From Acidobacteriota bacterium (lineage in GTDB: Bacteria > Acidobacteriota > Terriglobia > Terriglobales > Acidobacteriaceae), in NCBI GenBank assembly GCA_003225175.1, contig QIBA01000030.1, forward strand, positions 63,762 to 127,761: a stretch of 64,000 bases of DNA, read 5' to 3'. How positions within the stretch are numbered: position 1 is the first letter of the stretch; each line of letters opens with the position of its first letter. Below, piece by piece: positions 1 to 64,000 of the stretch. The notes beneath the pieces were generated by a model that saw only the letters and a program-made list of their open reading frames with translations, was not told the DNA's origin and searched no databases. The translations under genes were made by a program, and so were the position numbers.

Positions 1-1
1 G

Positions 2-940
2 AGAACGCTTCTACCCTCATTCGATTTTTCCTGCTGCGCCTCGCTCTGGATTTCGCTCGGTAACGAAGATCAAGTCTTTGGCACGCTGGCGTTATTCGAT
101 CACGAATCGCGCCGCTTCGACCGCACTCAGCAGAAGATCTCTGAACTTATTGCGCACCTAATCCGCTTGGGTCTGGAATCTCAAGCAGGCCGACAGACAC
201 TGCAAAGCAGTGAAGCCTCCAACTATCAGGAATTTGCAAATCTCGTCGGCGGCGTGGCACGTGATCTCATTAATCCGCTCACCGCGATCTTCGGCTACAT
301 TGAGCTGCTGAAAGCGGAAACTGTGGAACCGCGCTCCGCGCATCTAGTCACGCGCATGGAAGAGCAGATCGAGAAAGCTCGAAAAGTGATCGCGGCCTTC
401 TCGAGCGGCTCGGAGATAAAGAAGCTGCGTGGAGGAGAAGGTGTGAGCGTCCCACGAGCGGAGCTGGAGCGGCCGGTTACGCCGATAAAGTCGAAACCGG
501 AGACCGATACATCAGCCTGGCAATCGATTCCACCTGAGGATAATGCAGGTACGCGCATACTCCTCGTTCAGCGCAGTGAAGCGGTACTCGAGTTCCAAAG
601 GTCAGTTCTCAGTGCTCTCGGCGCAGAGGTGATCCCCGCCCTTTCAGCCAACGATGCCCTTGATCATCTTCGCACTTCGAAGATGGATGCCATCATCCTC
701 GACGATGAACTTGAAGAACCTCTTTCCAGCAAGCGCCTCGTCTGGTGGGTACGTGAAAATCGGCCCGAGCTCGCCGAGCGAATGCTGCTCACAGTTTCGC
801 GAAGGCCAAGCCGCGAAACGCGCGAGATCCTCGAAATCGCGATGCTCCCACACGTAACCAAGCCGCTCGAAGTCCTGGAACTTTATTCGCGCGCCCAGCA
901 GGTATTGCAAGCGGGAAAGAACCCGCATCTGCTCCAATAG
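2..940 (+). CDS. GAF / degenerate histidine-kinase / receiver-like signalling protein, 5' partial
   Basis: The open frame runs from the window edge without a stop, so the TTG at 167 is internal and the true start lies upstream. The first ~55 visible codons resemble the end of a GAF sensor domain. Codons ~75-130 resemble a HisKA dimerisation helix pair, but the H-box reads VARDLINPLT: the phospho-accepting His is Arg (CGT at 260-262, one transition from a His codon). No HATPase_c domain follows. Codons ~184-305 look like a response-regulator receiver fold with Asp at 701-706 and a conserved Lys-Pro at 860-865, although the usual N-terminal acidic pair is missing. Inference: a non-catalytic scaffold or regulator in a phosphorelay rather than an active kinase. 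It ends 30 nt before the stop of a convergent MATE gene. Domain calls are from reading the translation; the pseudo-kinase conclusion is moderately secure. Confidence 0.7.
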   Translation, partial: RTLLPSFDFSCCASLWISLGNEDQVFGTLALFDHESRRFDRTQQKISELIAHLIRLGLESQAGRQTLQSSEASNYQEFANLVGGVARDLINPLTAIFGYIELLKAETVEPRSAHLVTRMEEQIEKARKVIAAFSSGSEIKKLRGGEGVSVPRAELERPVTPIKSKPETDTSAWQSIPPEDNAGTRILLVQRSEAVLEFQRSVLSALGAEVIPALSANDALDHLRTSKMDAIILDDELEEPLSSKRLVWWVRENRPELAERMLLTVSRRPSRETREILEIAMLPHVTKPLEVLELYSRAQQVLQAGKNPHLLQ

Positions 941-969
941 GAGCAGCCACACTGCCCTTAAGTGGAAGC

Positions 970-2355
970 TCAGGCAAGTGACGCTACTCTCGCTCCGGAA
1001 TGCGCCACGAGCCCTAGGACCTTCTGCCTCCAGATAAACACTAACAAAGTACCGATGATCGCCAGCGACACGGCCAGGCCGACCCAGACCCCAACGGCAC
1101 CAAATCCAAGTACGAATCCCAGGTAATATGCAAGCGGCAAACCGATCACCCAATATGCGATGAACGAACTGAACATCGGAATGCGTGTCTCGCCCGCTCC
1201 GCGAAGCGCGCCCGTAGCAACGGTCTGTAATCCGTCGAACAACTGAAAGGCGGCTGCGACTAAGAGGAGCATCACACCAATGCGCATAACTTGCGGGTCA
1301 GGCGTGAAAGCACGCACGATCAACCGCGGGGCGAAGACGAGCACGAGCGCTGCGACGGTCATGAATCCCGCTCCCATCGAGAGCGCTGCCCACCCTGCAC
1401 GTCCGGCGGCTACGGGATCGCGACGTCCAAGGGCTTGCCCCACCCGCACGGCTGCGGCTGAACAGATTCCCAGCGGTACCATGTAAGTGAGACTGGCGCA
1501 GTTCAGCGCAATCTGATGCGCAGCAACCGAGGCGGCATCGAGCCGCGCGATTAGCGCGGTCGCCGCAGTAAAGACGCCGATCTCGAAGAACATCTGCACA
1601 GCCATCGGCAATCCGATCCGTACCAGCTCACGAATTCGTACGAAATCGGGACGCAGGGGACGATCCAGCAGCGGCAGCTTATGCCTGCGGTGCTGCCAGA
1701 CTACAACGGCGAACAACACCGTGGCCATATAGGTACGCGAAATACAAGTGGACCATCCTGAGCCCGCGACGCCAAACACAGGCGAACCAAGATGTCCGTA
1801 GATCAAAATCCAGTCTCCAATAAGGTTCACAACATTGGCGGAAATGAGGGCGAACGTCACCGGCTTCACCAGATCCACAGCCTGGAGATAGCGGCGGAAG
1901 GCGAAGTACAGCAGCATGGGCAGAGTGCTCCAGTTCATCGCCCGCAAGAAGGGCAACGCCTGCGCAAGCACTTCCGGATTCACTCCTATTTCGGGAAGCA
2001 TGCGCCCGATAAACCACACCATCAACATGCAAGCGGGTGCTAACGGCGCCACGATGTACATCGCGTTGAGCAGGGAGTGATTTGCATCAGCGAGGTTTCC
2101 CGCTCCGAAGGACTGCGAGACTTTTGTATCCAGCGAAAAAAGAATGCTTCCGCCAAACATGGCGGCCATGTAAAAGATCACTCCGCCGAGACTGACACCG
2201 CCAATCGCTTGAGCGCTGTGGGGCATGTGACCCACCATCATGGTGTCCACAAGACCCATCGCCATCCATCCGATCTCTGCCAGAACCAGCGGCCACGCCA
2301 GCGCGAAAACGCTTCGCGCCTCCGACTTCACGTCCTGGACAAATCGCCTAACCAT
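970..2355 (-). CDS. MATE-family multidrug/toxin efflux transporter
   Basis: A 461-residue protein with ~12 hydrophobic segments arranged as two similar halves, typical of MATE (NorM/MdtK-like) exporters that expel cationic drugs or metabolites in exchange for Na+ or H+ across the inner membrane. The N-terminal half carries the family-like WPLVLAEIGWMAMGLVDTMM stretch, and the second half repeats the pattern from about residue 240. Length matches the family (440-480 residues). ATG start at 2355. It is monocistronic, converging on the signalling gene at its 3' end. Substrate cannot be predicted. Confidence 0.9.
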   Translation of the reverse strand: MVRRFVQDVKSEARSVFALAWPLVLAEIGWMAMGLVDTMMVGHMPHSAQAIGGVSLGGVIFYMAAMFGGSILFSLDTKVSQSFGAGNLADANHSLLNAMYIVAPLAPACMLMVWFIGRMLPEIGVNPEVLAQALPFLRAMNWSTLPMLLYFAFRRYLQAVDLVKPVTFALISANVVNLIGDWILIYGHLGSPVFGVAGSGWSTCISRTYMATVLFAVVVWQHRRHKLPLLDRPLRPDFVRIRELVRIGLPMAVQMFFEIGVFTAATALIARLDAASVAAHQIALNCASLTYMVPLGICSAAAVRVGQALGRRDPVAAGRAGWAALSMGAGFMTVAALVLVFAPRLIVRAFTPDPQVMRIGVMLLLVAAAFQLFDGLQTVATGALRGAGETRIPMFSSFIAYWVIGLPLAYYLGFVLGFGAVGVWVGLAVSLAIIGTLLVFIWRQKVLGLVAHSGARVASLA

Positions 2356-2533
2356 GATTGCCTATCCGAACTGACCAGCACTGAAATCCACGCACATCTA
2401 AACAAAAAAAATCGGACGTGCGTATGCCGATCGCGTTGACTTGTAGATGAGAACCACTCAAGCCCTGAACCGGGCGCGAAGCAATCGAGCTGGGATGGAA
2501 TTTCAGTACATCGGAATTTCGCTTGCTGCTCTC

Positions 2534-3247
2534 CTACTCTACTGAAAATAGTCGCGCCAGTCCAAATGCCGCAGCTGCCGCGAGACTGCCGGTGAGTGTA
2601 GTTTGTATCGCACTTCGCAGCGGCGATATCCCGGCAACTCGTCCCTTAATGAAGCCAAAGACCGCGAGCGCCACGATCGTAATGAGAACCGACCATGTCA
2701 ATGCAGAATACACATCATGCAGAAGGATATAAGGAGCAAGTGGGATCAGTCCTCCTACGATGTATGACACTGCGATCGTCGCAGCACTGTTCCTCGCCCG
2801 CTGCGGCTCCGGTTTTTCCAAACCAAGCTCAAAGCGCATCATGAAATCCACCCACGCTTGCGGCTTGCGTTTTAGGGCATTCAGAACAGGCGTACTCTCC
2901 TCCTGGCTTACACCGTAGGTACTAAAAATTTCGTAAATTTCGCGCTCTTCGTCCTGAACGCGCTCCACGATCTCTCGCTCCTCTCGCTGGCGCTCGCTTT
3001 CGTAGTGACTCGCGTCGCCTTTAGCCGCCAGATATCCTCCCAGTCCCATTGCAATAGAACCAGCCGCAATCTCGGCCGATCCCGCAAGGACGATGAGTCG
3101 TGTCACGCTCACGGCACCAGTCAATCCCGCCGCCAGTGCGAATGGTACGGTTAAACCATCCGCCATGCCGATGACGATATCCCTTACCAGATTTCCCGAA
3201 GCGAAATGCCGCTCTACGTGCCGAACATCCGCATGTTCATGAGCCAT
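2534..3247 (-). CDS. VIT1/CCC1-family iron/manganese transporter
   Basis: A 237-residue membrane protein of the VIT1/CCC1 family, which moves Fe2+ or Mn2+ out of the cytoplasm. The N-terminal helix contains the family-typical VIGMADGLTVPFALAAGL stretch (~25-43), with acidic and Gly residues used in metal permeation. A helix with GSIAMGLGGYLAAKGDASHY (~62-81) leads into a Glu/Arg-rich cytoplasmic metal-binding segment (ESERQREEREIVERVQDEER, ~82-101), followed by three further hydrophobic segments. It lacks the N-terminal ferritin-like domain seen in some bacterial relatives. ATG start at 3247. It stands alone between the MATE gene and divergent rmuC. Metal specificity is not resolved. Confidence 0.88.
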   Translation of the reverse strand: MAHEHADVRHVERHFASGNLVRDIVIGMADGLTVPFALAAGLTGAVSVTRLIVLAGSAEIAAGSIAMGLGGYLAAKGDASHYESERQREEREIVERVQDEEREIYEIFSTYGVSQEESTPVLNALKRKPQAWVDFMMRFELGLEKPEPQRARNSAATIAVSYIVGGLIPLAPYILLHDVYSALTWSVLITIVALAVFGFIKGRVAGISPLRSAIQTTLTGSLAAAAAFGLARLFSVE

Positions 3248-3437
3248 ATCAAAGAAGACTAGCCGAATCCGTTCACTCTGCCGAGTAGGTAAACTTGGCT
3301 GAGCTTTCGAAAGGTGATTCTCGTGAATCGGTAATGGGCGTGCCGTGTTCTTGCTGATGCGCCGCGAAATTTCTTTTGCAACATCGCCATGCTTTCGTGG
3401 TACTTTCGTCTAAACTTCGCCTTGGAGTGAGCGCGGC

Positions 3438-4868
3438 ATGGGACTGCTTCTCATCAACGTTTTTGGGTTAGCCGTCGGTATTGCGTGTACTTACCTGCTG
3501 TTGCAAGGTCGGATGGCAGTGTCATTGGAGCGTGTTCGCAATTTTGAGCGCTACCTGGAACAGGCTAATTGCGAATTGCAACGGCTCGGGGCTGAAGTGG
3601 TGGCAAAAAGCTCGGCGCTGCTCGAGATCTCCAATCAGCTGTCGGCAACACGGGCGGAACTGGCAGCCGAGCGCCAGGCTGCAATAGATAAGCTTGCTCT
3701 CGTACAGCAGAGCGAGCAGCGTTTGTCGGAATCCTTTGATTTGCTCGCTGCGAAAGCGCTAAGAGAAAATACTGCCGAATTTCTCAAGCTGGCGAAGAAC
3801 CAGTTCGAACACGAACAGAGGATGGCTTCCGGCGATCTGGGCATGAAGAAGGATGCCATTCAAGCTCTCCTCGAAACCGCCAGTTCTTCGCTCAAAGCGC
3901 TTGACGAGCAGATTCGCTCCAGCGATGTGGAACACAAGCAAGCGGAAGCCGCTCTGGGTCAGCAGATCACCTCTCTTGTAGATCTCCAGCATCGCCTCTC
4001 AGATGAAACGCGCCGTCTCTCGCGCGCGCTGGAACGCCCGACGGTACGTGGCAATTGGGGCGAGGTGCAGCTGCGGCGTGTGGTCGAATTTGCCGGCATG
4101 ATCGAGCACTGCCACTTCGAGTCGCAAAAGACATTCTCGGACGAAGACGGCAATCGCCTTCGTCCCGATCTAGTCGTGCACATGCCCAACGGCCGTATGA
4201 TCGCAGTCGACGCGAAAGTCTCGCTGGAGGCATTCACCAAGGCCACCAATGCCGATCAGGAGGAGGAAGTGCGCGCCCATCTGGAACAGCATGCGGCGCA
4301 AGTTCGCAAGCATGTCGACGATCTTGCCTCAAAAGCCTATTGGCAGCAGTTTCCCAACTCGCCCGATTTCGTCGTTGCCTTTATGCCCAGCGAGGCGCTC
4401 TTAAGCGCTGCGCTGCAGGCGGATTCCACACTTCTCGATGATGCTGCGCAGAGCAAAGTGCTGCTTGCCACCCCGCTCACACTGATCGCGTTGTTGAAAG
4501 CTGTGCATTGCGGCTGGCGGGAAGACAGACTGGCTAAAAATGCGGAAGAGATTAGTGCCATTGGGCGCCTGCTCTACTCTCGCCTAGTCACCTTGGGAAC
4601 TCACCTCTCCAAGCTGGGAGACAACATCGACCGCACCGTCGCTACTTACAATCAGGTCATCGGCTCGATCGAAAGAAGCGCCTTCCCCGCCGCTCGAAAG
4701 TTCGAGCAGCTTGGCGCATCTTCGGCCGATATCTTGCCGGAGTTGGAATTTGTAGAACATCTCACACGTCCGCTGCAGTCACCAGAGTGGAAGCAGTCCG
4801 ACGCTAACGATGCTGCACGCGATTTCAATAACCTGGCTCTTGCCGAAGGCAGCGGAAAACCGTCGTAA
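3438..4868 (+). CDS. rmuC: DNA recombination protein RmuC
   Basis: A 476-residue RmuC-family protein. Residues ~1-20 form a membrane-anchoring helix, ~25-165 a long coiled coil rich in Ala/Glu/Gln/Leu, and ~175-440 the RmuC domain (PTVRGNWGEVQLRRVVEFAG, later VDAKVSLEAF and AFMPSEALLSAAL). RmuC relates to restriction-type nuclease folds and in E. coli limits inversions at short inverted repeats, which is of interest in a window rich in such repeats. ATG at 3438 is preceded by a GGAG ribosome-binding site. It is transcribed divergently from the VIT gene and ends ~85 nt before glnS. Confidence 0.92.
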   Translation: MGLLLINVFGLAVGIACTYLLLQGRMAVSLERVRNFERYLEQANCELQRLGAEVVAKSSALLEISNQLSATRAELAAERQAAIDKLALVQQSEQRLSESFDLLAAKALRENTAEFLKLAKNQFEHEQRMASGDLGMKKDAIQALLETASSSLKALDEQIRSSDVEHKQAEAALGQQITSLVDLQHRLSDETRRLSRALERPTVRGNWGEVQLRRVVEFAGMIEHCHFESQKTFSDEDGNRLRPDLVVHMPNGRMIAVDAKVSLEAFTKATNADQEEEVRAHLEQHAAQVRKHVDDLASKAYWQQFPNSPDFVVAFMPSEALLSAALQADSTLLDDAAQSKVLLATPLTLIALLKAVHCGWREDRLAKNAEEISAIGRLLYSRLVTLGTHLSKLGDNIDRTVATYNQVIGSIERSAFPAARKFEQLGASSADILPELEFVEHLTRPLQSPEWKQSDANDAARDFNNLALAEGSGKPS

Positions 4869-4954
4869 CGCTCAAATCCGGCTAGCTGCGGCATAATGAA
4901 TGAATGTAGGACCGTTGGTATCCGTGATACGCGGTCGGTATCCTGCATTGAAGA

Positions 4955-6682
4955 ATGAACCCTCCGAATCCAGCCACGGAAGCCGCGGCTGCAACACCTG
5001 CCGCTCCAGCTCCTCAGTCGAACTTTATTCGGGACATCATTGTCCACGATCTCGAGACCAACAAGTTCGGAGGCAGAGTTCAGACACGTTTTCCTCCCGA
5101 ACCTAACGGATATCTGCATCTGGGCCACGCAAAAGCGATCTGTCTCAACTTCGGCCTAGCGGCCGAGTTTGGCGGGAAGACGAATCTCCGCTTTGACGAC
5201 ACTAATCCTGAGAAGGAAGAACAGGAGTACGTAGACTCCATCATTCGCGATGTCCGCTGGATCGGCTTTGATTGGGGAGATCGGATGTTCTATGCCTCCG
5301 ACTACTTCGATCAGCTCTATGCATGGGCGGTCAAACTGATTAAGGCAGGGAAGGCCTACGTTGATGACCTAAGCCCCGAAGAGATCCGTAAAACTCGAGG
5401 AACTTTAACCGAGTCCGGTCAGAACAGTCCATTTCGGAATCGCTCTGTTGAGGAAAGCCTCGATCTCTTTGAGCGCATGCGGAAGGGAGAGTTCCCGAGT
5501 GGATCACGCACGCTACGTGCGAAGATCGACATGGCTTCCCCCAACCTGAACATGCGCGATCCGGTGATGTATCGCATTCTGCACGCTGAGCATCACCGTA
5601 CCCGGAACAAGTGGTGCATCTATCCTCTCTATGATTTCGCTCACGGCCAGTCTGATTCGTTGGAGAAGGTCACGCATTCGATTTGCACGCTGGAATTCGA
5701 GGATCATCGCCCACTGTACAACTGGTTCATCGAGCAGCTCGGCATTTTCCCCTCGCAACAGATCGAATTTGATCGTCTAAACCTGACCTATACCGTCCTC
5801 AGCAAGCGCAAGCTCCTGCAGCTGGTAAACGAAGGAATTGTCCGCGGATGGGACGATCCGCGCATGCCTACGCTCTCCGGCGTCCGTCGACGCGGCTACA
5901 CACCGGAAGCGTTGAGAAACTTCTGTAACTCGATCGGCGTGTCAAAGACGAACGGAATCATTGAGCTGGCGATGCTCGAGCATTTTTTGCGCGAGGATCT
6001 CAACAAACGTGTGCCTCGCGTAATGGCCGTGCTCCGTCCGCTGAAGGTAGTCATCGACAACTATCCCGAAGGCCAAGTCGAGGAGATGGATGCGATCAAC
6101 AATCCCGAGGACGCAACCGTCGGTACTCGCAAAGTCCCCTTCTCTCAGGTGCTCTATATCGAACGCGACGATTTCCGCGAAAATCCGCCAAAGCAGTTCT
6201 ATCGTCTCTCACTGGGACGCGAAGTGCGATTGCGCTACGGCTATTTCGTTACGTGCACGAAGGTAGTGAAAGACACAAGCGGCGAAGTGATCGAAGTTCA
6301 TTGCAAACATGATCCCGCGACTCGCGGCGGCAATGCCCCCGATGGACGCAAAGTGAAGTCGACGATTCACTGGGTATCGGCAACGCACGCCCTGAACGCC
6401 GAGGTGCGGGTCTACGACAATCTGTTTCTGAAAGAAGATCCCAACGAATTCGAAGAAGGTAAGGACTGGATATCGAACCTCAATCCGAATTCGCTCGAAG
6501 TGATCCGCAATGCCAAGCTCGAGCCTTCGCTTGCCAATGCAGGCTCTGGCTCGCGATATCAATTTGAACGACTCGGATACTTCTGCGTCGATCCCGACTC
6601 AAGGCCCGATGCTCTGGTCTTCAATCGTACTGTCGCCCTAAAGGACACATGGGCGAAGGTGGAAAAGCGAAGCCAGAGGTAA
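4955..6682 (+). CDS. glnS: Glutaminyl-tRNA synthetase
   Basis: Class I synthetase that charges tRNA-Gln with glutamine. The 575-residue protein has the HIGH-type motif in [16 protein letters not shown] (~47-62), the ATP-site Asp-Thr-Asn-Pro in [13 protein letters not shown], and a KMSKS-equivalent VLSKRKL (~280-286). The C-terminal two-thirds matches the beta-barrel anticodon-binding domain. A ~25-residue Ala/Pro-rich N-terminal extension precedes the conserved region relative to E. coli GlnRS (554 residues). ATG at 4955 is the first Met in frame and no strong Shine-Dalgarno is visible. It converges with the ABC ATPase gene 48 nt downstream. Confidence 0.97.
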
Positions 6683-6730
6683 GTTTCGTTAACCGAACTC
6701 GTTTTCAGCTATTGCGGATAGAATTGGAGT

Positions 6731-7546
6731 TTAAAAGACCGCAACTTCAGGAGTGGCGGCGAGCAAAGCCTTTGTGTATTCGTGCTGTGGCGAGGACGTA
6801 ACCCGCACCGCATCGCCAATTTCCACGATCTCGCCTTTGCGCATCACCGCGATTCGAGTTGAGAGATAGCGCACAATCGGCATGGAATGTGAGATGAAAA
6901 GATATGTCAGTCCGAACTCACGTTGCAGCTTGGCTAGAAGATTGACGATTTGCGCTCCCACACTCACATCGAGCGCGGAGACGGGCTCGTCGAGAACAAG
7001 GAAACGCGGTTTAAGCGCCAACGCACGCGCAATGCCGATGCGCTGACGCTGTCCTCCCGAGAACTCGTGTGGATAACGATTCAGCGTGCTTGGCTCCAGT
7101 CCCACCGCGCTTAGTAGCTCAGCAGCTCGATGGCGATGATCTCCGGTTTCCCTCCCGTTATCACCGGCGTTGGAATGAATAATCCAGGGCTCCCGCACCA
7201 TGTCGAATACTCGCATTCTCGGGTTAAGCGATGCGAATGGATCTTGAAAGACGATTTGCATATCGCGTCGCAAGCGGCGCAACTCCGCTCCAGACGCACC
7301 CAAAACATCACGCCGATTGAAGTAGACACTTCCGGACGTCGGCTCGATGAGCCGCAGCAGCATTCGCCCGAGCGTCGTCTTGCCGCACCCGGACTCTCCC
7401 ACCAGGCCCAAAGTCTCACCTGCAAAGATGTCGAATGAGACGCCATTCACAGCCCGGGTTTCCTCAGCGCTGGAGCGTGAGAGTAGGCCGCCGGCTCGGG
7501 TGTAGGTCTTTGTGAGTTGCCGGATTTCGACGAGCACCCTTGTCAT
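6731..7546 (-). CDS. ABC transporter ATP-binding protein, oligopeptide/dipeptide (OppF/DppF) type
   Basis: A 271-residue ATPase subunit. Walker A is [14 protein letters not shown] (~53-66), the Q-loop is [13 protein letters not shown], the signature is [16 protein letters not shown], and Walker B is [15 protein letters not shown] followed by the His switch in FISHSM. The SLNPRMRV segment and SGGQRQR signature are characteristic of the OppF/DppF class that energises peptide or nickel uptake. No permease, binding protein or partner OppD ATPase lies nearby, so this is an orphan subunit whose partners must be elsewhere. ATG at 7546. Divergent from the 7613 gene. Confidence 0.9.
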
Positions 7547-7599
7547 GCAGCGATGCTAGCAAATGAGTGCCCCTCACTGCGCACAACTCATGCTGGCGG

Positions 7600-7605
7600 T
7601 ACAAT
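7600..7605 (+). promoter_or_regulatory. Candidate -10 box giving a leaderless transcript
   Basis: TACAAT ends only 7 nt before the ATG at 7613, so initiation would fall at or next to the start codon. No Shine-Dalgarno can fit between them, and no convincing -35 hexamer is visible. Confidence 0.35.
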
Positions 7606-7612
7606 CCACGTT

Positions 7613-8146
7613 ATGGGCGGCTCTACCACTCCCGTGCCCTCCTTTGGCGCGCCTCCAGGCAGCGAAGAACAATCACGTCCACCGCTGGTTCCAATCGCGA
7701 TCGGCGCGGTAGCAGTCCTCGTAGCTATAGGTCTGTTTATCGTTTTCGGGCGCAACAGAACCAGCGACACCGCGAGTCCCACGGCAGCCGATCCATATGC
7801 TTCAAATTTGGCGATTACCGATGTGGCCATGAGCACGGCTGCGAACTTTGCCGGGCAGCAAGTGACCTACATTGAAGGCAAGATCAAAAATAGCGGGAGC
7901 AAGACGGTCGACAATGCTCTGTTGCAGATCGTTTTTAAGGATTCATTGGCACAAATCGTTCAACGCGAGCAGCAACGTCTCATGGTAATCACTACCCGCG
8001 AACCCTACATCGACACAGCACCGCTCAGCAGTGCGCCACTGCGTCCCGGGCAATTGAAAGAGTTCCGCCAGACGTTCGAACACGTAAGCGGAGAGTGGAA
8101 TATGCAGCTCCCGGAAATCACAGTTGTAAAAACCTCTGCCGAATAG
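7613..8146 (+). CDS. Membrane-anchored hypothetical protein with FxLYD/DUF2393-like beta domain
   Basis: The 177-residue protein has one N-terminal membrane helix (VPIAIGAVAVLVAIGLFIVF, ~25-44) and an exported ~110-residue beta-rich domain. The domain contains YIEGKIKNSGSKTVDNALLQ, the pattern of FxLYD/DUF2393-like modules in which a strand with 'G.I.N.G' is followed by a residue-rich hairpin. I prefer ATG 7613 over the upstream in-frame start at 7517, because the latter would overlap the divergent ABC gene and places non-conserved residues before the helix. The stop abuts the stop of the convergent acyltransferase gene exactly (8146/8147). Function unknown. Confidence 0.7.
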   Translation: MGGSTTPVPSFGAPPGSEEQSRPPLVPIAIGAVAVLVAIGLFIVFGRNRTSDTASPTAADPYASNLAITDVAMSTAANFAGQQVTYIEGKIKNSGSKTVDNALLQIVFKDSLAQIVQREQQRLMVITTREPYIDTAPLSSAPLRPGQLKEFRQTFEHVSGEWNMQLPEITVVKTSAE

Positions 8147-9028
8147 CTACACACGGACACGCGGATCCGGCACGTGGGCATTCGCGTAATACATGTCTTC
8201 AATAGCTCGCTGTGTTACCGCAGCGAGTTCTCCCATGTCACGAGTCATGTAATTTGCCGGAGAGATCGGCTCCCCGATCAGCAGCTGCAATTCGTGCGGC
8301 TGAATGTGAAACGTGTTCATGGGCAGAGCTTCAAACGTGCCGACAATAGCCATCGGGACGACCGGCACCTGCGCTTTGACCGATGCGTAGAAAGCTCCGC
8401 TCATGAAGGGCATGATATGACCGTCCGCCGCTCGTCCGCCTTCGGGAAAGATCACCAGCGGCATTCCCGACTTCAATCCCTCAATCGCTTTCCCCAAGCT
8501 ACGAATCGAGGTGCGCGCGTTGCTGTGATCCACCGGATACTGCCCTGAGCGTTTCAAGTATCCGCCTACAAATGGATATCGAAACAGGTGCTGTTTAGCC
8601 AGAATGCGGAACTGAAATGGAAGATTGGCGAATAGCACGGGAATATCCAGCGCCGAAATATGGTTCGCCGCATATACAGCGGGGCACGAAGTATCCACGC
8701 GCTCAAGGCCTACGACGCGCACTGGGCACATCGTCGTACGGAGAATCCATTCCGACCACTTACGCGCAATCACATGCTGTTTAGCGCCGCCTCGGTCCAC
8801 GAATGACGTCGCAAATGCCGCGCTTCCCAGCAGAGCTGTGTAAGAGAAGATCAGCGGATCGAGCACGAAGTACGAGCGCAATCGGCTAAGCCAATGGGAG
8901 AGCCCATCCTGCCTAACAATAGAATCACCCTGTTCTTCGACCTCAACCAAGCTGGAGCGATTTTCCACGTAGACATTGTAAAAGGACTGCCGCGGGTCCT
9001 CGCGCGGGTCTTGGCTGGAATCACGCAA
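8147..9028 (-). CDS. plsC: 1-acyl-sn-glycerol-3-phosphate acyltransferase (PlsC family)
   Basis: A 293-residue lysophosphatidate acyltransferase-like enzyme that would place the second acyl chain in phosphatidate synthesis at the inner membrane. The catalytic H(x4)D motif is NHISALD, and the glycerol-phosphate-binding motif FPEGGR lies ~75 residues later. A hydrophobic segment (~58-75) precedes the catalytic domain. The start is TTG at 9028, the only plausible initiator before the conserved region; a GGAG lies ~13 nt upstream. The hydrophilic ~50-residue N-terminus is longer than in E. coli PlsC (245 residues). Lies 75 nt downstream of folC on the same strand. Whether it is the housekeeping PlsC or a paralogue with another acceptor is not decidable here. 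Confidence 0.85.
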   Translation of the reverse strand: MRDSSQDPREDPRQSFYNVYVENRSSLVEVEEQGDSIVRQDGLSHWLSRLRSYFVLDPLIFSYTALLGSAAFATSFVDRGGAKQHVIARKWSEWILRTTMCPVRVVGLERVDTSCPAVYAANHISALDIPVLFANLPFQFRILAKQHLFRYPFVGGYLKRSGQYPVDHSNARTSIRSLGKAIEGLKSGMPLVIFPEGGRAADGHIMPFMSGAFYASVKAQVPVVPMAIVGTFEALPMNTFHIQPHELQLLIGEPISPANYMTRDMGELAAVTQRAIEDMYYANAHVPDPRVRV

Positions 9029-9103
9029 AGCTGACTTGATCTCCAGCTGTCGTCGAGAATGAGCGAAGTCGGATTTCCTAATTACAAACTTCGCGCAAGA
9101 GCA

Positions 9104-10483
9104 TCAGAAACCCGCGCGAGGATGCACGTCAGTCCCTGTAGAGTGTTTGAGTAATTCCGACGCTGCTCCCACGAGGTACACCGAACCAGTAATCACAATG
9201 GGCCGATTTCGCCCACGTGCAAGCTCAATCGCCTGCTGCAACGATTCAGCAGCAGTGATCGGAGTCCCCACGTGAGAGGTGAGGTTGCAAATGTCTCCCG
9301 CTGAAGCTGCGCGCGGGCTGTTGACTCTGGTGGCAATTACCCCTTCGCCTAATGGGAACAAAATCTCGGCGATTTCAGCGATAGCTTTATCCCGCATCGT
9401 CCCAAAAATAAATGTGAGCGGAGTTCCTTGATAGCGCGAAGTTAGTGCCGAACGCAGCGCCCACGCTCCGTCGGGATTGTGAGCGACATCAAGCACAATC
9501 TCAGTCGGGCCGGGAACCACCTGGAATCTTCCTGGCCAGCGCGTGCTCGCGATACCACTTGCGATCTGCTGCGCGGAAATGTCGTATGCGAAGCGTTGTT
9601 TCAGCTCGACGGCGGAAGCGATCGCCAGGGCAGCGTTTCTCAGTTGATGTCGCCCCGCAAGCGGCGAATCGATGATCACGTGCTTGCCGAAGATATCGAG
9701 CGGATAACGATTGTGCGGCGAATCTCCCGACTCAGCCTCGAAGGGCTCCGCTGCGGGCGTAATCGGCGGCATATAGGCGCTCGCGTTCACAGCCTGCACG
9801 TCAAGCCCACGCACTGCTTCGCCGAGCGCGTCGTTTACCTCAGGATGCTGCGGCAGAGTCACGAGCAGCCCCTTGGGACGGATAATTCCCGCCTTTTCGC
9901 GCGCAATCTCAGTCAGCGTGTTGCCCAGCCACGTGGTGTGATCAAGTGAGATGTCGGTAATGATCGAGATCAGCGGATCAGCTACGTTGGTTGCATCGAG
10001 CCGCCCACCAATACCTACCTCCAGGACGGCGATGTCGACTGCCGCACTCGCAAAATAATCAAATGCCATGGCGGTGAGCGTCTCAAAAAAACTGGGATGC
10101 TGTTCCAGCTTGCCCACCTGCATCAACCCCTGCGAAACCGCTTCGATCCGCCCATGCATCTCGGCAAATTCCGCATCGCTAATGGGCTCGCCTTCGATCG
10201 CTATGCGCTCATTCACGCGCACCAGATGCGGAGAGGTGTAGAGTCCCGGGCGGTATCCTGCTTGGCGAATAATGCTGGCGAGCATCGCCGAGGTCGATCC
10301 TTTGCCGTTTGTTCCCGCGATGATAATGCTGGGGAACCGCCGCTCTGGATGCCCAAGCGCTTCGGTAAGCACTCGCATGTGCTCCAAATCGAACTTTCGC
10401 CGCGGCTTCTGGTCGTGCTGCGTCCAAAGCTCGGGAGCAAGCGAGAGCAGACTCTCGACTGCAGATTGGTAAGAGGTGGCCAA
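9104..10483 (-). CDS. folC: Bifunctional folylpolyglutamate synthase / dihydrofolate synthase
   Basis: A Mur-ligase-fold enzyme that adds glutamate to dihydropteroate and to folates. The P-loop GTNGKGST lies at ~57-64, followed by LYTSPHLVRVNERI (omega loop and substrate contact), then GIGGRLDATN, the metal-binding ITDISLDHT and the ADP-contacting VLDVAHNPDGAW in the C-terminal domain. Length of 459 residues is slightly above the usual 420-440. The start is TTG at 10483; a stop codon lies just upstream in frame, and no good Shine-Dalgarno is seen, so the exact start is uncertain. Adjacent to plsC on the same strand. Confidence 0.94.
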   Translation of the reverse strand: MATSYQSAVESLLSLAPELWTQHDQKPRRKFDLEHMRVLTEALGHPERRFPSIIIAGTNGKGSTSAMLASIIRQAGYRPGLYTSPHLVRVNERIAIEGEPISDAEFAEMHGRIEAVSQGLMQVGKLEQHPSFFETLTAMAFDYFASAAVDIAVLEVGIGGRLDATNVADPLISIITDISLDHTTWLGNTLTEIAREKAGIIRPKGLLVTLPQHPEVNDALGEAVRGLDVQAVNASAYMPPITPAAEPFEAESGDSPHNRYPLDIFGKHVIIDSPLAGRHQLRNAALAIASAVELKQRFAYDISAQQIASGIASTRWPGRFQVVPGPTEIVLDVAHNPDGAWALRSALTSRYQGTPLTFIFGTMRDKAIAEIAEILFPLGEGVIATRVNSPRAASAGDICNLTSHVGTPITAAESLQQAIELARGRNRPIVITGSVYLVGAASELLKHSTGTDVHPRAGF

Positions 10484-10848
10484 GGCTACTTGTCTATTTT
10501 AGAGGGTACTAAGGATTTCCATCCGCAAAGTAAGGACCGACAACCCGCGTAACTTCTCTTGTTTTAGGAGAGCCGACTCGCAACTGAAGCCAGAGCGAGC
10601 GCATCTGTCAGGCACACCACGCCCGGAAAGCATAACCTTTCCATGCGCGACGGCGAGCTTGCTCATAATGCCGCAATCATATCCAACAAACGTGGCAATT
10701 CGGGCAGCTCACGCTGAACGACCGCTTCCCGAAACGGGAGCTGAAGCTTGTCGCTATTCGGCTTATGCCGACTCTGGAGCAAAGGGCGGAAAAGAGAAAG
10801 GCGTGGGCAAAGGGAGCGGGACAGGCTTAGTCCGAAGATCAGCAGTTC
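10484..10848. other. Intergenic stretch, no gene recognised
   Basis: Separates folC from the small cysteine-motif gene. It holds a plus-strand frame (from 10659) with no domain-like sequence and no support from composition. I see no RNA gene or clear terminator here. Confidence 0.5.
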
Positions 10849-11049
10849 TCATTCGGGGTCTGGCTCTGCTTGAAACAAGCCTTTTCTCAGTCGTTGCGTG
10901 TCAATGCAAACGTGGACTTCAAATTGGTGTGAGACCGAACCGAGATCATCGGAGGTCACTTCACTGAATACCTGTCCACACTGAGAGCAGTGGCCTCTCA
11001 CGATCTTATCTTCGAGCGTAGCATCGGTGATCAGGAAGCCTTTCGGCAT
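10849..11049 (-). CDS. Small CxxC zinc-ribbon-like hypothetical protein
   Basis: A 66-residue frame with CSQCGQVF near residue 21, followed by a short amphipathic segment ending in His-x-Cys (HVCID, ~45-49). The knuckle plus downstream His/Cys looks like a half zinc ribbon, a type of small protein frequent in Acidobacteria-like genomes. The ATG at 11049 lies 6 nt after a perfect TATAAT on the minus strand, arguing for expression as a leaderless message. Position is just downstream of accD on the same strand. Small size and lack of a recognised family keep confidence moderate. Confidence 0.5.
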   Translation of the reverse strand: MPKGFLITDATLEDKIVRGHCSQCGQVFSEVTSDDLGSVSHQFEVHVCIDTQRLRKGLFQAEPDPE

Positions 11050-11055
11050 ATTCGG

Positions 11056-11061
11056 ATTATA
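11056..11061 (-). promoter_or_regulatory. TATAAT -10 box for the small CxxC gene
   Basis: Perfect TATAAT on the minus strand ending 6 nt before the ATG at 11049. The -35 region is weak. It would yield a transcript with essentially no leader. Confidence 0.4.
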
Positions 11062-11094
11062 GGCAGGGCTGGTTATGAAAACGCGAATATTTCT

Positions 11095-11943
11095 TCAGTT
11101 CATGTGTCCCATGAAGGACAATGCGCGCGACAAATATGGTTTCAAGTCCTTGCGGTGGACTACCGCGTCGAGCATTCCGTGCTCCAGCAGGAATTCGCTG
11201 CGTTGAAATCCTTCGGGCAACTTCTGGCGGATAGTCTGCTCGATTACTCGTGGCCCTGCGAAGCCGATGAGGGCTCCCGGCTCTGCGACGTTCAAGTCTC
11301 CTAGCATTGCGTAGGATGCCGTTACTCCTCCGGTCGTCGGATCGGTGAGCACTGAAATGTAGGGCAGGCCGGCATCGTCGAGCTTGGCTAGGGCGGCCGA
11401 GATCTTCGCCATTTGCATGAGCGAGCCAACTCCCTCCATCATGCGTGCGCCACCCGATGCTGAAATCACGATGAGAGGTTTTCGCTTTTCAATGGCGCGC
11501 TCGATTGCCCGGGTAATGGCTTCGCCGACAACTGCTCCCATGCTTCCACCAATGAAGCGGTACTCCATCGCGCTGGCGATTACCGGTTTGCCCTCAAGCG
11601 TGCCTTCGGCGTTGATGATTGCATCTGAAATCTCGGTTTCTTTCTGCGCTTTCGCAAGCCGATCTTTGTAAGCCTTGGTGTCGACGAATTTGAGAGGATC
11701 GGTGGAGCTGAGGTTCGTCTCTGTTTCTTCCCACTCGCTGTTATCGAGCAGTGTTGCCAAGCGCGTGCGCGCATCAAGCCGGAAATGATACTGGCACTTT
11801 GGGCAGACGTTCAGGTTAGCGTCCAGGTCCTTCTTCCAGATGATCTGCCGGCATCCCTCGCACTTCTCCCACAGGCCTTCGGTGCGGACGCGCTTTTCGC
11901 CCGATGGGTCAAGTTCTGAACTTTCCCGCCTAAACCATGTCAT
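11095..11943 (-). CDS. accD: Acetyl-CoA carboxylase carboxyltransferase subunit beta
   Basis: The 282-residue beta subunit of acetyl-CoA carboxylase carboxyltransferase, which transfers CO2 from biotin to acetyl-CoA to make malonyl-CoA for fatty acid synthesis. The N-terminal four-Cys zinc ribbon (CEGCRQIIW and CPKCQYHF, ~29-55) is intact. The crotonase-like core contains SASGGARMMEG and LTDPTTGGVTASYAMLGD, which binds acetyl-CoA. Length is normal. ATG 11943 follows directly on the cobO stop (TAG|ATG), so it is the last gene of the nadD-accD operon and probably translationally coupled. accA is not in the window. Confidence 0.97.
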   Translation of the reverse strand: MTWFRRESSELDPSGEKRVRTEGLWEKCEGCRQIIWKKDLDANLNVCPKCQYHFRLDARTRLATLLDNSEWEETETNLSSTDPLKFVDTKAYKDRLAKAQKETEISDAIINAEGTLEGKPVIASAMEYRFIGGSMGAVVGEAITRAIERAIEKRKPLIVISASGGARMMEGVGSLMQMAKISAALAKLDDAGLPYISVLTDPTTGGVTASYAMLGDLNVAEPGALIGFAGPRVIEQTIRQKLPEGFQRSEFLLEHGMLDAVVHRKDLKPYLSRALSFMGHMN

Positions 11944-12480
11944 CTAGTATTCAATTCCCCTTTGCGCGAGAATACCAGCTTCGTATGCGTGCTTTACCTG
12001 GCGCATCTCGGTGACCGTATCGGCAACCTCAACGATTTTCGGATGCGCGTTGCGCCCGGTCAAGATTACATGAACCATTTCAGGTTTCTGCTTTAGCATC
12101 TCAACGACCTTCTCGGGATCCAGCATGCCATAGCTGATGGCGTAGTTAATTTCGTCGAGGATTACCAGATCCCAATTACCTGAAAGGATCTCCTTGCGGC
12201 TCTCTTCCCACGCTTCTTCCACCATGCGGATATCTTCGGGATCAGTCTCGGCCCCGCCGACTTTCACGAATCCACGCCCAAGCTGCTTCATGATGAAGTT
12301 GTTCCCAAAGGCCTTCACGGCGTCGAGTTCACCGTAATGCCATGATCCTTTCAGGAACTGCAGCATGAGAATCTTCATCCCATTGCCGACAGCACGAAGC
12401 GCCGTACCGATGGCGGCGGTCGTCTTTCCCTTTCCGGAACCAGTGTTGACGATGATGAGACCGCGGCGGACGTCATTCAT
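11944..12480 (-). CDS. cobO: Cob(I)yrinic acid a,c-diamide adenosyltransferase (CobO/BtuR type)
   Basis: A 178-residue ATP:corrinoid adenosyltransferase that makes the Co-adenosyl bond of coenzyme B12. The N-terminal P-loop is variant GSGKGKTTAAIG (~14-25); also visible are FLKGSWHYGE and the Walker B-like LVILDEINYAISYG, all typical of the CobA/CobO/BtuR family. Start ATG overlaps the rlmH stop by 4 nt (ATGA) and its own stop abuts accD. No other cobalamin gene is nearby, so a salvage role is as likely as de novo synthesis. Confidence 0.93.
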   Translation of the reverse strand: MNDVRRGLIIVNTGSGKGKTTAAIGTALRAVGNGMKILMLQFLKGSWHYGELDAVKAFGNNFIMKQLGRGFVKVGGAETDPEDIRMVEEAWEESRKEILSGNWDLVILDEINYAISYGMLDPEKVVEMLKQKPEMVHVILTGRNAHPKIVEVADTVTEMRQVKHAYEAGILAQRGIEY

Positions 12481-12962
12481 TTAGGAGATATGAGTCCTCG
12501 TGAAATGGACGAATGCCCACAGTGGTATGGATGCTTCCGGATAATTGTAAATGCCCGGTAGATTTGCTCCAGCAAGACAACGCGTGCGAGTTCGTGGGGA
12601 AGTGTCATTTTGCCGAATGAGAGAATCCGACTCGCAGCCCGGCGGGCTGCATCGCTGAATCCATCGGCTGGGCCGATCGCGAAGATCAATTGCTGTACAT
12701 CGGCGGAGTGCTGGGATTCGATGAAGTCGGCGAATTGTTCCGAAGTGATATCCTTACCGCGATTATCAAGCAGTACCAGCAGAGGCTTTGTACGACCAGC
12801 GGATTGTTCGAGCAGCTTGAGTAGAGAGCTTTCGTTGTGCAAGTCTGAAGCTTCGATCGATTGATACTTGGAAATGCGGCTCGCATACTCCCGAGTGAGA
12901 GCATCGTAAGCCGGTTCTTTGCTGCGTGACTTCGGCGCGATCCACAGGACGCGCAGCTTCAT
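12477..12962 (-). CDS. rlmH: 23S rRNA (pseudouridine1915-N3)-methyltransferase RlmH
   Basis: A 161-residue SPOUT methyltransferase that methylates pseudouridine 1915 in helix 69 of 23S rRNA, acting on assembled 70S ribosomes. The SAM-binding trefoil knot shows VLLDNRGKDITSEQFADFI and FAIGPADGFSD near ~105, and the C-terminal ALARVVLLEQIYRAFTI-like helix (HELARVVLLEQIYRAFTI) with terminal Tyr-His. Length matches the family (~155). Overlaps the upstream methyltransferase by 4 nt and cobO by 4 nt. The operon pairs it with rsfS and nadD, a common arrangement. Confidence 0.95.
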   Translation of the reverse strand: MKLRVLWIAPKSRSKEPAYDALTREYASRISKYQSIEASDLHNESSLLKLLEQSAGRTKPLLVLLDNRGKDITSEQFADFIESQHSADVQQLIFAIGPADGFSDAARRAASRILSFGKMTLPHELARVVLLEQIYRAFTIIRKHPYHCGHSSISRGLISPK

Positions 12963-13732
12963 TTCAGCTGTCCAAAATAGATGTTGGTGTCGTACTCAAA
13001 TGCCACGACAGCGCTTTGTTCGTGCTTGCGGAAGATTCTTTCCAGCTCAGCCAGCATGACAGCGTAATTAGGATGATCGGATTTCGGAGCGTATGAGGCC
13101 GAGAGCACCCGCCCTTTGAGGGCTTCGAAGTCAAAGAATTGCGAACTGTCGAGGCAGACCTTCTCGAAGCGGCCAGAGAAGAAGTCAGAGATCACCTCAA
13201 CGGCATTCCGTCCCTGCGTCTTTACTTGAGCATAGTCTGTTCCGAATTGAAGAAGGAGCTGTTCATAGTCGCGTTGAAAGGGACTCGACTCGAAGCGTCG
13301 ATCGTTCCAAAGCAGCACGACCCAACCGCCGGGCTGGAGAACTCTCACAAACTCGACTTTTGCGCGCGGCCAATCAAACCAGTGGAATGACTGTGCTGCC
13401 GTAACGAATGAAACAGAGCTACTGGCCAGATGTGTGTCTTCGGCTGAGCCGTCAATACTGTGATACTGGCGGTGATGTCCGAGAAGCTGTTGGCCGGCAT
13501 TGCGCATTTCCGCGTTCGGTTCCACGGCGAAGATTTCATTCCCATTCTCGAGGAATAGCCGAGCGAGGTTGCCTGGCCCGGAACCGATATCGGCTATGAC
13601 CGAATTGGAACTTAGTCCACAGCTCTCCTTAAGCACACGAAGTACTTCGGGAGGATATCCTGGCCGGTACTTAATGTAGTCACCCACGCGATCGGAGAAG
13701 CGTGTGAGTGCGTTGGCTGGCTTCGGCTTCAT
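12959..13732 (-). CDS. Class I SAM-dependent methyltransferase
   Basis: A 257-residue Rossmann-fold methyltransferase (Methyltransf_11-like). Motif I is VIADIGSGPGNLARLFLENG (~41-60), followed by the acidic ribose contact in FAVEPNAEMR, then DGSAEDTHL and the post-motif FHWFDWPRAKVEFVRVLQPG. The substrate is unknown; similarity is to small-molecule methyltransferases annotated 'ubiquinone/menaquinone-like'. I choose the ATG at 13732, which overlaps the rsfS stop by one base (TGATG), over the TTG three bases upstream. It lies between rsfS and rlmH with overlaps at both ends, so it is co-translated with ribosome-related genes. Confidence 0.85.
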   Translation of the reverse strand: MKPKPANALTRFSDRVGDYIKYRPGYPPEVLRVLKESCGLSSNSVIADIGSGPGNLARLFLENGNEIFAVEPNAEMRNAGQQLLGHHRQYHSIDGSAEDTHLASSSVSFVTAAQSFHWFDWPRAKVEFVRVLQPGGWVVLLWNDRRFESSPFQRDYEQLLLQFGTDYAQVKTQGRNAVEVISDFFSGRFEKVCLDSSQFFDFEALKGRVLSASYAPKSDHPNYAVMLAELERIFRKHEQSAVVAFEYDTNIYFGQLK

Positions 13733-14220
13733 CAAGACGACTTGCGACGATGTGCCGTAACTCTGGCCGACTTTGGAGCGCCGGCGCCGTGGGTCCGGGA
13801 TCCGACTTTTGCCGGAGCCTTCGTTCGACTGAACTTAGCAGAGCGCGGAGTGGCAGCGGGCTTCTTCAAATCGGCGATTGTTACTTTGCGCGCCGACTTC
13901 CAGAGCCGCTCCAAATCGTAGAACTTGCGCGAAGCCTCCGAAAAAATGTGGACAACAAAATCCAGATAGTCGATCAGGATCCAGTCGGCCTGGTTGTAGC
14001 CTTCCACCTGATTAGCAGGCACGCCAGACTTCTTGAGGCGCAGCTCCACTTCATCTGCGATCGCTTGAATTTGCCGTGGATTCCTTCCCGTGCAAATGAG
14101 GAAGTAGTCGGTGAATGCCGATGAATTTTTGTCCATTTCGAGGATGCTGATGTCCTCCCCTTTTTTCTCTTCGCAAGCCTGAACGGCAGACACTACCTGG
14201 CTTCGGATCTGGGCATTCAT
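13732..14220 (-). CDS. rsfS: Ribosome silencing factor RsfS
   Basis: RsfS/Iojap binds L14 on the 50S subunit and blocks subunit joining when nutrients are scarce. The core (~1-115) has the family hallmarks DYFLICTGRNPRQIQAIADE and the terminal DYLDFVVHIFSEASRKFYDL. The protein is 162 residues, about 40-45 longer than typical, because of a C-terminal tail rich in Lys/Arg/Ala/Pro after residue ~118, which may add nonspecific RNA contact. ATG start. It lies 66 nt downstream of nadD, the usual nadD-rsfS pair. Confidence 0.95.
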   Translation of the reverse strand: MNAQIRSQVVSAVQACEEKKGEDISILEMDKNSSAFTDYFLICTGRNPRQIQAIADEVELRLKKSGVPANQVEGYNQADWILIDYLDFVVHIFSEASRKFYDLERLWKSARKVTIADLKKPAATPRSAKFSRTKAPAKVGSRTHGAGAPKSARVTAHRRKSS

Positions 14221-14286
14221 TCCTGTGGTTGGATTCTTCTCCGTTGTCGAGGTTTTCCTGTACTCGATTCTAGACTGTGGGACATT

Positions 14287-15045
14287 TCAGCGCCGTGATT
14301 TCTTTTCAACATTAGGCGCAGGCGTGGCGGCGCCTGCACTGTCAGGAGTGGCAGTGGAACGGTAAAGCCGAATCTTGCGGATGTATTCGGCGACAGCGTC
14401 TCCAACATATGCCTCAAGTCTCCTGCCCGAGGAAGCAGCGGCAGCGCGCAATTGCGTGGAGGACACGCGCTCAGAGACATCCCCAAGCAGACGCAGAGTG
14501 ACGCCAGAGAACGCCATCAGGGCGCCTGAAGGCGCCAGCCCATCGCCTGCCTTATTCGCGGTTTCCAGAACTTCAGGCTTAGGCCGAAGTTGCTCCGGAA
14601 GCGCGCCAGCTATGTCGCCGAGAGAATATCCGGGGCGATTCGCAACGATGAACTCGCATTCTTTGAGCAGCTCCACCGCGCGATGCCAATTGGCAACGGT
14701 TAGAAATGCATCGATGCCAACGAGGAAGTACAGCTTGTCCGCTTTCTTCAGAGTGCTCTTGAGCCGACGAACCGTTTCGAGCGAGAAATTGGGCTTACCG
14801 GTCTCTCTAAAGAGACGCGCCTCGAAGTCAGAGGGAATGAAGGTTGAATGCCCCTGCGTGGCCAGTGCAACCATGGCCATTCGGTGCGCAAACGGAGTAA
14901 GCGCGTGATCTTGCTTATGAGGCGGCAACTCGGCCGGAACGAACAGTACCTTGCCAAGTTCGAACTGCTTCGTCGCGCTCTCGGCGACAGCGATGTGTCC
15001 ACGATGAACAGGATCGAACGTACCGCCGAAGAAGGCGAGGTTCAC
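14287..15045 (-). CDS. nadD: Nicotinate-nucleotide adenylyltransferase
   Basis: Adenylates nicotinate mononucleotide to deamido-NAD in NAD synthesis. The nucleotidyltransferase T/HxGH motif is GGTFDPVHRGH (~7-17), and the second motif ISSTxIR appears as RVSSTQLRAAA. Length of 252 residues is longer than usual (~200-215), with an extra Ala/Pro-rich insert around 160-175 and a basic C-terminal tail. The start is GTG at 15045, a few nt downstream of a TATACA-like hexamer and with no Shine-Dalgarno. First gene of the six-gene operon down to accD. nadC lies 5 kb away on the other strand. Confidence 0.94.
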   Translation of the reverse strand: MNLAFFGGTFDPVHRGHIAVAESATKQFELGKVLFVPAELPPHKQDHALTPFAHRMAMVALATQGHSTFIPSDFEARLFRETGKPNFSLETVRRLKSTLKKADKLYFLVGIDAFLTVANWHRAVELLKECEFIVANRPGYSLGDIAGALPEQLRPKPEVLETANKAGDGLAPSGALMAFSGVTLRLLGDVSERVSSTQLRAAAASSGRRLEAYVGDAVAEYIRKIRLYRSTATPDSAGAATPAPNVEKKSRR

Positions 15046-15082
15046 GGGACACAGTGTATACGTCGCGAGCAGCTTCGCTAAT

Positions 15083-15228
15083 CGGCTCTCGGCGTTCGGC
15101 TATCGGCTATCGGCTTTCGGCCTGTCGCGGTTTATTGTTCAGGTAAGGCGTACCGGCCGAACGCCAAGAGCCTACGCCGAAAGCCTGTTTTCCCTTCACC
15201 CGATGGCCCGATCACCCGATTGAGAAAA
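15083..15228. repeat. Palindromic 'word' repeat between nadD and mfd
   Basis: Built of near-repeated words of the type TCGGCTATCGGC. A 17-nt arm at 15083-15099 pairs with 15156-15172 with one mismatch, and 15112-15121 pairs with 15176-15185. A second word type (CCCGATCACCCGAT-like) follows at 15198-15228. The same words recur at ~45010-45200. Fills the divergent nadD/mfd spacer. Confidence 0.7.
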
Positions 15229-15240
15229 ATCCCCGGCTGA

Positions 15241-15246
15241 TAAAAT
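15241..15246 (+). promoter_or_regulatory. Candidate -10 box for mfd
   Basis: TAAAAT lies 10 nt before the mfd ATG at 15257, implying a leader of a few nt. A TTGAGA hexamer lies upstream with a short 15-bp spacer. Confidence 0.3.
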
Positions 15247-15256
15247 CAATTTCTCC

Positions 15257-18200
15257 ATGGTCTTGCCCTTTGTCCGCGAGTTGCTTGCGGACGTTGAAAA
15301 GTCCCAGGCCTTCCGGCGTACGACATCCCACCTGAAGAGTCGTGCGGGGCGGCGTGGTGTCTCTGGGCTCACCAACTCTGCCAAGGCTCTACACCTTCCC
15401 TTGGTATCAGCAGCGGCTGGGGCTCCGCTCATTGTCATTGTGGAGAGCAATCGCGCGGCGGAAGAGATGTTGCCGGCCTTGCAGTCCATGGCAGAGCTCA
15501 CCGGCGCTCTAAGTCCCAAGGCAATTCTCAAGCTGCCTGCACACGACGTCCTGCCGTTCGAGAACCTTTCTCCTCATCCGGAAATTCAGGAAGAACGGGC
15601 TTCGGTACTCTGGAAGATTGCGACCGGTGCGGCTTCAATCATCGTTGTGCCGCTAGAGGCGGCGTCGATGCGCTTGAATTCCGCTGAGTTTTATGCGGAC
15701 CTGGCTCGCATTGTGCGGCGCGGTGAGACAATCGATATCGATCCGTTAATCGAGCATCTCCGCACAATCGGCTATAACTCTGCCGATGCCGTCGACATGC
15801 CGGGGGAGTTTGCGCTGCGTGGCGGGATTCTCGACGCTTATCCGCCCGAGGCGGATCGTCCCTTGCGCATTGAATTCTTCGGCGATGAAGTCGAGACGAT
15901 CCGGAAATTCGATCCCGGCACACAACGATCCGCTGCGCCGGTCGATGAAGTCGTCCTCCTGCCGCTCACGGAAACGCCAGTAAACGAGCGCGTTCTTGGC
16001 GTGATCCATTCGCGGCTCTCAGGAAAGCGACTGAGCGGGAGCGAATCTGAGCTCGAACAAGCGATCGCTGCCACAGGAGTGACGGTGTTTCCCGGCTGGG
16101 AGTTCTACGCGCCTGTCGCCGGTTCAGGACAACATCTCTTTGATCTCCTGCCCAACGCGCTGGCGATTGTCGATGAACCTTCAGCAGTCTTGGCCAAGCA
16201 GGAGGAATGGTGGAACAAGGTCAAAGATCGCCATGAGCGCAGCGGCGTCGGAACACTGGTGCGGCCGGAGGAGATCTATTTCTCCCCTGAGGAGTGGCGT
16301 GAACGTCTGCAGCGAGCTCCAGGCATCGACATCGAGCGCCTCGGAATTGCTGATGCGGGAGATGATGCCACGCACGAGGAATTCACCTTCCACTCGCGTC
16401 CGACTACGCGATTCCACGGCTCAATTCGGGCTATGGTGGACGAAGTTAAAAGGCTGACCGCAGAAGGCCGTCGCGTAATCTTTGCCGCTCCCAATATGGG
16501 AGAAGTCGAGCGGCTCGCAGACGTCTTCACGGAATATTCGCTCCCGTTTCGGCTAGGTAGCCGCGTTCCGTCGCCCGGCAGTGAGAGCTACCTGGACGAA
16601 ACCTCCTTCTTTGCCGGCGAGATGAGTACGACGACGATTGTGAAAGCGGTGTTGCCGGCAGGCATGGAGATTGCCGATGCAAACCTGGTTCTATTTGGCG
16701 CTCACGATCTCTTTGACGATTCCGACTTAGTGGTTTCGCAGCCTCTCCGGCAGAAGTCGAAAGTTTCTGCCTTCCTCTCTGATTTCCGCGATCTCGTTGC
16801 CGGGGATTATGTGGTTCACGTGGAGCACGGCATCGCGCAATATCAAGGTTTGAAAGAACTTGCCCAGGGCGACACCGTCGGCGAGTTCATGCTTCTCGAG
16901 TTCGCTGAAGCAGCGAAGCTTTACGTTCCGCTGACCCGCCTCGACCTGATTCAGAAATATCGTTCGACTGAGGGTGCCAGACCTCCTCTGAGCCGCCTTG
17001 GTGGCACCCAATGGGCAAAGACGAAAGCACGCGTGAAGAAGGCCATGCGCGACATGGCCGACGAGCTGCTTAAGCTCTACGCACAACGCAAAATGGCGCA
17101 CGGCCATGCCTACCCCGTGGACACGCAGTGGCAGCGCGAGTTCGAAGACGCGTTCGATTACAACGAAACTGACGATCAAGTCTCCGCCATCGCCGACATT
17201 AAGCAGGACATGGAATCCACCATGCCAATGGACCGTTTGCTCTGCGGCGACGTCGGTTACGGCAAGACTGAAGTCGCTATGCGCGCCACCTTCAAGGCGG
17301 TGCAGGATAACCGGCAAGTTGCTGTGCTCGCGCCGACAACGGTTCTGGCCTTCCAACATTACGAGACTTTCAAGCGTCGGTTCGCAGCATTCCCGATCAT
17401 GATCGAGATGATCAGCCGCTTTCGCACTACGAAGCAGCAAAAGGATATCGTCGAGAAAGTCGAACAGGGAAAGATCGACATCCTCATCGGGACGCATCGC
17501 CTTCTCTCAAAGGACATCAAGTTTCCTGATTTGGGACTTCTGATCGTCGACGAAGAGCAACGCTTCGGCGTCCGTCACAAGGAACGCCTCAAGCAGTTGA
17601 AGAAAGAGGTGGACGTCCTCACTATGTCGGCAACCCCGATTCCACGCACGCTGCACATGTCGCTGGTTGGGTTGCGCGACATGAGCGTAATTGAAACTCC
17701 GCCCAAAGACCGCATGGCGATTCAAACCGTCGTCGCTCCGTTCGATGAAAAGCTGATTCGCACGGCCATCGAAAACGAACTCGAACGCGGAGGTCAAGTC
17801 TACTTCGTCCACAACCGGGTGGAGAGTATCTATGAAATCGCTGCCAAGATTCAGGAACTCGTGCCACGTGGACGCGTGATCGTCGGTCACGGTCAAATGT
17901 CTGAAGGAGAATTGGAGAAGGTGATGCTCGCCTTCATGCGGCACGAATCTGACATCTTGGTAGCTACAACCATCATCGAGAATGGGCTCGACATTCCACT
18001 CTGCAACACCATTCTTATCAATCGAGCCGATCGGCATGGCCTCTCGGAGCTTTATCAGTTACGCGGGCGTGTAGGGCGCTCCAATCGTCGTGCCTATGCC
18101 TATCTGTTGATTCCGGGGGAGCAGGAGCTTACTCCCGTCGCGCGGCGCCGTTTGGCTGCGTTGAAGGAGTTTTCAGATCTCGGAGCCGGCTTCAAGATCG

Positions 18201-18799
18201 CCGCACTCGACTTGGAGCTGCGCGGCGCCGGCAACCTTCTAGGCGGAGAGCAGAGCGGACAAATCGAAGCCGTGGGTTTCGAGATGTACACAACTCTTCT
18301 CGAGCGCACCGTTCGGGAACTCAAAGGCGAGGATCTACCAGAGCGTGTTAGCACGCAATTGAACCTTTCTCTCAATCTTCGCCTGCCCAACGAATACATT
18401 CAGGAGGAGAATCAGCGCCTGCGCATGTACAAGCGCATCGCCGGAGTAGAGAATGAAGATCAACTCGCCGACGTGCGCGCGGAACTCGAGGACCGCTATG
18501 GACCATTGCCGGGACCCGTCAGCAATCTGCTCGATGCGGCGGCGCTGAAACTCCTGAGCGAACGCATTGGGGTTGTCGGAATTGATCGTAAACGGGATGT
18601 AGTACAGATTCGTTTTTCCGAGCAGGCGAATGTGGACCCGACCCGTCTGGCTCAGTTTGTCGCCTCCACGAAGGGAGCACAATTTTCGCCGGGAGGGCTC
18701 CTAAAATTCACGCTGAAATCAACAGACGCGGAACTCGCACTCTTCCAGATCACGTCCTTGCTACAGCAACTCGCAGGCGAACCCGCTAAAGTCGCCTAG
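15257..18799 (+). CDS. mfd: Transcription-repair coupling factor Mfd
   Basis: A 1180-residue superfamily 2 translocase that displaces stalled RNA polymerase and recruits UvrA to lesions. Order seen: UvrB-like N-terminal module (~60-340), RNAP-interaction domain around GDYVVHVEHGIAQYQGL (~515-532), RecG-like translocase with Walker A GDVGYGKTE (~662-670), Walker B VDEEQRFG (~764-771), motif III TMSATPIPRTL, motif VI QLRGRVGRSNRRAYAY, and the C-terminal D7 regulatory domain. Length is normal (E. coli 1148). ATG at 15257 has no Shine-Dalgarno. galU follows 117 nt downstream on the same strand. Confidence 0.97.
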   Translation: MVLPFVRELLADVEKSQAFRRTTSHLKSRAGRRGVSGLTNSAKALHLPLVSAAAGAPLIVIVESNRAAEEMLPALQSMAELTGALSPKAILKLPAHDVLPFENLSPHPEIQEERASVLWKIATGAASIIVVPLEAASMRLNSAEFYADLARIVRRGETIDIDPLIEHLRTIGYNSADAVDMPGEFALRGGILDAYPPEADRPLRIEFFGDEVETIRKFDPGTQRSAAPVDEVVLLPLTETPVNERVLGVIHSRLSGKRLSGSESELEQAIAATGVTVFPGWEFYAPVAGSGQHLFDLLPNALAIVDEPSAVLAKQEEWWNKVKDRHERSGVGTLVRPEEIYFSPEEWRERLQRAPGIDIERLGIADAGDDATHEEFTFHSRPTTRFHGSIRAMVDEVKRLTAEGRRVIFAAPNMGEVERLADVFTEYSLPFRLGSRVPSPGSESYLDETSFFAGEMSTTTIVKAVLPAGMEIADANLVLFGAHDLFDDSDLVVSQPLRQKSKVSAFLSDFRDLVAGDYVVHVEHGIAQYQGLKELAQGDTVGEFMLLEFAEAAKLYVPLTRLDLIQKYRSTEGARPPLSRLGGTQWAKTKARVKKAMRDMADELLKLYAQRKMAHGHAYPVDTQWQREFEDAFDYNETDDQVSAIADIKQDMESTMPMDRLLCGDVGYGKTEVAMRATFKAVQDNRQVAVLAPTTVLAFQHYETFKRRFAAFPIMIEMISRFRTTKQQKDIVEKVEQGKIDILIGTHRLLSKDIKFPDLGLLIVDEEQRFGVRHKERLKQLKKEVDVLTMSATPIPRTLHMSLVGLRDMSVIETPPKDRMAIQTVVAPFDEKLIRTAIENELERGGQVYFVHNRVESIYEIAAKIQELVPRGRVIVGHGQMSEGELEKVMLAFMRHESDILVATTIIENGLDIPLCNTILINRADRHGLSELYQLRGRVGRSNRRAYAYLLIPGEQELTPVARRRLAALKEFSDLGAGFKIAALDLELRGAGNLLGGEQSGQIEAVGFEMYTTLLERTVRELKGEDLPERVSTQLNLSLNLRLPNEYIQEENQRLRMYKRIAGVENEDQLADVRAELEDRYGPLPGPVSNLLDAAALKLLSERIGVVGIDRKRDVVQIRFSEQANVDPTRLAQFVASTKGAQFSPGGLLKFTLKSTDAELALFQITSLLQQLAGEPAKVA

Positions 18800-18916
18800 C
18801 GCTCTCCACGCGTCTACCGCGACCGCTCATCTATAATTCAGAGTTTTCGTCTCAGCTCCCTGTAATCGTCTTACGTCATCAAAGTTATCGCGCCGCCTGC
18901 GCACAGGACACCACGA

Positions 18917-19792
18917 ATGGCAATGAGGGTACGGAAAGCAGTATTTCCCGCTGCAGGTTTGGGCACACGATTCTTGCCCGCGACAAAGGCTCAGCCTAAG
19001 GAGATGCTGCCCATTGTCGACAAGCCAATCATCCAGTACGGAGTGGAAGAGGCGCTTGCGGCGGGCTGCGATCAGATCATCATCGTCACGGGCCGGGGCA
19101 AGAGCGCCATCGAGGACCACTTCGACGTCAGTTACGAACTCGAGAAGATGCTCGAGGAGCGCAAAAAAACTGATCTGCTTACCATCGTGCGGCAGATTTC
19201 AGACATGATTCACGTCGCCTACGTGCGACAAAAAGAAGCCATGGGACTAGGGCATGCTGTGCTAATGGCTCGTGAACTCGTCGGAAACGAACCATTCGCA
19301 GTGCTGCTCGCCGACGATGTAATCGACGCCAACCCACCCTGCCTGAAGCAGATGATCGATCAATTCGACCAGACACAATCGAGCATCATAGCGACGCAGC
19401 AGGTGGATGGTCCAGCGATCTCCTCGTATGGTGTGATTGATGCAAGTCCAGTTCAGGGAAACGACCGCTTGTACGAAGTGCGCAATATGGTCGAAAAACC
19501 TAAGCTCGCCGACGCCCCTTCGAATCTAGCGATCATCGGTCGCTACATCCTGACTCCGGCGATCTTTGAGGTGCTGGACAGCACTCCACTCGGAACTGGT
19601 GGGGAGCTGCAGTTAACTGACGCGATGCGCTTGTTGCTCAAGCAGGAAAAGATCTTCGGTTACCGTTATGAAGGGCGCCGTCACGACGCAGGCGACAAGC
19701 TTGGCTTCCTGAAAGCTACCGTCGAGTTCGCGCTGAAGCGTCCGGAGCTGAATCCTCAGTTCCGGGACTACCTGAAGAGCCTGCAATTGTAG
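18917..19792 (+). CDS. galU: UTP--glucose-1-phosphate uridylyltransferase
   Basis: A 291-residue nucleotidyltransferase that makes UDP-glucose for cell-envelope polysaccharides. The N-terminal PAAGLGTRFLPATKAQPKEM (~11-30) is the nucleotide-binding signature, and LLADDVID gives the metal-binding Asp. VEKP and GRYILTPAIFEVL are also typical, and the C-terminus ends in the usual FLKATVEFAL. Start ATG 18917; an alternative ATG lies two codons on. Length matches bacterial GalU (~290-300). Confidence 0.96.
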   Translation: MAMRVRKAVFPAAGLGTRFLPATKAQPKEMLPIVDKPIIQYGVEEALAAGCDQIIIVTGRGKSAIEDHFDVSYELEKMLEERKKTDLLTIVRQISDMIHVAYVRQKEAMGLGHAVLMARELVGNEPFAVLLADDVIDANPPCLKQMIDQFDQTQSSIIATQQVDGPAISSYGVIDASPVQGNDRLYEVRNMVEKPKLADAPSNLAIIGRYILTPAIFEVLDSTPLGTGGELQLTDAMRLLLKQEKIFGYRYEGRRHDAGDKLGFLKATVEFALKRPELNPQFRDYLKSLQL

Positions 19793-19905
19793 CCATCTTC
19801 CCCGCGACACTAGTTGGATACTCAGCGTTGACTCATTCCTGTGGTGGTCGTACTGTAAAATTTCTTGGCGCTACGCGTCTACCATTCTTCTTCTGAGACT
19901 GCACA

Positions 19906-20790
19906 TTGGACTGGCACAGTCGGCGCATCACTGAAATTCTCGAGCGAGCTCTCCTCGAAGATCGTGCCACGCGCGATGCCACAACTCAGGCATGCATTGA
20001 CCCCCGCATGCGAGCTACGGCTACGATTCACGCCAAACAGGACTGCATCCTCTCCGGCCTTGGCATAGTGAATCGCATTCTCGAGATCTACAGCACCCTC
20101 GACAAATCAGTAGTCGGACATCACGAAGTAATCAGCCATCCAGAGATATTCGACGGAGTCCGGCTGCATGACCGTCAGGCCGTGGCAGTCATTCGCCATA
20201 ACGCACGCGTAATCCTCTCCTGTGAGCGGGTGATCCTGAATCTCCTGCAGCGCATGAGCGGCATCGCGACCACCACTCGACGATACGTGGACGCAATTGC
20301 AGGAACGAAGACACGCATTCTCGATACCCGAAAGACCGTTCCAGGATTACGCCTTCTCGATAAATACGGAGTCCGGTGTGGCGGCGGCCACAATCACAGG
20401 CTGGATCTTTCAGACGGCGTGCTGATCAAGAACAATCACATCTCGCTCGGGGGAGGAATCGAGCGCGTCCTGAAGCGGGCACATGAAGCGCGCGTAGGGT
20501 CGCAGCCCATCGAAATCGAAGTTCGCACCCTCGAGGAACTCGAAGAGGCGCTGGCCAATGGAGCGGAAGCCATCCTTCTCGATAACATGGATCCTGCCTC
20601 TGTTCGCAAAGCAGTCGAACGCGTCGCCAATCACACTCGTCGCATTCCCCTTGAAGCCTCGGGAGGCATGACCCTTCAGAATGTGCGCAGCTATGCCGAG
20701 ACTGGAGTTGACTATATCTCCGTGGGCGCTCTGACGCACTCCCCGCAAGCAGTTGACATGAGCATGAAGATCACACCGGCGTTATTCTGA
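19906..20790 (+). CDS. nadC: Nicotinate-nucleotide pyrophosphorylase (carboxylating)
   Basis: Quinolinate phosphoribosyltransferase, which converts quinolinate and PRPP to nicotinate mononucleotide. Motifs: RMSGIATTTRRYV, ILDTRKTVPGLRLLDKYGVR with quinolinate-binding Arg/Lys/His, GGGHNHRLDLSD and the C-terminal barrel segments EASGGMTLQNVRSYAETGVD and ISVGALTHSP. 294 residues, normal. The start must be TTG at 19906: an in-frame TGA sits four codons upstream and the next Met lies inside conserved sequence. With nadD nearby this supplies two NAD steps; nadA and nadB are not in the window. Confidence 0.95.
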   Translation: MDWHSRRITEILERALLEDRATRDATTQACIDPRMRATATIHAKQDCILSGLGIVNRILEIYSTLDKSVVGHHEVISHPEIFDGVRLHDRQAVAVIRHNARVILSCERVILNLLQRMSGIATTTRRYVDAIAGTKTRILDTRKTVPGLRLLDKYGVRCGGGHNHRLDLSDGVLIKNNHISLGGGIERVLKRAHEARVGSQPIEIEVRTLEELEEALANGAEAILLDNMDPASVRKAVERVANHTRRIPLEASGGMTLQNVRSYAETGVDYISVGALTHSPQAVDMSMKITPALF

Positions 20791-20914
20791 AGGATGCAAT
20801 CAGCCGTCTGCACCAGGATTCACGCCACTCAACATTCGAGGCTACTCAGGTACCCCTGAGCAGTGAAAAGTACAGTGCAATTCTTAAGAACTAACTGCGT
20901 TGTTAGCAGTTTCT

Positions 20915-20940
20915 CCCGAAATGACGGGAATTCGGGTTTT
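20915..20940 (+). terminator. Probable intrinsic terminator after nadC
   Basis: CCCGAA (20915-20920) pairs with TTCGGG (20931-20936), followed by TTTT. It sits ~125 nt past the nadC stop. The stem is only 6 bp, so strength is doubtful. Confidence 0.4.
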
Positions 20941-21152
20941 AGGAACAGTGAGTAACAGTGAATCGTTTCTGTACAGCTCTTTGACCGGGTACTCACGTTT
21001 TTCTGCCGGAAGGGACAATTAATTGATCAGCACTACAGACGTCCAGCGTCTCGATTTTCGTAATACTCCCGTGTGTGCGCGCAGTTGAAGGGCTGAATAC
21101 CGAGTGCTGAATGCTGGGTGCCTCCTCGCCTGCGCAATCCTCTCCTTTTCAC

Positions 21153-21158
21153 TAGAAT
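21153..21158 (+). promoter_or_regulatory. Candidate -10 box for trmFO
   Basis: TAGAAT ends 12 nt before the trmFO ATG. A poor -35 match (CTGCGC) lies 17 bp upstream. The leader would be ~5 nt. Confidence 0.3.
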
Positions 21159-21170
21159 TCAACTAACGCG

Positions 21171-22514
21171 ATGAAATCCTCCGTTGCCATCATCGGCGCC
21201 GGTCTGGCTGGCTGCGAAGCTGCGTGGCAGTGCGCGCGGCGGGGGGTGAAATCAACGCTTTACGAGATGCGCCCGGTCCGGAGCACTCCCGCTCACCGGA
21301 CCGCGGATTTCGGCGAGCTGGTTTGTTCAAATTCACTCAAGAGCGAGAGTGAGAATACGGCTCCCTGGCTACTAAAACAGGAGATGCGCCGCGCTGGATC
21401 CCTCCTGCTGCAGTGTGCCGATGCCAGCGCTGTGCCGGCGGGACATGCTCTTGCCGTCGATCGTCAGGAGTTCTCGCGGCGCATCATGGAAGTCATCGCT
21501 GCAGAAGCCTTGATCGAGGTGCGACGGAAAGAGGTTACGAAGATTGACGAGACTGAGGGAGCCACGATTGTAGCGACTGGACCGCTCACTTCTGACGCGC
21601 TGTCGGATGAGATCGCTCGGTTAACCGGAAGCTCGCACCTGTATTTCTATGACTCGATCAGTCCCGTGGTGGAGGCTGAGTCAATCGATCACTCGCGTGT
21701 CTATCTCGCAGCCCGCTACGACAAAGGCACGGCAGACTACATCAATTGTCCGTTCACGAAACAAGAATATGACTGCTTCTATGATGCGCTGCTGGCTGCC
21801 CAATCGGTTGAAGGACCAGAATGGGAAAAACTCAACTACTTTGAAGGTTGTCTTCCCATCGAAGAGCTCGCCCGTCGTGGACGCGACACGTTGCGCTTCG
21901 GCCCCATGAAACCTGTGGGGCTTAGAGACCCACGCAGCGGCAAAATTCCGTACGCGGTGGTTCAGCTTCGCAGCGAAAATCTTCGCGCGAACTCTTACAA
22001 TCTTGTCGGATTTCAGAATCACCTGAAGCTTGCTGAGCAGGCGCGAGTTCTTCGGCTGATTCCGGGACTCGAAAATGCGAAATTTCTGCGCTACGGGCAA
22101 ATTCATCGCAATACTTACTTGAATGCTCCGACGCTCTTGCGCGAAACCTTGCAGATGAAGTCGCATCCCAATGTTCTTTTTGCGGGACAGATATGCGGTG
22201 TAGAGGGATACACCGAGTCCATCGCAGCTGGGCTGTTGGCCGGAATCCATGCTGCAACGCTTGTGGGTGGCGAGCAGCCAGTTCCTCCACCTCGCGACAC
22301 TGCGCTAGGATCGCTGATCCGCTACATTTGCAATGCCGATGCCAAAAATTTCCAGCCAGCAAACATAACCTTCGATCTCCTCCCGCCATGTGACGATGTC
22401 ACACGTCGTCAGATTCGCGACAAGAGGGAACGGCACCGGCTGCAGTGTCAGCGCGCGCTGGCTTCATTCGACGCATGGTGGTCTGAAATCTCTGAGCAGA
22501 TTCCCGCAATGTGA
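21171..22514 (+). CDS. trmFO: Methylenetetrahydrofolate--tRNA-(uracil-5-)-methyltransferase TrmFO
   Basis: FAD- and folate-dependent enzyme that makes ribothymidine-54 in the T-loop of tRNA, used by bacteria lacking SAM-dependent TrmA. N-terminal dinucleotide fold AIIGAGLAGCEAAWQCARRG (~6-25), then ELVCSNSLKSE with a conserved Cys, KGTADYINCPFTKQEYDCFY with the catalytic Cys, GCLPIEELARRG and QICGVEGYTESIAAGLLAG near the C-terminus. Length of 447 is normal. ATG 21171 has a nearby -10 but no Shine-Dalgarno. Confidence 0.96.
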   Translation: MKSSVAIIGAGLAGCEAAWQCARRGVKSTLYEMRPVRSTPAHRTADFGELVCSNSLKSESENTAPWLLKQEMRRAGSLLLQCADASAVPAGHALAVDRQEFSRRIMEVIAAEALIEVRRKEVTKIDETEGATIVATGPLTSDALSDEIARLTGSSHLYFYDSISPVVEAESIDHSRVYLAARYDKGTADYINCPFTKQEYDCFYDALLAAQSVEGPEWEKLNYFEGCLPIEELARRGRDTLRFGPMKPVGLRDPRSGKIPYAVVQLRSENLRANSYNLVGFQNHLKLAEQARVLRLIPGLENAKFLRYGQIHRNTYLNAPTLLRETLQMKSHPNVLFAGQICGVEGYTESIAAGLLAGIHAATLVGGEQPVPPPRDTALGSLIRYICNADAKNFQPANITFDLLPPCDDVTRRQIRDKRERHRLQCQRALASFDAWWSEISEQIPAM

Positions 22515-22665
22515 AACTCCTTGCGCCGCCGCAACGAGGAAGATTTCACCTTACTTCAAGGCTAAGGTGCGCAAAAAGTTCTCACATTTCTTCCACGAAG
22601 GCGGCTTGATTTTCAATGAAATCAGCTACTTAATAGCTGGCACCACAAATGCACTCAGGCCGGGC

Positions 22666-23043
22666 ATGATCGTGGAGGGACCGGTGGCCGAGCGCAGTCA
22701 GCGAGCAATCGACATTATGCGCTCGATGATTGACGAAGCTCGGAAAGTATCGCGGGTACATCTCACGGTGCCTGCGTCAGTGAGTTGCCCATCGATGGAC
22801 TGTTGCGACAGGCTCGCGATTATGCGTGATCTCAGCACCTCAGGTGCATTTTTCTATGCGGAACTTGACGCGCGCGAAGGATCGAAGATTTCGCTACAAT
22901 TCGTGCTCGCTGCGTTCGGAAAAAACATTCGGATGGAATGCGATGGCGTCATCGTTCGTGTCGAGCGTTTTCCACGCGGCGCGGCCACAGGCATAGCGGT
23001 CGAGTTCGACCACTGCAACATGCTTCCTGCAGACCTTTCCTAA
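22666..23043 (+). CDS. PilZ-domain protein
   Basis: A ~125-residue single-domain PilZ-like protein. SRVHLTVPASV (~29-39) occupies the position of the RxxxR c-di-GMP-binding arm, but has only one clear Arg. MRDLSTSGAFFYAE (~53-66) matches the D/NxSxxG motif, followed by the beta-barrel strands and EFDHCN near the end. The frame opens upstream inside trmFO (22390), but the segment before 22666 reads like non-coding sequence; ATG 22666 is my best guess and a later Met is possible. It converges with the lipoprotein gene 10 nt downstream. Weak RxxxR makes nucleotide binding uncertain. Confidence 0.65.
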   Translation: MIVEGPVAERSQRAIDIMRSMIDEARKVSRVHLTVPASVSCPSMDCCDRLAIMRDLSTSGAFFYAELDAREGSKISLQFVLAAFGKNIRMECDGVIVRVERFPRGAATGIAVEFDHCNMLPADLS

Positions 23044-23053
23044 TCTCTAGCTC

Positions 23054-24052
23054 TTACTTATTGCTGGCAGCTGCATCGCGTGCCTTGATGAAATCGTCCA
23101 GATTGCTTTGGTCGATGAGTGTAACTCCAGTGTCCACGTATGCCGGAACGGGAGCGTAGGGATCATTAACCCAATATCGATTAATCGATTCCTTCAGATT
23201 GTGATGGATATTGTCGAGCATCATGGTTCCGATGTAGGTCATCGTTGCGGGCTTCTGCGCGATCGTTGCGGCGATGGTGCCATCGCGTACCGCATCTAGC
23301 GTCTCCTGATCGGTGTCGAAAGCCACAATCACGCGATCTGTGGCTTTATATCGGCGCATCACCTCCGCTACTTCTTTGCCGGCGGAAGCTTCCAGGCACA
23401 AATATCCCTCAATTTTGTCGGCTCCCTTCTTCCCCAATGAGACCTCGGCAGCATCGAAGGCCGATGTGGGCTGGCCATGGATATCGACCACCTGAACGAT
23501 CTTCATCTCCGGATGCGCGGCAAAGGCTTTGCGGTAACCATCCAGGCGTTCATCGAGATTGGCCTGCCCCGGCATGGTGAAGACGATGAAGTTCCCTTTT
23601 CCGTTGGTTTTCCTGATGGCAACGCGCGCGCCCAATTCGCCGGCGGCCAAATTGTTCGTGCCGACATAGAACAGTCGCTTGCTCAATGGCGCGTCGGAAT
23701 CTACGGTGATCACTGCCACACCTTGCTCAATGGCTCGATCGATCTCGGGAGCCATGAGCTTAGGATCGGCGGGGGAGACAAGAATGCCTGCCGGCTTAGC
23801 CGCCACAGCTTGTCGAAAGGCTTGCACCTCGGCCTGTGCGTCATAGCTGTCGGGACCTGAGAATTGGCTCTGTACGCCCATTTCATGGGTCCCACGACGA
23901 ATGCCTGACGCCGCAGCTTGCCAATAAGGCAGCTGAACGTTAACTGCAACTAAATAATACTTTTCCTTGTCGTTGTGATAACCGCAGCCAGTGATTGACG
24001 ATAGCGTTGCGACAAGAAAAGCTATAAGAGCCAACCTGGCTAGCATCTGCAT
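23054..24052 (-). CDS. Sugar-binding lipoprotein (RbsB-like periplasmic binding protein)
   Basis: A 332-residue Peripla_BP_4 protein. An N-terminal signal with lipobox ITGC (Cys23) tethers it to a membrane. The mature part has the ribose-binding-protein pattern: NVQLPYWQAAASGIRRG, PAGILVSPADPKLMAPEIDR, VITVDSDAP, RLFYVGTNNLAAGELGA, and AFDTDQETLDAVRDGTIAAT. A good GGAGGT site precedes ATG 24052. No sugar ABC permease or ATPase is adjacent, so it may be an orphan binding protein, a chemoreceptor partner, or use a distant transporter. Ligand not predictable from sequence alone. Confidence 0.88.
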   Translation of the reverse strand: MQMLARLALIAFLVATLSSITGCGYHNDKEKYYLVAVNVQLPYWQAAASGIRRGTHEMGVQSQFSGPDSYDAQAEVQAFRQAVAAKPAGILVSPADPKLMAPEIDRAIEQGVAVITVDSDAPLSKRLFYVGTNNLAAGELGARVAIRKTNGKGNFIVFTMPGQANLDERLDGYRKAFAAHPEMKIVQVVDIHGQPTSAFDAAEVSLGKKGADKIEGYLCLEASAGKEVAEVMRRYKATDRVIVAFDTDQETLDAVRDGTIAATIAQKPATMTYIGTMMLDNIHHNLKESINRYWVNDPYAPVPAYVDTGVTLIDQSNLDDFIKARDAAASNK

Positions 24053-24147
24053 GACAGACCTCCGCGGGAGGATGCTGTTGAAAAGCGGAGGGGATTGTAG
24101 CAGAAGAGTGGCCGGCTTACTTTCTCGTCAGATCCACTCGCTCCTAG

Positions 24148-25257
24148 CTATTCATAAGCCAGAGCGTCGATTGGGTCTTTTTGGGCCGCCTTGAATGCAG
24201 GATAGAGTGCTCCGATCATAGCGCCGACTATTGCGATAATAGATGATTTCCATACCCAGCTCTCGGCTCCTACTTGCACACGAATAGTTGGGAACCTTGC
24301 GAGCAGTGCTGACTGTGTCGCATAGCTGATGAAAATGCCTAGGAGAATGCCAGCAATCGCAAGAATGACTGTCTCGCGAACGATGACGTTCACGATGTAT
24401 GCCTTTGAGGCTCCAAGCGATTTAAGAATCCCGATTTCGCGCGTTCGTTCCATGACTGCGGTGTACATCGACTGAAAGATCACAATGAAGCCGATGCAGA
24501 CCGCGATCCCGATCACAACTCTGACGGTAATGGAGAACCCCGGCAAACGTTCAGGTGTCACCAAGCTCAACCACTCCTCCGTAGAGGTCACGACATACTT
24601 GCTCATTCCCGGAACTTTCGCGACGTCCTCTTTGAACTCGCCATAGTTCTTCTTTGGATCATCAAGCCTCACATAGAAAATCGATGCCTTGCCTTGAGCC
24701 CCTGTAAGCTCCTGCAGAGTTGCGAGTGGAAGGAATTTACGTCCGCCTTTACCGTGTTCCACGATTCCCGAAACTCGGAAATCGTGCGCTAAAACTGTGG
24801 TCTTACCGCCAACTTTTAAATGAGCTGAGTTCGCAAAGTAGTCGTCCACAATGATGTCGTCTTGCCCTTGAAATGGTCCACCAGAAAGGTACCGAAAAGG
24901 CGATCCCAATTTGTTCCACGTCGCCAAATTGATACCATAAATCGTCTCAATGCTTCCCCCAGTGACCGCCTGGAGCAGCACTGGAGCAACTGCTGTTACA
25001 TGGGGAAGTTTGCTGAGGATGTCTGCAATCTTCACCGAGGCAGGGGCGCCACTCGCACTCATAATCGCGGAGGAGCCTGGCGGACGTACGAATGCATCAG
25101 CCCCAATGCCGGCCTGTCGCTCCTTGTTGTCGTTGAGCATGCCGAACATGAGGCCGACGATCACAAGCATGAGCGTCACCTCGATCGCAATCGCAAAGAT
25201 GCTGATCAGCGACCGAATGGGCCGGTGCACCAGGTTCGAGACGATCATCTTATTCAT
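24148..25257 (-). CDS. ABC transporter permease, FtsX/MacB family
   Basis: A 369-residue permease with an N-terminal helix (~15-38), a ~190-residue extracytoplasmic MacB-like domain, and three C-terminal membrane helices (~240-262, 290-312, 330-350), the FtsX architecture. The cytoplasmic loop VMERTREIGILKSLGASKAY (~268-287) is the characteristic ATPase-coupling segment, and it ends in APALYPAFKAAQKDPIDAL-like sequence. Such permeases work in lipoprotein release or macrolide/peptide export with a MacB/LolD-type ATPase, not present nearby. ATG 25257. Codirectional with xseA upstream and the sugar-binding lipoprotein downstream, with gaps of 42 and 95 nt. Confidence 0.88.
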   Translation of the reverse strand: MNKMIVSNLVHRPIRSLISIFAIAIEVTLMLVIVGLMFGMLNDNKERQAGIGADAFVRPPGSSAIMSASGAPASVKIADILSKLPHVTAVAPVLLQAVTGGSIETIYGINLATWNKLGSPFRYLSGGPFQGQDDIIVDDYFANSAHLKVGGKTTVLAHDFRVSGIVEHGKGGRKFLPLATLQELTGAQGKASIFYVRLDDPKKNYGEFKEDVAKVPGMSKYVVTSTEEWLSLVTPERLPGFSITVRVVIGIAVCIGFIVIFQSMYTAVMERTREIGILKSLGASKAYIVNVIVRETVILAIAGILLGIFISYATQSALLARFPTIRVQVGAESWVWKSSIIAIVGAMIGALYPAFKAAQKDPIDALAYE

Positions 25258-25299
25258 GCCGGTATTGTAATTGGCTCAATTAGCTGCGATGCACCATAT

Positions 25300-26667
25300 C
25301 TACGTGGAAGTTTTCAGCACGCGGGCCTCGAGGCTTCCCTTGGCCAAGCGCACTTTCAATTCCTCTCCAGACACAATGCGAGACGAGTCGACGACAGGCC
25401 TGCCAGACTGGTCGAAAACAACCGCATAACCGCGCTCGAGGATTTTGAGCGGTGAGAGGGAATCAAGACGCGCAGCCAACTGTTCCCAGCGCGCGCGCCG
25501 ACTGAATAAAGCCAAACGCATCGCGCGTGGGAGCTGGGCATCGATTGTGCGCAAACTCTTCTGCATGCCTTGGAAGAGGCGACGAAGATCGTGATGGCGC
25601 ACGCGAACCGCGGCCAAATCCAAACGACGGCGATAACTGCGCAGCACATCCGTCTCCGAGGCGAACAGCCGTACGGAGAGATCATCCAGACGCTGTTCCC
25701 GCCGGCGAATCGCATCCGTAACTCGCAACACGGCACGATGTTCGCCGAGTTCCTGAAATCGTTGACGCTTGAGGATCAGTCGATAACGAATTCCATGCTC
25801 CAGCCTCCGCGCCAGCGAACTGATCTGCTCCTCGAGATGTTTTGTTGCTGAAATCACCAGCTCCGCCGCTGCGGAGGGAGTCGCGGCACGCAGATCGGCG
25901 ACAAAATCTGCGATGGTGAAATCGGTCTCATGCCCGACTGCGGAAATTACGGGCACTTCAGATGCCGCGATTACACGAGCAAGCCGCTCGTCATTAAATG
26001 CTGCGAGATCCTCAAGTGAGCCGCCACCGCGTGCAACCACGATTACATTTACCTTGCGAGATCGATTGAACCAACGGATGCCGGACGCTACTTCACTCGG
26101 CGCCGCCTCTCCTTGAACCTGTGCCGGATAAATCAGCAGCCGAGCCGAAGCATGGCGTCTGCGTAGGACGTTCAGCATGTCGTGAATCGCAGCCCCTCGC
26201 GGAGAAGTGACTACGCCAATACAGCGGGGCAGAGTGGGAATCGGCTTCTTGCGTGACTGATCGAATAGGCCCTCAGCTGCGAGCTTCGCCTTCAGGTGTT
26301 CGAACGCGATCTGCAGCGCACCTGCGCCCTTCGGCTCAAGATATTCAGCTATCAGCTGCAGTTCGCCGCGACTCTCGTAGACCGTAACCCGTCCCCGAGC
26401 GAGGATCTCCATGCCGTTGTCTGGACGAAATCGCAGCAAGCGTGCCTGGGTGCGAAACATCACTACACGAAGTTGAGCCTCGCCATCTTTGAGCGTGAAG
26501 TAGAGGTGTCCGGATTCCGCTGGGCGGTAGTTCGAGATCTCGCCTCCAATCCAGATGTCGGTGTACTCGCGCTCGACCGCAATTCGTACCATTCCAACCA
26601 GATCGCGAACGCTAAAGATGCGTCGCTGTGGCTGGAAGGTGAAGCCGAGTTGTTCAAGCGTCGACAT
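25300..26667 (-). CDS. xseA: Exodeoxyribonuclease VII large subunit
   Basis: Catalytic subunit of exonuclease VII, which degrades single-stranded DNA in both directions. The N-terminal OB fold (~15-110) shows YTDIWIGGEISNYRPAESGH and LYFTLKDGEAQLRVVMFR. The catalytic domain has GVVTSPRGAAIHDMLNVL, VARGGGSLEDLAAFNDERL and SAVGHETDFTIADFVADLRA, and a coiled-coil arm (~280-400) precedes the C-terminal LERGYAVV segment. 455 residues, normal. The small subunit gene xseB is not evident in the window. ATG at 26667. Confidence 0.96.
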   Translation of the reverse strand: MSTLEQLGFTFQPQRRIFSVRDLVGMVRIAVEREYTDIWIGGEISNYRPAESGHLYFTLKDGEAQLRVVMFRTQARLLRFRPDNGMEILARGRVTVYESRGELQLIAEYLEPKGAGALQIAFEHLKAKLAAEGLFDQSRKKPIPTLPRCIGVVTSPRGAAIHDMLNVLRRRHASARLLIYPAQVQGEAAPSEVASGIRWFNRSRKVNVIVVARGGGSLEDLAAFNDERLARVIAASEVPVISAVGHETDFTIADFVADLRAATPSAAAELVISATKHLEEQISSLARRLEHGIRYRLILKRQRFQELGEHRAVLRVTDAIRRREQRLDDLSVRLFASETDVLRSYRRRLDLAAVRVRHHDLRRLFQGMQKSLRTIDAQLPRAMRLALFSRRARWEQLAARLDSLSPLKILERGYAVVFDQSGRPVVDSSRIVSGEELKVRLAKGSLEARVLKTST

Positions 26668-26827
26668 GGACGAAATCTTATTTCACTACGGAGACACTGC
26701 CGCACAGAGAAAACCAAATCCGAAAGAAACTACAAAAGAACATAAATGGCCCAAGGTCTCGTGTTCCTTTGCGGTTTGCTGCTGCTTTTTTCTGTGTCTC
26801 GGTGCCTCCCTGATGAAATGATCATCA

Positions 26828-27052
26828 TCATCGGATAAACCTATTCACGATCCAGATCACCAGACTCAATACAATGCTCAGGACAATGCACGTCGTAATG
26901 GGAAAGAAAAACACCGTGTTCTTGCCGCGATAATTGATGTCACCCGGCAACCGTCCAAGCGGAATTCCTGTGCGTCCAGCCAGGAGAACGCACAAACCGA
27001 TCACGATCAGCAACCCACCAAGGCCGATTAAGAGTCTGCCGAAGGAGCTCAC
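26828..27052 (-). CDS. DUF2905 small membrane protein
   Basis: A 74-residue protein with two membrane helices (~5-24 and ~48-70) separated by the family-defining loop GRTGIPLGRLPGDINYRGKN (~26-45). DUF2905 proteins are widespread and uncharacterised. The start is GTG at 27052, preceded 6 nt away by TAAAAT, a further example of a -10 box next to the start codon. Lies between xseA and the metallophosphoesterase on the same strand. Confidence 0.85.
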   Translation of the reverse strand: MSSFGRLLIGLGGLLIVIGLCVLLAGRTGIPLGRLPGDINYRGKNTVFFFPITTCIVLSIVLSLVIWIVNRFIR

Positions 27053-27093
27053 TACTTAATTTTATCGGCATCCAAACTTGGGCGGTCGAACCT

Positions 27094-27126
27094 CGAAAAA
27101 GGGTGCTCCAACTTTGACTGGAGCAC
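27094..27126 (-). terminator. Intrinsic terminator of the metallophosphoesterase gene
   Basis: Perfect 8-bp stem: 27103-27110 pairs with 27119-27126, loop of 8 nt. On the minus strand it is followed by CCTTTTTC. It begins 18 nt past the stop at 27144. Confidence 0.8.
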
Positions 27127-27143
27127 GCTTTTGTTCTGAATTC

Positions 27144-28310
27144 CTAGACGCTGAAAGTGTCGAACAAAGTGACAGGACTGTCATCAAAAGGAACAAGGTA
27201 ATACTCAAAATCGATCGACCTCTTGCTCACAGTGATGCGCAGAAAGCCAGGCTCCTCGTCGTGATAGGTTTCGAGAACGACACCCTCTAACGTAGTCTGG
27301 ATCGGCTTTGGTTTGGCCTTATCCTTGGTTTTTGCCCGAAGATTTTTTTGCACCTTGTGCATGCTGCGAGCGTCGTGGGCATAACCACCGGCTCCGGCGA
27401 CGATGTATGGAAGCTTGCTGCTACCTACAGAAAATCGTTGGTAATTGTGGACGTGCCCTGAAAGCACAGCATCCGGAGTACGACCACTCGCCTGGAAGGC
27501 GCGCTCCAGAGCATTCAGAATATCGGGACAACCGCCATGAGCCGAGTCCAGCGAATACGGCGGATGATGCACTGTTACTAGCAGCCTCTTGTCCTTTGCT
27601 GCAGCCTTGAGTTGTGCCTCTAGAAAGAATTGCTGATCGCTGCGTCCTCTGGCGTCCAAACTTCCTTCAACATTCGAATACAGGCCGATAATGCTGACGA
27701 ATGGAGCTTCCAGAGTCCAGTACGGATATGGCTGGGTCATCGACATCCGGTATGGACTCGCATGGCGCGGAGCCGAATCGCAAAAGTTTTGGAAGAAACC
27801 GAAAAGGGAAGGCTCCGTATCGGGTTCGTCTCCCTTACGAACGTGTGTATCGCCATCGTGATTTCCCGGAATGGCAAAAATCAGAGCTCGATAGTACTGA
27901 TAGGGCTCATAGAACTCTTGTTTGTACAGCCGTTGCTGCCCGTTGAAGTAGACCAAGTCCCCGAGAACATAGAAGAACGCGGGCTTATCTGCCGCCTTCG
28001 CTGTTGTTAGCTGCTCTTCCATGGCGTCGGCGATCGCCTGTTGCGTTGCCGCGCCATTAACTCCCCCGACATCGCCGACACAGTGAAACACAAGCTTCCC
28101 TGCCGACTCGGCTGCCTTGCTCCTAGCGGGATCAAAGACACTGAACGGAACTGCTAATTGTTGCGGTGCAGGATTGGGAATGGGCTCAAATCGCGTAATC
28201 TGCTTCAATTCGGCAACTGGATCGCCATCCGGACGACGAGGCTTGCCGACGGCTCCGTGACGAGTGAGATGAGGCGGAATCGGGAAAACGTGGCCAGAGT
28301 CTGCTGCCAT
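27144..28310 (-). CDS. Calcineurin-like metallophosphoesterase
   Basis: A 388-residue two-metal phosphoesterase resembling purple-acid-phosphatase cores. Motifs in order: GDVGG (variant of GDxH), LGDLVYFNG, GNHDGD, VTVHHPPYSLDSAHGG and GHVHNYQRF. The C-terminal ~80 residues carry a Lys-rich insert (NLRAKTKDKAKPKPIQTT) and a beta-rich tail. No signal peptide is seen, so it is probably cytoplasmic. I choose ATG 28310 because AGGAGG lies 8 nt upstream; the longer frame to 28385 and ATG 28337 lack a ribosome-binding site. Substrate unknown. Confidence 0.85.
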   Translation of the reverse strand: MAADSGHVFPIPPHLTRHGAVGKPRRPDGDPVAELKQITRFEPIPNPAPQQLAVPFSVFDPARSKAAESAGKLVFHCVGDVGGVNGAATQQAIADAMEEQLTTAKAADKPAFFYVLGDLVYFNGQQRLYKQEFYEPYQYYRALIFAIPGNHDGDTHVRKGDEPDTEPSLFGFFQNFCDSAPRHASPYRMSMTQPYPYWTLEAPFVSIIGLYSNVEGSLDARGRSDQQFFLEAQLKAAAKDKRLLVTVHHPPYSLDSAHGGCPDILNALERAFQASGRTPDAVLSGHVHNYQRFSVGSSKLPYIVAGAGGYAHDARSMHKVQKNLRAKTKDKAKPKPIQTTLEGVVLETYHDEEPGFLRITVSKRSIDFEYYLVPFDDSPVTLFDTFSV

Positions 28311-28471
28311 AATGCTGTCCTCCTGGGACGAAGACATGAAGGGCCTTAATGCATGATGGGAGAAACGTGCGGCACTATACCGCATAGGAAAGGAGGATGG
28401 CGATTAAGTTTTCCACAGAGAACCGAAAAGGGACTGCGATGTCCCAAAACGGCAAATTATGATTCTTGAGG

Positions 28472-29041
28472 TTAGGAGCTATAGTGCAGCAGCGAAAAGA
28501 CATCGTACTCTTTGAGCTTCTCTTTCCCATTCAGGAAGTCCAGCTCGACGACAAAGGCCAAACCGGCAATGCTTCCGCCAAGAGATTTGGCTAGCTGAAC
28601 CGTCGCCGCGCAGGTTCCGCCGGTGGCTAGCAGATCGTCCACGATAATGACTCTTTGTCCCGGTTGGATTGCGTCTTTGTGAATCTCCAGGGAATCGCTG
28701 CCGTACTCAAGTTGATATGTAACCTTGGCGGTCTCGGCGGGAAGCTTCTTCGGTTTGCGTACCGGCACAAAGCCCGCATTTAGGCGATATGCGAGCGCCG
28801 GACCGAAAATGAAGCCGCGCGCCTCGATTCCCAGCACAAGATCGATGTCCTTCTCCATGTAGTGTGCGGAAAGCGCGTCGATAAGCGTGGCGAAGCCGAC
28901 CTTGTCCTTGAGCAGCGTCGTGATGTCGTAGAAGAGTATGCCTGGTTTGGGAAAGTCAGGAACTTCGCGAATAAGCTTCTTCAAATGATCGCAATTGATG
29001 GCATCAGATTTCGATGGCGAGGCTGCACGTGATGAACTCAC
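28472..29041 (-). CDS. apt: Adenine phosphoribosyltransferase
   Basis: Purine salvage enzyme that makes AMP from adenine and PRPP. The PRPP-binding loop is [13 protein letters not shown] (~124-136), and the flexible loop and adenine-site segments are [17 protein letters not shown] and [14 protein letters not shown]. Length of 189 is slightly long through a ~15-residue N-terminal extension. The start is GTG at 29041, whose G is shared with the acyP stop (TAGTG), indicating translational coupling. Confidence 0.96.
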
Positions 29042-29316
29042 TACCAGGCTCCTTCAATACGGAATGATGTTTCCCTGATTTCCCGTGCTTCTTCGAATTC
29101 CTGCACTTCATCCACGCGCGATGCGCGCGGACCTCTTTCAAGCGATCGGCGCAATCGCGCAAGCTGATCCGCCGTGCCACTCGCAAGTACCTCGACAGTG
29201 CCATTATCAGTATTGCGCACCCATCCACGTATACCCACAGCAGAAGCCTCACGTTCCACAAACCAGCGGAACCCAACTCCCTGAACGCGTCCGGTAACTA
29301 CATAGCGACGAGTCAT
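29041..29316 (-). CDS. acyP: Acylphosphatase
   Basis: A 91-residue hydrolase of carboxyl-phosphate bonds. The catalytic loop [13 protein letters not shown] (~8-20) supplies the phosphate-binding Arg, and [13 protein letters not shown] (~31-43) supplies the catalytic Asn. Length is canonical. ATG 29316. It overlaps apt by one base, forming an acyP-apt pair. Confidence 0.95.
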
Positions 29317-29460
29317 GAGAAAGCTGCTAGTTCTTGGCTCCTATGTGCTAGCGACTCAATTCAACCGCAAGGATTGTAGGTCACTGACGAACAACCCGAT
29401 ATATCCGTGAGGTCCGTAAAATCCGTCTCGCGCTCTGTTATTGCAGTGACGCTGCCGCAG

Positions 29461-30021
29461 CTACGCTCGCGACAGATACGCTCCTTCAGCCGTATCCACC
29501 CGAATCTTTTCGCCCTCATTGATAAACGGCGGCACTTGCACCACGAGACCGGTTTCGAGCTTTGCCGGCTTGGTTACGCTACTGGCAGTGGCGCTCTTCA
29601 GTCCCGGTTCCGTCTCAACTACTGTCAACTCAACTGTCTGAGGTAATTCGATGCCCACAGGCTTGTTGTCGTAGAACTCCACCTTAATCTGGAGATTCGG
29701 TGTCAGATACTCAACAGCGTCGCCTAATGTGTTCCGCTTGAGGTGCGTCTGCTCGTACGTCTCGGTGTTCATGAAGTAATAATCGTCGCCGTCGTTGTAC
29801 AGGAACTCCATATCGACTTCGTCGACGACGATTTTCTCGATCGGATCGGGTGAACGAAAGCGGTGCTCGAACATAGCGCCGGTGCGCAAGTTGCGCAACT
29901 TGGCTTGGATAAAGGCGCGCAAATTGCCCGGAGTGCGGTGCTCAACGCTAAACACTGTGTGCAGATCGTTGTTGTGCTTGATGATCATGCCCGGACGCAG
30001 CTGTGTTGCTGGAATCGCCAT
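29461..30021 (-). CDS. efp: Elongation factor P
   Basis: A 186-residue tRNA-mimic that rescues ribosomes stalled at polyproline. The three-domain architecture is complete (N-terminal KOW-like ~1-63, OB domains ~64-127 and ~128-186). ATG 30021 is right because AGGAG lies ~10 nt upstream and the protein then starts at the conserved MAIPATQLRPGM; the open frame extends upstream to 30132 but is not conserved-looking. The domain I loop reads HRTPGNLRAF: the tip residue that is Lys34 in E. coli is Asn33 here, so neither lysylation nor the Arg32 rhamnosylation system would apply. Confidence 0.96.
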   Translation of the reverse strand: MAIPATQLRPGMIIKHNNDLHTVFSVEHRTPGNLRAFIQAKLRNLRTGAMFEHRFRSPDPIEKIVVDEVDMEFLYNDGDDYYFMNTETYEQTHLKRNTLGDAVEYLTPNLQIKVEFYDNKPVGIELPQTVELTVVETEPGLKSATASSVTKPAKLETGLVVQVPPFINEGEKIRVDTAEGAYLSRA

Positions 30022-30268
30022 GCAATGAAATCTCCTGAATCGGTGAATGCCTGCCGAAGGCCGGCTGGAAAGCCGCTGGCAGTCAAAGCGCCGGGCATGT
30101 GACCCGTGCGTTCGGAATCGCGCGGCAAACACAATATTTTAACAGCATTAGTGACGTCGGGCGAACCACCGTGGATAGACTTCCGCCTCGAAATCGACAC
30201 TTTCCCAGCCCGGCTGTAGTATTTGCAGGAATTATTTCGTCCCATCCCAAATTGCGACGAGGTGAAGA

Positions 30269-33200
30269 TTGGCTACGAGGCTAGCTTCCCGCTGTTTCGC
30301 TGTTCCAGTTTCCCTTCTCATTTCAGTTCTTCTTTCTGTTTCTTCTGTTGCTCAGCAAAAAAAGCCTGCAGCCACTTCCTCAAGGCAGGGCAACGCAAAG
30401 CCCGGAGCCGGACCAGAAACAAAGGCGGGAGCCGAGGAAAAGGCTGCAGTGTCACCCACAACGGCGGACTCTGCGGAAGCCGAGTCGCCGTTTGGGCATC
30501 TTGAATATCGTTTCATTGGACCTCCGGGAAATCGTGTCAGCGCGGTAGTGGGCGAACCTGGCAACGCGAATGTGTACTATGCCGGGGCGGCCTCAGGCGG
30601 AGTATGGAAATCCTCCGACGGAGGATTCAATTGGCATCCTGTGTTCGACAAACAACCTGCGCAGTCGGTCGGGTCGATTGCGATTGCACCGTCAAACCAC
30701 AGCATCGTGTGGGTAGGGACGGGAGAGACGTTCATCCGCAGCAATGTCTCGATCGGGAACGGAGTTTACAAGTCCACTGATGCGGGCAAGACATGGCAGC
30801 ACATGGGACTCGACATCACGGGTCGCATCGGCCGAGTCATCATCGACCCACACAATCCTGATGTTGTTTTCGTAGCCGCTCTTGGAACCTGCTATGGACC
30901 ACAGCAGGAGCGCGGCGTGTATCGAACAAAGGACGGCGGAAAGAACTGGGAGCGGGTTCTCTTTGTTGATGAGAATACCGGAGCCTCGGATCTGTCGATG
31001 GATTCGAAAGACTCAAATACTCTGTTCGCCGCAACCTGGCAGATCGATATCAAGACTTGGGGCCGCAACAGCGGCGGGCCAGGCAGTGGAGTCTTCGTTA
31101 CGCATGACGGCGGAAGCACCTGGAAGAAAATCACGGCACATGGCCTGCCCGATCCTCCGCTCGGGAAAATTGCGGTCGCGGTTGCTCCAAACGATTCCAG
31201 CCGCGTCTATGCATTGATCGAAACCGGTCAGCGCGGATCGCTATGGCGCAGCGATGATGGCGGAGAAAACTGGAGGCTCGTCAACAACAGCCGGCTGCTG
31301 AATGAGCGTCCGCACTACTACACGCGGATGCTGGTCATGCCTGACAACGAGAACGAAATCTATTTCCCCTCGAACAGCATGGGCGTTAGTTACGATGGAG
31401 GCCAGACTGCTGATCTGGTGCGCTGGGGTGGAGACAATCACGACATGTGGTCCGACCCGCAAAATCCTAACCGCATGATGATCGGTAACGACGGCGGAGT
31501 CATGATCTCCGCCGTGCGGGGTAAGGAATGGACTCGCATTCGCCTGCCAATCGCGCAGATCTACCACGCCGCAACCGATACGAGAATTCCTTATTACGTG
31601 TACGGCCAGATGCAGGATGGGCCCTCGATGCGCGGCCCCAGCAACGATCTTGGCTCCAACAGCATTCCTGCAGCGGATTGGACAACCAGTGGTGGCTGCG
31701 AAACGGGGTGGAACACTCCCGATCCGGTAGATCCAAACATCGCCTGGGCAGGATGCTACGCGGGAGTCACGGAACGATTCGATTTACGCACCGGGCACGC
31801 CCGTTCCGTAAGTGTCTGGCCTGATCGAACGATGGGCGCTAACGCTGGCCAGGTGAAGATTCGCATGAACTGGACGTATCCCCTCGCTATCTCGCCGCAT
31901 GATCACAACATCGTGTACGTGGGCAGCCAGTTTGTGCATAAGACGTCAGATGGCGGCCAGAGATGGCTAACCATTAGTCCCGATTTGACCCTGAATGATC
32001 CCAGCATGCACGGAGATTCCGGTGGGCTCACCGTCGACAATCTGAGCGTCGAATACGCGGGGGTCCTTTTCTCAGTGGCAGAATCCCCGGTTGAAAAAGG
32101 ACAAATCTGGGCCGGCACCAATGATGGCGTTGTACAGGTAACGCGCGACGGCGGTGCGCACTGGACGAACGTCACGCCGAAAGGCATGCCGCCCAAAATG
32201 ACCGTCGACGCTGTAATTCCTTCGAGACACGATGCCGGCACGTGCTACATCGCGGTGGACGGACATCAGGTGAACATTCGCGATCCGTATCTCTACAGGA
32301 CTTCCGATTTTGGGAAGTCGTGGAAGCTGATCGTGAACGGCATCCCGAAGTCTCCGTTCAGCTACACCGACGCAATCCAGGAGGATCCAGTACGTCGGGG
32401 GTTGCTGTACGCGGGCACCGAGAACTCGCTATACATTTCTTTCGATGATGGCGACGACTGGCAGCCTCTGCAGAACAATCTGCCGCATGCTCCGGTGCAC
32501 TGGATCACGGTTCAGGAGCATTTCAAAGATCTGGTCGTCGGAACTTACGGCCGCGGTTTTTGGATTCTTGACGATCTCACACCACTAGAACAGTTCGACA
32601 ACAAGGCACGAAGCGCGACTGTTCACTTGTTTACGCCACGTCCAGCGTATCGCTTCCGGGAAACATTTCATCGCGAAATGGGGGAAGGTGTAGAAGGAGA
32701 GAATCCGTCCTATGGCGCTTCGATTAATTACTTCCTCAAGCAGCCGGCCAAAAAGCTTGAGATCATGATCGAAGGTGCGGACGGCAAAACCATCCGCGCA
32801 TTAAAGGCTGCGAACCTGGTTGGCATTAACCGGACATGGTGGGATCTACGCTACCCTGCAATCAACGAGGTTGCGTTGCGCACTGCTCCGGCGGGCAATC
32901 CCCATATCTGGGAAGAAAAACGCTTCGTGGGGAAAGAATCGCGTCCCGTTTATTACTACGGCGTTGGCAGAAGCCAATCCGAAGCTGTGATGCGCAGCGC
33001 CAGCGGGGAGCCAACCATCGGGCCCCTCGTCGCGCCCGGCACTTACACGGTGAAGCTGGTTGCTGACGGGCAGACACTCACCCAAAAGCTCACTGTGCTT
33101 AAGGATCCCAATACGACCGGCAGTGAGGCCGATGTGGAAGCCGCCACCAACCTTTCTGTCGCCATCTACAACGACGCGAACGCTTCCGTGCGCATGATCA

Positions 33201-33625
33201 ATCAAATCGAGTGGACGCGCAAACAGCTCGAAGATTTGCAGAAGATGGTAAAGGCCGCGAACGCGGGCAAGTCGCTATCGGATTCAACGAAGAGACTCGA
33301 CGAGAAGGTCTTGGCGATTGAAGATCAACTCCTGCAGAGAACAGTCGCAGAAGGCGATCTGAAGTCATTTCGTGGACCGCTTCAGCTCTACCTGAAGTTT
33401 GTGTGGCTCGGGGCAGAAGTAGGCAGCGGCGGCGCAGATGTCGCAGGCAATCCCGACTTCCCTCCCACGCAATCGGAGATAGAAGTCTACAACCTCCTCC
33501 ACGGACATCTAGAGAAAGCTCAGTCAGACTTCAACGACTTCTATGCAAAAGATCTTCCAGCTTTCAACGACGAAATGGCAAAGAAGGGCTTGCAAAACGT
33601 GATGTTGGTGGAAGTGAAACCCTAA
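30269..33625 (+). CDS. Secreted BNR-repeat (sortilin/VPS10-like) glycosyl-hydrolase-type protein
   Basis: A 1118-residue exported protein. Signal peptide ~1-29 (hydrophobic core then SVSSVAQ) followed by an Ala/Lys/Pro-rich linker. Residues ~70-770 are beta-propeller blades with repeated Asp-box motifs (KSSDGGFNWHP, KSTDAGKTWQHM, RTKDGGKNWERV, THDGGSTWKKI, RSDDGGENWRL and others). The last ~330 residues form a separate beta-rich region (KKLEIMIEGADGKTIR) and a helical end. Start is TTG 30269 with GAGGTG 6 nt upstream. Proteins like this are often annotated as glycosyl hydrolases, but the catalytic activity is unproven. Single gene, followed by a short CACGGAGG hairpin element 5 nt after the stop. 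Confidence 0.88.
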   Translation: MATRLASRCFAVPVSLLISVLLSVSSVAQQKKPAATSSRQGNAKPGAGPETKAGAEEKAAVSPTTADSAEAESPFGHLEYRFIGPPGNRVSAVVGEPGNANVYYAGAASGGVWKSSDGGFNWHPVFDKQPAQSVGSIAIAPSNHSIVWVGTGETFIRSNVSIGNGVYKSTDAGKTWQHMGLDITGRIGRVIIDPHNPDVVFVAALGTCYGPQQERGVYRTKDGGKNWERVLFVDENTGASDLSMDSKDSNTLFAATWQIDIKTWGRNSGGPGSGVFVTHDGGSTWKKITAHGLPDPPLGKIAVAVAPNDSSRVYALIETGQRGSLWRSDDGGENWRLVNNSRLLNERPHYYTRMLVMPDNENEIYFPSNSMGVSYDGGQTADLVRWGGDNHDMWSDPQNPNRMMIGNDGGVMISAVRGKEWTRIRLPIAQIYHAATDTRIPYYVYGQMQDGPSMRGPSNDLGSNSIPAADWTTSGGCETGWNTPDPVDPNIAWAGCYAGVTERFDLRTGHARSVSVWPDRTMGANAGQVKIRMNWTYPLAISPHDHNIVYVGSQFVHKTSDGGQRWLTISPDLTLNDPSMHGDSGGLTVDNLSVEYAGVLFSVAESPVEKGQIWAGTNDGVVQVTRDGGAHWTNVTPKGMPPKMTVDAVIPSRHDAGTCYIAVDGHQVNIRDPYLYRTSDFGKSWKLIVNGIPKSPFSYTDAIQEDPVRRGLLYAGTENSLYISFDDGDDWQPLQNNLPHAPVHWITVQEHFKDLVVGTYGRGFWILDDLTPLEQFDNKARSATVHLFTPRPAYRFRETFHREMGEGVEGENPSYGASINYFLKQPAKKLEIMIEGADGKTIRALKAANLVGINRTWWDLRYPAINEVALRTAPAGNPHIWEEKRFVGKESRPVYYYGVGRSQSEAVMRSASGEPTIGPLVAPGTYTVKLVADGQTLTQKLTVLKDPNTTGSEADVEAATNLSVAIYNDANASVRMINQIEWTRKQLEDLQKMVKAANAGKSLSDSTKRLDEKVLAIEDQLLQRTVAEGDLKSFRGPLQLYLKFVWLGAEVGSGGADVAGNPDFPPTQSEIEVYNLLHGHLEKAQSDFNDFYAKDLPAFNDEMAKKGLQNVMLVEVKP

Positions 33626-33629
33626 AAGA

Positions 33630-33692
33630 TTTAACACGGAGGTCACGAGGCTTCGAAGAAAACCCTCCCAATCTCCGTGTCCTCTATATATT
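33630..33692. repeat. Short CACGGAGG inverted-end element
   Basis: AACACGGAGG begins at 33632, 7 nt after the stop at 33625, and the opposite imperfect arm (CTCCGTGTCCTC) is at ~33673-33684. It resembles the ends of the larger elements at 50638 and 54829 with the interior deleted. Placed between convergent genes, it could act as a bidirectional terminator. Confidence 0.6.
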
Positions 33693-33703
33693 CAAGATCC
33701 TGC

Positions 33704-34543
33704 TTACTGAGCGATTACTCCAGGCTGCGGCGCGTTCTTCGGGGTGCTCAGATAGCCAGAGATTGAATCCTTTGCAGCTGAGAACACAACCACCTCGTAT
33801 AACATGCGATCGCGACCGGAGTAGAACTGCAATGGTTCGGCAACGTTCTTGTCCTTCTTCTCGATCGTTCGATCATCCGCTACGACGTTCAGAGTGAACT
33901 TGCCTTTTTTAGCATCAACCTTTTTGAGCTGTAGGCTCACTGTGCCCACCGGCGTGGGACGCTTCGTGCTCTTGTTCAGTGTGAACTCGTATATGTTGCG
34001 GTCGCCCTTATGCTTCAGGACTTCAAGATCGTCGCGCGTGTGGGCGATGAGTCCGCTCTGTACTCCTAAATCCCCGATCGTGCTTTCAAGCCGCTTCTTG
34101 GTTGCGTCTAGATCGTTGCGGGTGGCCGTGAGGTCGCTACGGGCGCCACTGAGATCGGTCTTCACACCGCCGAGGTCTGTGGAAACCGAGGACAGTTTCT
34201 GTTCGCTCTGCTGAAGCTGCTGCGTGGTCTCCTGCTGCTGTTTGAGCAGGGCGGCATCGTGAGCGGCGGCTTCTCTCTGCGCTTTGGTCAGCCTCGACTG
34301 AAACACTTCGGTCGACTGCTTCAGGCTGGTTTCGGTCAGGCCCAGTCGATCCATCAGAACCCGATTGCTCTGCTCCACGGTTTGGATGGCTGCCTTCTGG
34401 TCGGCCTCCAGCTTATTGAGCCGCGAACCAAGGCTGTAGAGAAAATACGCGGAGCCAAGTACGTACAAGGCGATTACAGCAATGACAGTTTTTCTAAAGA
34501 CGTTGTTGCTGGTCTCAGCAACCGGATCTTGCTCGTATTCCAT
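33704..34543 (-). CDS. Membrane-anchored coiled-coil protein, paralogue A
   Basis: A 279-residue protein of no family I recognise. One membrane helix (~15-37, VIAVIALYVLGSAYFLYSLG) leaves a short cytoplasmic N-terminus. Residues ~40-175 are coiled coil, the last part built of seven-residue repeats starting Asp-Leu (DLGGVKT, DLSGARS, DLTATRN, DLDATKK). A ~95-residue globular beta-rich domain follows (YEFTLNKSTKRPTPVGTVSL, later FYSGRDRMLYEVVVFSAAKD), ending in Pro/Gly. ATG 34543 is preferred over GTG 34549 because the GAAGGG site fits it. Paralogue B lies directly upstream on the same strand, with the C-terminal domain best conserved. Confidence 0.8.
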   Translation of the reverse strand: MEYEQDPVAETSNNVFRKTVIAVIALYVLGSAYFLYSLGSRLNKLEADQKAAIQTVEQSNRVLMDRLGLTETSLKQSTEVFQSRLTKAQREAAAHDAALLKQQQETTQQLQQSEQKLSSVSTDLGGVKTDLSGARSDLTATRNDLDATKKRLESTIGDLGVQSGLIAHTRDDLEVLKHKGDRNIYEFTLNKSTKRPTPVGTVSLQLKKVDAKKGKFTLNVVADDRTIEKKDKNVAEPLQFYSGRDRMLYEVVVFSAAKDSISGYLSTPKNAPQPGVIAQ

Positions 34544-34715
34544 ATTCACCCTTCGGGGCTGGGGGTAGCCGCCAAGATATTGATGTAATTCCAGAGAAGA
34601 GGCTGCTTAAATATAACCCGATTCGACCCGGAAACCATGCACAAGTTGCGCTTCGATCCGTGAAGAAACATTACCGGGACGCTCTCGAAGCTTCGTTTCG
34701 GGCCCTCAGATCAAA

Positions 34716-34745
34716 AGCAGAAGAGCCGCCACCAGGGCGGCTCTT
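34716..34745 (-). terminator. Intrinsic terminator after coiled-coil paralogue B
   Basis: A perfect 10-bp GC-rich stem (34721-34730 with 34736-34745, 5-nt loop), followed on the minus strand by CTGCTTTTGA. It starts 19 nt past the stop at 34764 and separates the two paralogues into different transcripts. Confidence 0.75.
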
Positions 34746-34763
34746 CGTTCCGTTTTGAGGTTA

Positions 34764-35642
34764 TTAGAAGCCCGATTGCTCCCGCAGGACTCCGGGCTGC
34801 GGCGCGTTCTTAGGAGCGCTCAGGTAGCCTGAGACCGACTTCTTCGCCGCCGTGAACACCACCACCTCGTAGAGCACGTGATCGCGGCCGGTATAGAACT
34901 GCAGTGGCTCGGCGACGCTTCGGTCCTTCTTTTCGATCACGTGATCGTCCGCAAGGACGTTCATCGTGAAGTTACCTTTTTTCGAGTTCACCTTTTTTAG
35001 TTGCAGGCTCACAGTGCCCACAGGAGTCGGACGCTTGTTCTTCGTAAGTGTGAACTCGTAGTAATTGCGGTCGCCCTTGTGCATCAGGACTTCTAGCTCA
35101 TCCCGAGTGTGAGCGATCAGCCCGCTCTGCATTCCCAAGTCGCCAATAGTGGTCTCAAGGCGCTTCTTGGTCGCTTCCAAATCGCCTCGCGTGGCCTCGA
35201 TATCGCCCTTCGCGCCCTTAAGATCTGTCTTGACACCGCCGAGGTCGTTCGAAACAGACGCCAGCAGCTGCTGACTCTGTTTAAGCTGTCGTTCGGTTTC
35301 AGCAACCTGCTTGCGCAGGGCGGCAGAGCGCGCCGCGATCTCGCGCTGCGTCTTGCCAATCCGTGTCTGCAGGTCGTTTGTAGACGCCTTCAGGTTGGCT
35401 TCGGTGGTGCCCATCTGGTCGATCAGGGCCTTATTACGCAGCTCCACGCTATCGACGAGAGTCTTTTGCGATTCTTCCGCTTTCTCGACTCGCGAGCCGA
35501 CCTCGTAGGCGAAATATCCTGAGCCCACGATATACGCTGCGCCGAGGATCATCGCGACCAGCTTCATGTTCAGACCGCGGCTCGCGGTTGAGACAGCCTC
35601 AAACTCGTTCTTCGTTGAGTCTGTATCATTTTGGTAATGCAT
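34764..35642 (-). CDS. Membrane-anchored coiled-coil protein, paralogue B
   Basis: A 292-residue homologue of the 33704 gene: N-terminal cytoplasmic segment, membrane helix (~30-50, LVAMILGAAYIVGSGYFAYEVG), long coiled coil with the same Asp-Leu heptads (DLGGVKT, DLKGAKG, DIEATRG, DLEATKK), and the same C-terminal beta-rich domain (YEFTLTKNKRPTPVGTVSL, FYTGRDHVLYEVVVFTAAKK). The start is ATG 35642 with AAGGAGA 6-7 nt upstream; the longer frame to 35753 is unsupported. It has its own terminator. Divergent from the anthranilate operon across a 280-bp spacer in which I see no clear operator. Function unknown. Confidence 0.82.
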   Translation of the reverse strand: MHYQNDTDSTKNEFEAVSTASRGLNMKLVAMILGAAYIVGSGYFAYEVGSRVEKAEESQKTLVDSVELRNKALIDQMGTTEANLKASTNDLQTRIGKTQREIAARSAALRKQVAETERQLKQSQQLLASVSNDLGGVKTDLKGAKGDIEATRGDLEATKKRLETTIGDLGMQSGLIAHTRDELEVLMHKGDRNYYEFTLTKNKRPTPVGTVSLQLKKVNSKKGNFTMNVLADDHVIEKKDRSVAEPLQFYTGRDHVLYEVVVFTAAKKSVSGYLSAPKNAPQPGVLREQSGF

Positions 35643-35922
35643 AAGTTCTCCTTGCCCGTGCGCAGCACGGTCATTCAAACCTTGAAAACCAGACAAGCGG
35701 CTGGGACCATGGTATGTCAGCATTGCTGTGATTAGACGTGTCACCACGGTCACTTTGGTCCACGTCCCAGCATTACTTTGGCTCTAGAACTTCCGAATTT
35801 GAGAGAGACTGCCATTAGCATCGGCGCATGTAAAGCATTGGAAATACTGATGGTGATACCCTGAACGCGATTTAGCCGATCGCCGAATGCGGATTTCGAA
35901 ATGCCATTTCCCAAGGTTCTAA

Positions 35923-38298
35923 ATGCCGATTTCTGAGCGGCCTCCGCTGCGTATTGCCGTTGTGGGTGGAGGCCCTGGAGGACTTTATTTCGCACTCCTG
36001 ATGAAGAAGGCGCATCCGCACCACCAGGTGAGTGTCTTCGAGCGCAACGCACCTGACAGCACCTTCGGGTGGGGTGTGGTCTTTTCTGACCAGACTCTGG
36101 AAAATTTTCGGGTAGCTGATTCGGCGAGCTATCAGCAAATCATCGAGAACTTCGCTCATTGGGACGATATCGATGTCTACTTCAAAGGCGTCCGAATCAC
36201 ATCGGGCGGGCACGGCTTCAGCGGAATCGCACGCAAGAAATTGCTCAACATCCTGCAGCAAAGATGTGCTGATTTGGGGGTTGAACTGCGCTTTGGGACT
36301 GAAATAGACGATGTAACGCAGTGCGGTACGACGACACAGCATGGTAGAGGCGCAGCATGCTGCGTCACTACGAGGAAGACAGGTAACTCTACCCCGAGTG
36401 TCGAGCGCTATGATCTGGTCGTTGCGGCGGACGGGATAAACAGCACGATTCGCCGCAAGTATGCCAAGTTCTTTCGTCCCGAAGTGGAAATGCGTCCCGC
36501 GAAGTTCATCTGGCTAGGCACTACTTACAAGTTTAAAGCTTTCACTTTCTATTTCGTGCGAAACGAGCACGGAGTATTCCAGGCACACTGCTATCGGTTC
36601 GACGAGAATCACTCTACCTTCATCGTGGAGTGCGACGAACTCTCCTGGCGAAACGCAGCATTCGATCGCATGAACGCTGAGCAGACGGTGGCAGGCTGTG
36701 AGCGACTGTTTGCCGGGTGGCTCGACGGATATCCTTTACTGTTCAGCGCAACGCACCAGTCGCAATCGCCATGGCTAAATTTTCTGCGAGTGCGCAATGA
36801 GCATTGGTTTCATGGCGATCTCGTTCTGCTCGGCGATGCAGCACACACCGCCCACTTCTCCATTGGCTCCGGCACGAAGCTGGCGATGGAGGACGGCATG
36901 GCACTATCACGCGCACTGAATTCGGAGCAATCGATTGCAGCAGCATTCCAACAATATGAAGGCGAGCGCAAGACCGAAGCTCTTCGCCTGCAAAGTGCCG
37001 CGCGGAATTCGATGGAATGGTTTGAGAATGTTCGTCGGTACGTAGATCTCGATCCGGAACAGTTCACGTATAGTCTGCTGACGCGTAGTCAGCGAGTAAG
37101 CCACGAAAATCTTCGGATCCGCGACCAGAAGTATGTCGACAAGCTGGAACGCTGGTTCGCCAGTCGCGCCTCGGGCAAAGCGACGGAGCGAGCCGTCCCA
37201 CCGATGTTCACGCCGTTCACGTTGCGCGAGATAACCGTCATCAATCGTGTAGTCGTCTCGCCCATGGATATGTACTGCGCCGTCGATGGAACTCCCACCG
37301 ATTTTCATCTGGTGCACTTGGGAGCACGGGCCCTCGGCGGGGCGGGACTCATCATGACCGAAATGACATGCGTCTCGCCTGAGGCCCGCATCACCGTCGG
37401 CTGCACGGGAATGTACAAACCGGAGCATGAAACCGCGTGGCGGCGGATTGTCGATTTTGTGCACAACAACAGCCTAGCCAAAATTGCGCTGCAGCTTGGG
37501 CATTCCGGCCGCAAGGGATCGACCAAGCTTGCTTGGGACGGCATGGATGAGCCGCTCGAGGCAAGCAATTGGGAGGTGATCGCCCCCTCGGCAATTCCTC
37601 ACGGGCAGGCGATGCACACTCCACGCGAGATGACGCGTGCTGATATAGAGAAGGTTATTGGAGACTTCGTACGCGCGACTCGCATGGGTATCGCTGCCGG
37701 ATTCGACATGCTCGAACTGCACTGCGCGCACGGATATCTGCTCTCGAGCTTCATTACTCCGCTAGCAAATCGCCGCATCGACGAGTATGGTGGCTCCCTC
37801 GAGAATCGTCTGCGCTTTCCAATTGCAGTATTCACAGCAATGCGATCCTTATGGCCGTCCAGGAAACCAATGTCAGTGCGTATCTCAGCGACAGACTGGG
37901 TTCCTGGTGGAATCGAGGGTCCGGAGGCGGTAGAGATCGCGCGCGCATTTCATCGTGCCGGCGCTGATATTATTCACGTTTCCACCGGGCAGACTTCGGT
38001 CGATGCCCGTCCGCAATACGGACGTATGTACCAGACACCCTACAGCGATCGCATCCGCAATGAAGCTGGCATTCCCACCATCGCAGTCGGCAATATCACT
38101 GAGGCCGACCAGGTGAACGCGATCGTCGCCGCGGGACGAGCTGACTTATGCGCATTGGCCCGGCCGCACCTCATCGATCCCAACTGGACGCTGCACGCAG
38201 CTGCGCAACTCGGTTACACGGAGCAACACTGGCCGAAGCAGTATCTGACGGGCAAGCAGCAGCTCGAACGCGCGTTGCAGCGAACAAAGGAGAGGTAA
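35923..38298 (+). CDS. Bifunctional 2-aminobenzoyl-CoA (salicylyl-CoA-type) monooxygenase / old-yellow-enzyme reductase
   Basis: A 791-residue fusion. The N-terminal half is an FAD monooxygenase of the salicylyl-CoA 5-hydroxylase type ([20 protein letters not shown], ~12-31; [21 protein letters not shown] near ~305). The C-terminal half from ~428 is an NADH:flavin oxidoreductase of the OYE family ([51 protein letters not shown]). This is the architecture of 2-aminobenzoyl-CoA monooxygenase/reductase in the CoA-dependent anthranilate route known from Azoarcus evansii, which hydroxylates and dearomatises the ring. First gene of a plus-strand operon with CoA ligase, hydratase, dehydrogenase and RidA-like genes, which supports the assignment; salicylyl-CoA is the alternative substrate. 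Confidence 0.87.
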
Positions 38299-38301
38299 GA
38301 G

Positions 38302-38562
38302 TTGAGCAGCGATGCCTATGTGCGCGAACGCCACGCGATCGCTACCGGCGGGGGACGCGAAATCGGCGCAGCCATCGCCCGTCCCCTCGCAGAGCTCGGC
38401 GCCGATCTCTCGCTGATGGGCCGCGATATGGATCGCCTTCACCAGATAGCACAGGCGATCAGACAACACTTCGATTCGAGGATGGAAACTTATCAGGTCG
38501 ATGTAACCGATCAAGGTTCAATGCAGCGAACTGGCTGGCTGAAGGCTGGCGGAATCGCGTAA
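38302..38562 (+). pseudogene. Truncated short-chain dehydrogenase remnant
   Basis: An 86-residue frame with the start of a Rossmann [23 protein letters not shown] (~11-30), then DLSLMGRD and [10 protein letters not shown], i.e. strands 1-3 with the acidic beta-3 end, then an abrupt switch to unrelated [11 protein letters not shown] and stop. The catalytic Ser-Tyr-Lys part (about 170 residues) is missing. In the TGxxxGxG cofactor motif the middle Gly is Glu20. TTG start with AGGAGAGG upstream. In related anthranilyl-CoA operons a 3-hydroxyacyl-CoA dehydrogenase of the SDR family occupies this place, so this is probably its decayed remnant after an internal deletion; ~12 nt separate it from the hydratase gene. 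Confidence 0.75.
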
Positions 38563-38573
38563 TCAGCTACTCA

Positions 38574-39404
38574 ATGGTTAAAATTCCCAGACCGGGCATT
38601 CAACCAAAGCACTTTCTCTGGCGTGTCGAAAATCGACTCGCAACCATCAGCCTGAACCGTCCCGAACGCAAGAACCCTCTGACTTTCGAGTCCTACAAAG
38701 AACTGATCGACACTTTTCAGTCTCTGAATGGTGTATCCGAAATCAAGGTGCTTGTGATCACCGGCGCGGGCGACAACTTCTGCTCTGGCGGCGATGTTCA
38801 CGAAATCATCGGTCCCCTGCTCGAGATGAGAGAGAAGAAGCAATCAGACCGACTGCTTTCCTTTACGCGAATGAGCGGCGAGCTGGTTAAAGCAATGCGC
38901 GATTGTCCGCAGCTAATTGTCGCCGCCATTGATGGTGCATGCGCTGGCGCAGGAGCGATCATTGCCATGGCCAGCGACATCCGTTTTGGAACACCGAGAA
39001 GCCGAGTCGCGTTTCTTTTCGTAAAGGTCGGGCTCAGCGGAGCCGATATGGGTGCATGCGCGATCCTCCCCCGCATCATCGGCCATGGGCGCGCTGCCGA
39101 ACTGCTGTACACGGGTCGCTTCATGGACGCTAATGAGTCCGAACGCTGGGGCTTCTACAATCGCGTGGTCGCTCCGGAGCGTTTGCTGAGCGAAGCCACA
39201 CAATTTGCGCAGGAGCTCGCTGATGGTCCCACGCTTGCCCATGCAACCACCAAACGCTGCCTGCACGAAGAATGGAATATGAGCATTCACGAAGCCATCG
39301 AGAACGAAGCCCAGGCACAGGCCGCCTGTATGGAGACAGAGGACTTCGCGCGAGCCTATCGCGCCTTCGCAGCGAAGCAGACTCCAAAATTTGAGGGCAA
39401 CTGA
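38574..39404 (+). CDS. Enoyl-CoA hydratase/isomerase family protein
   Basis: A 276-residue crotonase-fold protein. The oxyanion-hole and CoA-binding segments are [15 protein letters not shown] (~65-79) and [20 protein letters not shown] (~118-137), followed by [20 protein letters not shown] with a possible acidic catalytic residue. It presumably hydrates or cleaves the dearomatised ring CoA intermediate. ATG 38574 is chosen because sequence conservation begins there (MVKIPRPG), although the frame is open back to 38148. Its stop overlaps the next start by one base (TGATG). Confidence 0.9.
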
Positions 39405-40582
39405 TGCCCGACCACAGCTTTCTCAGTTGGCCCTTTTTCGAAGAGTCGCATCGAAAACTCGCTCATGATGTCGCAACGTTACTTGAGCAAAATCCGGATT
39501 TGAATAAAGACGACGTTAGAGCTCTCCCGGATGAGCGCTGCCGCATTTTGGTGCGCGCATTTGGCGATAACCTGCGGAAGCATGCAGTTCCGGCGCCTTT
39601 TGGCCATGCTCAAGAGCTCGATATCCGCAGTGTCTGCCTGATCCGCGAGTCTCTCGCATACCACTCCGGGCTGGCAGATTTTGCATTTGCCATGCAAGGC
39701 CTCGGATCGTGCCCAATTTCCCTCTTCGGATCCGATGCACTTCGGAGGAAGTACCTGCCAAATGTAGTCTCAGGCGAGATGATTGCTGCGTTCGCCATTT
39801 CGGAGCCAGAGGCGGGCTCAGATGTTCGTGCCATGAAGACATCCGCCTGCCGCGAAGGCGATCACTTCGTGATCAATGGCACGAAAACCTGGATTTCCAA
39901 CGCCGGTCTCGCTGACTTCTACGTTATCTTCTGCAGATACCCGGAAGGCGGAGAGAAATCATTTGTAGCGTTGCTCGTTCCGGGCAAGATCGAAGGACTG
40001 AAAGTTAGTCGCTTCGATGTAATCGCACCTCATCCCATCGGAACTCTCGAATTCAAAGATTGCCGTGTACCAGCTGCAGCGATCGTCGGCAAGGAGGGAG
40101 AGGGACTTAAGGTCGCTCTTGCGACACTCGATCTTTTTCGCCCGACGGTCGGCGCGGCCGCGTTGGGGTTTGCGCGTCGAGCGTTCGATGAAGCTGTGCG
40201 CTGGTCGAAGAATCGCAGGGCTTTCGGAAAGAGTCTTTCTGAGTTCCAGATCACACAGACTAAGCTTGCAGAAATGGCCCTCGCAATCGATACTTCGGCA
40301 CTGCTCGTGTATCGTGCCGCCTGGACACACGATGTCCTCAAGCAATCCGTAACCCGCGAAGCGTCCATGGCCAAGTTGCACGCAACCGAATCAGCCCAGC
40401 GTGTCATTGATGAAGCAGTGCAGATTCTCGGTGGACACGGAGTTGTTGCGGGCTCGGTGACTGAAAAGCTCTATCGGGAAATTCGCGCTCTGCGCATCTA
40501 TGAAGGCACAAGCGAGATTCAGAAGCTGATCATCGCAAATCATCTGCTGAAAACAGCTGCAGGAGAAGGCAGTGCCGGCTAA
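39404..40582 (+). CDS. Acyl-CoA dehydrogenase family protein
   Basis: A 392-residue flavoprotein of the acyl-CoA dehydrogenase fold. Visible: FAISEPEAGSDVRAMKTSA (FAD/substrate segment), FVINGTKTWISNAGLADFYV, VRWSKNRRAFGKSLSEFQ, QILGGHGVV and the C-terminal RIYEGTSEIQKLIIANHLL bearing the catalytic-base position. It would oxidise a cyclic or linear CoA thioester in the pathway. Starts inside the hydratase stop (ATG 39404); its 3' end overlaps the CoA ligase start by 11 nt. Confidence 0.93.
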   Translation: MPDHSFLSWPFFEESHRKLAHDVATLLEQNPDLNKDDVRALPDERCRILVRAFGDNLRKHAVPAPFGHAQELDIRSVCLIRESLAYHSGLADFAFAMQGLGSCPISLFGSDALRRKYLPNVVSGEMIAAFAISEPEAGSDVRAMKTSACREGDHFVINGTKTWISNAGLADFYVIFCRYPEGGEKSFVALLVPGKIEGLKVSRFDVIAPHPIGTLEFKDCRVPAAAIVGKEGEGLKVALATLDLFRPTVGAAALGFARRAFDEAVRWSKNRRAFGKSLSEFQITQTKLAEMALAIDTSALLVYRAAWTHDVLKQSVTREASMAKLHATESAQRVIDEAVQILGGHGVVAGSVTEKLYREIRALRIYEGTSEIQKLIIANHLLKTAAGEGSAG

Positions 40583-42227
40583 ATCCAACACAATGCGATA
40601 TACCGCGCACGTCGACACGTTCTGCGCGGATCGCATGCCTCCTGCGGACCAACTGCCAATCTTCATCCACGATTTGCCCGAGTATTCATATCCCGAACGC
40701 CTCAACTGTGCGGCGGGACTACTCGACTCTATGGTTGAGCGCGGTTCAGGCAAACGCGTGGCCTTCATTCACGAAGCGGAATCGTGGACGTACCAGAGAT
40801 TGCTCGATACAGCCAACTGCATCGCACGCGTTTTACGCGAAGACTGCGATTTGGTGCCCGGCAATCGCGTGCTTCTGCGCGGTCCCAATAATCCGATGCT
40901 GGTCGCCAGCTGGTTCGGCGTGGTGAAGGCAGGAGGGGTCGTGGCTACCACTCCTTGCCTGCTGCGCTGTCGCGAGCTGGTCTCCGTGGCTGACAAAGGC
41001 CAGATTGCACTAGCCCTTTGTGATGCTCGATACGCGCATGAGTGCGAAGAAGCCTTTGCCAAACATGCGGACGGTTCTCCGCGAGAAAACTCGCGCTTGG
41101 TTTTATTCAACTCCGACGCGGCAGACTCGCTTGAGGCGCTGGCAAGTACAAAGTCCTCCCATTTCCCAAACTGCGAAACTTCGTGTGACGACATCGCTAT
41201 GCTCGCTTTTACCTCAGGCAGCACCGGCCAGCCGAAAGGGACCATGCACACGCATCGTGATGTCCTGGCGGCTGCTGATTGCTTTCCGCGATACGTGCTG
41301 CGAGCGAATGCCGACGATCTCTTCATCGGCTCGCCGCCATTAGGATTCACCTATGGGCTTGGCGGACTCGTGCTGTTCCCAATGCGGACCGGCGCCGCGA
41401 CCGTGCTGCTGGAGCAGGCCAGTCCCGGACATCTGCTCGAAGGAATTCTGCGCTATAACGCCAGCGTATGCTTCACCGCTCCCACGGCCTATCGCGCCAT
41501 GTTGAAGGAGCTCGGCCGCGAGAAGGTACCGAGGCTGCGCAAATGCGTTTCCGCAGGTGAGACGTTGCCTCTATCAACGTTCGAAGCTTGGCGCGAAGTC
41601 ACGGGGTTGAAGATTATCGATGGTATCGGTTCCACCGAGATGCTGCAGATTTTCATTAGCGCTCCCGAAGAGGAAATCCGGCCAGGAGCTACCGGAAGGG
41701 CAATCCATGGCTACGAAGCGAAGATCCTCCGCGAGGGTGATAGAGATGCCCCTGCTGACGAGGTCGGCCGCCTAGCGGTTCGCGGCATCACCGGATGCAA
41801 GTATCTGGACAGTTCGCGCGAGCAGGCTAAGTATGTGCAAAACGGATGGAACCTCACCGGCGACTCCTTTCGCGTGGATCCAGACGGGTACTTCTGGTTC
41901 CAGGCGCGCACCGATGACTTGATTATCAGTTCGGGTTACAACATTGCAGGGATTGAAGTTGAGAACGTCTTGCTGGAGCATGCGTCGGTACAGGAATGCG
42001 CCGTGATCGGAGTTCCCGATCCGGATCGTGGGCAGATAGTAAAAGCATTCGTTGTTACCTCGGCAGGTTACACTCCATGCGACCCCCTCAAAAAGGAACT
42101 GCAGGATTTCGTAAAATCACAGATCGCGCCTTTTAAGTATCCGCGCGCTCTTGAGTTTGTTGCGGCGCTCCCACGCACCGTAACCGGCAAATTACAGCGC
42201 TTCGAGCTGAGAAAGCAGAGTCAATGA
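40572..42227 (+). CDS. Benzoate/2-aminobenzoate--CoA ligase family protein
   Basis: A 551-residue AMP-forming ligase that would activate 2-aminobenzoate (or benzoate/salicylate) to the CoA thioester, the entry step of the pathway. P-loop AFTSGSTGQPKGTMHTH (~212-228), adenylate-binding DGIGSTEMLQIFIS, hinge TGDSFRVDPDGYFWFQARTD and the C-terminal catalytic Lys in TVTGKLQR (~534-541). GTG 40572 follows AGGAGAAGG; a later ATG (40593) is possible. The operon context favours an aryl-CoA substrate. Confidence 0.9.
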   Translation: MPAKSNTMRYTAHVDTFCADRMPPADQLPIFIHDLPEYSYPERLNCAAGLLDSMVERGSGKRVAFIHEAESWTYQRLLDTANCIARVLREDCDLVPGNRVLLRGPNNPMLVASWFGVVKAGGVVATTPCLLRCRELVSVADKGQIALALCDARYAHECEEAFAKHADGSPRENSRLVLFNSDAADSLEALASTKSSHFPNCETSCDDIAMLAFTSGSTGQPKGTMHTHRDVLAAADCFPRYVLRANADDLFIGSPPLGFTYGLGGLVLFPMRTGAATVLLEQASPGHLLEGILRYNASVCFTAPTAYRAMLKELGREKVPRLRKCVSAGETLPLSTFEAWREVTGLKIIDGIGSTEMLQIFISAPEEEIRPGATGRAIHGYEAKILREGDRDAPADEVGRLAVRGITGCKYLDSSREQAKYVQNGWNLTGDSFRVDPDGYFWFQARTDDLIISSGYNIAGIEVENVLLEHASVQECAVIGVPDPDRGQIVKAFVVTSAGYTPCDPLKKELQDFVKSQIAPFKYPRALEFVAALPRTVTGKLQRFELRKQSQ

Positions 42228-42664
42228 GCAAACTGCCAAAGCTGGTAAATCCCAGGGAGTGGCCGCAGCCCAGCGGCTATGCCAACGCAACCGTTGGCCA
42301 AGGCAAGATCGTGTCCATCGCGGGCCAAGTTGGATGGGATCCCATCACTGAGCGAATGGTCTCCGACAACTTTACGCAACAATCACGCCAAGCCATTGCC
42401 AACGTACTCTCGGCGCTCGAAGCCGCGGGAGGAAAGGCCGAGAACTTGGTCCGCCTCACTTGGTTCATTACGGATAGCGATGCCTATCTCGCCAACAAGA
42501 AACAAATCGGCAAGGCCTATCGCGAAGAGCTGGGTAAGCATTATCCCGCCATGTCCATCGTGGTGGTTGCCGGTCTACTCGTGCCCGGCGCCAAGGTCGA
42601 AATTGAGGGGATGGCGCTCCTCGCTGGGAAGGGCAAAGGGAACTCCAAGAAATCGAAGAAATAG
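42224..42664 (+). CDS. RidA (YjgF/UK114) family protein without the canonical Arg
   Basis: A 146-residue RidA-fold protein with core SIAGQVGWDP, ALEAAGGKAENLVRLTWFIT and PGAKVEIEGMALLA. The enamine/imine deaminase Arg (Arg105 of E. coli RidA, in VARLP) is replaced: the segment here reads VVVAGLLVPG, with Gly117 at that position. So canonical 2-iminobutyrate deaminase activity is unlikely, though a role on the amino-bearing CoA intermediates is plausible. It overlaps the ligase stop (ATGA), and a YjgF-type gene is also part of the known Azoarcus anthranilate clusters. A Lys/Ser-rich tail ends the protein. Confidence 0.88.
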   Translation: MSKLPKLVNPREWPQPSGYANATVGQGKIVSIAGQVGWDPITERMVSDNFTQQSRQAIANVLSALEAAGGKAENLVRLTWFITDSDAYLANKKQIGKAYREELGKHYPAMSIVVVAGLLVPGAKVEIEGMALLAGKGKGNSKKSKK

Positions 42665-42775
42665 CCGTTTCTCACCTGGGATTAACATCCCTCAATTCGC
42701 TCAGCGCTGATCCACGCTTGCCTTCCGCTGGGATTATGGTATTTTCTCGTCATCCCGTCCCCACACCGTTTTCAG

Positions 42776-43585
42776 ATGAAACGATTTTTCGAGCGCCAAT
42801 CGCCCAAATCCGATCTGCGTACGCCCCGGCCCTCGGTCCTGCCAGACCGCTCGAATCTGAGCGTCTCAGCCCGGTACAGGGGATCGCGCATTGGTGGGGA
42901 CTACTACGACTTCCTTCCGATTAGCTCCACGCGCGTGGTCTTCCTGCTGTCAGACGTGGCAGGAAAACGGGGCGAGGCGTTGCACATCGCGGCAGCTGCG
43001 CAGGACACGCTGCACAAGCTTGCCCCGGAGCTACTGAGTCACCCCGATACCAACGTTTCGGACGCAGTAACCGCGCTCGTGCTCGAGCTGAATCGAACCG
43101 TGATGCAGGCCGCTGGTGGGGTCCGCCCAGCCCCGACGTTTGCGGGCTGCCTGGACGAGCAGTTTGGGCTCATCCATTACGTCAACGCGGGCCACACACC
43201 TGCGTTCGTTAAGAGCGGTGGCGAGGTAATCCAGCTTGATCCTACTGGCCTCCCGCTGGGCCTCTTTTCGCACGCCACTCACGATGCGCAAGTGTCGGTA
43301 GCCCACCCAGGCTCCTCGATTGTGCTGGTTTCAAAGGGGCTCGTAGAGATCGCCTCCGGCCGCCGCGAATTTGGAATGGATCGCGTGCGCCAGGTTTTGC
43401 GTGACCAGGCATTCACCTCGGCCCAAGATGTCTGCCACGATCTATTGGAACGAGCCGTGAAGCATAGCGAGCAGCCCTCGTCCTTTGGCCCTCAGTTCTC
43501 AATCGCTGGCTTCCGCCATAACGAACCAAATGACCTGACCGTGGTCTGCCTCATGCGGATGGCTCAGGCTGCCGCGGTGGCGTGA
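42776..43585 (+). CDS. SpoIIE/RsbU-type PP2C serine phosphatase
   Basis: A 269-residue single-domain phosphatase. Recognisable metal-site motifs: IGGDYYDF (~39-46), FLLSDVAGKRGEA (~57-68) and PNDLTVVCLM (~251-260), plus VNAGHTPAF (~136-144). The usual TDG motif that supplies a further metal-binding Asp reads SKG (Ser186-Lys187-Gly188), so the metal site may be altered. Proteins of this family dephosphorylate anti-sigma antagonists in stress signalling; no partner kinase or STAS gene is adjacent. ATG 42776. It ends in a convergent arrangement with purD across a hairpin repeat. Confidence 0.85.
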   Translation: MKRFFERQSPKSDLRTPRPSVLPDRSNLSVSARYRGSRIGGDYYDFLPISSTRVVFLLSDVAGKRGEALHIAAAAQDTLHKLAPELLSHPDTNVSDAVTALVLELNRTVMQAAGGVRPAPTFAGCLDEQFGLIHYVNAGHTPAFVKSGGEVIQLDPTGLPLGLFSHATHDAQVSVAHPGSSIVLVSKGLVEIASGRREFGMDRVRQVLRDQAFTSAQDVCHDLLERAVKHSEQPSSFGPQFSIAGFRHNEPNDLTVVCLMRMAQAAAVA

Positions 43586-43600
43586 GAAAAAGCAGCAATT

Positions 43601-43688
43601 GGCGATAAGTGATAGGCAACAGGCTAAAGCAGGTGAACTGAGTCTCGTTTCGTTCTCAGCCTATGCTTTAATCGCTATTGCCTGTCGC
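43601..43688. repeat. Palindromic word repeat between convergent genes
   Basis: 43601-43630 (GGCGATAAGTGATAGGCAAC type) pairs imperfectly with 43664-43688. The right arm contains the last six sense codons and stop region of purD. Possible bidirectional terminator. Confidence 0.65.
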
Positions 43689-44952
43689 CTATTGCCACCC
43701 TTGCAATGTCCCTCCGATACTGCATGCCTTCGAAGCGAATGATCTCTACTGCCTCGTAGGCGCGGGCAGCCGCAGCTTCCAGACTCGGACCGCTTGCAGT
43801 CACTCCCAATACCCTACCCCCGGCGCTCACGATCTGATTCCCAGAATGGGCAGTGCCGGCGTGAAAGACCTTCACACCTGGAAGTTTCTCCACCTGATCG
43901 AGTCCCGAAATGGGCTTGCCATTAGTGAAGCTTCCCGGATAGCCACCTGAGGCGAGCACCACGCATACTGACGGGTCAGGTGACCAGCGCAACGGGTCTG
44001 CCGGCAGTGTACCCTTAACCACGGACTCACAGATATCGACCAGATCGCTCTCAAGACGAAAGAGGACAGCCTGAGTCTCCGGATCGCCGAAGCGGCAATT
44101 GAACTCAAGCACCATCGGACCACGCGCCGTCATCATCAATCCGATATACAGGACGCCTTTGTAAACAACGCCCTCAGCGCGCAGACCGTCCACAACTGGC
44201 TTGGCAATGTGCTTCATGATCCAGTCGCGCATTGTATTGCCAAGCAGATCCTCGCTGGAATACGCCCCCATCCCTCCCGTATTAGGACCGGTATCGTTCT
44301 CTCCGATCCGTTTGTGGTCGCGAGATGGCACCAGCGGAACGACGGTGGTGCCGTCCGTCAAGACCAGGAAGGATAATTCTTCTCCACGCAGACACTCTTC
44401 CAGCACAACCTGCGCACCGGCTTCGCCCACGAACTTGCGAGCGAGCATGTCAAGCGCAATCGTGCTGGTTTCTTCTTTGCTCTTGGCGATGACGACGCCT
44501 TTGCCTGCCGCCAGTCCATCCGCCTTCACGACGGTCGGCGAGCTGAACAGACTTAGCGCGTCCTGTACCTCAGCCGGATTGCGACAGATGGCGTAGTTCG
44601 CGGTGGGAACGTGCACGCGCTGCATGAATTCCTTGGCGAATACCTTGCTCGCCTCAAGGTGAGCAGCCTTTTGCGAGGGACCAAAGATCGCCAGCCCTCG
44701 GCGCTCGAATTCATCGACAACGCCAAGCGTGAGCGGAAGTTCAGGACCAACAATCGTCAGGTCAGGATGGAGCCGATGCGCGAGCTGAACCAGCTCGTCT
44801 ACGCTCCTGAGATCGGCAGGAATGCACGATGCCTCGCGCGCAATGCCCGCATTTCCCGGCGCACAGAAGATCTCAGTGGTGCGCGGCGATTGGCGCAGCT
44901 TCCACACCAAAGCATGCTCTCGACCCCCACCACCTAAAACCAGAATCCGCAT
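43675..44952 (-). CDS. purD: Phosphoribosylamine--glycine ligase
   Basis: ATP-grasp enzyme of purine synthesis forming GAR from phosphoribosylamine and glycine. N-terminal VLGGGGREHALVWKL (~4-18), ATP-grasp VVKADGLAAGKGVVIA (~140-155) and LEECLRGEELSFLVLTDG, metal site LEFNCRFGDPETQAVLFRLES (split into 20-residue pieces in reading), and VVLASGGYPGSF at the C-terminal domain. 425 residues, normal. ATG 44952 with GGGAG 5 nt upstream. The last residues (AIGDRQ) come from the hairpin repeat at 43601-43688 rather than conserved sequence. Confidence 0.96.
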   Translation of the reverse strand: MRILVLGGGGREHALVWKLRQSPRTTEIFCAPGNAGIAREASCIPADLRSVDELVQLAHRLHPDLTIVGPELPLTLGVVDEFERRGLAIFGPSQKAAHLEASKVFAKEFMQRVHVPTANYAICRNPAEVQDALSLFSSPTVVKADGLAAGKGVVIAKSKEETSTIALDMLARKFVGEAGAQVVLEECLRGEELSFLVLTDGTTVVPLVPSRDHKRIGENDTGPNTGGMGAYSSEDLLGNTMRDWIMKHIAKPVVDGLRAEGVVYKGVLYIGLMMTARGPMVLEFNCRFGDPETQAVLFRLESDLVDICESVVKGTLPADPLRWSPDPSVCVVLASGGYPGSFTNGKPISGLDQVEKLPGVKVFHAGTAHSGNQIVSAGGRVLGVTASGPSLEAAAARAYEAVEIIRFEGMQYRRDIARVAIGDRQ

Positions 44953-45009
44953 GATCTCCCGCCAGAGGAACCTGCAAGGTTAGGAGGAGCGGCTGGAGCG
45001 TGTCAACGG

Positions 45010-45200
45010 AGAATGAAGATTGGGTGATCGGGTGGAGTAGCAACCCTTAGGTTCAGCGGTCGGCTCTCCGCGTTCGGCCTGCAAGCAGTTTCGTTGTCAC
45101 TCCAAAAATCGTTCATTGGCCGAAAGCTGATGGCCGATCGCTGAAAGCCCTGCCTTTTACGTGGCCCTCTGACCCGATCACCGATCACCCGATTAGGAAC
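45010..45200. repeat. Word-repeat block upstream of purD
   Basis: Contains two word types shared with the 15083-15228 block: GGTCGGCTCTCCGCGTTCGG (45058-45077) with inverted partners (GCCGATCGCTGAAAGCC, ~45132-45148), and GGTGATCGGGTGG (45022-45034) with inverted ATCACCGATCACCCGAT near 45178-45194. No gene is present in 44953-45268. Confidence 0.65.
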
Positions 45201-45214
45201 GAGCATTGACACAA

Positions 45215-45245
45215 AGAAAAAAAGGCCTCGATCTCTCGAGGCCTC
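45215..45245 (-). terminator. Strong intrinsic terminator of the OmpA-like gene
   Basis: 45224-45230 pairs with 45237-45243 (GGCCTCG/CGAGGCC), flanked by an A-rich run that reads as TTTTTTTC on the minus strand. Located 24 nt past the stop at 45269. Confidence 0.85.
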
Positions 45246-45268
45246 TTTTTGACTGTAGAGGTTCTGAT

Positions 45269-46342
45269 TTACTGCCGCGGTATTGGCTGCCCACCGCTGT
45301 TGGTGTTTACGTTGCCGGCAGGCTGTGTCGCCGTAGTCGGCTGCTGGTTGGTTGCCGGAGCATTGCGGTTTACGCTGCCAGTCACGCCACCCTGAGGCGC
45401 GTTCGGCTGATAGCTGGATCCGCCGGCTGGTGCAGCGTTCTGCGCGTTCTGTGTCTGCGTCAGATCAGCCACGCCGTTCTTCAGCAGGGCCACTTCCACG
45501 CGTCCGCCACGAAGCCGCTTCGTTGGACCTTCCGCCGTCGCGCTGGTCTTCACCGGAGCATTGCCGACCCCGATGGTGTAAATGCGATAGAGCGGAATGT
45601 CATGGTTGATGACGAGGTAACGGACCACGCTCTGCGCCATGTCTTGCGAGCTCGAGATCGCGGTGTTGCCCTTGCCGGAAGAGAAGCCCTGCACCTGTAC
45701 GATCGTGCCGCGCTGTCCCTTCATCTGCTCGGCAAGCTGATCGAGGGCTTCTTTCGCCTTCGGGCTCAGCTTTTGCTGTCCAGGACGGAAGCGAATCTCG
45801 GTGTCAGACACAGGCTGATACTGGTCCAAGGTGCCGATCGTCTGCTGAACCGTGTCGAGTCGCGTGCTGGCGACCTGAATGCTCTGCTGCGCCTGCTGTG
45901 CACGGTTGCCGGCGTCAACTGCATGCTGATCGGCAAGATCAGCCTTGGAATTCGCCTGACGCAGGCCTTCCTGCGCGCGCGAGTCCACGTCTTTGATGTT
46001 CTTCGAATTGGTCGAAGTGAGCTCATCCAGCTCGTTCATGCGATTGCGGATCGGCGACATCTGGCGCTGCACGTACTTTTTGCGGGCAAAGGGATTGATC
46101 TTTCCCCAAAAGCCTTCGTGTGTATCAGGCTGCAGCGGCTGATGAGCCGACAGGTTTACGTCGCTGTTGGTGTTAGGACCGTTGGTATCCGGAGCGGTCT
46201 GCGTCTGAGCTGCAGGAGCCACCGTTTGCGACGCGGGCGCAGACTGCTTGTCGGGGGTTGTGGTGGTGGTTTGTTGGGCAATGGCAGCCGGAACAATGAG
46301 CGCTGCGGCCAGCGGCAGTGTCAAGAAATAACGGGACTTCAT
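45269..46342 (-). CDS. OmpA-family outer-membrane/peptidoglycan-associated protein
   Basis: A 357-residue exported protein. Signal peptide ~1-23 (core TLPLAAALIVPAAIAQ), then a Thr/Gln/Ala/Asn-rich linker, a helical segment (~90-175: NRMNELDELTSTNSKNIKDV, then Ala/Gln-rich coiled coil), and an OmpA C-terminal-like domain (~185-300: EIRFRPGQQKLSPKAKEALD, IVQVQGFSSGKGN, TKRLRGGRVEVAL) that would bind peptidoglycan. The C-terminus is a low-complexity Asn/Gln/Pro tail of ~60 residues. ATG 46342 has GGAGG 7 nt upstream; the frame extends upstream without support. Own terminator downstream. Confidence 0.87.
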   Translation of the reverse strand: MKSRYFLTLPLAAALIVPAAIAQQTTTTTPDKQSAPASQTVAPAAQTQTAPDTNGPNTNSDVNLSAHQPLQPDTHEGFWGKINPFARKKYVQRQMSPIRNRMNELDELTSTNSKNIKDVDSRAQEGLRQANSKADLADQHAVDAGNRAQQAQQSIQVASTRLDTVQQTIGTLDQYQPVSDTEIRFRPGQQKLSPKAKEALDQLAEQMKGQRGTIVQVQGFSSGKGNTAISSSQDMAQSVVRYLVINHDIPLYRIYTIGVGNAPVKTSATAEGPTKRLRGGRVEVALLKNGVADLTQTQNAQNAAPAGGSSYQPNAPQGGVTGSVNRNAPATNQQPTTATQPAGNVNTNSGGQPIPRQ

Positions 46343-46823
46343 TTCGATTCCTCCAAACTTTTCCGGAAGCCTTTTGGGGGAGGGTCCGGGCAAACACTCG
46401 GGGGAACCTTGGCCAGTTCTTTTCGTCCGCTCATCTCCTCGAAAGCGCGCCGTCGAGGAGGGCGGAAAGACCGCATTCCCACCTTTGCAACTCTCTAGAT
46501 CAATTCAAGTGCCATTTTCGTTGCCTGGAACCCGAAGTGCTAATCCTTTAGTTTGTATAGGATGTAAGCGACGCAAAATGAGACGTTTAGACCGTCTGAA
46601 GAAATCGAGTATTTTGTACGCTGCCAACAAGAAAAAAGGCAGCAGCCCTGACTAGGAGGCTGAGTCGTGGAGCAGGGCAGCAACAAGGTGATAAGCCATA
46701 AGCCAAAGCCACGGATTCGCCCAGCTCGCGGCGAACTTAGCAGGCAAGCGCGGAAATGGACATTTAAGCTGAGCATCGGGCTGAAGCCTTCCTTTTAGCC
46801 TATTGCCTATCGCCCTTTGCGCT
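46343..46823. other. Divergent spacer between OmpA-like gene and rsmG
   Basis: No gene recognised. Holds the GGAGG site of the OmpA-like gene, a hairpin GCTGCC/GGCAGC at ~46620-46643, and a word-repeat pair (GGTGATAAGCCATAAGCC, 46687-46704; GCCTATTGCCTATCGCCC, 46798-46815) directly upstream of rsmG. The same words occur after the SpoIIE gene at 43601. Confidence 0.55.
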
Positions 46824-47462
46824 ATGTTCACACTCACCGATCTCCTCAGGCCATTCCTGATCCTTCCTCTCTCGGCTGAGCAAGGCACCAAGGTCGCGAC
46901 TTACCTCGGCTTGCTCCTCAAGTGGAACGCCAAGATCAGCCTCACGGCTCTTCGGGATCCCGAGCAGATTGTTCAGCGTCACTTTGGCGAATCGTTTTTC
47001 GCCGCTGAGCGCGCTGGAGTGGCCGAGGCCTCAAGCCTGGTCGATGTGGGCTCTGGAGCCGGGTTTCCCGGCCTTCCCATGGCGATCTACGCGCCCGCAA
47101 CACGGGTGACGCTGATCGAGTCGCAGCAGAAGAAGGTCGCGTTCCTGCGCGAAGTAGTTCGCGCACTGGAGCTGAAGAACGTCACTGTCCATGCGGGTCG
47201 CGCGCAGGAGGTAAAGCTAAAGTCACAGATGGCGACCATGCGCGCTGTCGAAAAGTTCGAGACCATCCTTCCCGTGGCAGCCTCTCTCCTTGAGCCGGGC
47301 GGGAAGCTCGCGCTACTCATAGGAGCTTCCCAAATTGAAACTGCACACAAACGGCTTCAGAATTTCACCTGGATGAATCCGATCTCCGTCCCGGAATCCC
47401 GCGAGCGAATCGTTCTGGTAGGCAAAGACAGCGCAGAATCGCCTCACGCATTTAGAGACTGA
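46824..47462 (+). CDS. rsmG: 16S rRNA (guanine527-N7)-methyltransferase RsmG
   Basis: A 212-residue SAM methyltransferase that modifies G527 of 16S rRNA. Motifs: LLLKWNAKISLTALRDPEQI (~28-47), SAM site VDVGSGAGFPGLPMAIYAPA (~72-91) and IESQQKKVAFLREVVRALEL. ATG 46824 is chosen; the upstream TTG 46803 lies in the word repeat. Upstream of parA-parB, the gidB-soj-spo0J order common near bacterial origins. Confidence 0.95.
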   Translation: MFTLTDLLRPFLILPLSAEQGTKVATYLGLLLKWNAKISLTALRDPEQIVQRHFGESFFAAERAGVAEASSLVDVGSGAGFPGLPMAIYAPATRVTLIESQQKKVAFLREVVRALELKNVTVHAGRAQEVKLKSQMATMRAVEKFETILPVAASLLEPGGKLALLIGASQIETAHKRLQNFTWMNPISVPESRERIVLVGKDSAESPHAFRD

Positions 47463-47936
47463 TAATTGCAGCGAGGAGTGATTGCCGACTGATTACGTGG
47501 TTCCGGGCCGCCCCCGGCCGGTACAAGGGTGAGAATTTCATTGCGGCGGAGGTAAAAGAGAAATTGCCAGTCGGGACTACCTGATCGTATTCACGAATAT
47601 CAACGGGTTCATCAGCCTTGTACCGGCCGACGACCGGAACGACGTACTCAAATTCGAGGCGAGTGATTTCAAATCGGCGCGGCTCGGCCCCCTCTGGATC
47701 TTCGCTCTCTGTTCGCTATAAAATGAAGGAGCGCTCGTTAGTGTGACAAAACCGACATCCTGAAAATGGAGCGCCTTTGGCGTCCTCGCCCGGCAATTAG
47801 GTCGACTATGTCGATAAGTCTGGGGAGGAACCAGATTAGTAAACAGCCTATCTGCTTGGGCACGGGGCGTCGCTCAGCAGTCGCGTCCATAATTGGCCAG
47901 GTGCGTAAGAGTAAATAACTCGTACCCTGCCGGAAT

Positions 47937-47952
47937 TGTTCTACGTGGAACA
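47937..47952. promoter_or_regulatory. parS-like site 1 (one mismatch)
   Basis: TGTTCTACGTGGAACA: the palindrome of the other three sites with one base change (C to T at position 6). Confidence 0.75.
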
Positions 47953-48129
47953 TTTGCGGAGCATGTGGCTCCCAATGCAAGTTCGTATTTCCACGTATTC
48001 TGGCCGGGCGTGGCGCCCGGCGCTCCGTTTGATCGAGCTCCCATTGGCGATAAACATCTACTTCTTCACATGATTTTCCACTCCACAGACCAACAACGAT
48101 CCTCAAGACTGAAGCCATTTTCGCGCGAT

Positions 48130-48145
48130 TGTTCCACGTGGAACA
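48130..48145. promoter_or_regulatory. parS site 2
   Basis: TGTTCCACGTGGAACA, a perfect 16-bp palindrome, 88 bp before parA. Closely matches the conserved bacterial parS (TGTTTCACGTGAAACA), the ParB loading site. Confidence 0.92.
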
Positions 48146-48232
48146 GTCCAGTTATCCACTCGCCTGCACCAATCTCCGGCATTGATAAACCTTCGCTCGC
48201 GACCATAAGTTCAACATTCGAGGGCTGATGAA

Positions 48233-49048
48233 TTGGCTAGAGTAATCGCCATTGCGAATCAGAAGGGCGGAGTCGGAAAGACGACGACCGCGATCAACCT
48301 AGCAGCATCGCTTGCCGCGGCTGAAGTGAGAGTTCTTCTGGTGGACTGTGATCCACAGTCGAACTCATCCAGTGGATTGGGATTTGGTCGAGATGCAGAG
48401 CGCCTCAGCACGTATCAAGTTCTCATGCGGGAGTCTGGCGCCCGAGAGGCTGTTCTCACGACCGAACTTGAGGGCCTGCACGTAATCGCTGCTCACAAGC
48501 ACCTGATCGGAGCAAATATCGAGCTGGTTCAGGCAGAGGAGCGCGAGTTTCGGCTACGTCAGGCCATCGACCAGATCCGTGGAGACTTTGATTTCATTGT
48601 GCTCGATTGTCCGCCTGCGCTGGACCTGCTTACTCTCAACGCGCTGGTGGCTGCCGATTCCGTTCTGATTCCCATGCAGGCCGAGTACTTCGCCTTGGAA
48701 GGCGTAAGCGAACTGCTGGACACAATGGAGCGAATCCGCCACTCGTTTAACCCCAGCCTCGAAGTTGAAGGCGTGGTGCTCACGATGTTCGACGAGCGCA
48801 CGAATCTGGCTCAGCAGGTAGCGAAAAACCTCCGCGAGTTCTTTGGCGAGAAACTCTGCCTGACTACGATTCCGCGCAATGTGCGCCTGGCGGAAGCTCC
48901 AAGCTACGGCAAACCCGCGTTGCTTTACGACGTTCGCTCACGCGGGGCCGAGAGCTACATAAAGCTAGCAAAGGAGATCATGGGCAAAGAAATGAGCAGA
49001 GCAGCCGCCGCAAGCGCGGCAGAGCAGTTGGTGCAGCAGGCGGGATGA
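48233..49048 (+). CDS. parA: Chromosome-partitioning ATPase ParA (Soj)
   Basis: A 271-residue MinD/ParA-type ATPase that forms gradients on the nucleoid and moves ParB-parS complexes. Deviant Walker A KGGVGKTT (11-18) with the signature Lys11, Walker A' LVDCDPQSNSSSGL, Walker B FIVLDCPPALDLL, and the C-terminal SYGKPALLYDVRSRGAESY. No N-terminal HTH extension, so it is the chromosomal short type. The start is TTG 48233 with a weak GAGGG upstream. The last codons (AEQLVQQAG) recur in a partial copy 481 bp downstream. Confidence 0.96.
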   Translation: MARVIAIANQKGGVGKTTTAINLAASLAAAEVRVLLVDCDPQSNSSSGLGFGRDAERLSTYQVLMRESGAREAVLTTELEGLHVIAAHKHLIGANIELVQAEEREFRLRQAIDQIRGDFDFIVLDCPPALDLLTLNALVAADSVLIPMQAEYFALEGVSELLDTMERIRHSFNPSLEVEGVVLTMFDERTNLAQQVAKNLREFFGEKLCLTTIPRNVRLAEAPSYGKPALLYDVRSRGAESYIKLAKEIMGKEMSRAAAASAAEQLVQQAG

Positions 49049-49176
49049 GAGAGTATTCGGCGTTCAGCACTCGGCGCTCGGCATTCAGCCAGTCAACTGA
49101 ATGGAGCTGGGGCGCGCGTAGTCGCCGAATCGAAGGTCGTGACTGCGGAAGCACTGACAATGTTCCACGTGGAACA
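49016..49176 (+). repeat. Direct repeat copy 1: parA 3' end + word repeat + parS
   Basis: Starts inside the last codons of parA (GCGGCAGAGCAGTTGGTGCA), runs through a word repeat (CGGCATTCAGCCAGTCAACT), then CGAATCGAAG at 49126, and ends with parS. The same elements in the same order recur at 49497-49643. Confidence 0.85.
49161..49176. promoter_or_regulatory. parS site 3
   Basis: Perfect TGTTCCACGTGGAACA palindrome, 25 bp before the small membrane protein gene and inside direct repeat copy 1. Confidence 0.92.
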
Positions 49177-49200
49177 CTCGACTTGTACTGAGTAACGGCG

Positions 49201-49476
49201 ATGGACAAAGCGGCATTCTCCAGAATCGGAAGGTGCTTTGTTGTCGGCATTGCCCTAACTCTCTTGATTGGAACCGCATCGAGTACACATGGGTTCTCTG
49301 CACTAGGCGCTTTGCTGGCGCCGGGAATGCTTATTGCAGCTCTAGTCTTCCAGGGGGGCATTCATTCCAACTGGCCCAACGCATACCTCATAATGGCAGG
49401 CGTGGCGGAAGCTCTCATTTTTGCCTGGCTAGTGTGGTGGTTGTGGAAGTTAATTGATGGACGAGCAAAAAGATAA
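49201..49476 (+). CDS. Small hypothetical membrane protein between parA and parB
   Basis: A 91-residue frame with three hydrophobic segments: VVGIALTLLIGTASS (~14-28), FSALGALLAPGMLIAALVF (~32-50) and AYLIMAGVAEALIFAWLVWW (~61-80), then a basic end. No family recognised. ATG 49201 has no strong Shine-Dalgarno. The gene is bracketed by two direct copies of a segment containing the parA 3' end and a parS site, and looks like an insertion into, or a survivor of, that duplication. Coding status is likely because of the clean membrane pattern, but unproven. Confidence 0.6.
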   Translation: MDKAAFSRIGRCFVVGIALTLLIGTASSTHGFSALGALLAPGMLIAALVFQGGIHSNWPNAYLIMAGVAEALIFAWLVWWLWKLIDGRAKR

Positions 49477-49496
49477 ATGCACAGAATTCACTCAGT

Positions 49497-49643
49497 GCGG
49501 CAGAGCAGTTGGTGCACAGGCCGGATGAGAAGGCACTCAGCATTCGGCATTCAGCCAGTCAACTGAATGAAGCTGGGGACACAACAATTGCGAATCGAAG
49601 CCTTGAATGGGAAGAGCAAGTCGAAAATGTTCCACGTGGAACA
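49497..49643 (+). repeat. Direct repeat copy 2: parA 3'-end fragment + word repeat + parS
   Basis: Begins with GCGGCAGAGCAGTTGGTGCA as in the parA end, although no parA reading precedes it. Continues with CGGCATTCAGCCAGTCAACT, CGAATCGAAG (49591) and parS. Offset from copy 1 is 481 bp at the left end and 467 bp at the parS. Confidence 0.85.
49628..49643. promoter_or_regulatory. parS site 4
   Basis: Perfect TGTTCCACGTGGAACA palindrome 70 bp before parB, inside direct repeat copy 2. Confidence 0.92.
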
Positions 49644-49712
49644 AACAGCAACACCGTCATCCGGCCGAATGCTGAGTGCCGAATGCCGAATGCTTCTTAA
49701 CGGGAGATAGAA

Positions 49713-50612
49713 TTGTCCATCACGACCACACCCAGCGGACCGCGTAAAGCTCTTGGACGCGGACTCGAATCTTTACTTCCTTCGCGGCGACCAGCCGAGC
49801 CGCCGCCGACAGCGCACATTCAGGGGCAATCTGTCCGCGATTTGCCGGTTACAGAGATCGATCCCAATCCCTACCAGACACGTGCGCATATCGATGACCA
49901 GGCGCTGAACGAGCTGGCTGCTTCGATTCTAGTCAACGGAATCGTGCAGCCGATCGTCGTTCGCCCGATGAATGGGCGCTTTCAGCTCATCGCTGGTGAA
50001 CGCCGCTGGCGCGCCTCGCAGAAGATCGGCAGGGAATTCGTTCCGGCGGTAATCAAGCAGGTTTCGAACGAACAGGCGATGGAGATGACCATCGTCGAGA
50101 ACCTGCAGCGCGAAGGCCTCAATCCCATGGAAGAGGCCCGCGCCTTCGACCGTCTCTCGCGCGAATTCAACCTCACCCAGGAGCAGATGTCGCAGAAGAC
50201 AGGAAAAGATCGCGCCTCGATCGCGAACCTGATGCGACTCCTGCGGCTGCCGGAAGCTATTCAGCAGTCGATTGAGAAAGGGGAACTCACTGCAGGACAC
50301 GCGAAAGTGCTTCTCATGCTCGATTCTCCTGAAGCGATCCTTGCAGCCGCGCAGAAAATTCGCTCCGCGTCGCTCTCCGTCCGCCAAACCGAGGAGCTGA
50401 TTCACCGCTTGCTGGCTCCGCAGGACGGAACTGCGCAGGACCCCAAGCCTCAGCGCGTAGTCGATCCCAACGTCCGCGCCGCCGAGCAGGAACTGCAGCG
50501 GGCGCTGGGGGTGCGTGTCACGATTCGTGACAACAAGGGGAAGGGCAAGATCATCATCGAGTACGCGTCACTCGAAGATTTCGATCGCATAGTAGAAACC
50601 CTTAGTAAGTGA
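49713..50612 (+). CDS. parB: Chromosome-partitioning protein ParB (Spo0J)
   Basis: A 299-residue CTP-dependent DNA clamp that loads at parS. N-terminal ParA-contact region KALGRGLESLLPS (~12-24), ParB N-domain with CTP-binding GERRWRA (95-101) and the box II-like IVENLQREGLNPMEEARAF, HTH segment EQMSQKTGKDRASIANLMRL (~146-165) and a C-terminal dimerisation domain (~245-299). Start is TTG 49713 with GGGAG 7 nt upstream. Four parS sites lie within 1.8 kb upstream. A CACGGAGG-ended element follows 25 nt after the stop. Confidence 0.96.
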   Translation: MSITTTPSGPRKALGRGLESLLPSRRPAEPPPTAHIQGQSVRDLPVTEIDPNPYQTRAHIDDQALNELAASILVNGIVQPIVVRPMNGRFQLIAGERRWRASQKIGREFVPAVIKQVSNEQAMEMTIVENLQREGLNPMEEARAFDRLSREFNLTQEQMSQKTGKDRASIANLMRLLRLPEAIQQSIEKGELTAGHAKVLLMLDSPEAILAAAQKIRSASLSVRQTEELIHRLLAPQDGTAQDPKPQRVVDPNVRAAEQELQRALGVRVTIRDNKGKGKIIIEYASLEDFDRIVETLSK

Positions 50613-50637
50613 TGAGTCATGGAGCAAACCAAAATCA

Positions 50638-50820
50638 TTGAACACGGAGGGCCCGGAGGGTGGGGAGGGCTTCTTTACGATCGTGGATACCGGTCGGGAA
50701 ATTTTAGATTGGGGCATTTCAACGCGATGTATGCACTCGTTCAGATGAAACGTGAGTTTCCGCGCTGAGCGCCAGTTGCCACGTTTTTCCCTCCCAAACC
50801 TCCGTGTCCTCCGTGTTCAA
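50638..50820. mobile_element. 183-bp MITE-like element with CACGGAGG terminal inverted repeats
   Basis: Left end 50638-50669 (TTGAACACGGAGGGCCCGGA and on) and right end 50789-50820 (the inverse, ending CCTCCGTGTTCAA) form ~32-bp imperfect terminal inverted repeats. The interior matches the 150-bp units at 54511-54943 and, on the minus strand, carries codons resembling the GxxExxY C-terminus (GAG-TGC-ATA-CAT-CGC-GTT). It appears to be an internally deleted derivative of the element at 54829-55336. Lies between parB and polA. Confidence 0.7.
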
Positions 50821-50886
50821 TCCTGTCTTGGTTTTGCTTTGCTCCGTGTTCCCGTGGTGAATCCGCTGTTAGACTTTTCCTAGACC

Positions 50887-53688
50887 TTGTCCGCGAAGCC
50901 ACAACCCGAAGCCCGTGCGCAAATCTTCCTGATCGACGCTATGTCCTTTATTTTCAGGGCATACCACGCCATGCAGCGGCAGCGCCCGATGTCGACACGC
51001 ACTGGGATTCCGACCGCGGCAACATTTGTCTTCGTGAACATGCTGAACAAGCTGCGCGATGACTTTCATCCCCAGTATCTTGCGGCTGTTTTTGACGTTT
51101 CCGCGCCAACGTTTCGTGATGAACAGGCGAAGGCGATCGCCTCGGTCAAGAAGTATGACAGCAAAACGCAGACATACCAGGAGATCGCTTACGGCGGCTA
51201 CAAGGCTAATCGCAAGGAGATGCCGCACGATCTGGCGCAGCAGCTTCCCTACATTCGGCGCGCGCTTGAGGCATACCGTATTCCCATTTTGGAACAGCCG
51301 GGATTCGAAGCCGACGACGTAATCGGCACGCTGGCGCATAAGGCAGTGGCAGCGGGATATCCCGTGTACGTCGTCTCCAGCGACAAGGACATGCTGCAGC
51401 TCGTCAGCGACAGCATCTGCGTCTTGAATCCCCCAAAGGACAATCTGATTTGCGACGCGGCCAAGGTCGAGGAAATTCTGGGTGTCGGTCCGCAGCAGGT
51501 TATCGATGTAATGGCCTTGCGCGGCGACTCCATCGATAACATTCCCGGCGCGCCGGGAATCGGCGACAAAGGATCGGTTGAGCTGATCAAGCGCTTTGGA
51601 TCGGTCGAGAACCTCCTCAATCATGCCGAGGAGGTAGAGAAGAAGACATACCGTGAATCGCTGCTGAATAATCGCGACGTTGTCCTGCGCAGCAAGGAGC
51701 TAGTCACGATCGATACCAACGTTCCTGTGCATCTGAATGTCGAAACCATGCAGGCGCAGGAGCCCGATTACGAAGCTTGCCGCCTACTCTTCAATGAGCT
51801 TGAGTTCACCACGCTGCTGAAGAACTTCGTACAGACGACTGATCAGGCGAACGTCGAATACGGCGCACTCAATAGCGAGGCACAACTCCAAGAGCTGCTC
51901 AAGCAAGCCAAAGGTGGCGAGATTGGAATCGTAATCTGTGCTCCGCCCACAACGTCAGCCGGCACGGAGCAAAAAGAAGAAGAAGAGCCGGAGCTTCCGC
52001 TGCTCAACATAAAGCAACAGGGCTGCGATCCAGTGGAGCTCGCCATCTCGGTCGAGCAGAACAAGGCAGCCAGCGTTCGACTTGGCGATAACGGTCTCAC
52101 CGAGGCGCTTCGAAATGTTCTGGCAGATCGGTCGATTCCCAAATCGGTACACGACTACAAGTCTGCTCTTCGCATGCTCTCCAGGTTTGCTGCACAAACA
52201 AAATCCCCTGGGCCAACCGCTGCAGAGCCACAGCCGAGGGCGGCTGTGCCGCAGGAGAAAACTGAGCTTCCGCTGGCTGGGGTGCGGGATGACGTGATGC
52301 TCTTCTCCTATCTGCTGAATCCGACCTACAGCAGCCACACCTTGCCCGAAGTTGCTTTGCGCCGATTCAACTTGCAGCTTTCAGGAATGACGGCAGAAGC
52401 TGCCGACCTGACCCTTCGGCTCGCTCGCACACTGCGGCAGCAGGTCGAGGATGAGGCCGGCCTCATCAATGTCTACGACACCATCGACCTTCCTCTTGCT
52501 CCAGTGCTGGCGCGGATGGAATCAGCCGGCGTGAAGATTGACACGGCGGCTCTGGGCCATATGGCAGTCGATCTCGAGAAGCAGTGTGATGCCAGAGCAA
52601 AGGAGATCCACGCTCTCGCTGGAGAAGAGTTCAACGTCAACTCTCCCCGGCAGCTTGGCGAGGTGCTCTTCAACAAGCTTGGGCTGCCCAAGCCAGTGAA
52701 GTATGGAAAAGGCAAGATGATCTCGACCGCAGTCGACGTTCTGGAAGACTTGGCTGCCGAGCACGAGATTGCAGGTAAAGTCCTCGGCTTCCGCCAGCTC
52801 TCGAAGCTGAAGTCAACCTATGTGGACTCGCTGCCAATGCTTGTCGATCCGCAGAGCGGACGCGTCCATACGACCTTCAACGCGGCAGCGACCGCCACCG
52901 GCCGGCTTTCGTCAACAAACCCGAATCTGCAAAACATTCCCATTCGCACCGAGCTTGGCCGCGAAATTCGTTCGGCGTTCATTGCGGAGCCAGGCAACGT
53001 ACTCCTCGCCGCCGACTATTCGCAGATTGAGCTGCGCTTACTGGCCCATTTCTCCGACGATCCACTGCTGGTCGAAGCCTACCGCCGCGAAGACGATATC
53101 CATCAGCTCACCGCAAGCGAAGTCTTTGGCGTTCCGCCGATGTTGATCACCGCCGAGCATCGCAGCCGCGCCAAGGCTGTGAACTTCGGAATCGTCTACG
53201 GCATATCGCCTTTCGGTCTTGCTGCCCAGCTGGGAATCGATCAGAAAGAGGCAAAGAAGTACATCGAGACTTACTTCGAGCGCTACAAAGGCGTGCGTGC
53301 CTTCATCGAGCGCGTCCTCGACGAGACCCGCCGCGAACAGCGCGTGCGCACTCTGTTCGGCCGGGTTCGCCCCATCCCCGACATCAACAGCAAAAACGCC
53401 AACATGCGCGGTTTCGCCGAGCGCACGGCGGTGAATACGCCACTGCAAGGCACCGCTGCCGACGTGATCAAGCTCGCGATGATCAAGATCGACGCCGAAC
53501 TCTCGCATCGCAAACTGCGCTCCCGGATGACGCTCCAGGTGCACGATGAACTCGTCTTTGAAGTCCCGGAAAAGGAAATCGATACCATGCGCGAACTGGT
53601 CTGCGAGCACATGCAGAACGTGTACCCATTCAAAGTGCCGCTTATGGTGGACATTGGTGTAGGGCACAATTGGCGCGACTTGCAATAG
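50887..53688 (+). CDS. polA: DNA polymerase I
   Basis: A 933-residue family A polymerase for Okazaki-fragment processing and repair. The N-terminal 5' nuclease domain (~12-310) has FLIDAMSFIFRAYHAM, PGFEADDVIGTLAH, SSDKDMLQLV and GDSIDNIPGAPGIGDKGS. The middle (~330-560) should be the 3'-5' exonuclease, but I find no DxE motif where E. coli has it and the region is Glu/Pro-rich, so proofreading is probably lost, as in Taq. Polymerase motifs: A DYSQIELRLLAHFSDD (~709), B RSRAKAVNFGIVYGIS, C VHDELVFEVP (~884). TTG 50887 start; the only initiator before the conserved region. Confidence 0.96.
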   Translation: MSAKPQPEARAQIFLIDAMSFIFRAYHAMQRQRPMSTRTGIPTAATFVFVNMLNKLRDDFHPQYLAAVFDVSAPTFRDEQAKAIASVKKYDSKTQTYQEIAYGGYKANRKEMPHDLAQQLPYIRRALEAYRIPILEQPGFEADDVIGTLAHKAVAAGYPVYVVSSDKDMLQLVSDSICVLNPPKDNLICDAAKVEEILGVGPQQVIDVMALRGDSIDNIPGAPGIGDKGSVELIKRFGSVENLLNHAEEVEKKTYRESLLNNRDVVLRSKELVTIDTNVPVHLNVETMQAQEPDYEACRLLFNELEFTTLLKNFVQTTDQANVEYGALNSEAQLQELLKQAKGGEIGIVICAPPTTSAGTEQKEEEEPELPLLNIKQQGCDPVELAISVEQNKAASVRLGDNGLTEALRNVLADRSIPKSVHDYKSALRMLSRFAAQTKSPGPTAAEPQPRAAVPQEKTELPLAGVRDDVMLFSYLLNPTYSSHTLPEVALRRFNLQLSGMTAEAADLTLRLARTLRQQVEDEAGLINVYDTIDLPLAPVLARMESAGVKIDTAALGHMAVDLEKQCDARAKEIHALAGEEFNVNSPRQLGEVLFNKLGLPKPVKYGKGKMISTAVDVLEDLAAEHEIAGKVLGFRQLSKLKSTYVDSLPMLVDPQSGRVHTTFNAAATATGRLSSTNPNLQNIPIRTELGREIRSAFIAEPGNVLLAADYSQIELRLLAHFSDDPLLVEAYRREDDIHQLTASEVFGVPPMLITAEHRSRAKAVNFGIVYGISPFGLAAQLGIDQKEAKKYIETYFERYKGVRAFIERVLDETRREQRVRTLFGRVRPIPDINSKNANMRGFAERTAVNTPLQGTAADVIKLAMIKIDAELSHRKLRSRMTLQVHDELVFEVPEKEIDTMRELVCEHMQNVYPFKVPLMVDIGVGHNWRDLQ

Positions 53689-53694
53689 CCTCAA

Positions 53695-53722
53695 GAACGT
53701 GGATCCGGGCAGATCCACGTTC
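53695..53722 (+). terminator. Hairpin after polA
   Basis: Perfect 11-bp stem GAACGTGGATC/GATCCACGTTC with a 6-nt loop, 6 nt after the polA stop. The following sequence is AAAAG and not a T-run, so it may stabilise the 3' end rather than terminate. Confidence 0.5.
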
Positions 53723-53771
53723 AAAAGTCAGCTTCGTCCTTTTGCGATAGTCTCTCTCTGATCACGCGCAC

Positions 53772-54509
53772 ATGAACTCCAACAATCCATCCGGAACAGA
53801 CTTCTCAAACAACAAATATAAAGTGCTGGCTATCGATATCGGCGGCACCAACGTGAAGCTGCTGGCCAGCGGACAAAAAGAAATGCGCAAGGTTCCTTCT
53901 GGCCCGACCCTCACCGCGCGCGAGATGGTGAGCCAGGTAAAGGCCGCTGTGGAGGACTGGCCTTACGAGGTCATCTCCATCGGCTATCCCGGACCGGTTG
54001 TGCAGGGCCGTCCCATCAGCGAGCCCTTCAATCTCGCACCAGGATGGGTCAAGTTTGATTTCCGAAAAGCCTTTGGTAAGCCTGTCAAGGTCATCAACGA
54101 CGCCGCCATGCAAGCCCTCGGCAGCTACAAAAAAGGCCGAATGCTCTTTCTCGGACTCGGTACCGGATTGGGATCGGCGATGATCGTCGACGGCGTCCTG
54201 CAACCCATGGAACTCGCCCATCTTCCCTACAAGAAAGGACGCACGTATGAGGACTACCTCGGCCGGCGCGGCCTCGAACGCCTCGGCCAAAAGAAGTGGC
54301 AAAAGAATGTCTTCGAAGCCGTGGTGCAATTGCGGCAAGCGGTTCAAGCCGACGACGTCGTCTTAGGCGGCGGCAACGCCAAAAAGCTAACCGATCTCCC
54401 CGCCGGAGTGCGCCTCGGAAGCAACAACAACGCCTTCCTCGGCGGCTTCCGCATGTGGCAGGACGAAAGCGTACGCCACGGCATTGTTCGGACCGCGGGC
54501 TCCAAGTAG
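53772..54509 (+). CDS. ROK-family sugar kinase, polyphosphate-glucokinase-like
   Basis: A 245-residue kinase. The N-terminal phosphate-binding AIDIGGTNVKLLASG (~15-29), SIGYPGPV (~74-81), VINDAAMQALGSY with the catalytic Asp (~107-119), LFLGLGTGLGSAMIVDG (~126-142) and LPYKKGRTYEDYLG are the pattern of PpgK-like ROK kinases that phosphorylate glucose with polyphosphate or ATP. The C-terminus (VRTAGSK) coincides with the start of the repeat array that follows, so the last few residues may derive from the repeat. ATG 53772. Confidence 0.85.
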   Translation: MNSNNPSGTDFSNNKYKVLAIDIGGTNVKLLASGQKEMRKVPSGPTLTAREMVSQVKAAVEDWPYEVISIGYPGPVVQGRPISEPFNLAPGWVKFDFRKAFGKPVKVINDAAMQALGSYKKGRMLFLGLGTGLGSAMIVDGVLQPMELAHLPYKKGRTYEDYLGRRGLERLGQKKWQKNVFEAVVQLRQAVQADDVVLGGGNAKKLTDLPAGVRLGSNNNAFLGGFRMWQDESVRHGIVRTAGSK

Positions 54510-54510
54510 A

Positions 54511-54943
54511 CTGCGAAACCCAAAAAATTGAACACGGAGGTCACGGAGGTTGGGGAGGGCTTCTTTACGATCATGGATACCGGTTGGGTAATTTTAGATT
54601 GGGGCCATTTACAACGCTACGTATGCCCTAGTTCGAATGGGACCGCGGGCTCGAAGTAAACTACGAAACCCAAAAAATTTGAACACGGAGGTCACGGAGG
54701 TTGGGGAGGGCTTCTTTACGATCGTGGATACCGGTTGGGCAATTTTAGATTGGGGCATTTACAACGCGATGTATGCCCTCGTTCGGATGGGACCGTGGGC
54801 TCGAAGTAAACTACGAAACCCAAAAAAGTGAACACGGAGGTCACGGAGGATGGGGAGGGGCTTCTTTACTGTCGTGGATACCGGTTGGGTAATTCTAGAT
54901 TTGGGCCATTTACAACGCGATGAATGCCTTCTTTTAGATGAGT
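54511..54943. repeat. Three tandem ~150-bp CACGGAGG units
   Basis: Units start at 54511, 54661 and 54811 (exact 150-bp period), each with CTACGAAACCCAAAAAA-, AACACGGAGGTCACGGAGG, a GGGGAGGGCTTCTTTAC block, and a segment that reads on the minus strand as the GxxExxY C-terminus (GAGGGCATACATCGCGTTGT). The third unit runs into the GxxExxY gene itself. The part just before each AACACGG matches the tail of the ROK gene. Confidence 0.85.
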
Positions 54944-55336
54944 GACGTTGAAATGATTAGTAGCCCGACTTTTTTCTTACTTAATCGCAGATACGACAGC
55001 AATTGTGCTTTATGCACTGGCGCAACAGCCTCGATTGACTTTATCTCCACCACAATCTCATCGGCGACCAGGAGATCGATGCGATAACCAAGATCCATCT
55101 TCACACCCTGGTACACAAGAGGTAGCGGCACTTGAGCTTTGACGTCCAATCCTGCTTTGCGAAGTTCATATGCAAGGCAAGCTTCATAAGCGCTTTCAAG
55201 TAATCCAGGCCCAAGCTCTGAGTGAACGGCCAAAGCTGCCTTAATAATTTCGTGAGTTAACTCAGAATGTGAGACTGCCCGCCTGGCGCCTGTTTCCACG
55301 TTTTGCCTCCCCGCCCTCCGTGACCTCCGTGTTCAA
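54829..55336 (-). mobile_element. CACGGAGG-ended element carrying a GxxExxY gene
   Basis: Left end TGAACACGGAGGTCACGGAG (54829 on) and right end CCTCCCCGCCCTCCGTGACC...GTTCAA (55306-55336) are inverted copies enclosing one gene, ~508 bp in all. The right end also places GGGGAGG 6 nt before the gene's GTG start, so the element's end doubles as the ribosome-binding site. Flanked by three direct partial units on the left and one inverted unit on the right. No flanking target-site duplication is evident to me. Confidence 0.7.
54934..55299 (-). CDS. GxxExxY protein, PD-(D/E)xK nuclease-like
   Basis: A 121-residue GxxExxY family protein (name motif G32-LLESA-Y38). GYRIDLLV with Asp75 and VVEIKSIE with Glu85-x-Lys87 form the D-(x)n-ExK signature of the PD-(D/E)xK nuclease superfamily, to which this family has been assigned. 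The first residues (METGARRAV) precede the usual start region HSELTHEIIKAAL; start GTG 55299. The C-terminus is shortened: after VGLLI the frame shifts to ISTSLI and stops, whereas adding one A near 54970 restores NFNVTHLKEGIHRVVN, the expected end. Codes within an inverted-repeat-bounded element. Biochemical role of the family is unknown. Confidence 0.8.
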   Translation of the reverse strand: METGARRAVSHSELTHEIIKAALAVHSELGPGLLESAYEACLAYELRKAGLDVKAQVPLPLVYQGVKMDLGYRIDLLVADEIVVEIKSIEAVAPVHKAQLLSYLRLSKKKVGLLIISTSLI

Positions 55337-55497
55337 TTTCTTGGGGTTCGCATTCTACTTCGAGCCCGGAGTCCTCACAAAGCCAGAGGGCAAACATCGC
55401 GTTGTAGATGGCCCGAATGGCCCAAATCTTAAAGATCCCGTTGCAGTATCCAAAAATCGAAGCAACCCTCCCAAATCTCCGTGACCTCCGTGTTCAA
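55306..55497. repeat. Inverted copy of the CACGGAGG unit
   Basis: Bounded by CCTCCGTGACCTCCGTGTTC at both ends (55306-55336 and 55466-55497), with an interior matching the left-hand units in reverse orientation. It stops 5 nt from the stop codon of the next minus-strand gene (55503). Confidence 0.8.
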
Positions 55498-55502
55498 TGT
55501 TC

Positions 55503-56318
55503 TTACCGCCGTTCCAAGCCCAAGCGCGTAGCTTTCAGCGTAGCCGACAACGATTCCCGCGGAATGGAAGTGATGAACGGTCCGATCAGCCAGCCCAGGC
55601 CAGTGGGCACGTCGCGTGTCAGGGAGATTGCGTCGCAGCGGACGTAGACTCCGCCGTCCCGTTCCAAGAATCGCCAGTACGTATCCATGCTCCACATGTA
55701 TCCTTCACCGTGCCCTGCTGGCTTCTGGCGCTCATCGGGTTGATTCGGATTCTCGACTTCATTGACGCGCGTCGTGTGCGATCGACTATAGGCGCGTTGC
55801 GCATCGAGCCTGTAGTAATGTGCGTCGTGCTCCGTGTCCAGGACCACGGTGATGATCTTTTTCTTGGCAAAGCGCAGGTAGGCAACGAAGTGATCGTCGT
55901 CGCGATGCAGCAGCTTTGAGCGCGCAACGTCCGGCTTGTAGTACTGCTGATGATGGTCGTAATCCTCGAGAAACGAGAGCACCTTGCCGAGGTTCGTGTT
56001 GGGAATGAAGACGAAACCTGACCAGTGATGTATCAGTCCGTCCGGCACTTTGGCAGCTTTAGAGAAAGCCAGCGTCGCTTTCTCGATGACGATCTCGCCC
56101 TGCTTGAGCTGCTCGTCACGAGGAGTAATGTCTCCCCAGAAGAAATTAGGGCCACTTTGCTCCGCGTCCACCTTCTTCTCAGCTAACGAGAGATATTGGT
56201 CGTATGCGTCGCGCGTCTTCTGCTTAAGATCAAAGCCGGCTGCTGCCGGCGCGAGCACAAGTGTTAAGAGAAGGACAAGCGAGAAATGAATTCGGCCGGA
56301 AAACCTCCTCAGGCGCAC
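55503..56318 (-). CDS. Exported START/SRPBCC-like hypothetical protein
   Basis: A ~271-residue secreted protein with an N-terminal signal peptide (RLRRFSGRIHFSLVLLLTLV core, cleavage near APAAAG). The body resembles a START/SRPBCC helix-grip fold: FVFIPNTNLGKVLSFLEDYD, ITVVLDTEHDAHYY, YMWSMDTYWRFLERDGGVYV and a C-terminal amphipathic helix with IPRESLSATLKA. I choose GTG 56318 because it gives a clean signal peptide; the frame extends to 56504 but would overlap the upstream gene. No strong ribosome-binding site. Family function unknown; likely lipid- or small-hydrophobe-binding by analogy with the fold. Confidence 0.7.
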   Translation of the reverse strand: MRLRRFSGRIHFSLVLLLTLVLAPAAAGFDLKQKTRDAYDQYLSLAEKKVDAEQSGPNFFWGDITPRDEQLKQGEIVIEKATLAFSKAAKVPDGLIHHWSGFVFIPNTNLGKVLSFLEDYDHHQQYYKPDVARSKLLHRDDDHFVAYLRFAKKKIITVVLDTEHDAHYYRLDAQRAYSRSHTTRVNEVENPNQPDERQKPAGHGEGYMWSMDTYWRFLERDGGVYVRCDAISLTRDVPTGLGWLIGPFITSIPRESLSATLKATRLGLERR

Positions 56319-56394
56319 ACAGCTTGCAAGGAAAAGCCTCTCCAAAGCCACGAATGAAATTCTACTTGGGATAGAGATGATCGGTCGTGCGGAA

Positions 56395-57189
56395 CTACAC
56401 AGGACTCGACTCAGTCTGATACTGTGCGAACCACTGCAGGCCTTCTTCGGTGGTAAGCAGCGGATTGTATTGGCAACCGACCCAACCCTCATAGCCCATC
56501 GCATCTAGATGCCGGAAGAGGTAATTGAAGTTGATTTCGCCAGTGCCGGGCTCGTTGCGTCCAGGCACATCCGCAACCTGCAGATGACCGATGCGCGGGA
56601 TGTTTTCCGCAATCGTGCTGGCAAGGTTCCCCTCGGTAATCTGCATGTGATAGACGTCATACAGCAGAAACAGATTGGGATGATTCACCTCGTTCATAAT
56701 TGCGAGAGCATGTGATGACCGATGGAGAAAGAAGTTAGGGTTGTCGTACACATTAATAGGCTCAATCAGCAGCTTGATATTGAGCTGAGCCAACCGCGTG
56801 GCCGCATGCTGTAAGTTTCCTACCAAAGTTTCATGAATAGTGAGAGGACAACTGTCGCGTGGCATGATGCCGGGGAGACAGTTCAATCTCTTGCAGTCGA
56901 GAGCTATGGCATAGTCAATTGCCATTTCCAGGCCCTCTTTAAATTCTGAAATGCGGCGCGGATCGCAGGCCAGACCACGCTCGCCGGCCTCCCAATTCCC
57001 CGAAGGCAGATTAAACATCACTTGCTGGAGATCGAACTGTTTCAGTAGCTCAGCAAGATCTTCTTTTGAGTAATCGTAGGGAAATAAATACTCAACGGCA
57101 GTGAACCCATGTTTAGCTGCCGCCTCGAAGCGCTCTGGAAAGATAAGTTCGGTGAATAAACTTGAAAGATTCGCAGCGAATCTGGTCAT
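56395..57189 (-). CDS. hyi: Hydroxypyruvate isomerase (xylose-isomerase-like TIM barrel)
   Basis: A 264-residue sugar-isomerase-type TIM barrel. N-terminal NLSSLFTELIFPERFEAAAK (~7-26), FNLPSGNWEAGERGLACDP, LLIEPIN (catalytic Glu), FLLYDVYHMQ (metal site), and GRNEPGTGEINFNYLF are the Hyi pattern, converting hydroxypyruvate and tartronate semialdehyde in glyoxylate or sugar-acid metabolism. Length is canonical (~258). No gcl, glxR or related genes are next to it, so the pathway context is not given. ATG 57189. Confidence 0.9.
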   Translation of the reverse strand: MTRFAANLSSLFTELIFPERFEAAAKHGFTAVEYLFPYDYSKEDLAELLKQFDLQQVMFNLPSGNWEAGERGLACDPRRISEFKEGLEMAIDYAIALDCKRLNCLPGIMPRDSCPLTIHETLVGNLQHAATRLAQLNIKLLIEPINVYDNPNFFLHRSSHALAIMNEVNHPNLFLLYDVYHMQITEGNLASTIAENIPRIGHLQVADVPGRNEPGTGEINFNYLFRHLDAMGYEGWVGCQYNPLLTTEEGLQWFAQYQTESSPV

Positions 57190-57331
57190 TCGTCGTCTGT
57201 CTTTATCATTAGTCTCGTGAATATACAGCGTTGGTGTGGGATGCTGACACCTTATGGGCTAAGAACAGGATACGGTGGGTTTCAGCACCTGCGATCAATC
57301 CTGCGTTGGCCGAAGTATGTCCGTGATGTGC

Positions 57332-57670
57332 CTACAACGCCGCTACTCCACGCTCGTAATTGCGAATGCGAATCGCCTCATCCACTTTGTAGAGAAAGAT
57401 CTTACCATCTCCAATACGTCCGGTCGCGGCAGTTTTTACGATGGCGTCGACGACAGAGTCCACCGTTTCATCTTCCACCACAACCTCCAGCTTGATCTTC
57501 GGCAACAGGTCCACAGAATATTCCCGACCACGATATGTGGCCGTGTGTCCCTTCTGCCGCCCATGCCCCCGGACGTCAGCTACGGTCATTCCCTCAACGC
57601 CTAACTCCGTGAGAACGTCCTTGACGCTCTCAAAGACCGACGGTTGAATAATCGCCTCGACTTTAGTCAT
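57332..57670 (-). CDS. glnK: Nitrogen regulatory protein P-II (GlnK/GlnB)
   Basis: A 112-residue PII signal protein sensing ATP/ADP and 2-oxoglutarate. T-loop REYSVDLLPKIKLEVVVED with the uridylylation-site Tyr51 in GREYSVD, B-loop TGRIGDGKIF and the C-loop RIRNYERG. ATG 57670 gives the canonical 112 residues and has GAGGA upstream; the longer frame to 57733 is wrong. It lies 107 nt downstream of amt on the same strand, so it is the GlnK that plugs that channel. Confidence 0.95.
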   Translation of the reverse strand: MTKVEAIIQPSVFESVKDVLTELGVEGMTVADVRGHGRQKGHTATYRGREYSVDLLPKIKLEVVVEDETVDSVVDAIVKTAATGRIGDGKIFLYKVDEAIRIRNYERGVAAL

Positions 57671-57777
57671 GATCCTCTTCGCCTGTGCTGCTGATTGTTG
57701 CCATCGCGTGATCCTCATGCAGAACCGCAACACAGCAAGTCCGGATTGCTTTTAACCGGACCTGCTGCGCTGTTATG

Positions 57778-59391
57778 TCAATCGCCACTTGCTACTCGGC
57801 TGACAGTGTGGATTGGCATCGGTTCCAGATCGAGTACCTGCGGCTGAACTGCTACGCCGGAAGGACGCGATAAAGAGGAGATCACGTACTCTGGGTAGGC
57901 GGAAATCCCGTGTTCGTGCAAATCCAACCCGTAAAGCTCGCCTTCTTTGGATACCCGTAATGTTCCGGTAGCGTTTACCAGGTACATTACTGCTAACGCG
58001 ACCGAGAAAGTGCACACGGTAATGATCAAACTGCCCAGTGCTTGCGCCTTCAGAACTTGCGTTCCCCCGCCGTAGAAGAGTCCCTTCAGGGCCGCAGAAT
58101 TATCAGGAGCGAGTGGCCCCGTGGCTCCATATTTTCCGCAAGCGAATAGCCCTAATGAGAGTGTTCCCCAGATGCCGCACAAGCCATGAACAGGCACAGC
58201 TCCAATGGGATCATCGATCCTCAGCCATTCCAGCAGTTCGACGCCGAGCACTACCAGCACACCAGCGACACCGCCGAGAAGAATCGATCCAGTCGGGCTG
58301 ACCCAATAACACGGACACGTAATTGCCACCAAGCCTGCAAGAAATCCGTTTATGGTGAAACCCACATCCCATTTCTTGCTGCCGAGGTAAGCGTAAGCCA
58401 TGGCGGTCAAACCCGCCGCGCACGCCGCGAGCGTGGTGTTCGTAGCCACTCTGCCGATTCCTTCAAAATCCATTGCCGATAATGTGCTGCCGGGATTGAA
58501 GCCGTACCAACCGAACCAAAGGAGAAGTCCGCCACTGGCGGCGATGACCAGATCGTGCGGCAGCATCGGAGCTCCGCCATCGCGCTTGAACTTGCGGCCA
58601 AGGCGAGGACCCAGCACGATTGCGCCGGCCAAAGCGATGAAGCCGCCGATTGTGTGCACCACAGTAGATCCGGCAAAGTCGTGAAATCCCATTCCCAATC
58701 CGGGAAGGAACTGCCCGGGGCTTCCCATCAGAGCCAGGAAACCGTCAGGTCCCCAGGCCCAGTGGCCGATGATCGGATAAATGAAGCCGGAAACGGCGAC
58801 ACTGTAAAGCAGGTCTCCAACAAATCCTGTGCGCCCGACCATTGCCCCTGAGGTGATTGTTGAACAGGTATCTGCAAAAGCAAACTGGAAGAGCCAGAAG
58901 GCCATGAAGGCGACTCCGCTGGCCTCATAAGTTGCGGGAGCGTCTCTCAGGAAGAACCAGTGATATCCGATGAAGCCGTTGCCGTGGCTGAACATGAAGG
59001 CAAAACCAAAGGCATAGAAGAGGAGGCCGCAGAGACAGGTGTCAACAATACATTCCATCAACACGTTTACGGTTTCGCGCGCTCGACAAAAGCCGGCCTC
59101 GAGCATGGTGAAGCCTACCTGCATGCCGAATACCAGGAAAGCAGCAACCAGCGTCCACACCGTATTGATGGGATTGACGATGTCTGCAGCCTTAACTCCG
59201 GTTTCCGCCGCGAGCACTCGTGTGCCGAGCAAGCCCGCGCTAAATGCGACGATCAACAAAACCAAGCCGATGCCGATCGCCTTCCCGGCAAGCAAGAGCC
59301 TTCCGTAGCGCCGCCACTCAGGATCTCGCATTCTGCCGGACAGGCGGGATAATTTAGCCGATAGAGACAGCTTTGTTGGTTGTCTTTTCAT
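57778..59391 (-). CDS. amt: Ammonium transporter
   Basis: A 537-residue Amt/Rh channel. A hydrophobic N-terminal segment (~32-54) and AETGVKAADIVNPINTVWTL precede the 11 membrane helices. Pore His residues appear in DFAGSTVVHTIGG and VPVHGLCGIWGTL; phenylalanine-gate and substrate-recruiting residues are in ALNGSTGVAFMAF-like segment (ASGVAFMAFWLFQFAFADT). The C-terminal cytoplasmic tail (~50 residues, YGLDLHEHGISAYPEY) is longer than in E. coli AmtB. ATG 59391 chosen over the longer frame. Operon: porin (59568) - amt - glnK. Confidence 0.96.
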   Translation of the reverse strand: MKRQPTKLSLSAKLSRLSGRMRDPEWRRYGRLLLAGKAIGIGLVLLIVAFSAGLLGTRVLAAETGVKAADIVNPINTVWTLVAAFLVFGMQVGFTMLEAGFCRARETVNVLMECIVDTCLCGLLFYAFGFAFMFSHGNGFIGYHWFFLRDAPATYEASGVAFMAFWLFQFAFADTCSTITSGAMVGRTGFVGDLLYSVAVSGFIYPIIGHWAWGPDGFLALMGSPGQFLPGLGMGFHDFAGSTVVHTIGGFIALAGAIVLGPRLGRKFKRDGGAPMLPHDLVIAASGGLLLWFGWYGFNPGSTLSAMDFEGIGRVATNTTLAACAAGLTAMAYAYLGSKKWDVGFTINGFLAGLVAITCPCYWVSPTGSILLGGVAGVLVVLGVELLEWLRIDDPIGAVPVHGLCGIWGTLSLGLFACGKYGATGPLAPDNSAALKGLFYGGGTQVLKAQALGSLIITVCTFSVALAVMYLVNATGTLRVSKEGELYGLDLHEHGISAYPEYVISSLSRPSGVAVQPQVLDLEPMPIHTVSRVASGD

Positions 59392-59567
59392 GACACTTAT
59401 AGCCTTCCTCTGTAGAGATATTGCGGGCGGTATACAGTAAGCGCATCGACACCCTACTGACAATGCCGGCGTAAGTCCAATACATATTTCTGCTTACAGC
59501 TATTTACTTAATTTGTTATTTGTGTTGTTTATGGCGCATATCACGGAAGCTGATCTTGCCTGGATTC

Positions 59568-60854
59568 CTACTTAGCTTCCCTGCTGTCGAACATGAAGAC
59601 GAGTCCAGCAGTAGCCGTGTTCTGCGCTTTTACCGGCAAGTTGTTACCCTTCGCGAAAGTTGGCTGGCTCGATGTATCGCGCCGAAACTCCAGACGAGTG
59701 AGGATATGGCTCGCCACCATACGCTGAAACGTTCCCGTAATTCCGTTGAAGTGCTGCTGAGTGCCAGTGGTGAAGCCATCATGATCGTTGTAGTACTCAT
59801 ACCGGGTTGCAAACGCATACTTCTCGGTGGGCGCGTACTTCACGTACCCGGCAACTCCAGTCCAGAAGACAGGATTCACAACTCCGGCAATACGGTCGCC
59901 ACGGCCGTAATCAGTGTTGGCCATCAGCGTCAGCTTTGAAGTAGCGGAGTAGGTGACAACGGTGTCCCAAAGCTGGCGCCAGTTAGAATTCACGCCCTGC
60001 TCAGGGCCCGCCATGTAATTCTCTGCAATGCTCAACTTCTTTGTCGGATTCCAACCAAGGCTCATGCCATAGGTCTTGCCGGTGTTGTTTTCCACGACAT
60101 TGTTCCAGCCGTTGGTCACGTAACCAGTGAGGGAGTATTTGTCGTTAAACGCATACTTCGCCCGTACGCCAAAGTGGTAATAGGGAATCGCATACGAGAA
60201 GAGCAGACCGCGCGAATAATTCCAGTTATCCTTGGTTTCGATGACCTCGGCTCCCGCTGGAGTTACGAACTTTCCGAAATCTACCTGGAGTCCCTTCCCT
60301 ACTGGTGCGAGATATGAGAAATAAGCTTCTTTGAGATATTGATCGAAACCGAGTCCGCCAGGATCGGATCCGTTGACGGCGTTAATCGCCTGTCCGTACC
60401 CGAGCGCGATGTGATAACCGGTTCGGCTATTGGTAACCTCGGGCGTCTTGTCCACGACAAGCTCAACCAGATTCAGAGCGAATTGATTCGAAAGCGCGTC
60501 GAAGCTGCGAAATCCGCTGCTGCGACTCACTGGTTGATTAGCGTTGTAGCCGTAATACATGTCGACAAACCCGCTCAGGGTCGTAGGACCAAGCAAACTC
60601 GCAATCGAAGTAGCACCGCTGCTGGAGGCCAACGACGCAGCTGATGAACCTGAGCCGGCTGGATGAGCAGGGGCTTCCTTGAGAGCTGCCATTTGAGAGC
60701 GAAGGTCGTCAAGCTCTCTCTGCAGTTCCTCGATGCGGCTATTTAAAGCCGCGGGTTTGGAATCGGTATCGCTTTGCGCCCGCGAGAGAACCGGAGAACA
60801 CAGGAGCGTTGAAAACACAAGTATGCGCGTGACGAGACGGTTGTAACTCTTCAT
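59568..60854 (-). CDS. BBP2-type outer-membrane beta-barrel porin (OmpL-like)
   Basis: A 428-residue exported porin of the putative beta-barrel porin-2 family. Signal peptide ~1-27 (TRILVFSTLLCSPVLSRAQ), a coiled-coil segment SRIEELQRELDDLRSQMAAL (~39-58) and Ser/Ala-rich linker, then a ~330-residue beta-barrel of alternating aromatic strands (LSGFVDMYYGYNANQP near the start, AGLVFMFDSREAK at the end). Located just upstream of amt and glnK on the same strand, so it probably serves uptake of a nitrogen source across the outer membrane. ATG 60854; a good ribosome-binding site is not obvious. Confidence 0.85.
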   Translation of the reverse strand: MKSYNRLVTRILVFSTLLCSPVLSRAQSDTDSKPAALNSRIEELQRELDDLRSQMAALKEAPAHPAGSGSSAASLASSSGATSIASLLGPTTLSGFVDMYYGYNANQPVSRSSGFRSFDALSNQFALNLVELVVDKTPEVTNSRTGYHIALGYGQAINAVNGSDPGGLGFDQYLKEAYFSYLAPVGKGLQVDFGKFVTPAGAEVIETKDNWNYSRGLLFSYAIPYYHFGVRAKYAFNDKYSLTGYVTNGWNNVVENNTGKTYGMSLGWNPTKKLSIAENYMAGPEQGVNSNWRQLWDTVVTYSATSKLTLMANTDYGRGDRIAGVVNPVFWTGVAGYVKYAPTEKYAFATRYEYYNDHDGFTTGTQQHFNGITGTFQRMVASHILTRLEFRRDTSSQPTFAKGNNLPVKAQNTATAGLVFMFDSREAK

Positions 60855-61208
60855 GTTGATGACTCACTCTTGAGATCTCATGCTGAGAGAACATCGGGCT
60901 GCATGAGTAATGAGCAACAACACTATTTGCGAACTATGGACTTCGTCCAATGCATATCTTGAATTCGCCGCATAAGAGTATCTTAGTTTTATTAGGCAAG
61001 TATTCAGTGCAGTTATGGGAAGGATAGTAATTACAGATTAGAAGAGTTAGTTATTGGCGACATCAGGAATTTAGCTAATCACTAAAAGTAATCCGCGTAA
61101 TAGACGTTCCAAATAGTGTACGGGGGCGAACTCCGGCCCCCTGGGGCGTTCTCACCACGGCAGCAAAGCTGAACCGCATTCACAGAGAATGCACCTGACT
61201 GTTCTGAC
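60855..61208. other. Spacer upstream of the porin with a GC-rich hairpin
   Basis: No gene seen. AT-rich stretch 60900-61110 is a likely promoter region for the porin-amt-glnK unit, but I cannot assign a -10/-35. A hairpin GGGGGC-(8 nt)-GCCCCC lies at 61122-61141, in the position of a terminator for the trehalase gene (stop 61209); on the minus strand no T-run follows. Confidence 0.45.
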
Positions 61209-62948
61209 CTATTTTGAATTTAGGAGCACCAGGCTCACGCCGTTGGTCCAGCCAAATCCTACGACGTTCGTCTTGTACCCGGCTGAGACCTGGGCCTGAG
61301 TGGAGCGCGTAGTTACGTCATATTTCTCGCGAATCGTCTGATCGCGCTTGAAGTTGTCGTAGACGTCGGAGACGAACTCTTCCGCGATACGGTCAGCCTC
61401 TTGATTGAATCCGTAGCGCCGTAGTCCCTCTACGGGAATCAACTGCAGCGGTGCCCAACCATACGGCAGATCCCATTGCATGCCGGTGACGCGATCGCTC
61501 ATCGCAATGCCGCCGGCATGTTCGAAGTGACTTAGATTGCGCGCCACGGCTTGCGCCTGTTCAGGACTCGCGAGGCCGGCCCAGAGCGGATAGAAGGTGG
61601 TGGCGTAGTAGTAGTTCGACTGGCGGTCATGCAGGAAGTCGTAATCGAAGTACATTCCTGCCTGCGCGTTCCAGAAATATTTGTTGACCGCCTGTTTCCG
61701 GTTTTCGGCGACTTGCTTCCATTTGGCCGCCTCCTCCGATCGTCCCAGCATCTCTGCCATTTGCGCGAGATCCTGCTCGGCTTTATAAAGCAAGCTGTTC
61801 AGGCAAACGGGAGCATAGTGATGAGTGGATCCGCTGTACGGCCCAAAACGGAACGAGATATCGAATCCTGACTCGCGCATTGCGCGATCGCCCTTGTAAT
61901 AATCACGAGCCAGGCTTACGCGTTTGGCTTCCGAGCAATGCCGCGCTCCGGAGGTGGTTGCGTCCTGGATTGCGCAGACCTCAACCTGGAACTGAGGACC
62001 GGTCTGCGCTGACCTCCTGTCGCCATCTGAGCCTACGTATCCTTGGGCAGCGTCGTCGTCTATGGCGAGCAAGCTGCTGGTTACGTCGGAGTAGTAGGTA
62101 GGATCATCTCCCATTTCAGGAACCGGACCTTCCCCGAGATCGAAGTAGCGAGAGAGGCCGGTGTTTCCCGCGAGCTTCGGCTCCTGCGTCCAGAGCTGGT
62201 GATCGCGGACGGCATAGGCGTAGGCGCGGGCAAGCCATTTCTGGTCCGCGAGTGGCTTCGATTGTTTCTGCGCCGCCTGATAGAAATCCAGGATCATCGA
62301 GGTAAGAAACGGCGGCTGCGAGCGCGTGAAGTAATACGTCCGATTCGCGTTGAGAATGGCGCCGTAATGCTCGATCTCGAAGAAGAAGTTGTCGATCATG
62401 TTGCCGGCCAGCTCGAGCATGCCGTCTTGCACCAGGCCGCGGATGATGAAGTAGCTGTCCCAACCGTACATCTCGTTGAACCGTCCGCCCGGGACAACGT
62501 ACGGATTCGGCAGATACAAGAGCCCCGGCGGTTGAACTTCTGAGACTTTCACGTCGCCCATCTTCTGAATCGGCCGTGGCAGCTTTACTACGCGGTTGCC
62601 GCACTTCGATTCGAGCGCTTGAACGGCCGGCGGCGTCGGGATATCGGCTGGTATGTACAGCACCGGCTTGGTGGTTAGTTTGGTGTCGACCAGGGAGCCG
62701 CATTCAGTCTGGGAGCGGCGAAGGGTAGTCCAGGCAGAATGGATGTAGTCTTTGAGCTCTTTGACCTGTGCCGCGCTCAGCGGATGTGAACTGGCAGTAC
62801 CCTGAGCGTCCGCTGACTGCGCCATGGAGCAGACGGACAGCAGGCAAACGGCGACGAATATGCGAGCCCAATCGCCAGAGCGTTGCAACAGGCTGATACT
62901 TTCCTTTGGCTGTGCATGCGTGAATATCCAAGATGCGCGCTGATCCAT
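61209..62948 (-). CDS. treA: Periplasmic trehalase (GH37)
   Basis: A 579-residue exported alpha,alpha-trehalase, hydrolysing trehalose to two glucoses. Signal peptide after a ~25-residue N-terminal segment (ARIFVAVCLLSVCSMAQSAD). GH37 signatures are present: PGGRFNEMYGWDSYF (~151-165) and QWDLPYGWAPLQ (~488-499), plus GYVGSDGDRRSAQTGPQFQ-like SESGWD equivalent (ESGFDISFRFG). ATG 62948 is chosen over TTG 62963; no clear Shine-Dalgarno at either. Single-gene transcript. Length is near E. coli TreA (565). Confidence 0.93.
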   Translation of the reverse strand: MDQRASWIFTHAQPKESISLLQRSGDWARIFVAVCLLSVCSMAQSADAQGTASSHPLSAAQVKELKDYIHSAWTTLRRSQTECGSLVDTKLTTKPVLYIPADIPTPPAVQALESKCGNRVVKLPRPIQKMGDVKVSEVQPPGLLYLPNPYVVPGGRFNEMYGWDSYFIIRGLVQDGMLELAGNMIDNFFFEIEHYGAILNANRTYYFTRSQPPFLTSMILDFYQAAQKQSKPLADQKWLARAYAYAVRDHQLWTQEPKLAGNTGLSRYFDLGEGPVPEMGDDPTYYSDVTSSLLAIDDDAAQGYVGSDGDRRSAQTGPQFQVEVCAIQDATTSGARHCSEAKRVSLARDYYKGDRAMRESGFDISFRFGPYSGSTHHYAPVCLNSLLYKAEQDLAQMAEMLGRSEEAAKWKQVAENRKQAVNKYFWNAQAGMYFDYDFLHDRQSNYYYATTFYPLWAGLASPEQAQAVARNLSHFEHAGGIAMSDRVTGMQWDLPYGWAPLQLIPVEGLRRYGFNQEADRIAEEFVSDVYDNFKRDQTIREKYDVTTRSTQAQVSAGYKTNVVGFGWTNGVSLVLLNSK

Positions 62949-63375
62949 GAATTCAGTTGTCAAAGTGGTTTTCCCGGTTCATGATTCTCTCAGATGGTGT
63001 CGGCAAATCAATCCGAAAACGGTAACTGTAATAACAAAGTGGTTAACCCTCCCACCTTCGCTCAGGAGCGACGGCCTCGCCCACTGGCACAAAACCAATT
63101 CGCTGTTAATTCACTGTTAATTCACTGCCTCTTTCTTGATCGCCAGTACTGACGCGGACTTCCCGCGGGATAAAAAAATTCGCTGTTTTTTTCGCTGATA
63201 TTTTCGCTGTTATGTGACGTAACAGCGAATTAACAGTGAATTTTGCAGAGCAGACTCCAAACCACGAAAATTAACTATTTGGTACTAAGGCGCGTTTTTG
63301 GGCCAATCAAAACCGCTGCAGCGCTCCCTTTTAGTTATGGTGGGGTGAAAGAACTCCAGCTATGGCGGCTCGGGA
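62949..63375. other. Spacer with TTCGCTGTTA repeats
   Basis: No gene recognised. The block 63097-63243 consists of repeated words TTCGCTGTTA/TTCACTGTTAA: AATTCGCTGTTAATTCACTG (63098-63117) with inverted partner AACAGCGAATTAACAGTGAA (63221-63240) and several TTCGCTG words between (63179-63210). Confidence 0.7.
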
Positions 63376-63723
63376 ATGACTCGGAAAAAAAAGGGACAGG
63401 CGCGGGTGCAAAAGGTAAACTCCCGCGGACTCTGGATCGCGCCAGAACTGGAAAGAACGATTAAGGGTGAACGTGGACGCCGTGGTCTGGTCGATCCGCC
63501 CTACGGTTATTATCTGCAGCTCGCTGATATCGCTCTGAAGTCGCCGACGCCTTCGAACTCTGGCCCCAGTCCTTTTCCCATTACCGAATGGCCGGCACTG
63601 ACGGCTCCCAAGCCTCCTAAACCCCGGTTGCCAAAACCGCCGAAGAGCCCCAAGCGTCCTCGTCCTAATCTGCCGAAACCGCCTAAGTCAGACCGGCCCA
63701 AGCCGGCGGGACGCGAAAAATAG
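63376..63723 (+). CDS. Pro/Lys-rich small hypothetical protein
   Basis: A 115-residue frame with a basic start (MTRKKKGQARVQKV), a short possibly folded part RGLWIAPELERTIKGERGRR followed by DPPYGYYLQLADIAL (~18-53), and a C-terminal half of repeated Pro-Lys/Arg blocks (KPPKPRLPKPPKSPKRPRP). No family recognised. ATG 63376 has GGGA directly upstream. The stop abuts the convergent EF-G gene (63723/63725). The low-complexity tail makes coding status less certain. Confidence 0.5.
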   Translation: MTRKKKGQARVQKVNSRGLWIAPELERTIKGERGRRGLVDPPYGYYLQLADIALKSPTPSNSGPSPFPITEWPALTAPKPPKPRLPKPPKSPKRPRPNLPKPPKSDRPKPAGREK

Positions 63724-63724
63724 C

Positions 63725-64000
63725 TTATTCCTCCACCTCTACCAGTTCGCCGCGCTCCGCTTTGGCCGCCGCAATGATTTTTTCCTGCAGGGCCGCGGGC
63801 ACGATGTCGTAATGGTGCATCTCCATGGAGAAGCTGCCGCGACCTTGCGTCATTGAGGTGAGATCGACGCCATACGACAGCATCTCCGCCATGGGGACTT
63901 CTGCTTTTACCACGGTAATTCCACCTTTGTTGTCCATACCCTGAATGCGGCCACGGCGGGAATTTAAATCGCCCATGATACTGCCGGCGAACTCGTCAGG
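63725..64000 (-). CDS. Elongation factor G family protein, 3' end only
   Basis: The frame enters from beyond the window (its N-terminal side) and ends at 63725. The visible ~91 residues are EF-G domains IV-V: FAGSIMGDLNSRRGRIQGMD, then ITVVKAEVPMAEMLSYGVDL, TSMTQGRGSFSMEMHHYDIV. The GSFSMEMHHYDIVP variant (versus ATYSMEFDHYEEVP in canonical FusA) suggests an EF-G2 or EF-G-like paralogue. ATG 63974-63976 is internal, not the start. Confidence 0.85.
   Translation of the reverse strand, partial: PDEFAGSIMGDLNSRRGRIQGMDNKGGITVVKAEVPMAEMLSYGVDLTSMTQGRGSFSMEMHHYDIVPAALQEKIIAAAKAERGELVEVEE

Follow-up and report, generated by a model that had tools for sequence, protein, structure and literature searches.

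Inverted iteron arms flank a GxxExxY nuclease gene and its gene-less derivative in an acidobacterial genome: a putative mobile-element family

In RAYT/REP (BIME) systems, one nuclease gene, which encodes an HUH tyrosine transposase, is accompanied by many short, palindromic, non-autonomous copies located between genes. DNA ends and single strands are the substrates of the fold relatives of GxxExxY proteins, and Cas4 carries iron-sulphur cysteines. The REP palindromes are tagged with GTAG or CGTC in the part of PMC3733652 that describes them. RNase III excises the 23S IVS of Coxiella, which has a terminal 28-bp stem and contains tandem heptamers, according to the relevant section of PMC4990558. 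Marine Beggiatoaceae have TAACTGA repeats that, to the author of PMC4679880, might be mobile or bound by a protein; GxxExxY or four-helix gene terms have 0 occurrences in the available excerpt.

The locus compared here with these systems lies in the window, i.e. the whole 64,000-nt stretch of acidobacterial DNA that was analysed. Arm comparison and alignment to a shorter derivative delimited an element at 54829-55337 (minus strand), in which inverted arms enclose a single GxxExxY gene, as the first-pass annotation had proposed. The left arm (54831-54859, plus strand) possessed CACGGAG iterons at 54833 and 54842, and the right arm (55306-55337, minus strand) possessed minus-strand CACGGAG iterons at 55325-55331 and 55316-55322. 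The enclosed minus-strand ORF (54934-55299; PD-(D/E)xK, TIGR04256/PF13366) was assigned from profile matches and alignments, with E-values of 1.6e-39 against TIGR04256 (134.8 bits; curated cut-off 35) and 2.3e-37 against PF13366 (128.4 bits; curated cut-off 22). The Pfam scan of this gene returned PDDEXK_3 above cut-off, Cas_Cas4 below cut-off and nothing else, with no PF05635 (IVP) match at E up to 1. Positions 50000-56000 of the window gave no match in Rfam. An additional ORF (55269-55484) overlaps the element.

GxxExxY is a minimal PD-(D/E)xK nuclease with a Cas4/RecB-like fold. The D, E-x-K and Q...Y residues were invariant among 62 aligned GxxExxY proteins, and D and E-x-K were also invariant in an alignment of 14 proteins (A1) including that of the window, whose D75, E85 and K87 correspond to the invariant D63, E73 and K75; the signature had rightly been described as intact. 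The best fold match was SSO0001 (Z 9.8), and a sequence-profile search of the PDB with GxxExxY gave no match at E up to 1. The Cas4, RecB and lambda-exonuclease nucleases share a similar fold and the D, E-x-K and Q...Y residues with GxxExxY, which differs from them by its minimal domain of ~120 aa, its own iteron-ended unit and its lack of conserved cysteines. An identity with Cas4 was rejected, as no cysteine was present in invariant or nearly invariant columns of the 62 proteins and the fold alone is similar. Judging from its sequence, the window copy of the gene is probably dead, as it kept the active-site residues but has a frameshift near the C-terminus, with the conserved tail found in another frame. 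Its protein also lacks an N-F pair that is invariant across the 62 relatives.

A gene-less derivative was located at 50637-50821 (minus strand), where a deleted copy had been reported at 50638-50820. It retained both arms (33 nt, complementarity 88%), the leader and the 3' tail, and aligned end to end with 54829-55337 with a single internal gap of ~324 nt. This makes it MITE-like: short, devoid of the gene and bounded by the ends of a coding element. As the local protein is frameshifted, the gene-less copies of the window are probably relics. The earlier description of the cluster was right about the element and its derivative but too narrow, since ~150-bp direct units begin at 54516, 54667 and 54817 and an inverted unit extends to 55498. 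These repeat units hold copies of the neighbouring gene's 3' end: the first (54516-54666, plus strand) consists of one arm together with the upstream gene's 3' end and a remnant of the 3' part of the element, the second (54667-54816, plus strand) is of the same make, and the inverted unit right of the element (55338-55498, minus strand) contains another copy of that 3' gene end, a GxxExxY tail remnant and an outer arm (55467-55498). CACGGAGG occurred 13 times in the window, whereas 100 shuffles averaged 1.99 occurrences and never exceeded 7, and AACACGGAGGNCACGGAGG, with up to 3 mismatches, had 134 matches in the same genome (2 for the reversed control). Within the window's own genus (G001-G005), two gaps were too diverged for a joint to be placed, one lying upstream of the polA-like gene and the other downstream of the ROK-like gene.

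Inverted arms proved general on GxxExxY genes, being present on 175 of the 201 full genes sampled across phyla (partial matches left out) and absent from 26. At least two CRCNRAK iterons in both arms were found for 142 of the 201 genes and for none of 758 displaced spans; the 59 genes failing this strict rule, 33 of them among the 175 with arms, either lacked arms, had degenerate ones or carried different iterons (ACAGGAT, for example). When a subset of the 201 was scored alone, restricted to genes with flanks of at least 100 nt and to loci with a full-length match, arms were detected at 85 of 104 genes and at 7 of 377 displaced spans. In a held-out set of 39 loci with 37 testable genes (L398 duplicates L271 and was excluded), 30 genes had arms and 22 followed the iteron rule. 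The elements are mostly 430-570 bp long, and the usual arm comprises three 7-nt CRCNRAK iterons at 8-10 nt spacing, preceded by TTN[CA]AC. Iteron spacing was identical between both arms in 77 of 83 elements (shuffled mean 17, maximum 29).

The iteron sequence is element-specific, with agreement within the same arm, with the other arm and with other elements of.93,.94 and.55 at position 2 and of.95,.95 and.65 at position 5. CACGGAGG is accordingly one among many iteron versions, and the family label "CACGGAGG-ended" was dropped. Iteron labels followed the GxxExxY protein tree when compared to global and within-genome shuffles. Iteron base 5 changed together with residue 3 in 13 cases (null mean 3.6, maximum 9; 1428 simulations) and with residue 99 in 9 cases (null 2.3, maximum 8). 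Among held-out loci, Thr3 occurred with G5 in 12 of 12, while residue 99 received weak support (A5 accompanied Leu in 3 of 6 cases and Val in 2 of 13). Signals were also obtained between base 4 and residues 16 and 109 (188 simulations); those of base 2 with residues 27 and 44 in a closest-pair test failed the tree-aware null, and an independent-pairs test on the protein tree had too little power. From these comparisons it is concluded that the PD-(D/E)xK protein of a putatively mobile unit would read its own iterons. Thr at residue 3 may exclude A at iteron base 5, possibly as part of a code readable from sequence.

The evidence for element mobility is comparative throughout. Elements sit in short gaps between genes, and relatives without them were found at the same gene junctions. 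None of the three refuting conditions named in the first-pass annotation (empty-site boundaries, relation of gene and repeat number, GxxExxY genes generally without arms) was observed, although the gaps at the aligned empty sites were too diverged for exact insertion joints. For at least 11 of 19 joined-flank queries (counted by hand; one of the 19, L301, with one base missing), one or more congeners gave a match spanning the junction. Among these loci, L291, L293, L294 and L303 were aligned and the L247/L270 junction was read; 22 aligned congener sites and two more were empty and held no gene-less copies. Insertion would be the simpler reading of this presence or absence of whole units. No target duplication or other scar was found over 142 elements, the empty sites being too diverged; the top signal of the target-duplication scan was 2 nt at offset 0, which may be read as what symmetric arms would give. 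Six pairs of related elements, L257/L264, L256/L257 and L033/L151 among them, occupied unrelated sites. The 175 elements compared included no near-identical copies at different sites, and the identity of non-orthologous pairs was 79-85% at best.

Arm number was related to gene number, as had been predicted (Spearman 0.73 over 61 genomes and 0.74 within a family of 37, uncorrected for descent). Of the 26 genomes lacking the gene, 5 had strict arms, and of the 35 possessing it, 7 had none; gene-less copies were numerous mostly where a GxxExxY gene was present. The proposal of a gene-bearing unit with MITE-like copies is thus well supported by arms accompanying genes across phyla, empty junctions and number scaling, but the local gene is frameshifted.

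A second protein family, which is not known as a nuclease, is found in a similar setting. Twenty-six of 29 PF05635 (IVP) loci scored >28.7 for inverted iteron arms, which is the 99% point of 231 control spans (L100, L112 and L115 were below; L120 was skipped). In genus g84, the content of one junction differs between congeners: some have a GxxExxY element there, others an element with 7-nt iterons and a four-helix-bundle (23S IVP) gene, and the junction may also contain a gene-less copy or be empty; G093 had a 106-bp gene-less copy where G190 and G214 had the full element (G228 was left out as one flank is missing). Like GxxExxY elements, the 23S IVS and free-standing PF05635 genes form units in which inverted arms containing short tandem repeats enclose a single small gene, but the protein family differs, as do the iterons (~7 nt versus CRCNRAK spaced by 8-10 nt). 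The classic IVSs are located in rRNA, whereas the GxxExxY sites read lie between protein-coding ORFs. A role in transposition is putative for GxxExxY and IVP proteins alike.

The best explanation, held with moderate confidence, is a mobile-element family in which GxxExxY would bind the iterons, cut and re-insert the unit. The comparisons show arms and gene inherited together and iteron base 5 co-varying with protein residues. Several GxxExxY subunits would bind the iterons of both ends and the nuclease itself would presumably cut at or near the outer ends. Re-insertion would then leave no target duplication and might involve a single-stranded or hairpin form of the element DNA, given the action of the fold relatives on DNA ends and single strands, and gene-less copies with matching iterons would be moved in trans. 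More tentatively, and with somewhat less than even confidence, these elements may represent a transposable-element class for whose movement a lone PD-(D/E)xK nuclease suffices, the ends being iteron arrays and the protein-DNA recognition code fast-evolving and readable from sequence; the four-helix-bundle IVS proteins would be a second, unrelated solution to the same lifestyle. The earlier comparison with RAYT/REP applies to the layout of one nuclease gene with many short palindromic intergenic copies and ends there, since the enzyme of the window element is PD-(D/E)xK and not HUH, and GxxExxY ends are TTN[CA]AC-CRCNRAK with no GTAG/CGTC tags. Terminal inverted arms, deletion derivatives and presence or absence between relatives are shared with DDE insertion sequences and MITEs, but the ORF scanned in the window element (54934-55299) encodes PDDEXK_3 and no DDE enzyme, no target duplication was found, and the ends are iteron arrays varying by element.

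An unlikely alternative to a self-moving nuclease is that GxxExxY only binds the iterons, as an accessory, targeting or copy-number factor, and that host replication or repair, or another enzyme that serves the IVP elements too, cuts and joins. The use of inverted iteron arms, at the same junction in one genus, by two unrelated protein families would suit such a division of labour, as would the unseen target duplication and the tandem and inverted flank-plus-arm duplications of the window, which look as if derived from template switching; the catalytic residues, needless for a pure binder, are nevertheless invariant in all 62 aligned proteins. It is quite improbable that the nuclease homes, cutting gene-less iteron copies into which recombination would copy the gene, as a drive element on pre-existing repeats: iteron matches far outnumber GxxExxY genes in the window's own genome and the gene-less copy of G093 shares its junction with full elements, but the element's own arms are intact though they would be cut, and the 22 aligned congener sites and the two others were empty rather than occupied by gene-less copies. 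Least probable of all is an RNA hairpin formed by the arms and excised by RNase III as in Coxiella (PMC4990558, relevant section), with base pairing keeping the arm sequence. Spacers (.64 between arms vs.44 for other elements) and a few arm-adjacent bases do agree and some pairing or arm-copying is possible, but hairpin-partner iterons agree no better than non-partners or same-arm iterons (partner, non-partner and same arm:.703,.695 and.681 at position 4;.964,.944 and.944 at position 2), and pairing cannot account for the iterons since the agreement of three iterons within one arm and the co-variation with protein residues are left unexplained.

GxxExxY genes were present in 111 of 297 Acidobacteriota genomes, and the species-genome scan yielded at least 579 confirmed GxxExxY stretches. 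With one GxxExxY protein as tblastn query, 7 plasmid records and no phage record were retrieved; two of three plasmid loci possessed arms (L370, L371) and the third (L372) scored 21, while viral contigs provided 1 locus with one degenerate pattern. The available excerpts of open-access papers found by family name give no role for GxxExxY genes and nothing on their repeats. Should GxxExxY proteins prove to serve mobility, a widespread but unnamed class of repeats would gain an owner; the element-specific iterons offer a natural data set for decoding and testing nuclease DNA specificity, and the common architecture suggests that the 23S IVS puzzle belongs to the same question. The Beggiatoaceae repeats are likewise intergenic tandem heptamers in the excerpt of PMC4679880, and TCAGTTA, the reverse complement of TAACTGA, resembles the IVP-type iterons of these elements, a lead and no more.

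In line with the first-pass annotation, a GxxExxY gene (54934-55299, minus strand; TIGR04256, 1.6e-39; PF13366, 2.3e-37) lay between inverted arms at 54829-55337. The gene-less copy at 50637-50821, taken there for a deleted derivative, aligned end to end with this element with a single internal gap of about 324 nt; its two arms, leader and 3' tail are retained. Two more direct units (about 150 bp each) and one inverted unit were found beside the element. As the upstream gene (53772-54509, ROK-like by its sequence) also has its 3' end copied in these units, flank and arm were probably duplicated jointly in this cluster after insertion. The window gene was frameshifted close to its C-terminus, its ORF ending prematurely and the conserved tail continuing in another frame, and its protein was missing an N-F pair invariant in 62 relatives. 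Open-frame copies were present in relatives, and the sole other GxxExxY match in the same assembly was fragmentary, lay at the end of a contig and had a CACGAAT arm. In two relatives (L129 in G002, L130 in G005), the gap downstream of the ROK-like gene had other 7-nt-iteron repeats (CAGTTNT; AAGCTNCT), not those of GxxExxY elements. Far from the repeat cluster, a lone CACGGAGG occurred at 33635-33642 (plus strand). An imperfect palindrome of about 32 bp (around ACAGCCGAGGGCGGCTGT; 52222-52256), inside the ORF at 50887-53688 (polA-like by its sequence), matched many short stretches in relatives, G001 among them, at 88-100% identity, and looks like a REP-type repeat inserted into a coding region.

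Arms proved to accompany GxxExxY genes generally. For 28 of the first 30 loci, which come from the same assembly and from relatives, the best inverted match flanking the gene reached a score of 30-136, compared with 16-27 in displaced control spans (absent for two loci). The exceptions, L059 and L061, scored 19 and 20; at L061 an iteron hairpin adjoins the gene instead (G054:C6:125008-125072). Scores above 28 were obtained for 85 of 104 testable genes and 7 of 377 displaced spans, drawn from 28 phylum loci and 80 named-genome loci, the latter being the best 80 of 579 and hence biased toward close relatives of the query. The records included Bacteroidota, Cyanobacteria, Chloroflexota, Planctomycetota, Verrucomicrobiota, Proteobacteria and two archaea, whose loci scored 38 (L199) and only 17 (L193). 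In a pool of 201 full genes, containing some orthologous copies of elements, 175 had arms (score at least 29), and in 142 each arm contained at least two 7-nt CRCNRAK iterons, a pattern seen in none of the 758 displaced spans; arms were also present at 30 of 37 GxxExxY genes in the held-out set. Repeats of different make enclosed some genes, namely a GC-rich palindrome (L308), ACAAAT/GGAAGAT-like units (L372) and CATCACCG-like units (L262, L292, L306). At six further loci (L187, L202, L210, L220, L230, L297), every matched arm had iterons in both orientations, and the gene seems to be positioned between two small hairpin copies. Limited searches recovered no GxxExxY gene in 50,697 phage records, one locus in viral contigs and only 7 in 72,556 plasmid records, though these genes are common in genomes.

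The mobility supposed by the first-pass annotation found support in empty sites, as the joined flanks of four elements (L291, L293, L294, L303) aligned to 10, 3, 6 and 3 congeners, respectively, with no element-sized gap. An element lay between radA and the next gene on a Bacteroides finegoldii plasmid, where Parabacteroides distasonis had 13 bp, and another between fabD and fabG in Sphingomonas parapaucimobilis, where S. paeninsulae had just a short gap. This pattern looks like insertion, and by parsimony its direction would be gain rather than loss. The boundary was placed within a few tens of bases, not to the exact joint, because the arms end inside a short, diverged gap. Six pairs of similar elements (79-85%) occupied unrelated sites; nine further similar pairs are orthologous, since their flanks are shared. 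Repeat number also scaled with gene number: across 61 relatives, gene counts correlated with counts of strict arms (Spearman 0.73, uncorrected for descent), as they did within a family of 37 genomes (0.74). Strict arms numbered 617 in these relatives, compared to 14 in reversed controls; they were present in 28 of the 35 gene-bearing genomes and in 5 of the 26 others.

Iteron positions 2, 4, 5 and 7 differed among elements (CACGGAG, CGCCGAG, CACAAAG, CGCAGAT and other types, with five kinds in a single genome such as G051) and agreed inside one arm and across both arms of one element. Where each arm had three iterons (83 elements), 77 elements kept one spacing across both arms, against a mean of 17 and at most 29 after shuffling. 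On the protein tree, these four positions changed 27, 27, 18 and 3 times, against shuffled means of 39.8, 54.7, 29.2 and 18.0, and none of 200 within-genome shuffles reached the observed value at any position; the gene and its arms therefore travel as one. Hairpin pairing was rejected as the cause of iteron agreement, because opposed iterons matched no better than others (position 4: partners.703, non-partners.695, same arm.681). Some copying from arm to arm is possible, since spacers and arm-adjacent bases were also more alike across an element's own two arms than among elements.

It is probably the GxxExxY protein that reads these iterons. Against iteron labels simulated on a FastTree topology, with 426 residue tests for each label, base 5 (G/A) and alignment residue 3 (Thr versus Ser/Ala) showed 13 joint changes (null mean 3.6, maximum 9 in 1428 simulations), and base 5 and residue 99 (Leu or not) showed 9 (null mean 2.3, maximum 8). 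Every training element with Thr3 (92 of 92) had G5, as did every such element of the held-out set (12 of 12), which comes from the same phylum and is not independent by descent; held-out elements lacking Thr3 had A5 in 6 of 10 cases. Residue 99 was weak in the held-out set (A5 in 3/6 with Leu, 2/13 with Val). An association of base 2 with protein residues failed the tree-aware null and was dropped.

The modelled L034 protein (pLDDT 97.1) best matched SSO0001, a Cas4 protein (Z 9.8, 100 residues, 4.4 A); Foldseek alone returned nothing at E 0.001 or below for this model. The D, E-x-K and Q...Y residues were invariant among aligned GxxExxY proteins, and QxxxY is associated with RecB-like nucleases. 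At the level of sequence comparison, the unit, its presence and absence, the deletion derivative, joint inheritance and base-5 co-variation are established. Mechanistically, a GxxExxY multimer would bind the iterons, the PD-(D/E)xK site would cut, the element would re-insert without target duplication, and gene-less copies would be mobilised in trans. No target duplication was found; this argues against an ordinary DDE reaction, though it depends on flanks that are diverged. A common host process may do the joining, as the PF05635 (four-helix-bundle, IVP) family lives in the same way and at the same junction in genus g84.

Of 29 PF05635 loci, 26 exceeded a score of 28.7, which marks the 99% point in 231 control spans. 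The arms had iterons of about 7 nt, again varying from element to element; the two protein families thus live alike. At the g84 junction (readings leaving out G228), two genomes (G190, G214) had a GxxExxY element and five (G182, G221, G322, G265, G158) had elements whose iterons are tandem and short (about 7 nt) and whose ORFs matched PF05635 (5/5). In G093 a gene-less copy of 106 bp carried ACAGGAT-like iterons; other sequence stood there in G150 (50 bp) and G198 (100 bp), and G310 had 7 bp. A small gene between inverted, repeat-built arms is a kind already known and poorly understood, and GxxExxY elements fit this layout. In the open-access excerpts available, mentions of GxxExxY were not concerned with repeats. 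The excerpt on Coxiella intervening sequences, of the IVP kind, describes tandem heptamers and terminal inverted repeats (PMC4990558), and that on Beggiatoaceae describes intergenic heptamers and names no GxxExxY or four-helix gene (PMC4679880). The Beggiatoaceae TAACTGA repeats reported in the latter excerpt are the reverse complement of TCAGTTA, a sequence similar to iterons around three PF05635 genes (L094, L102, L108), and may be arms of IVP elements.
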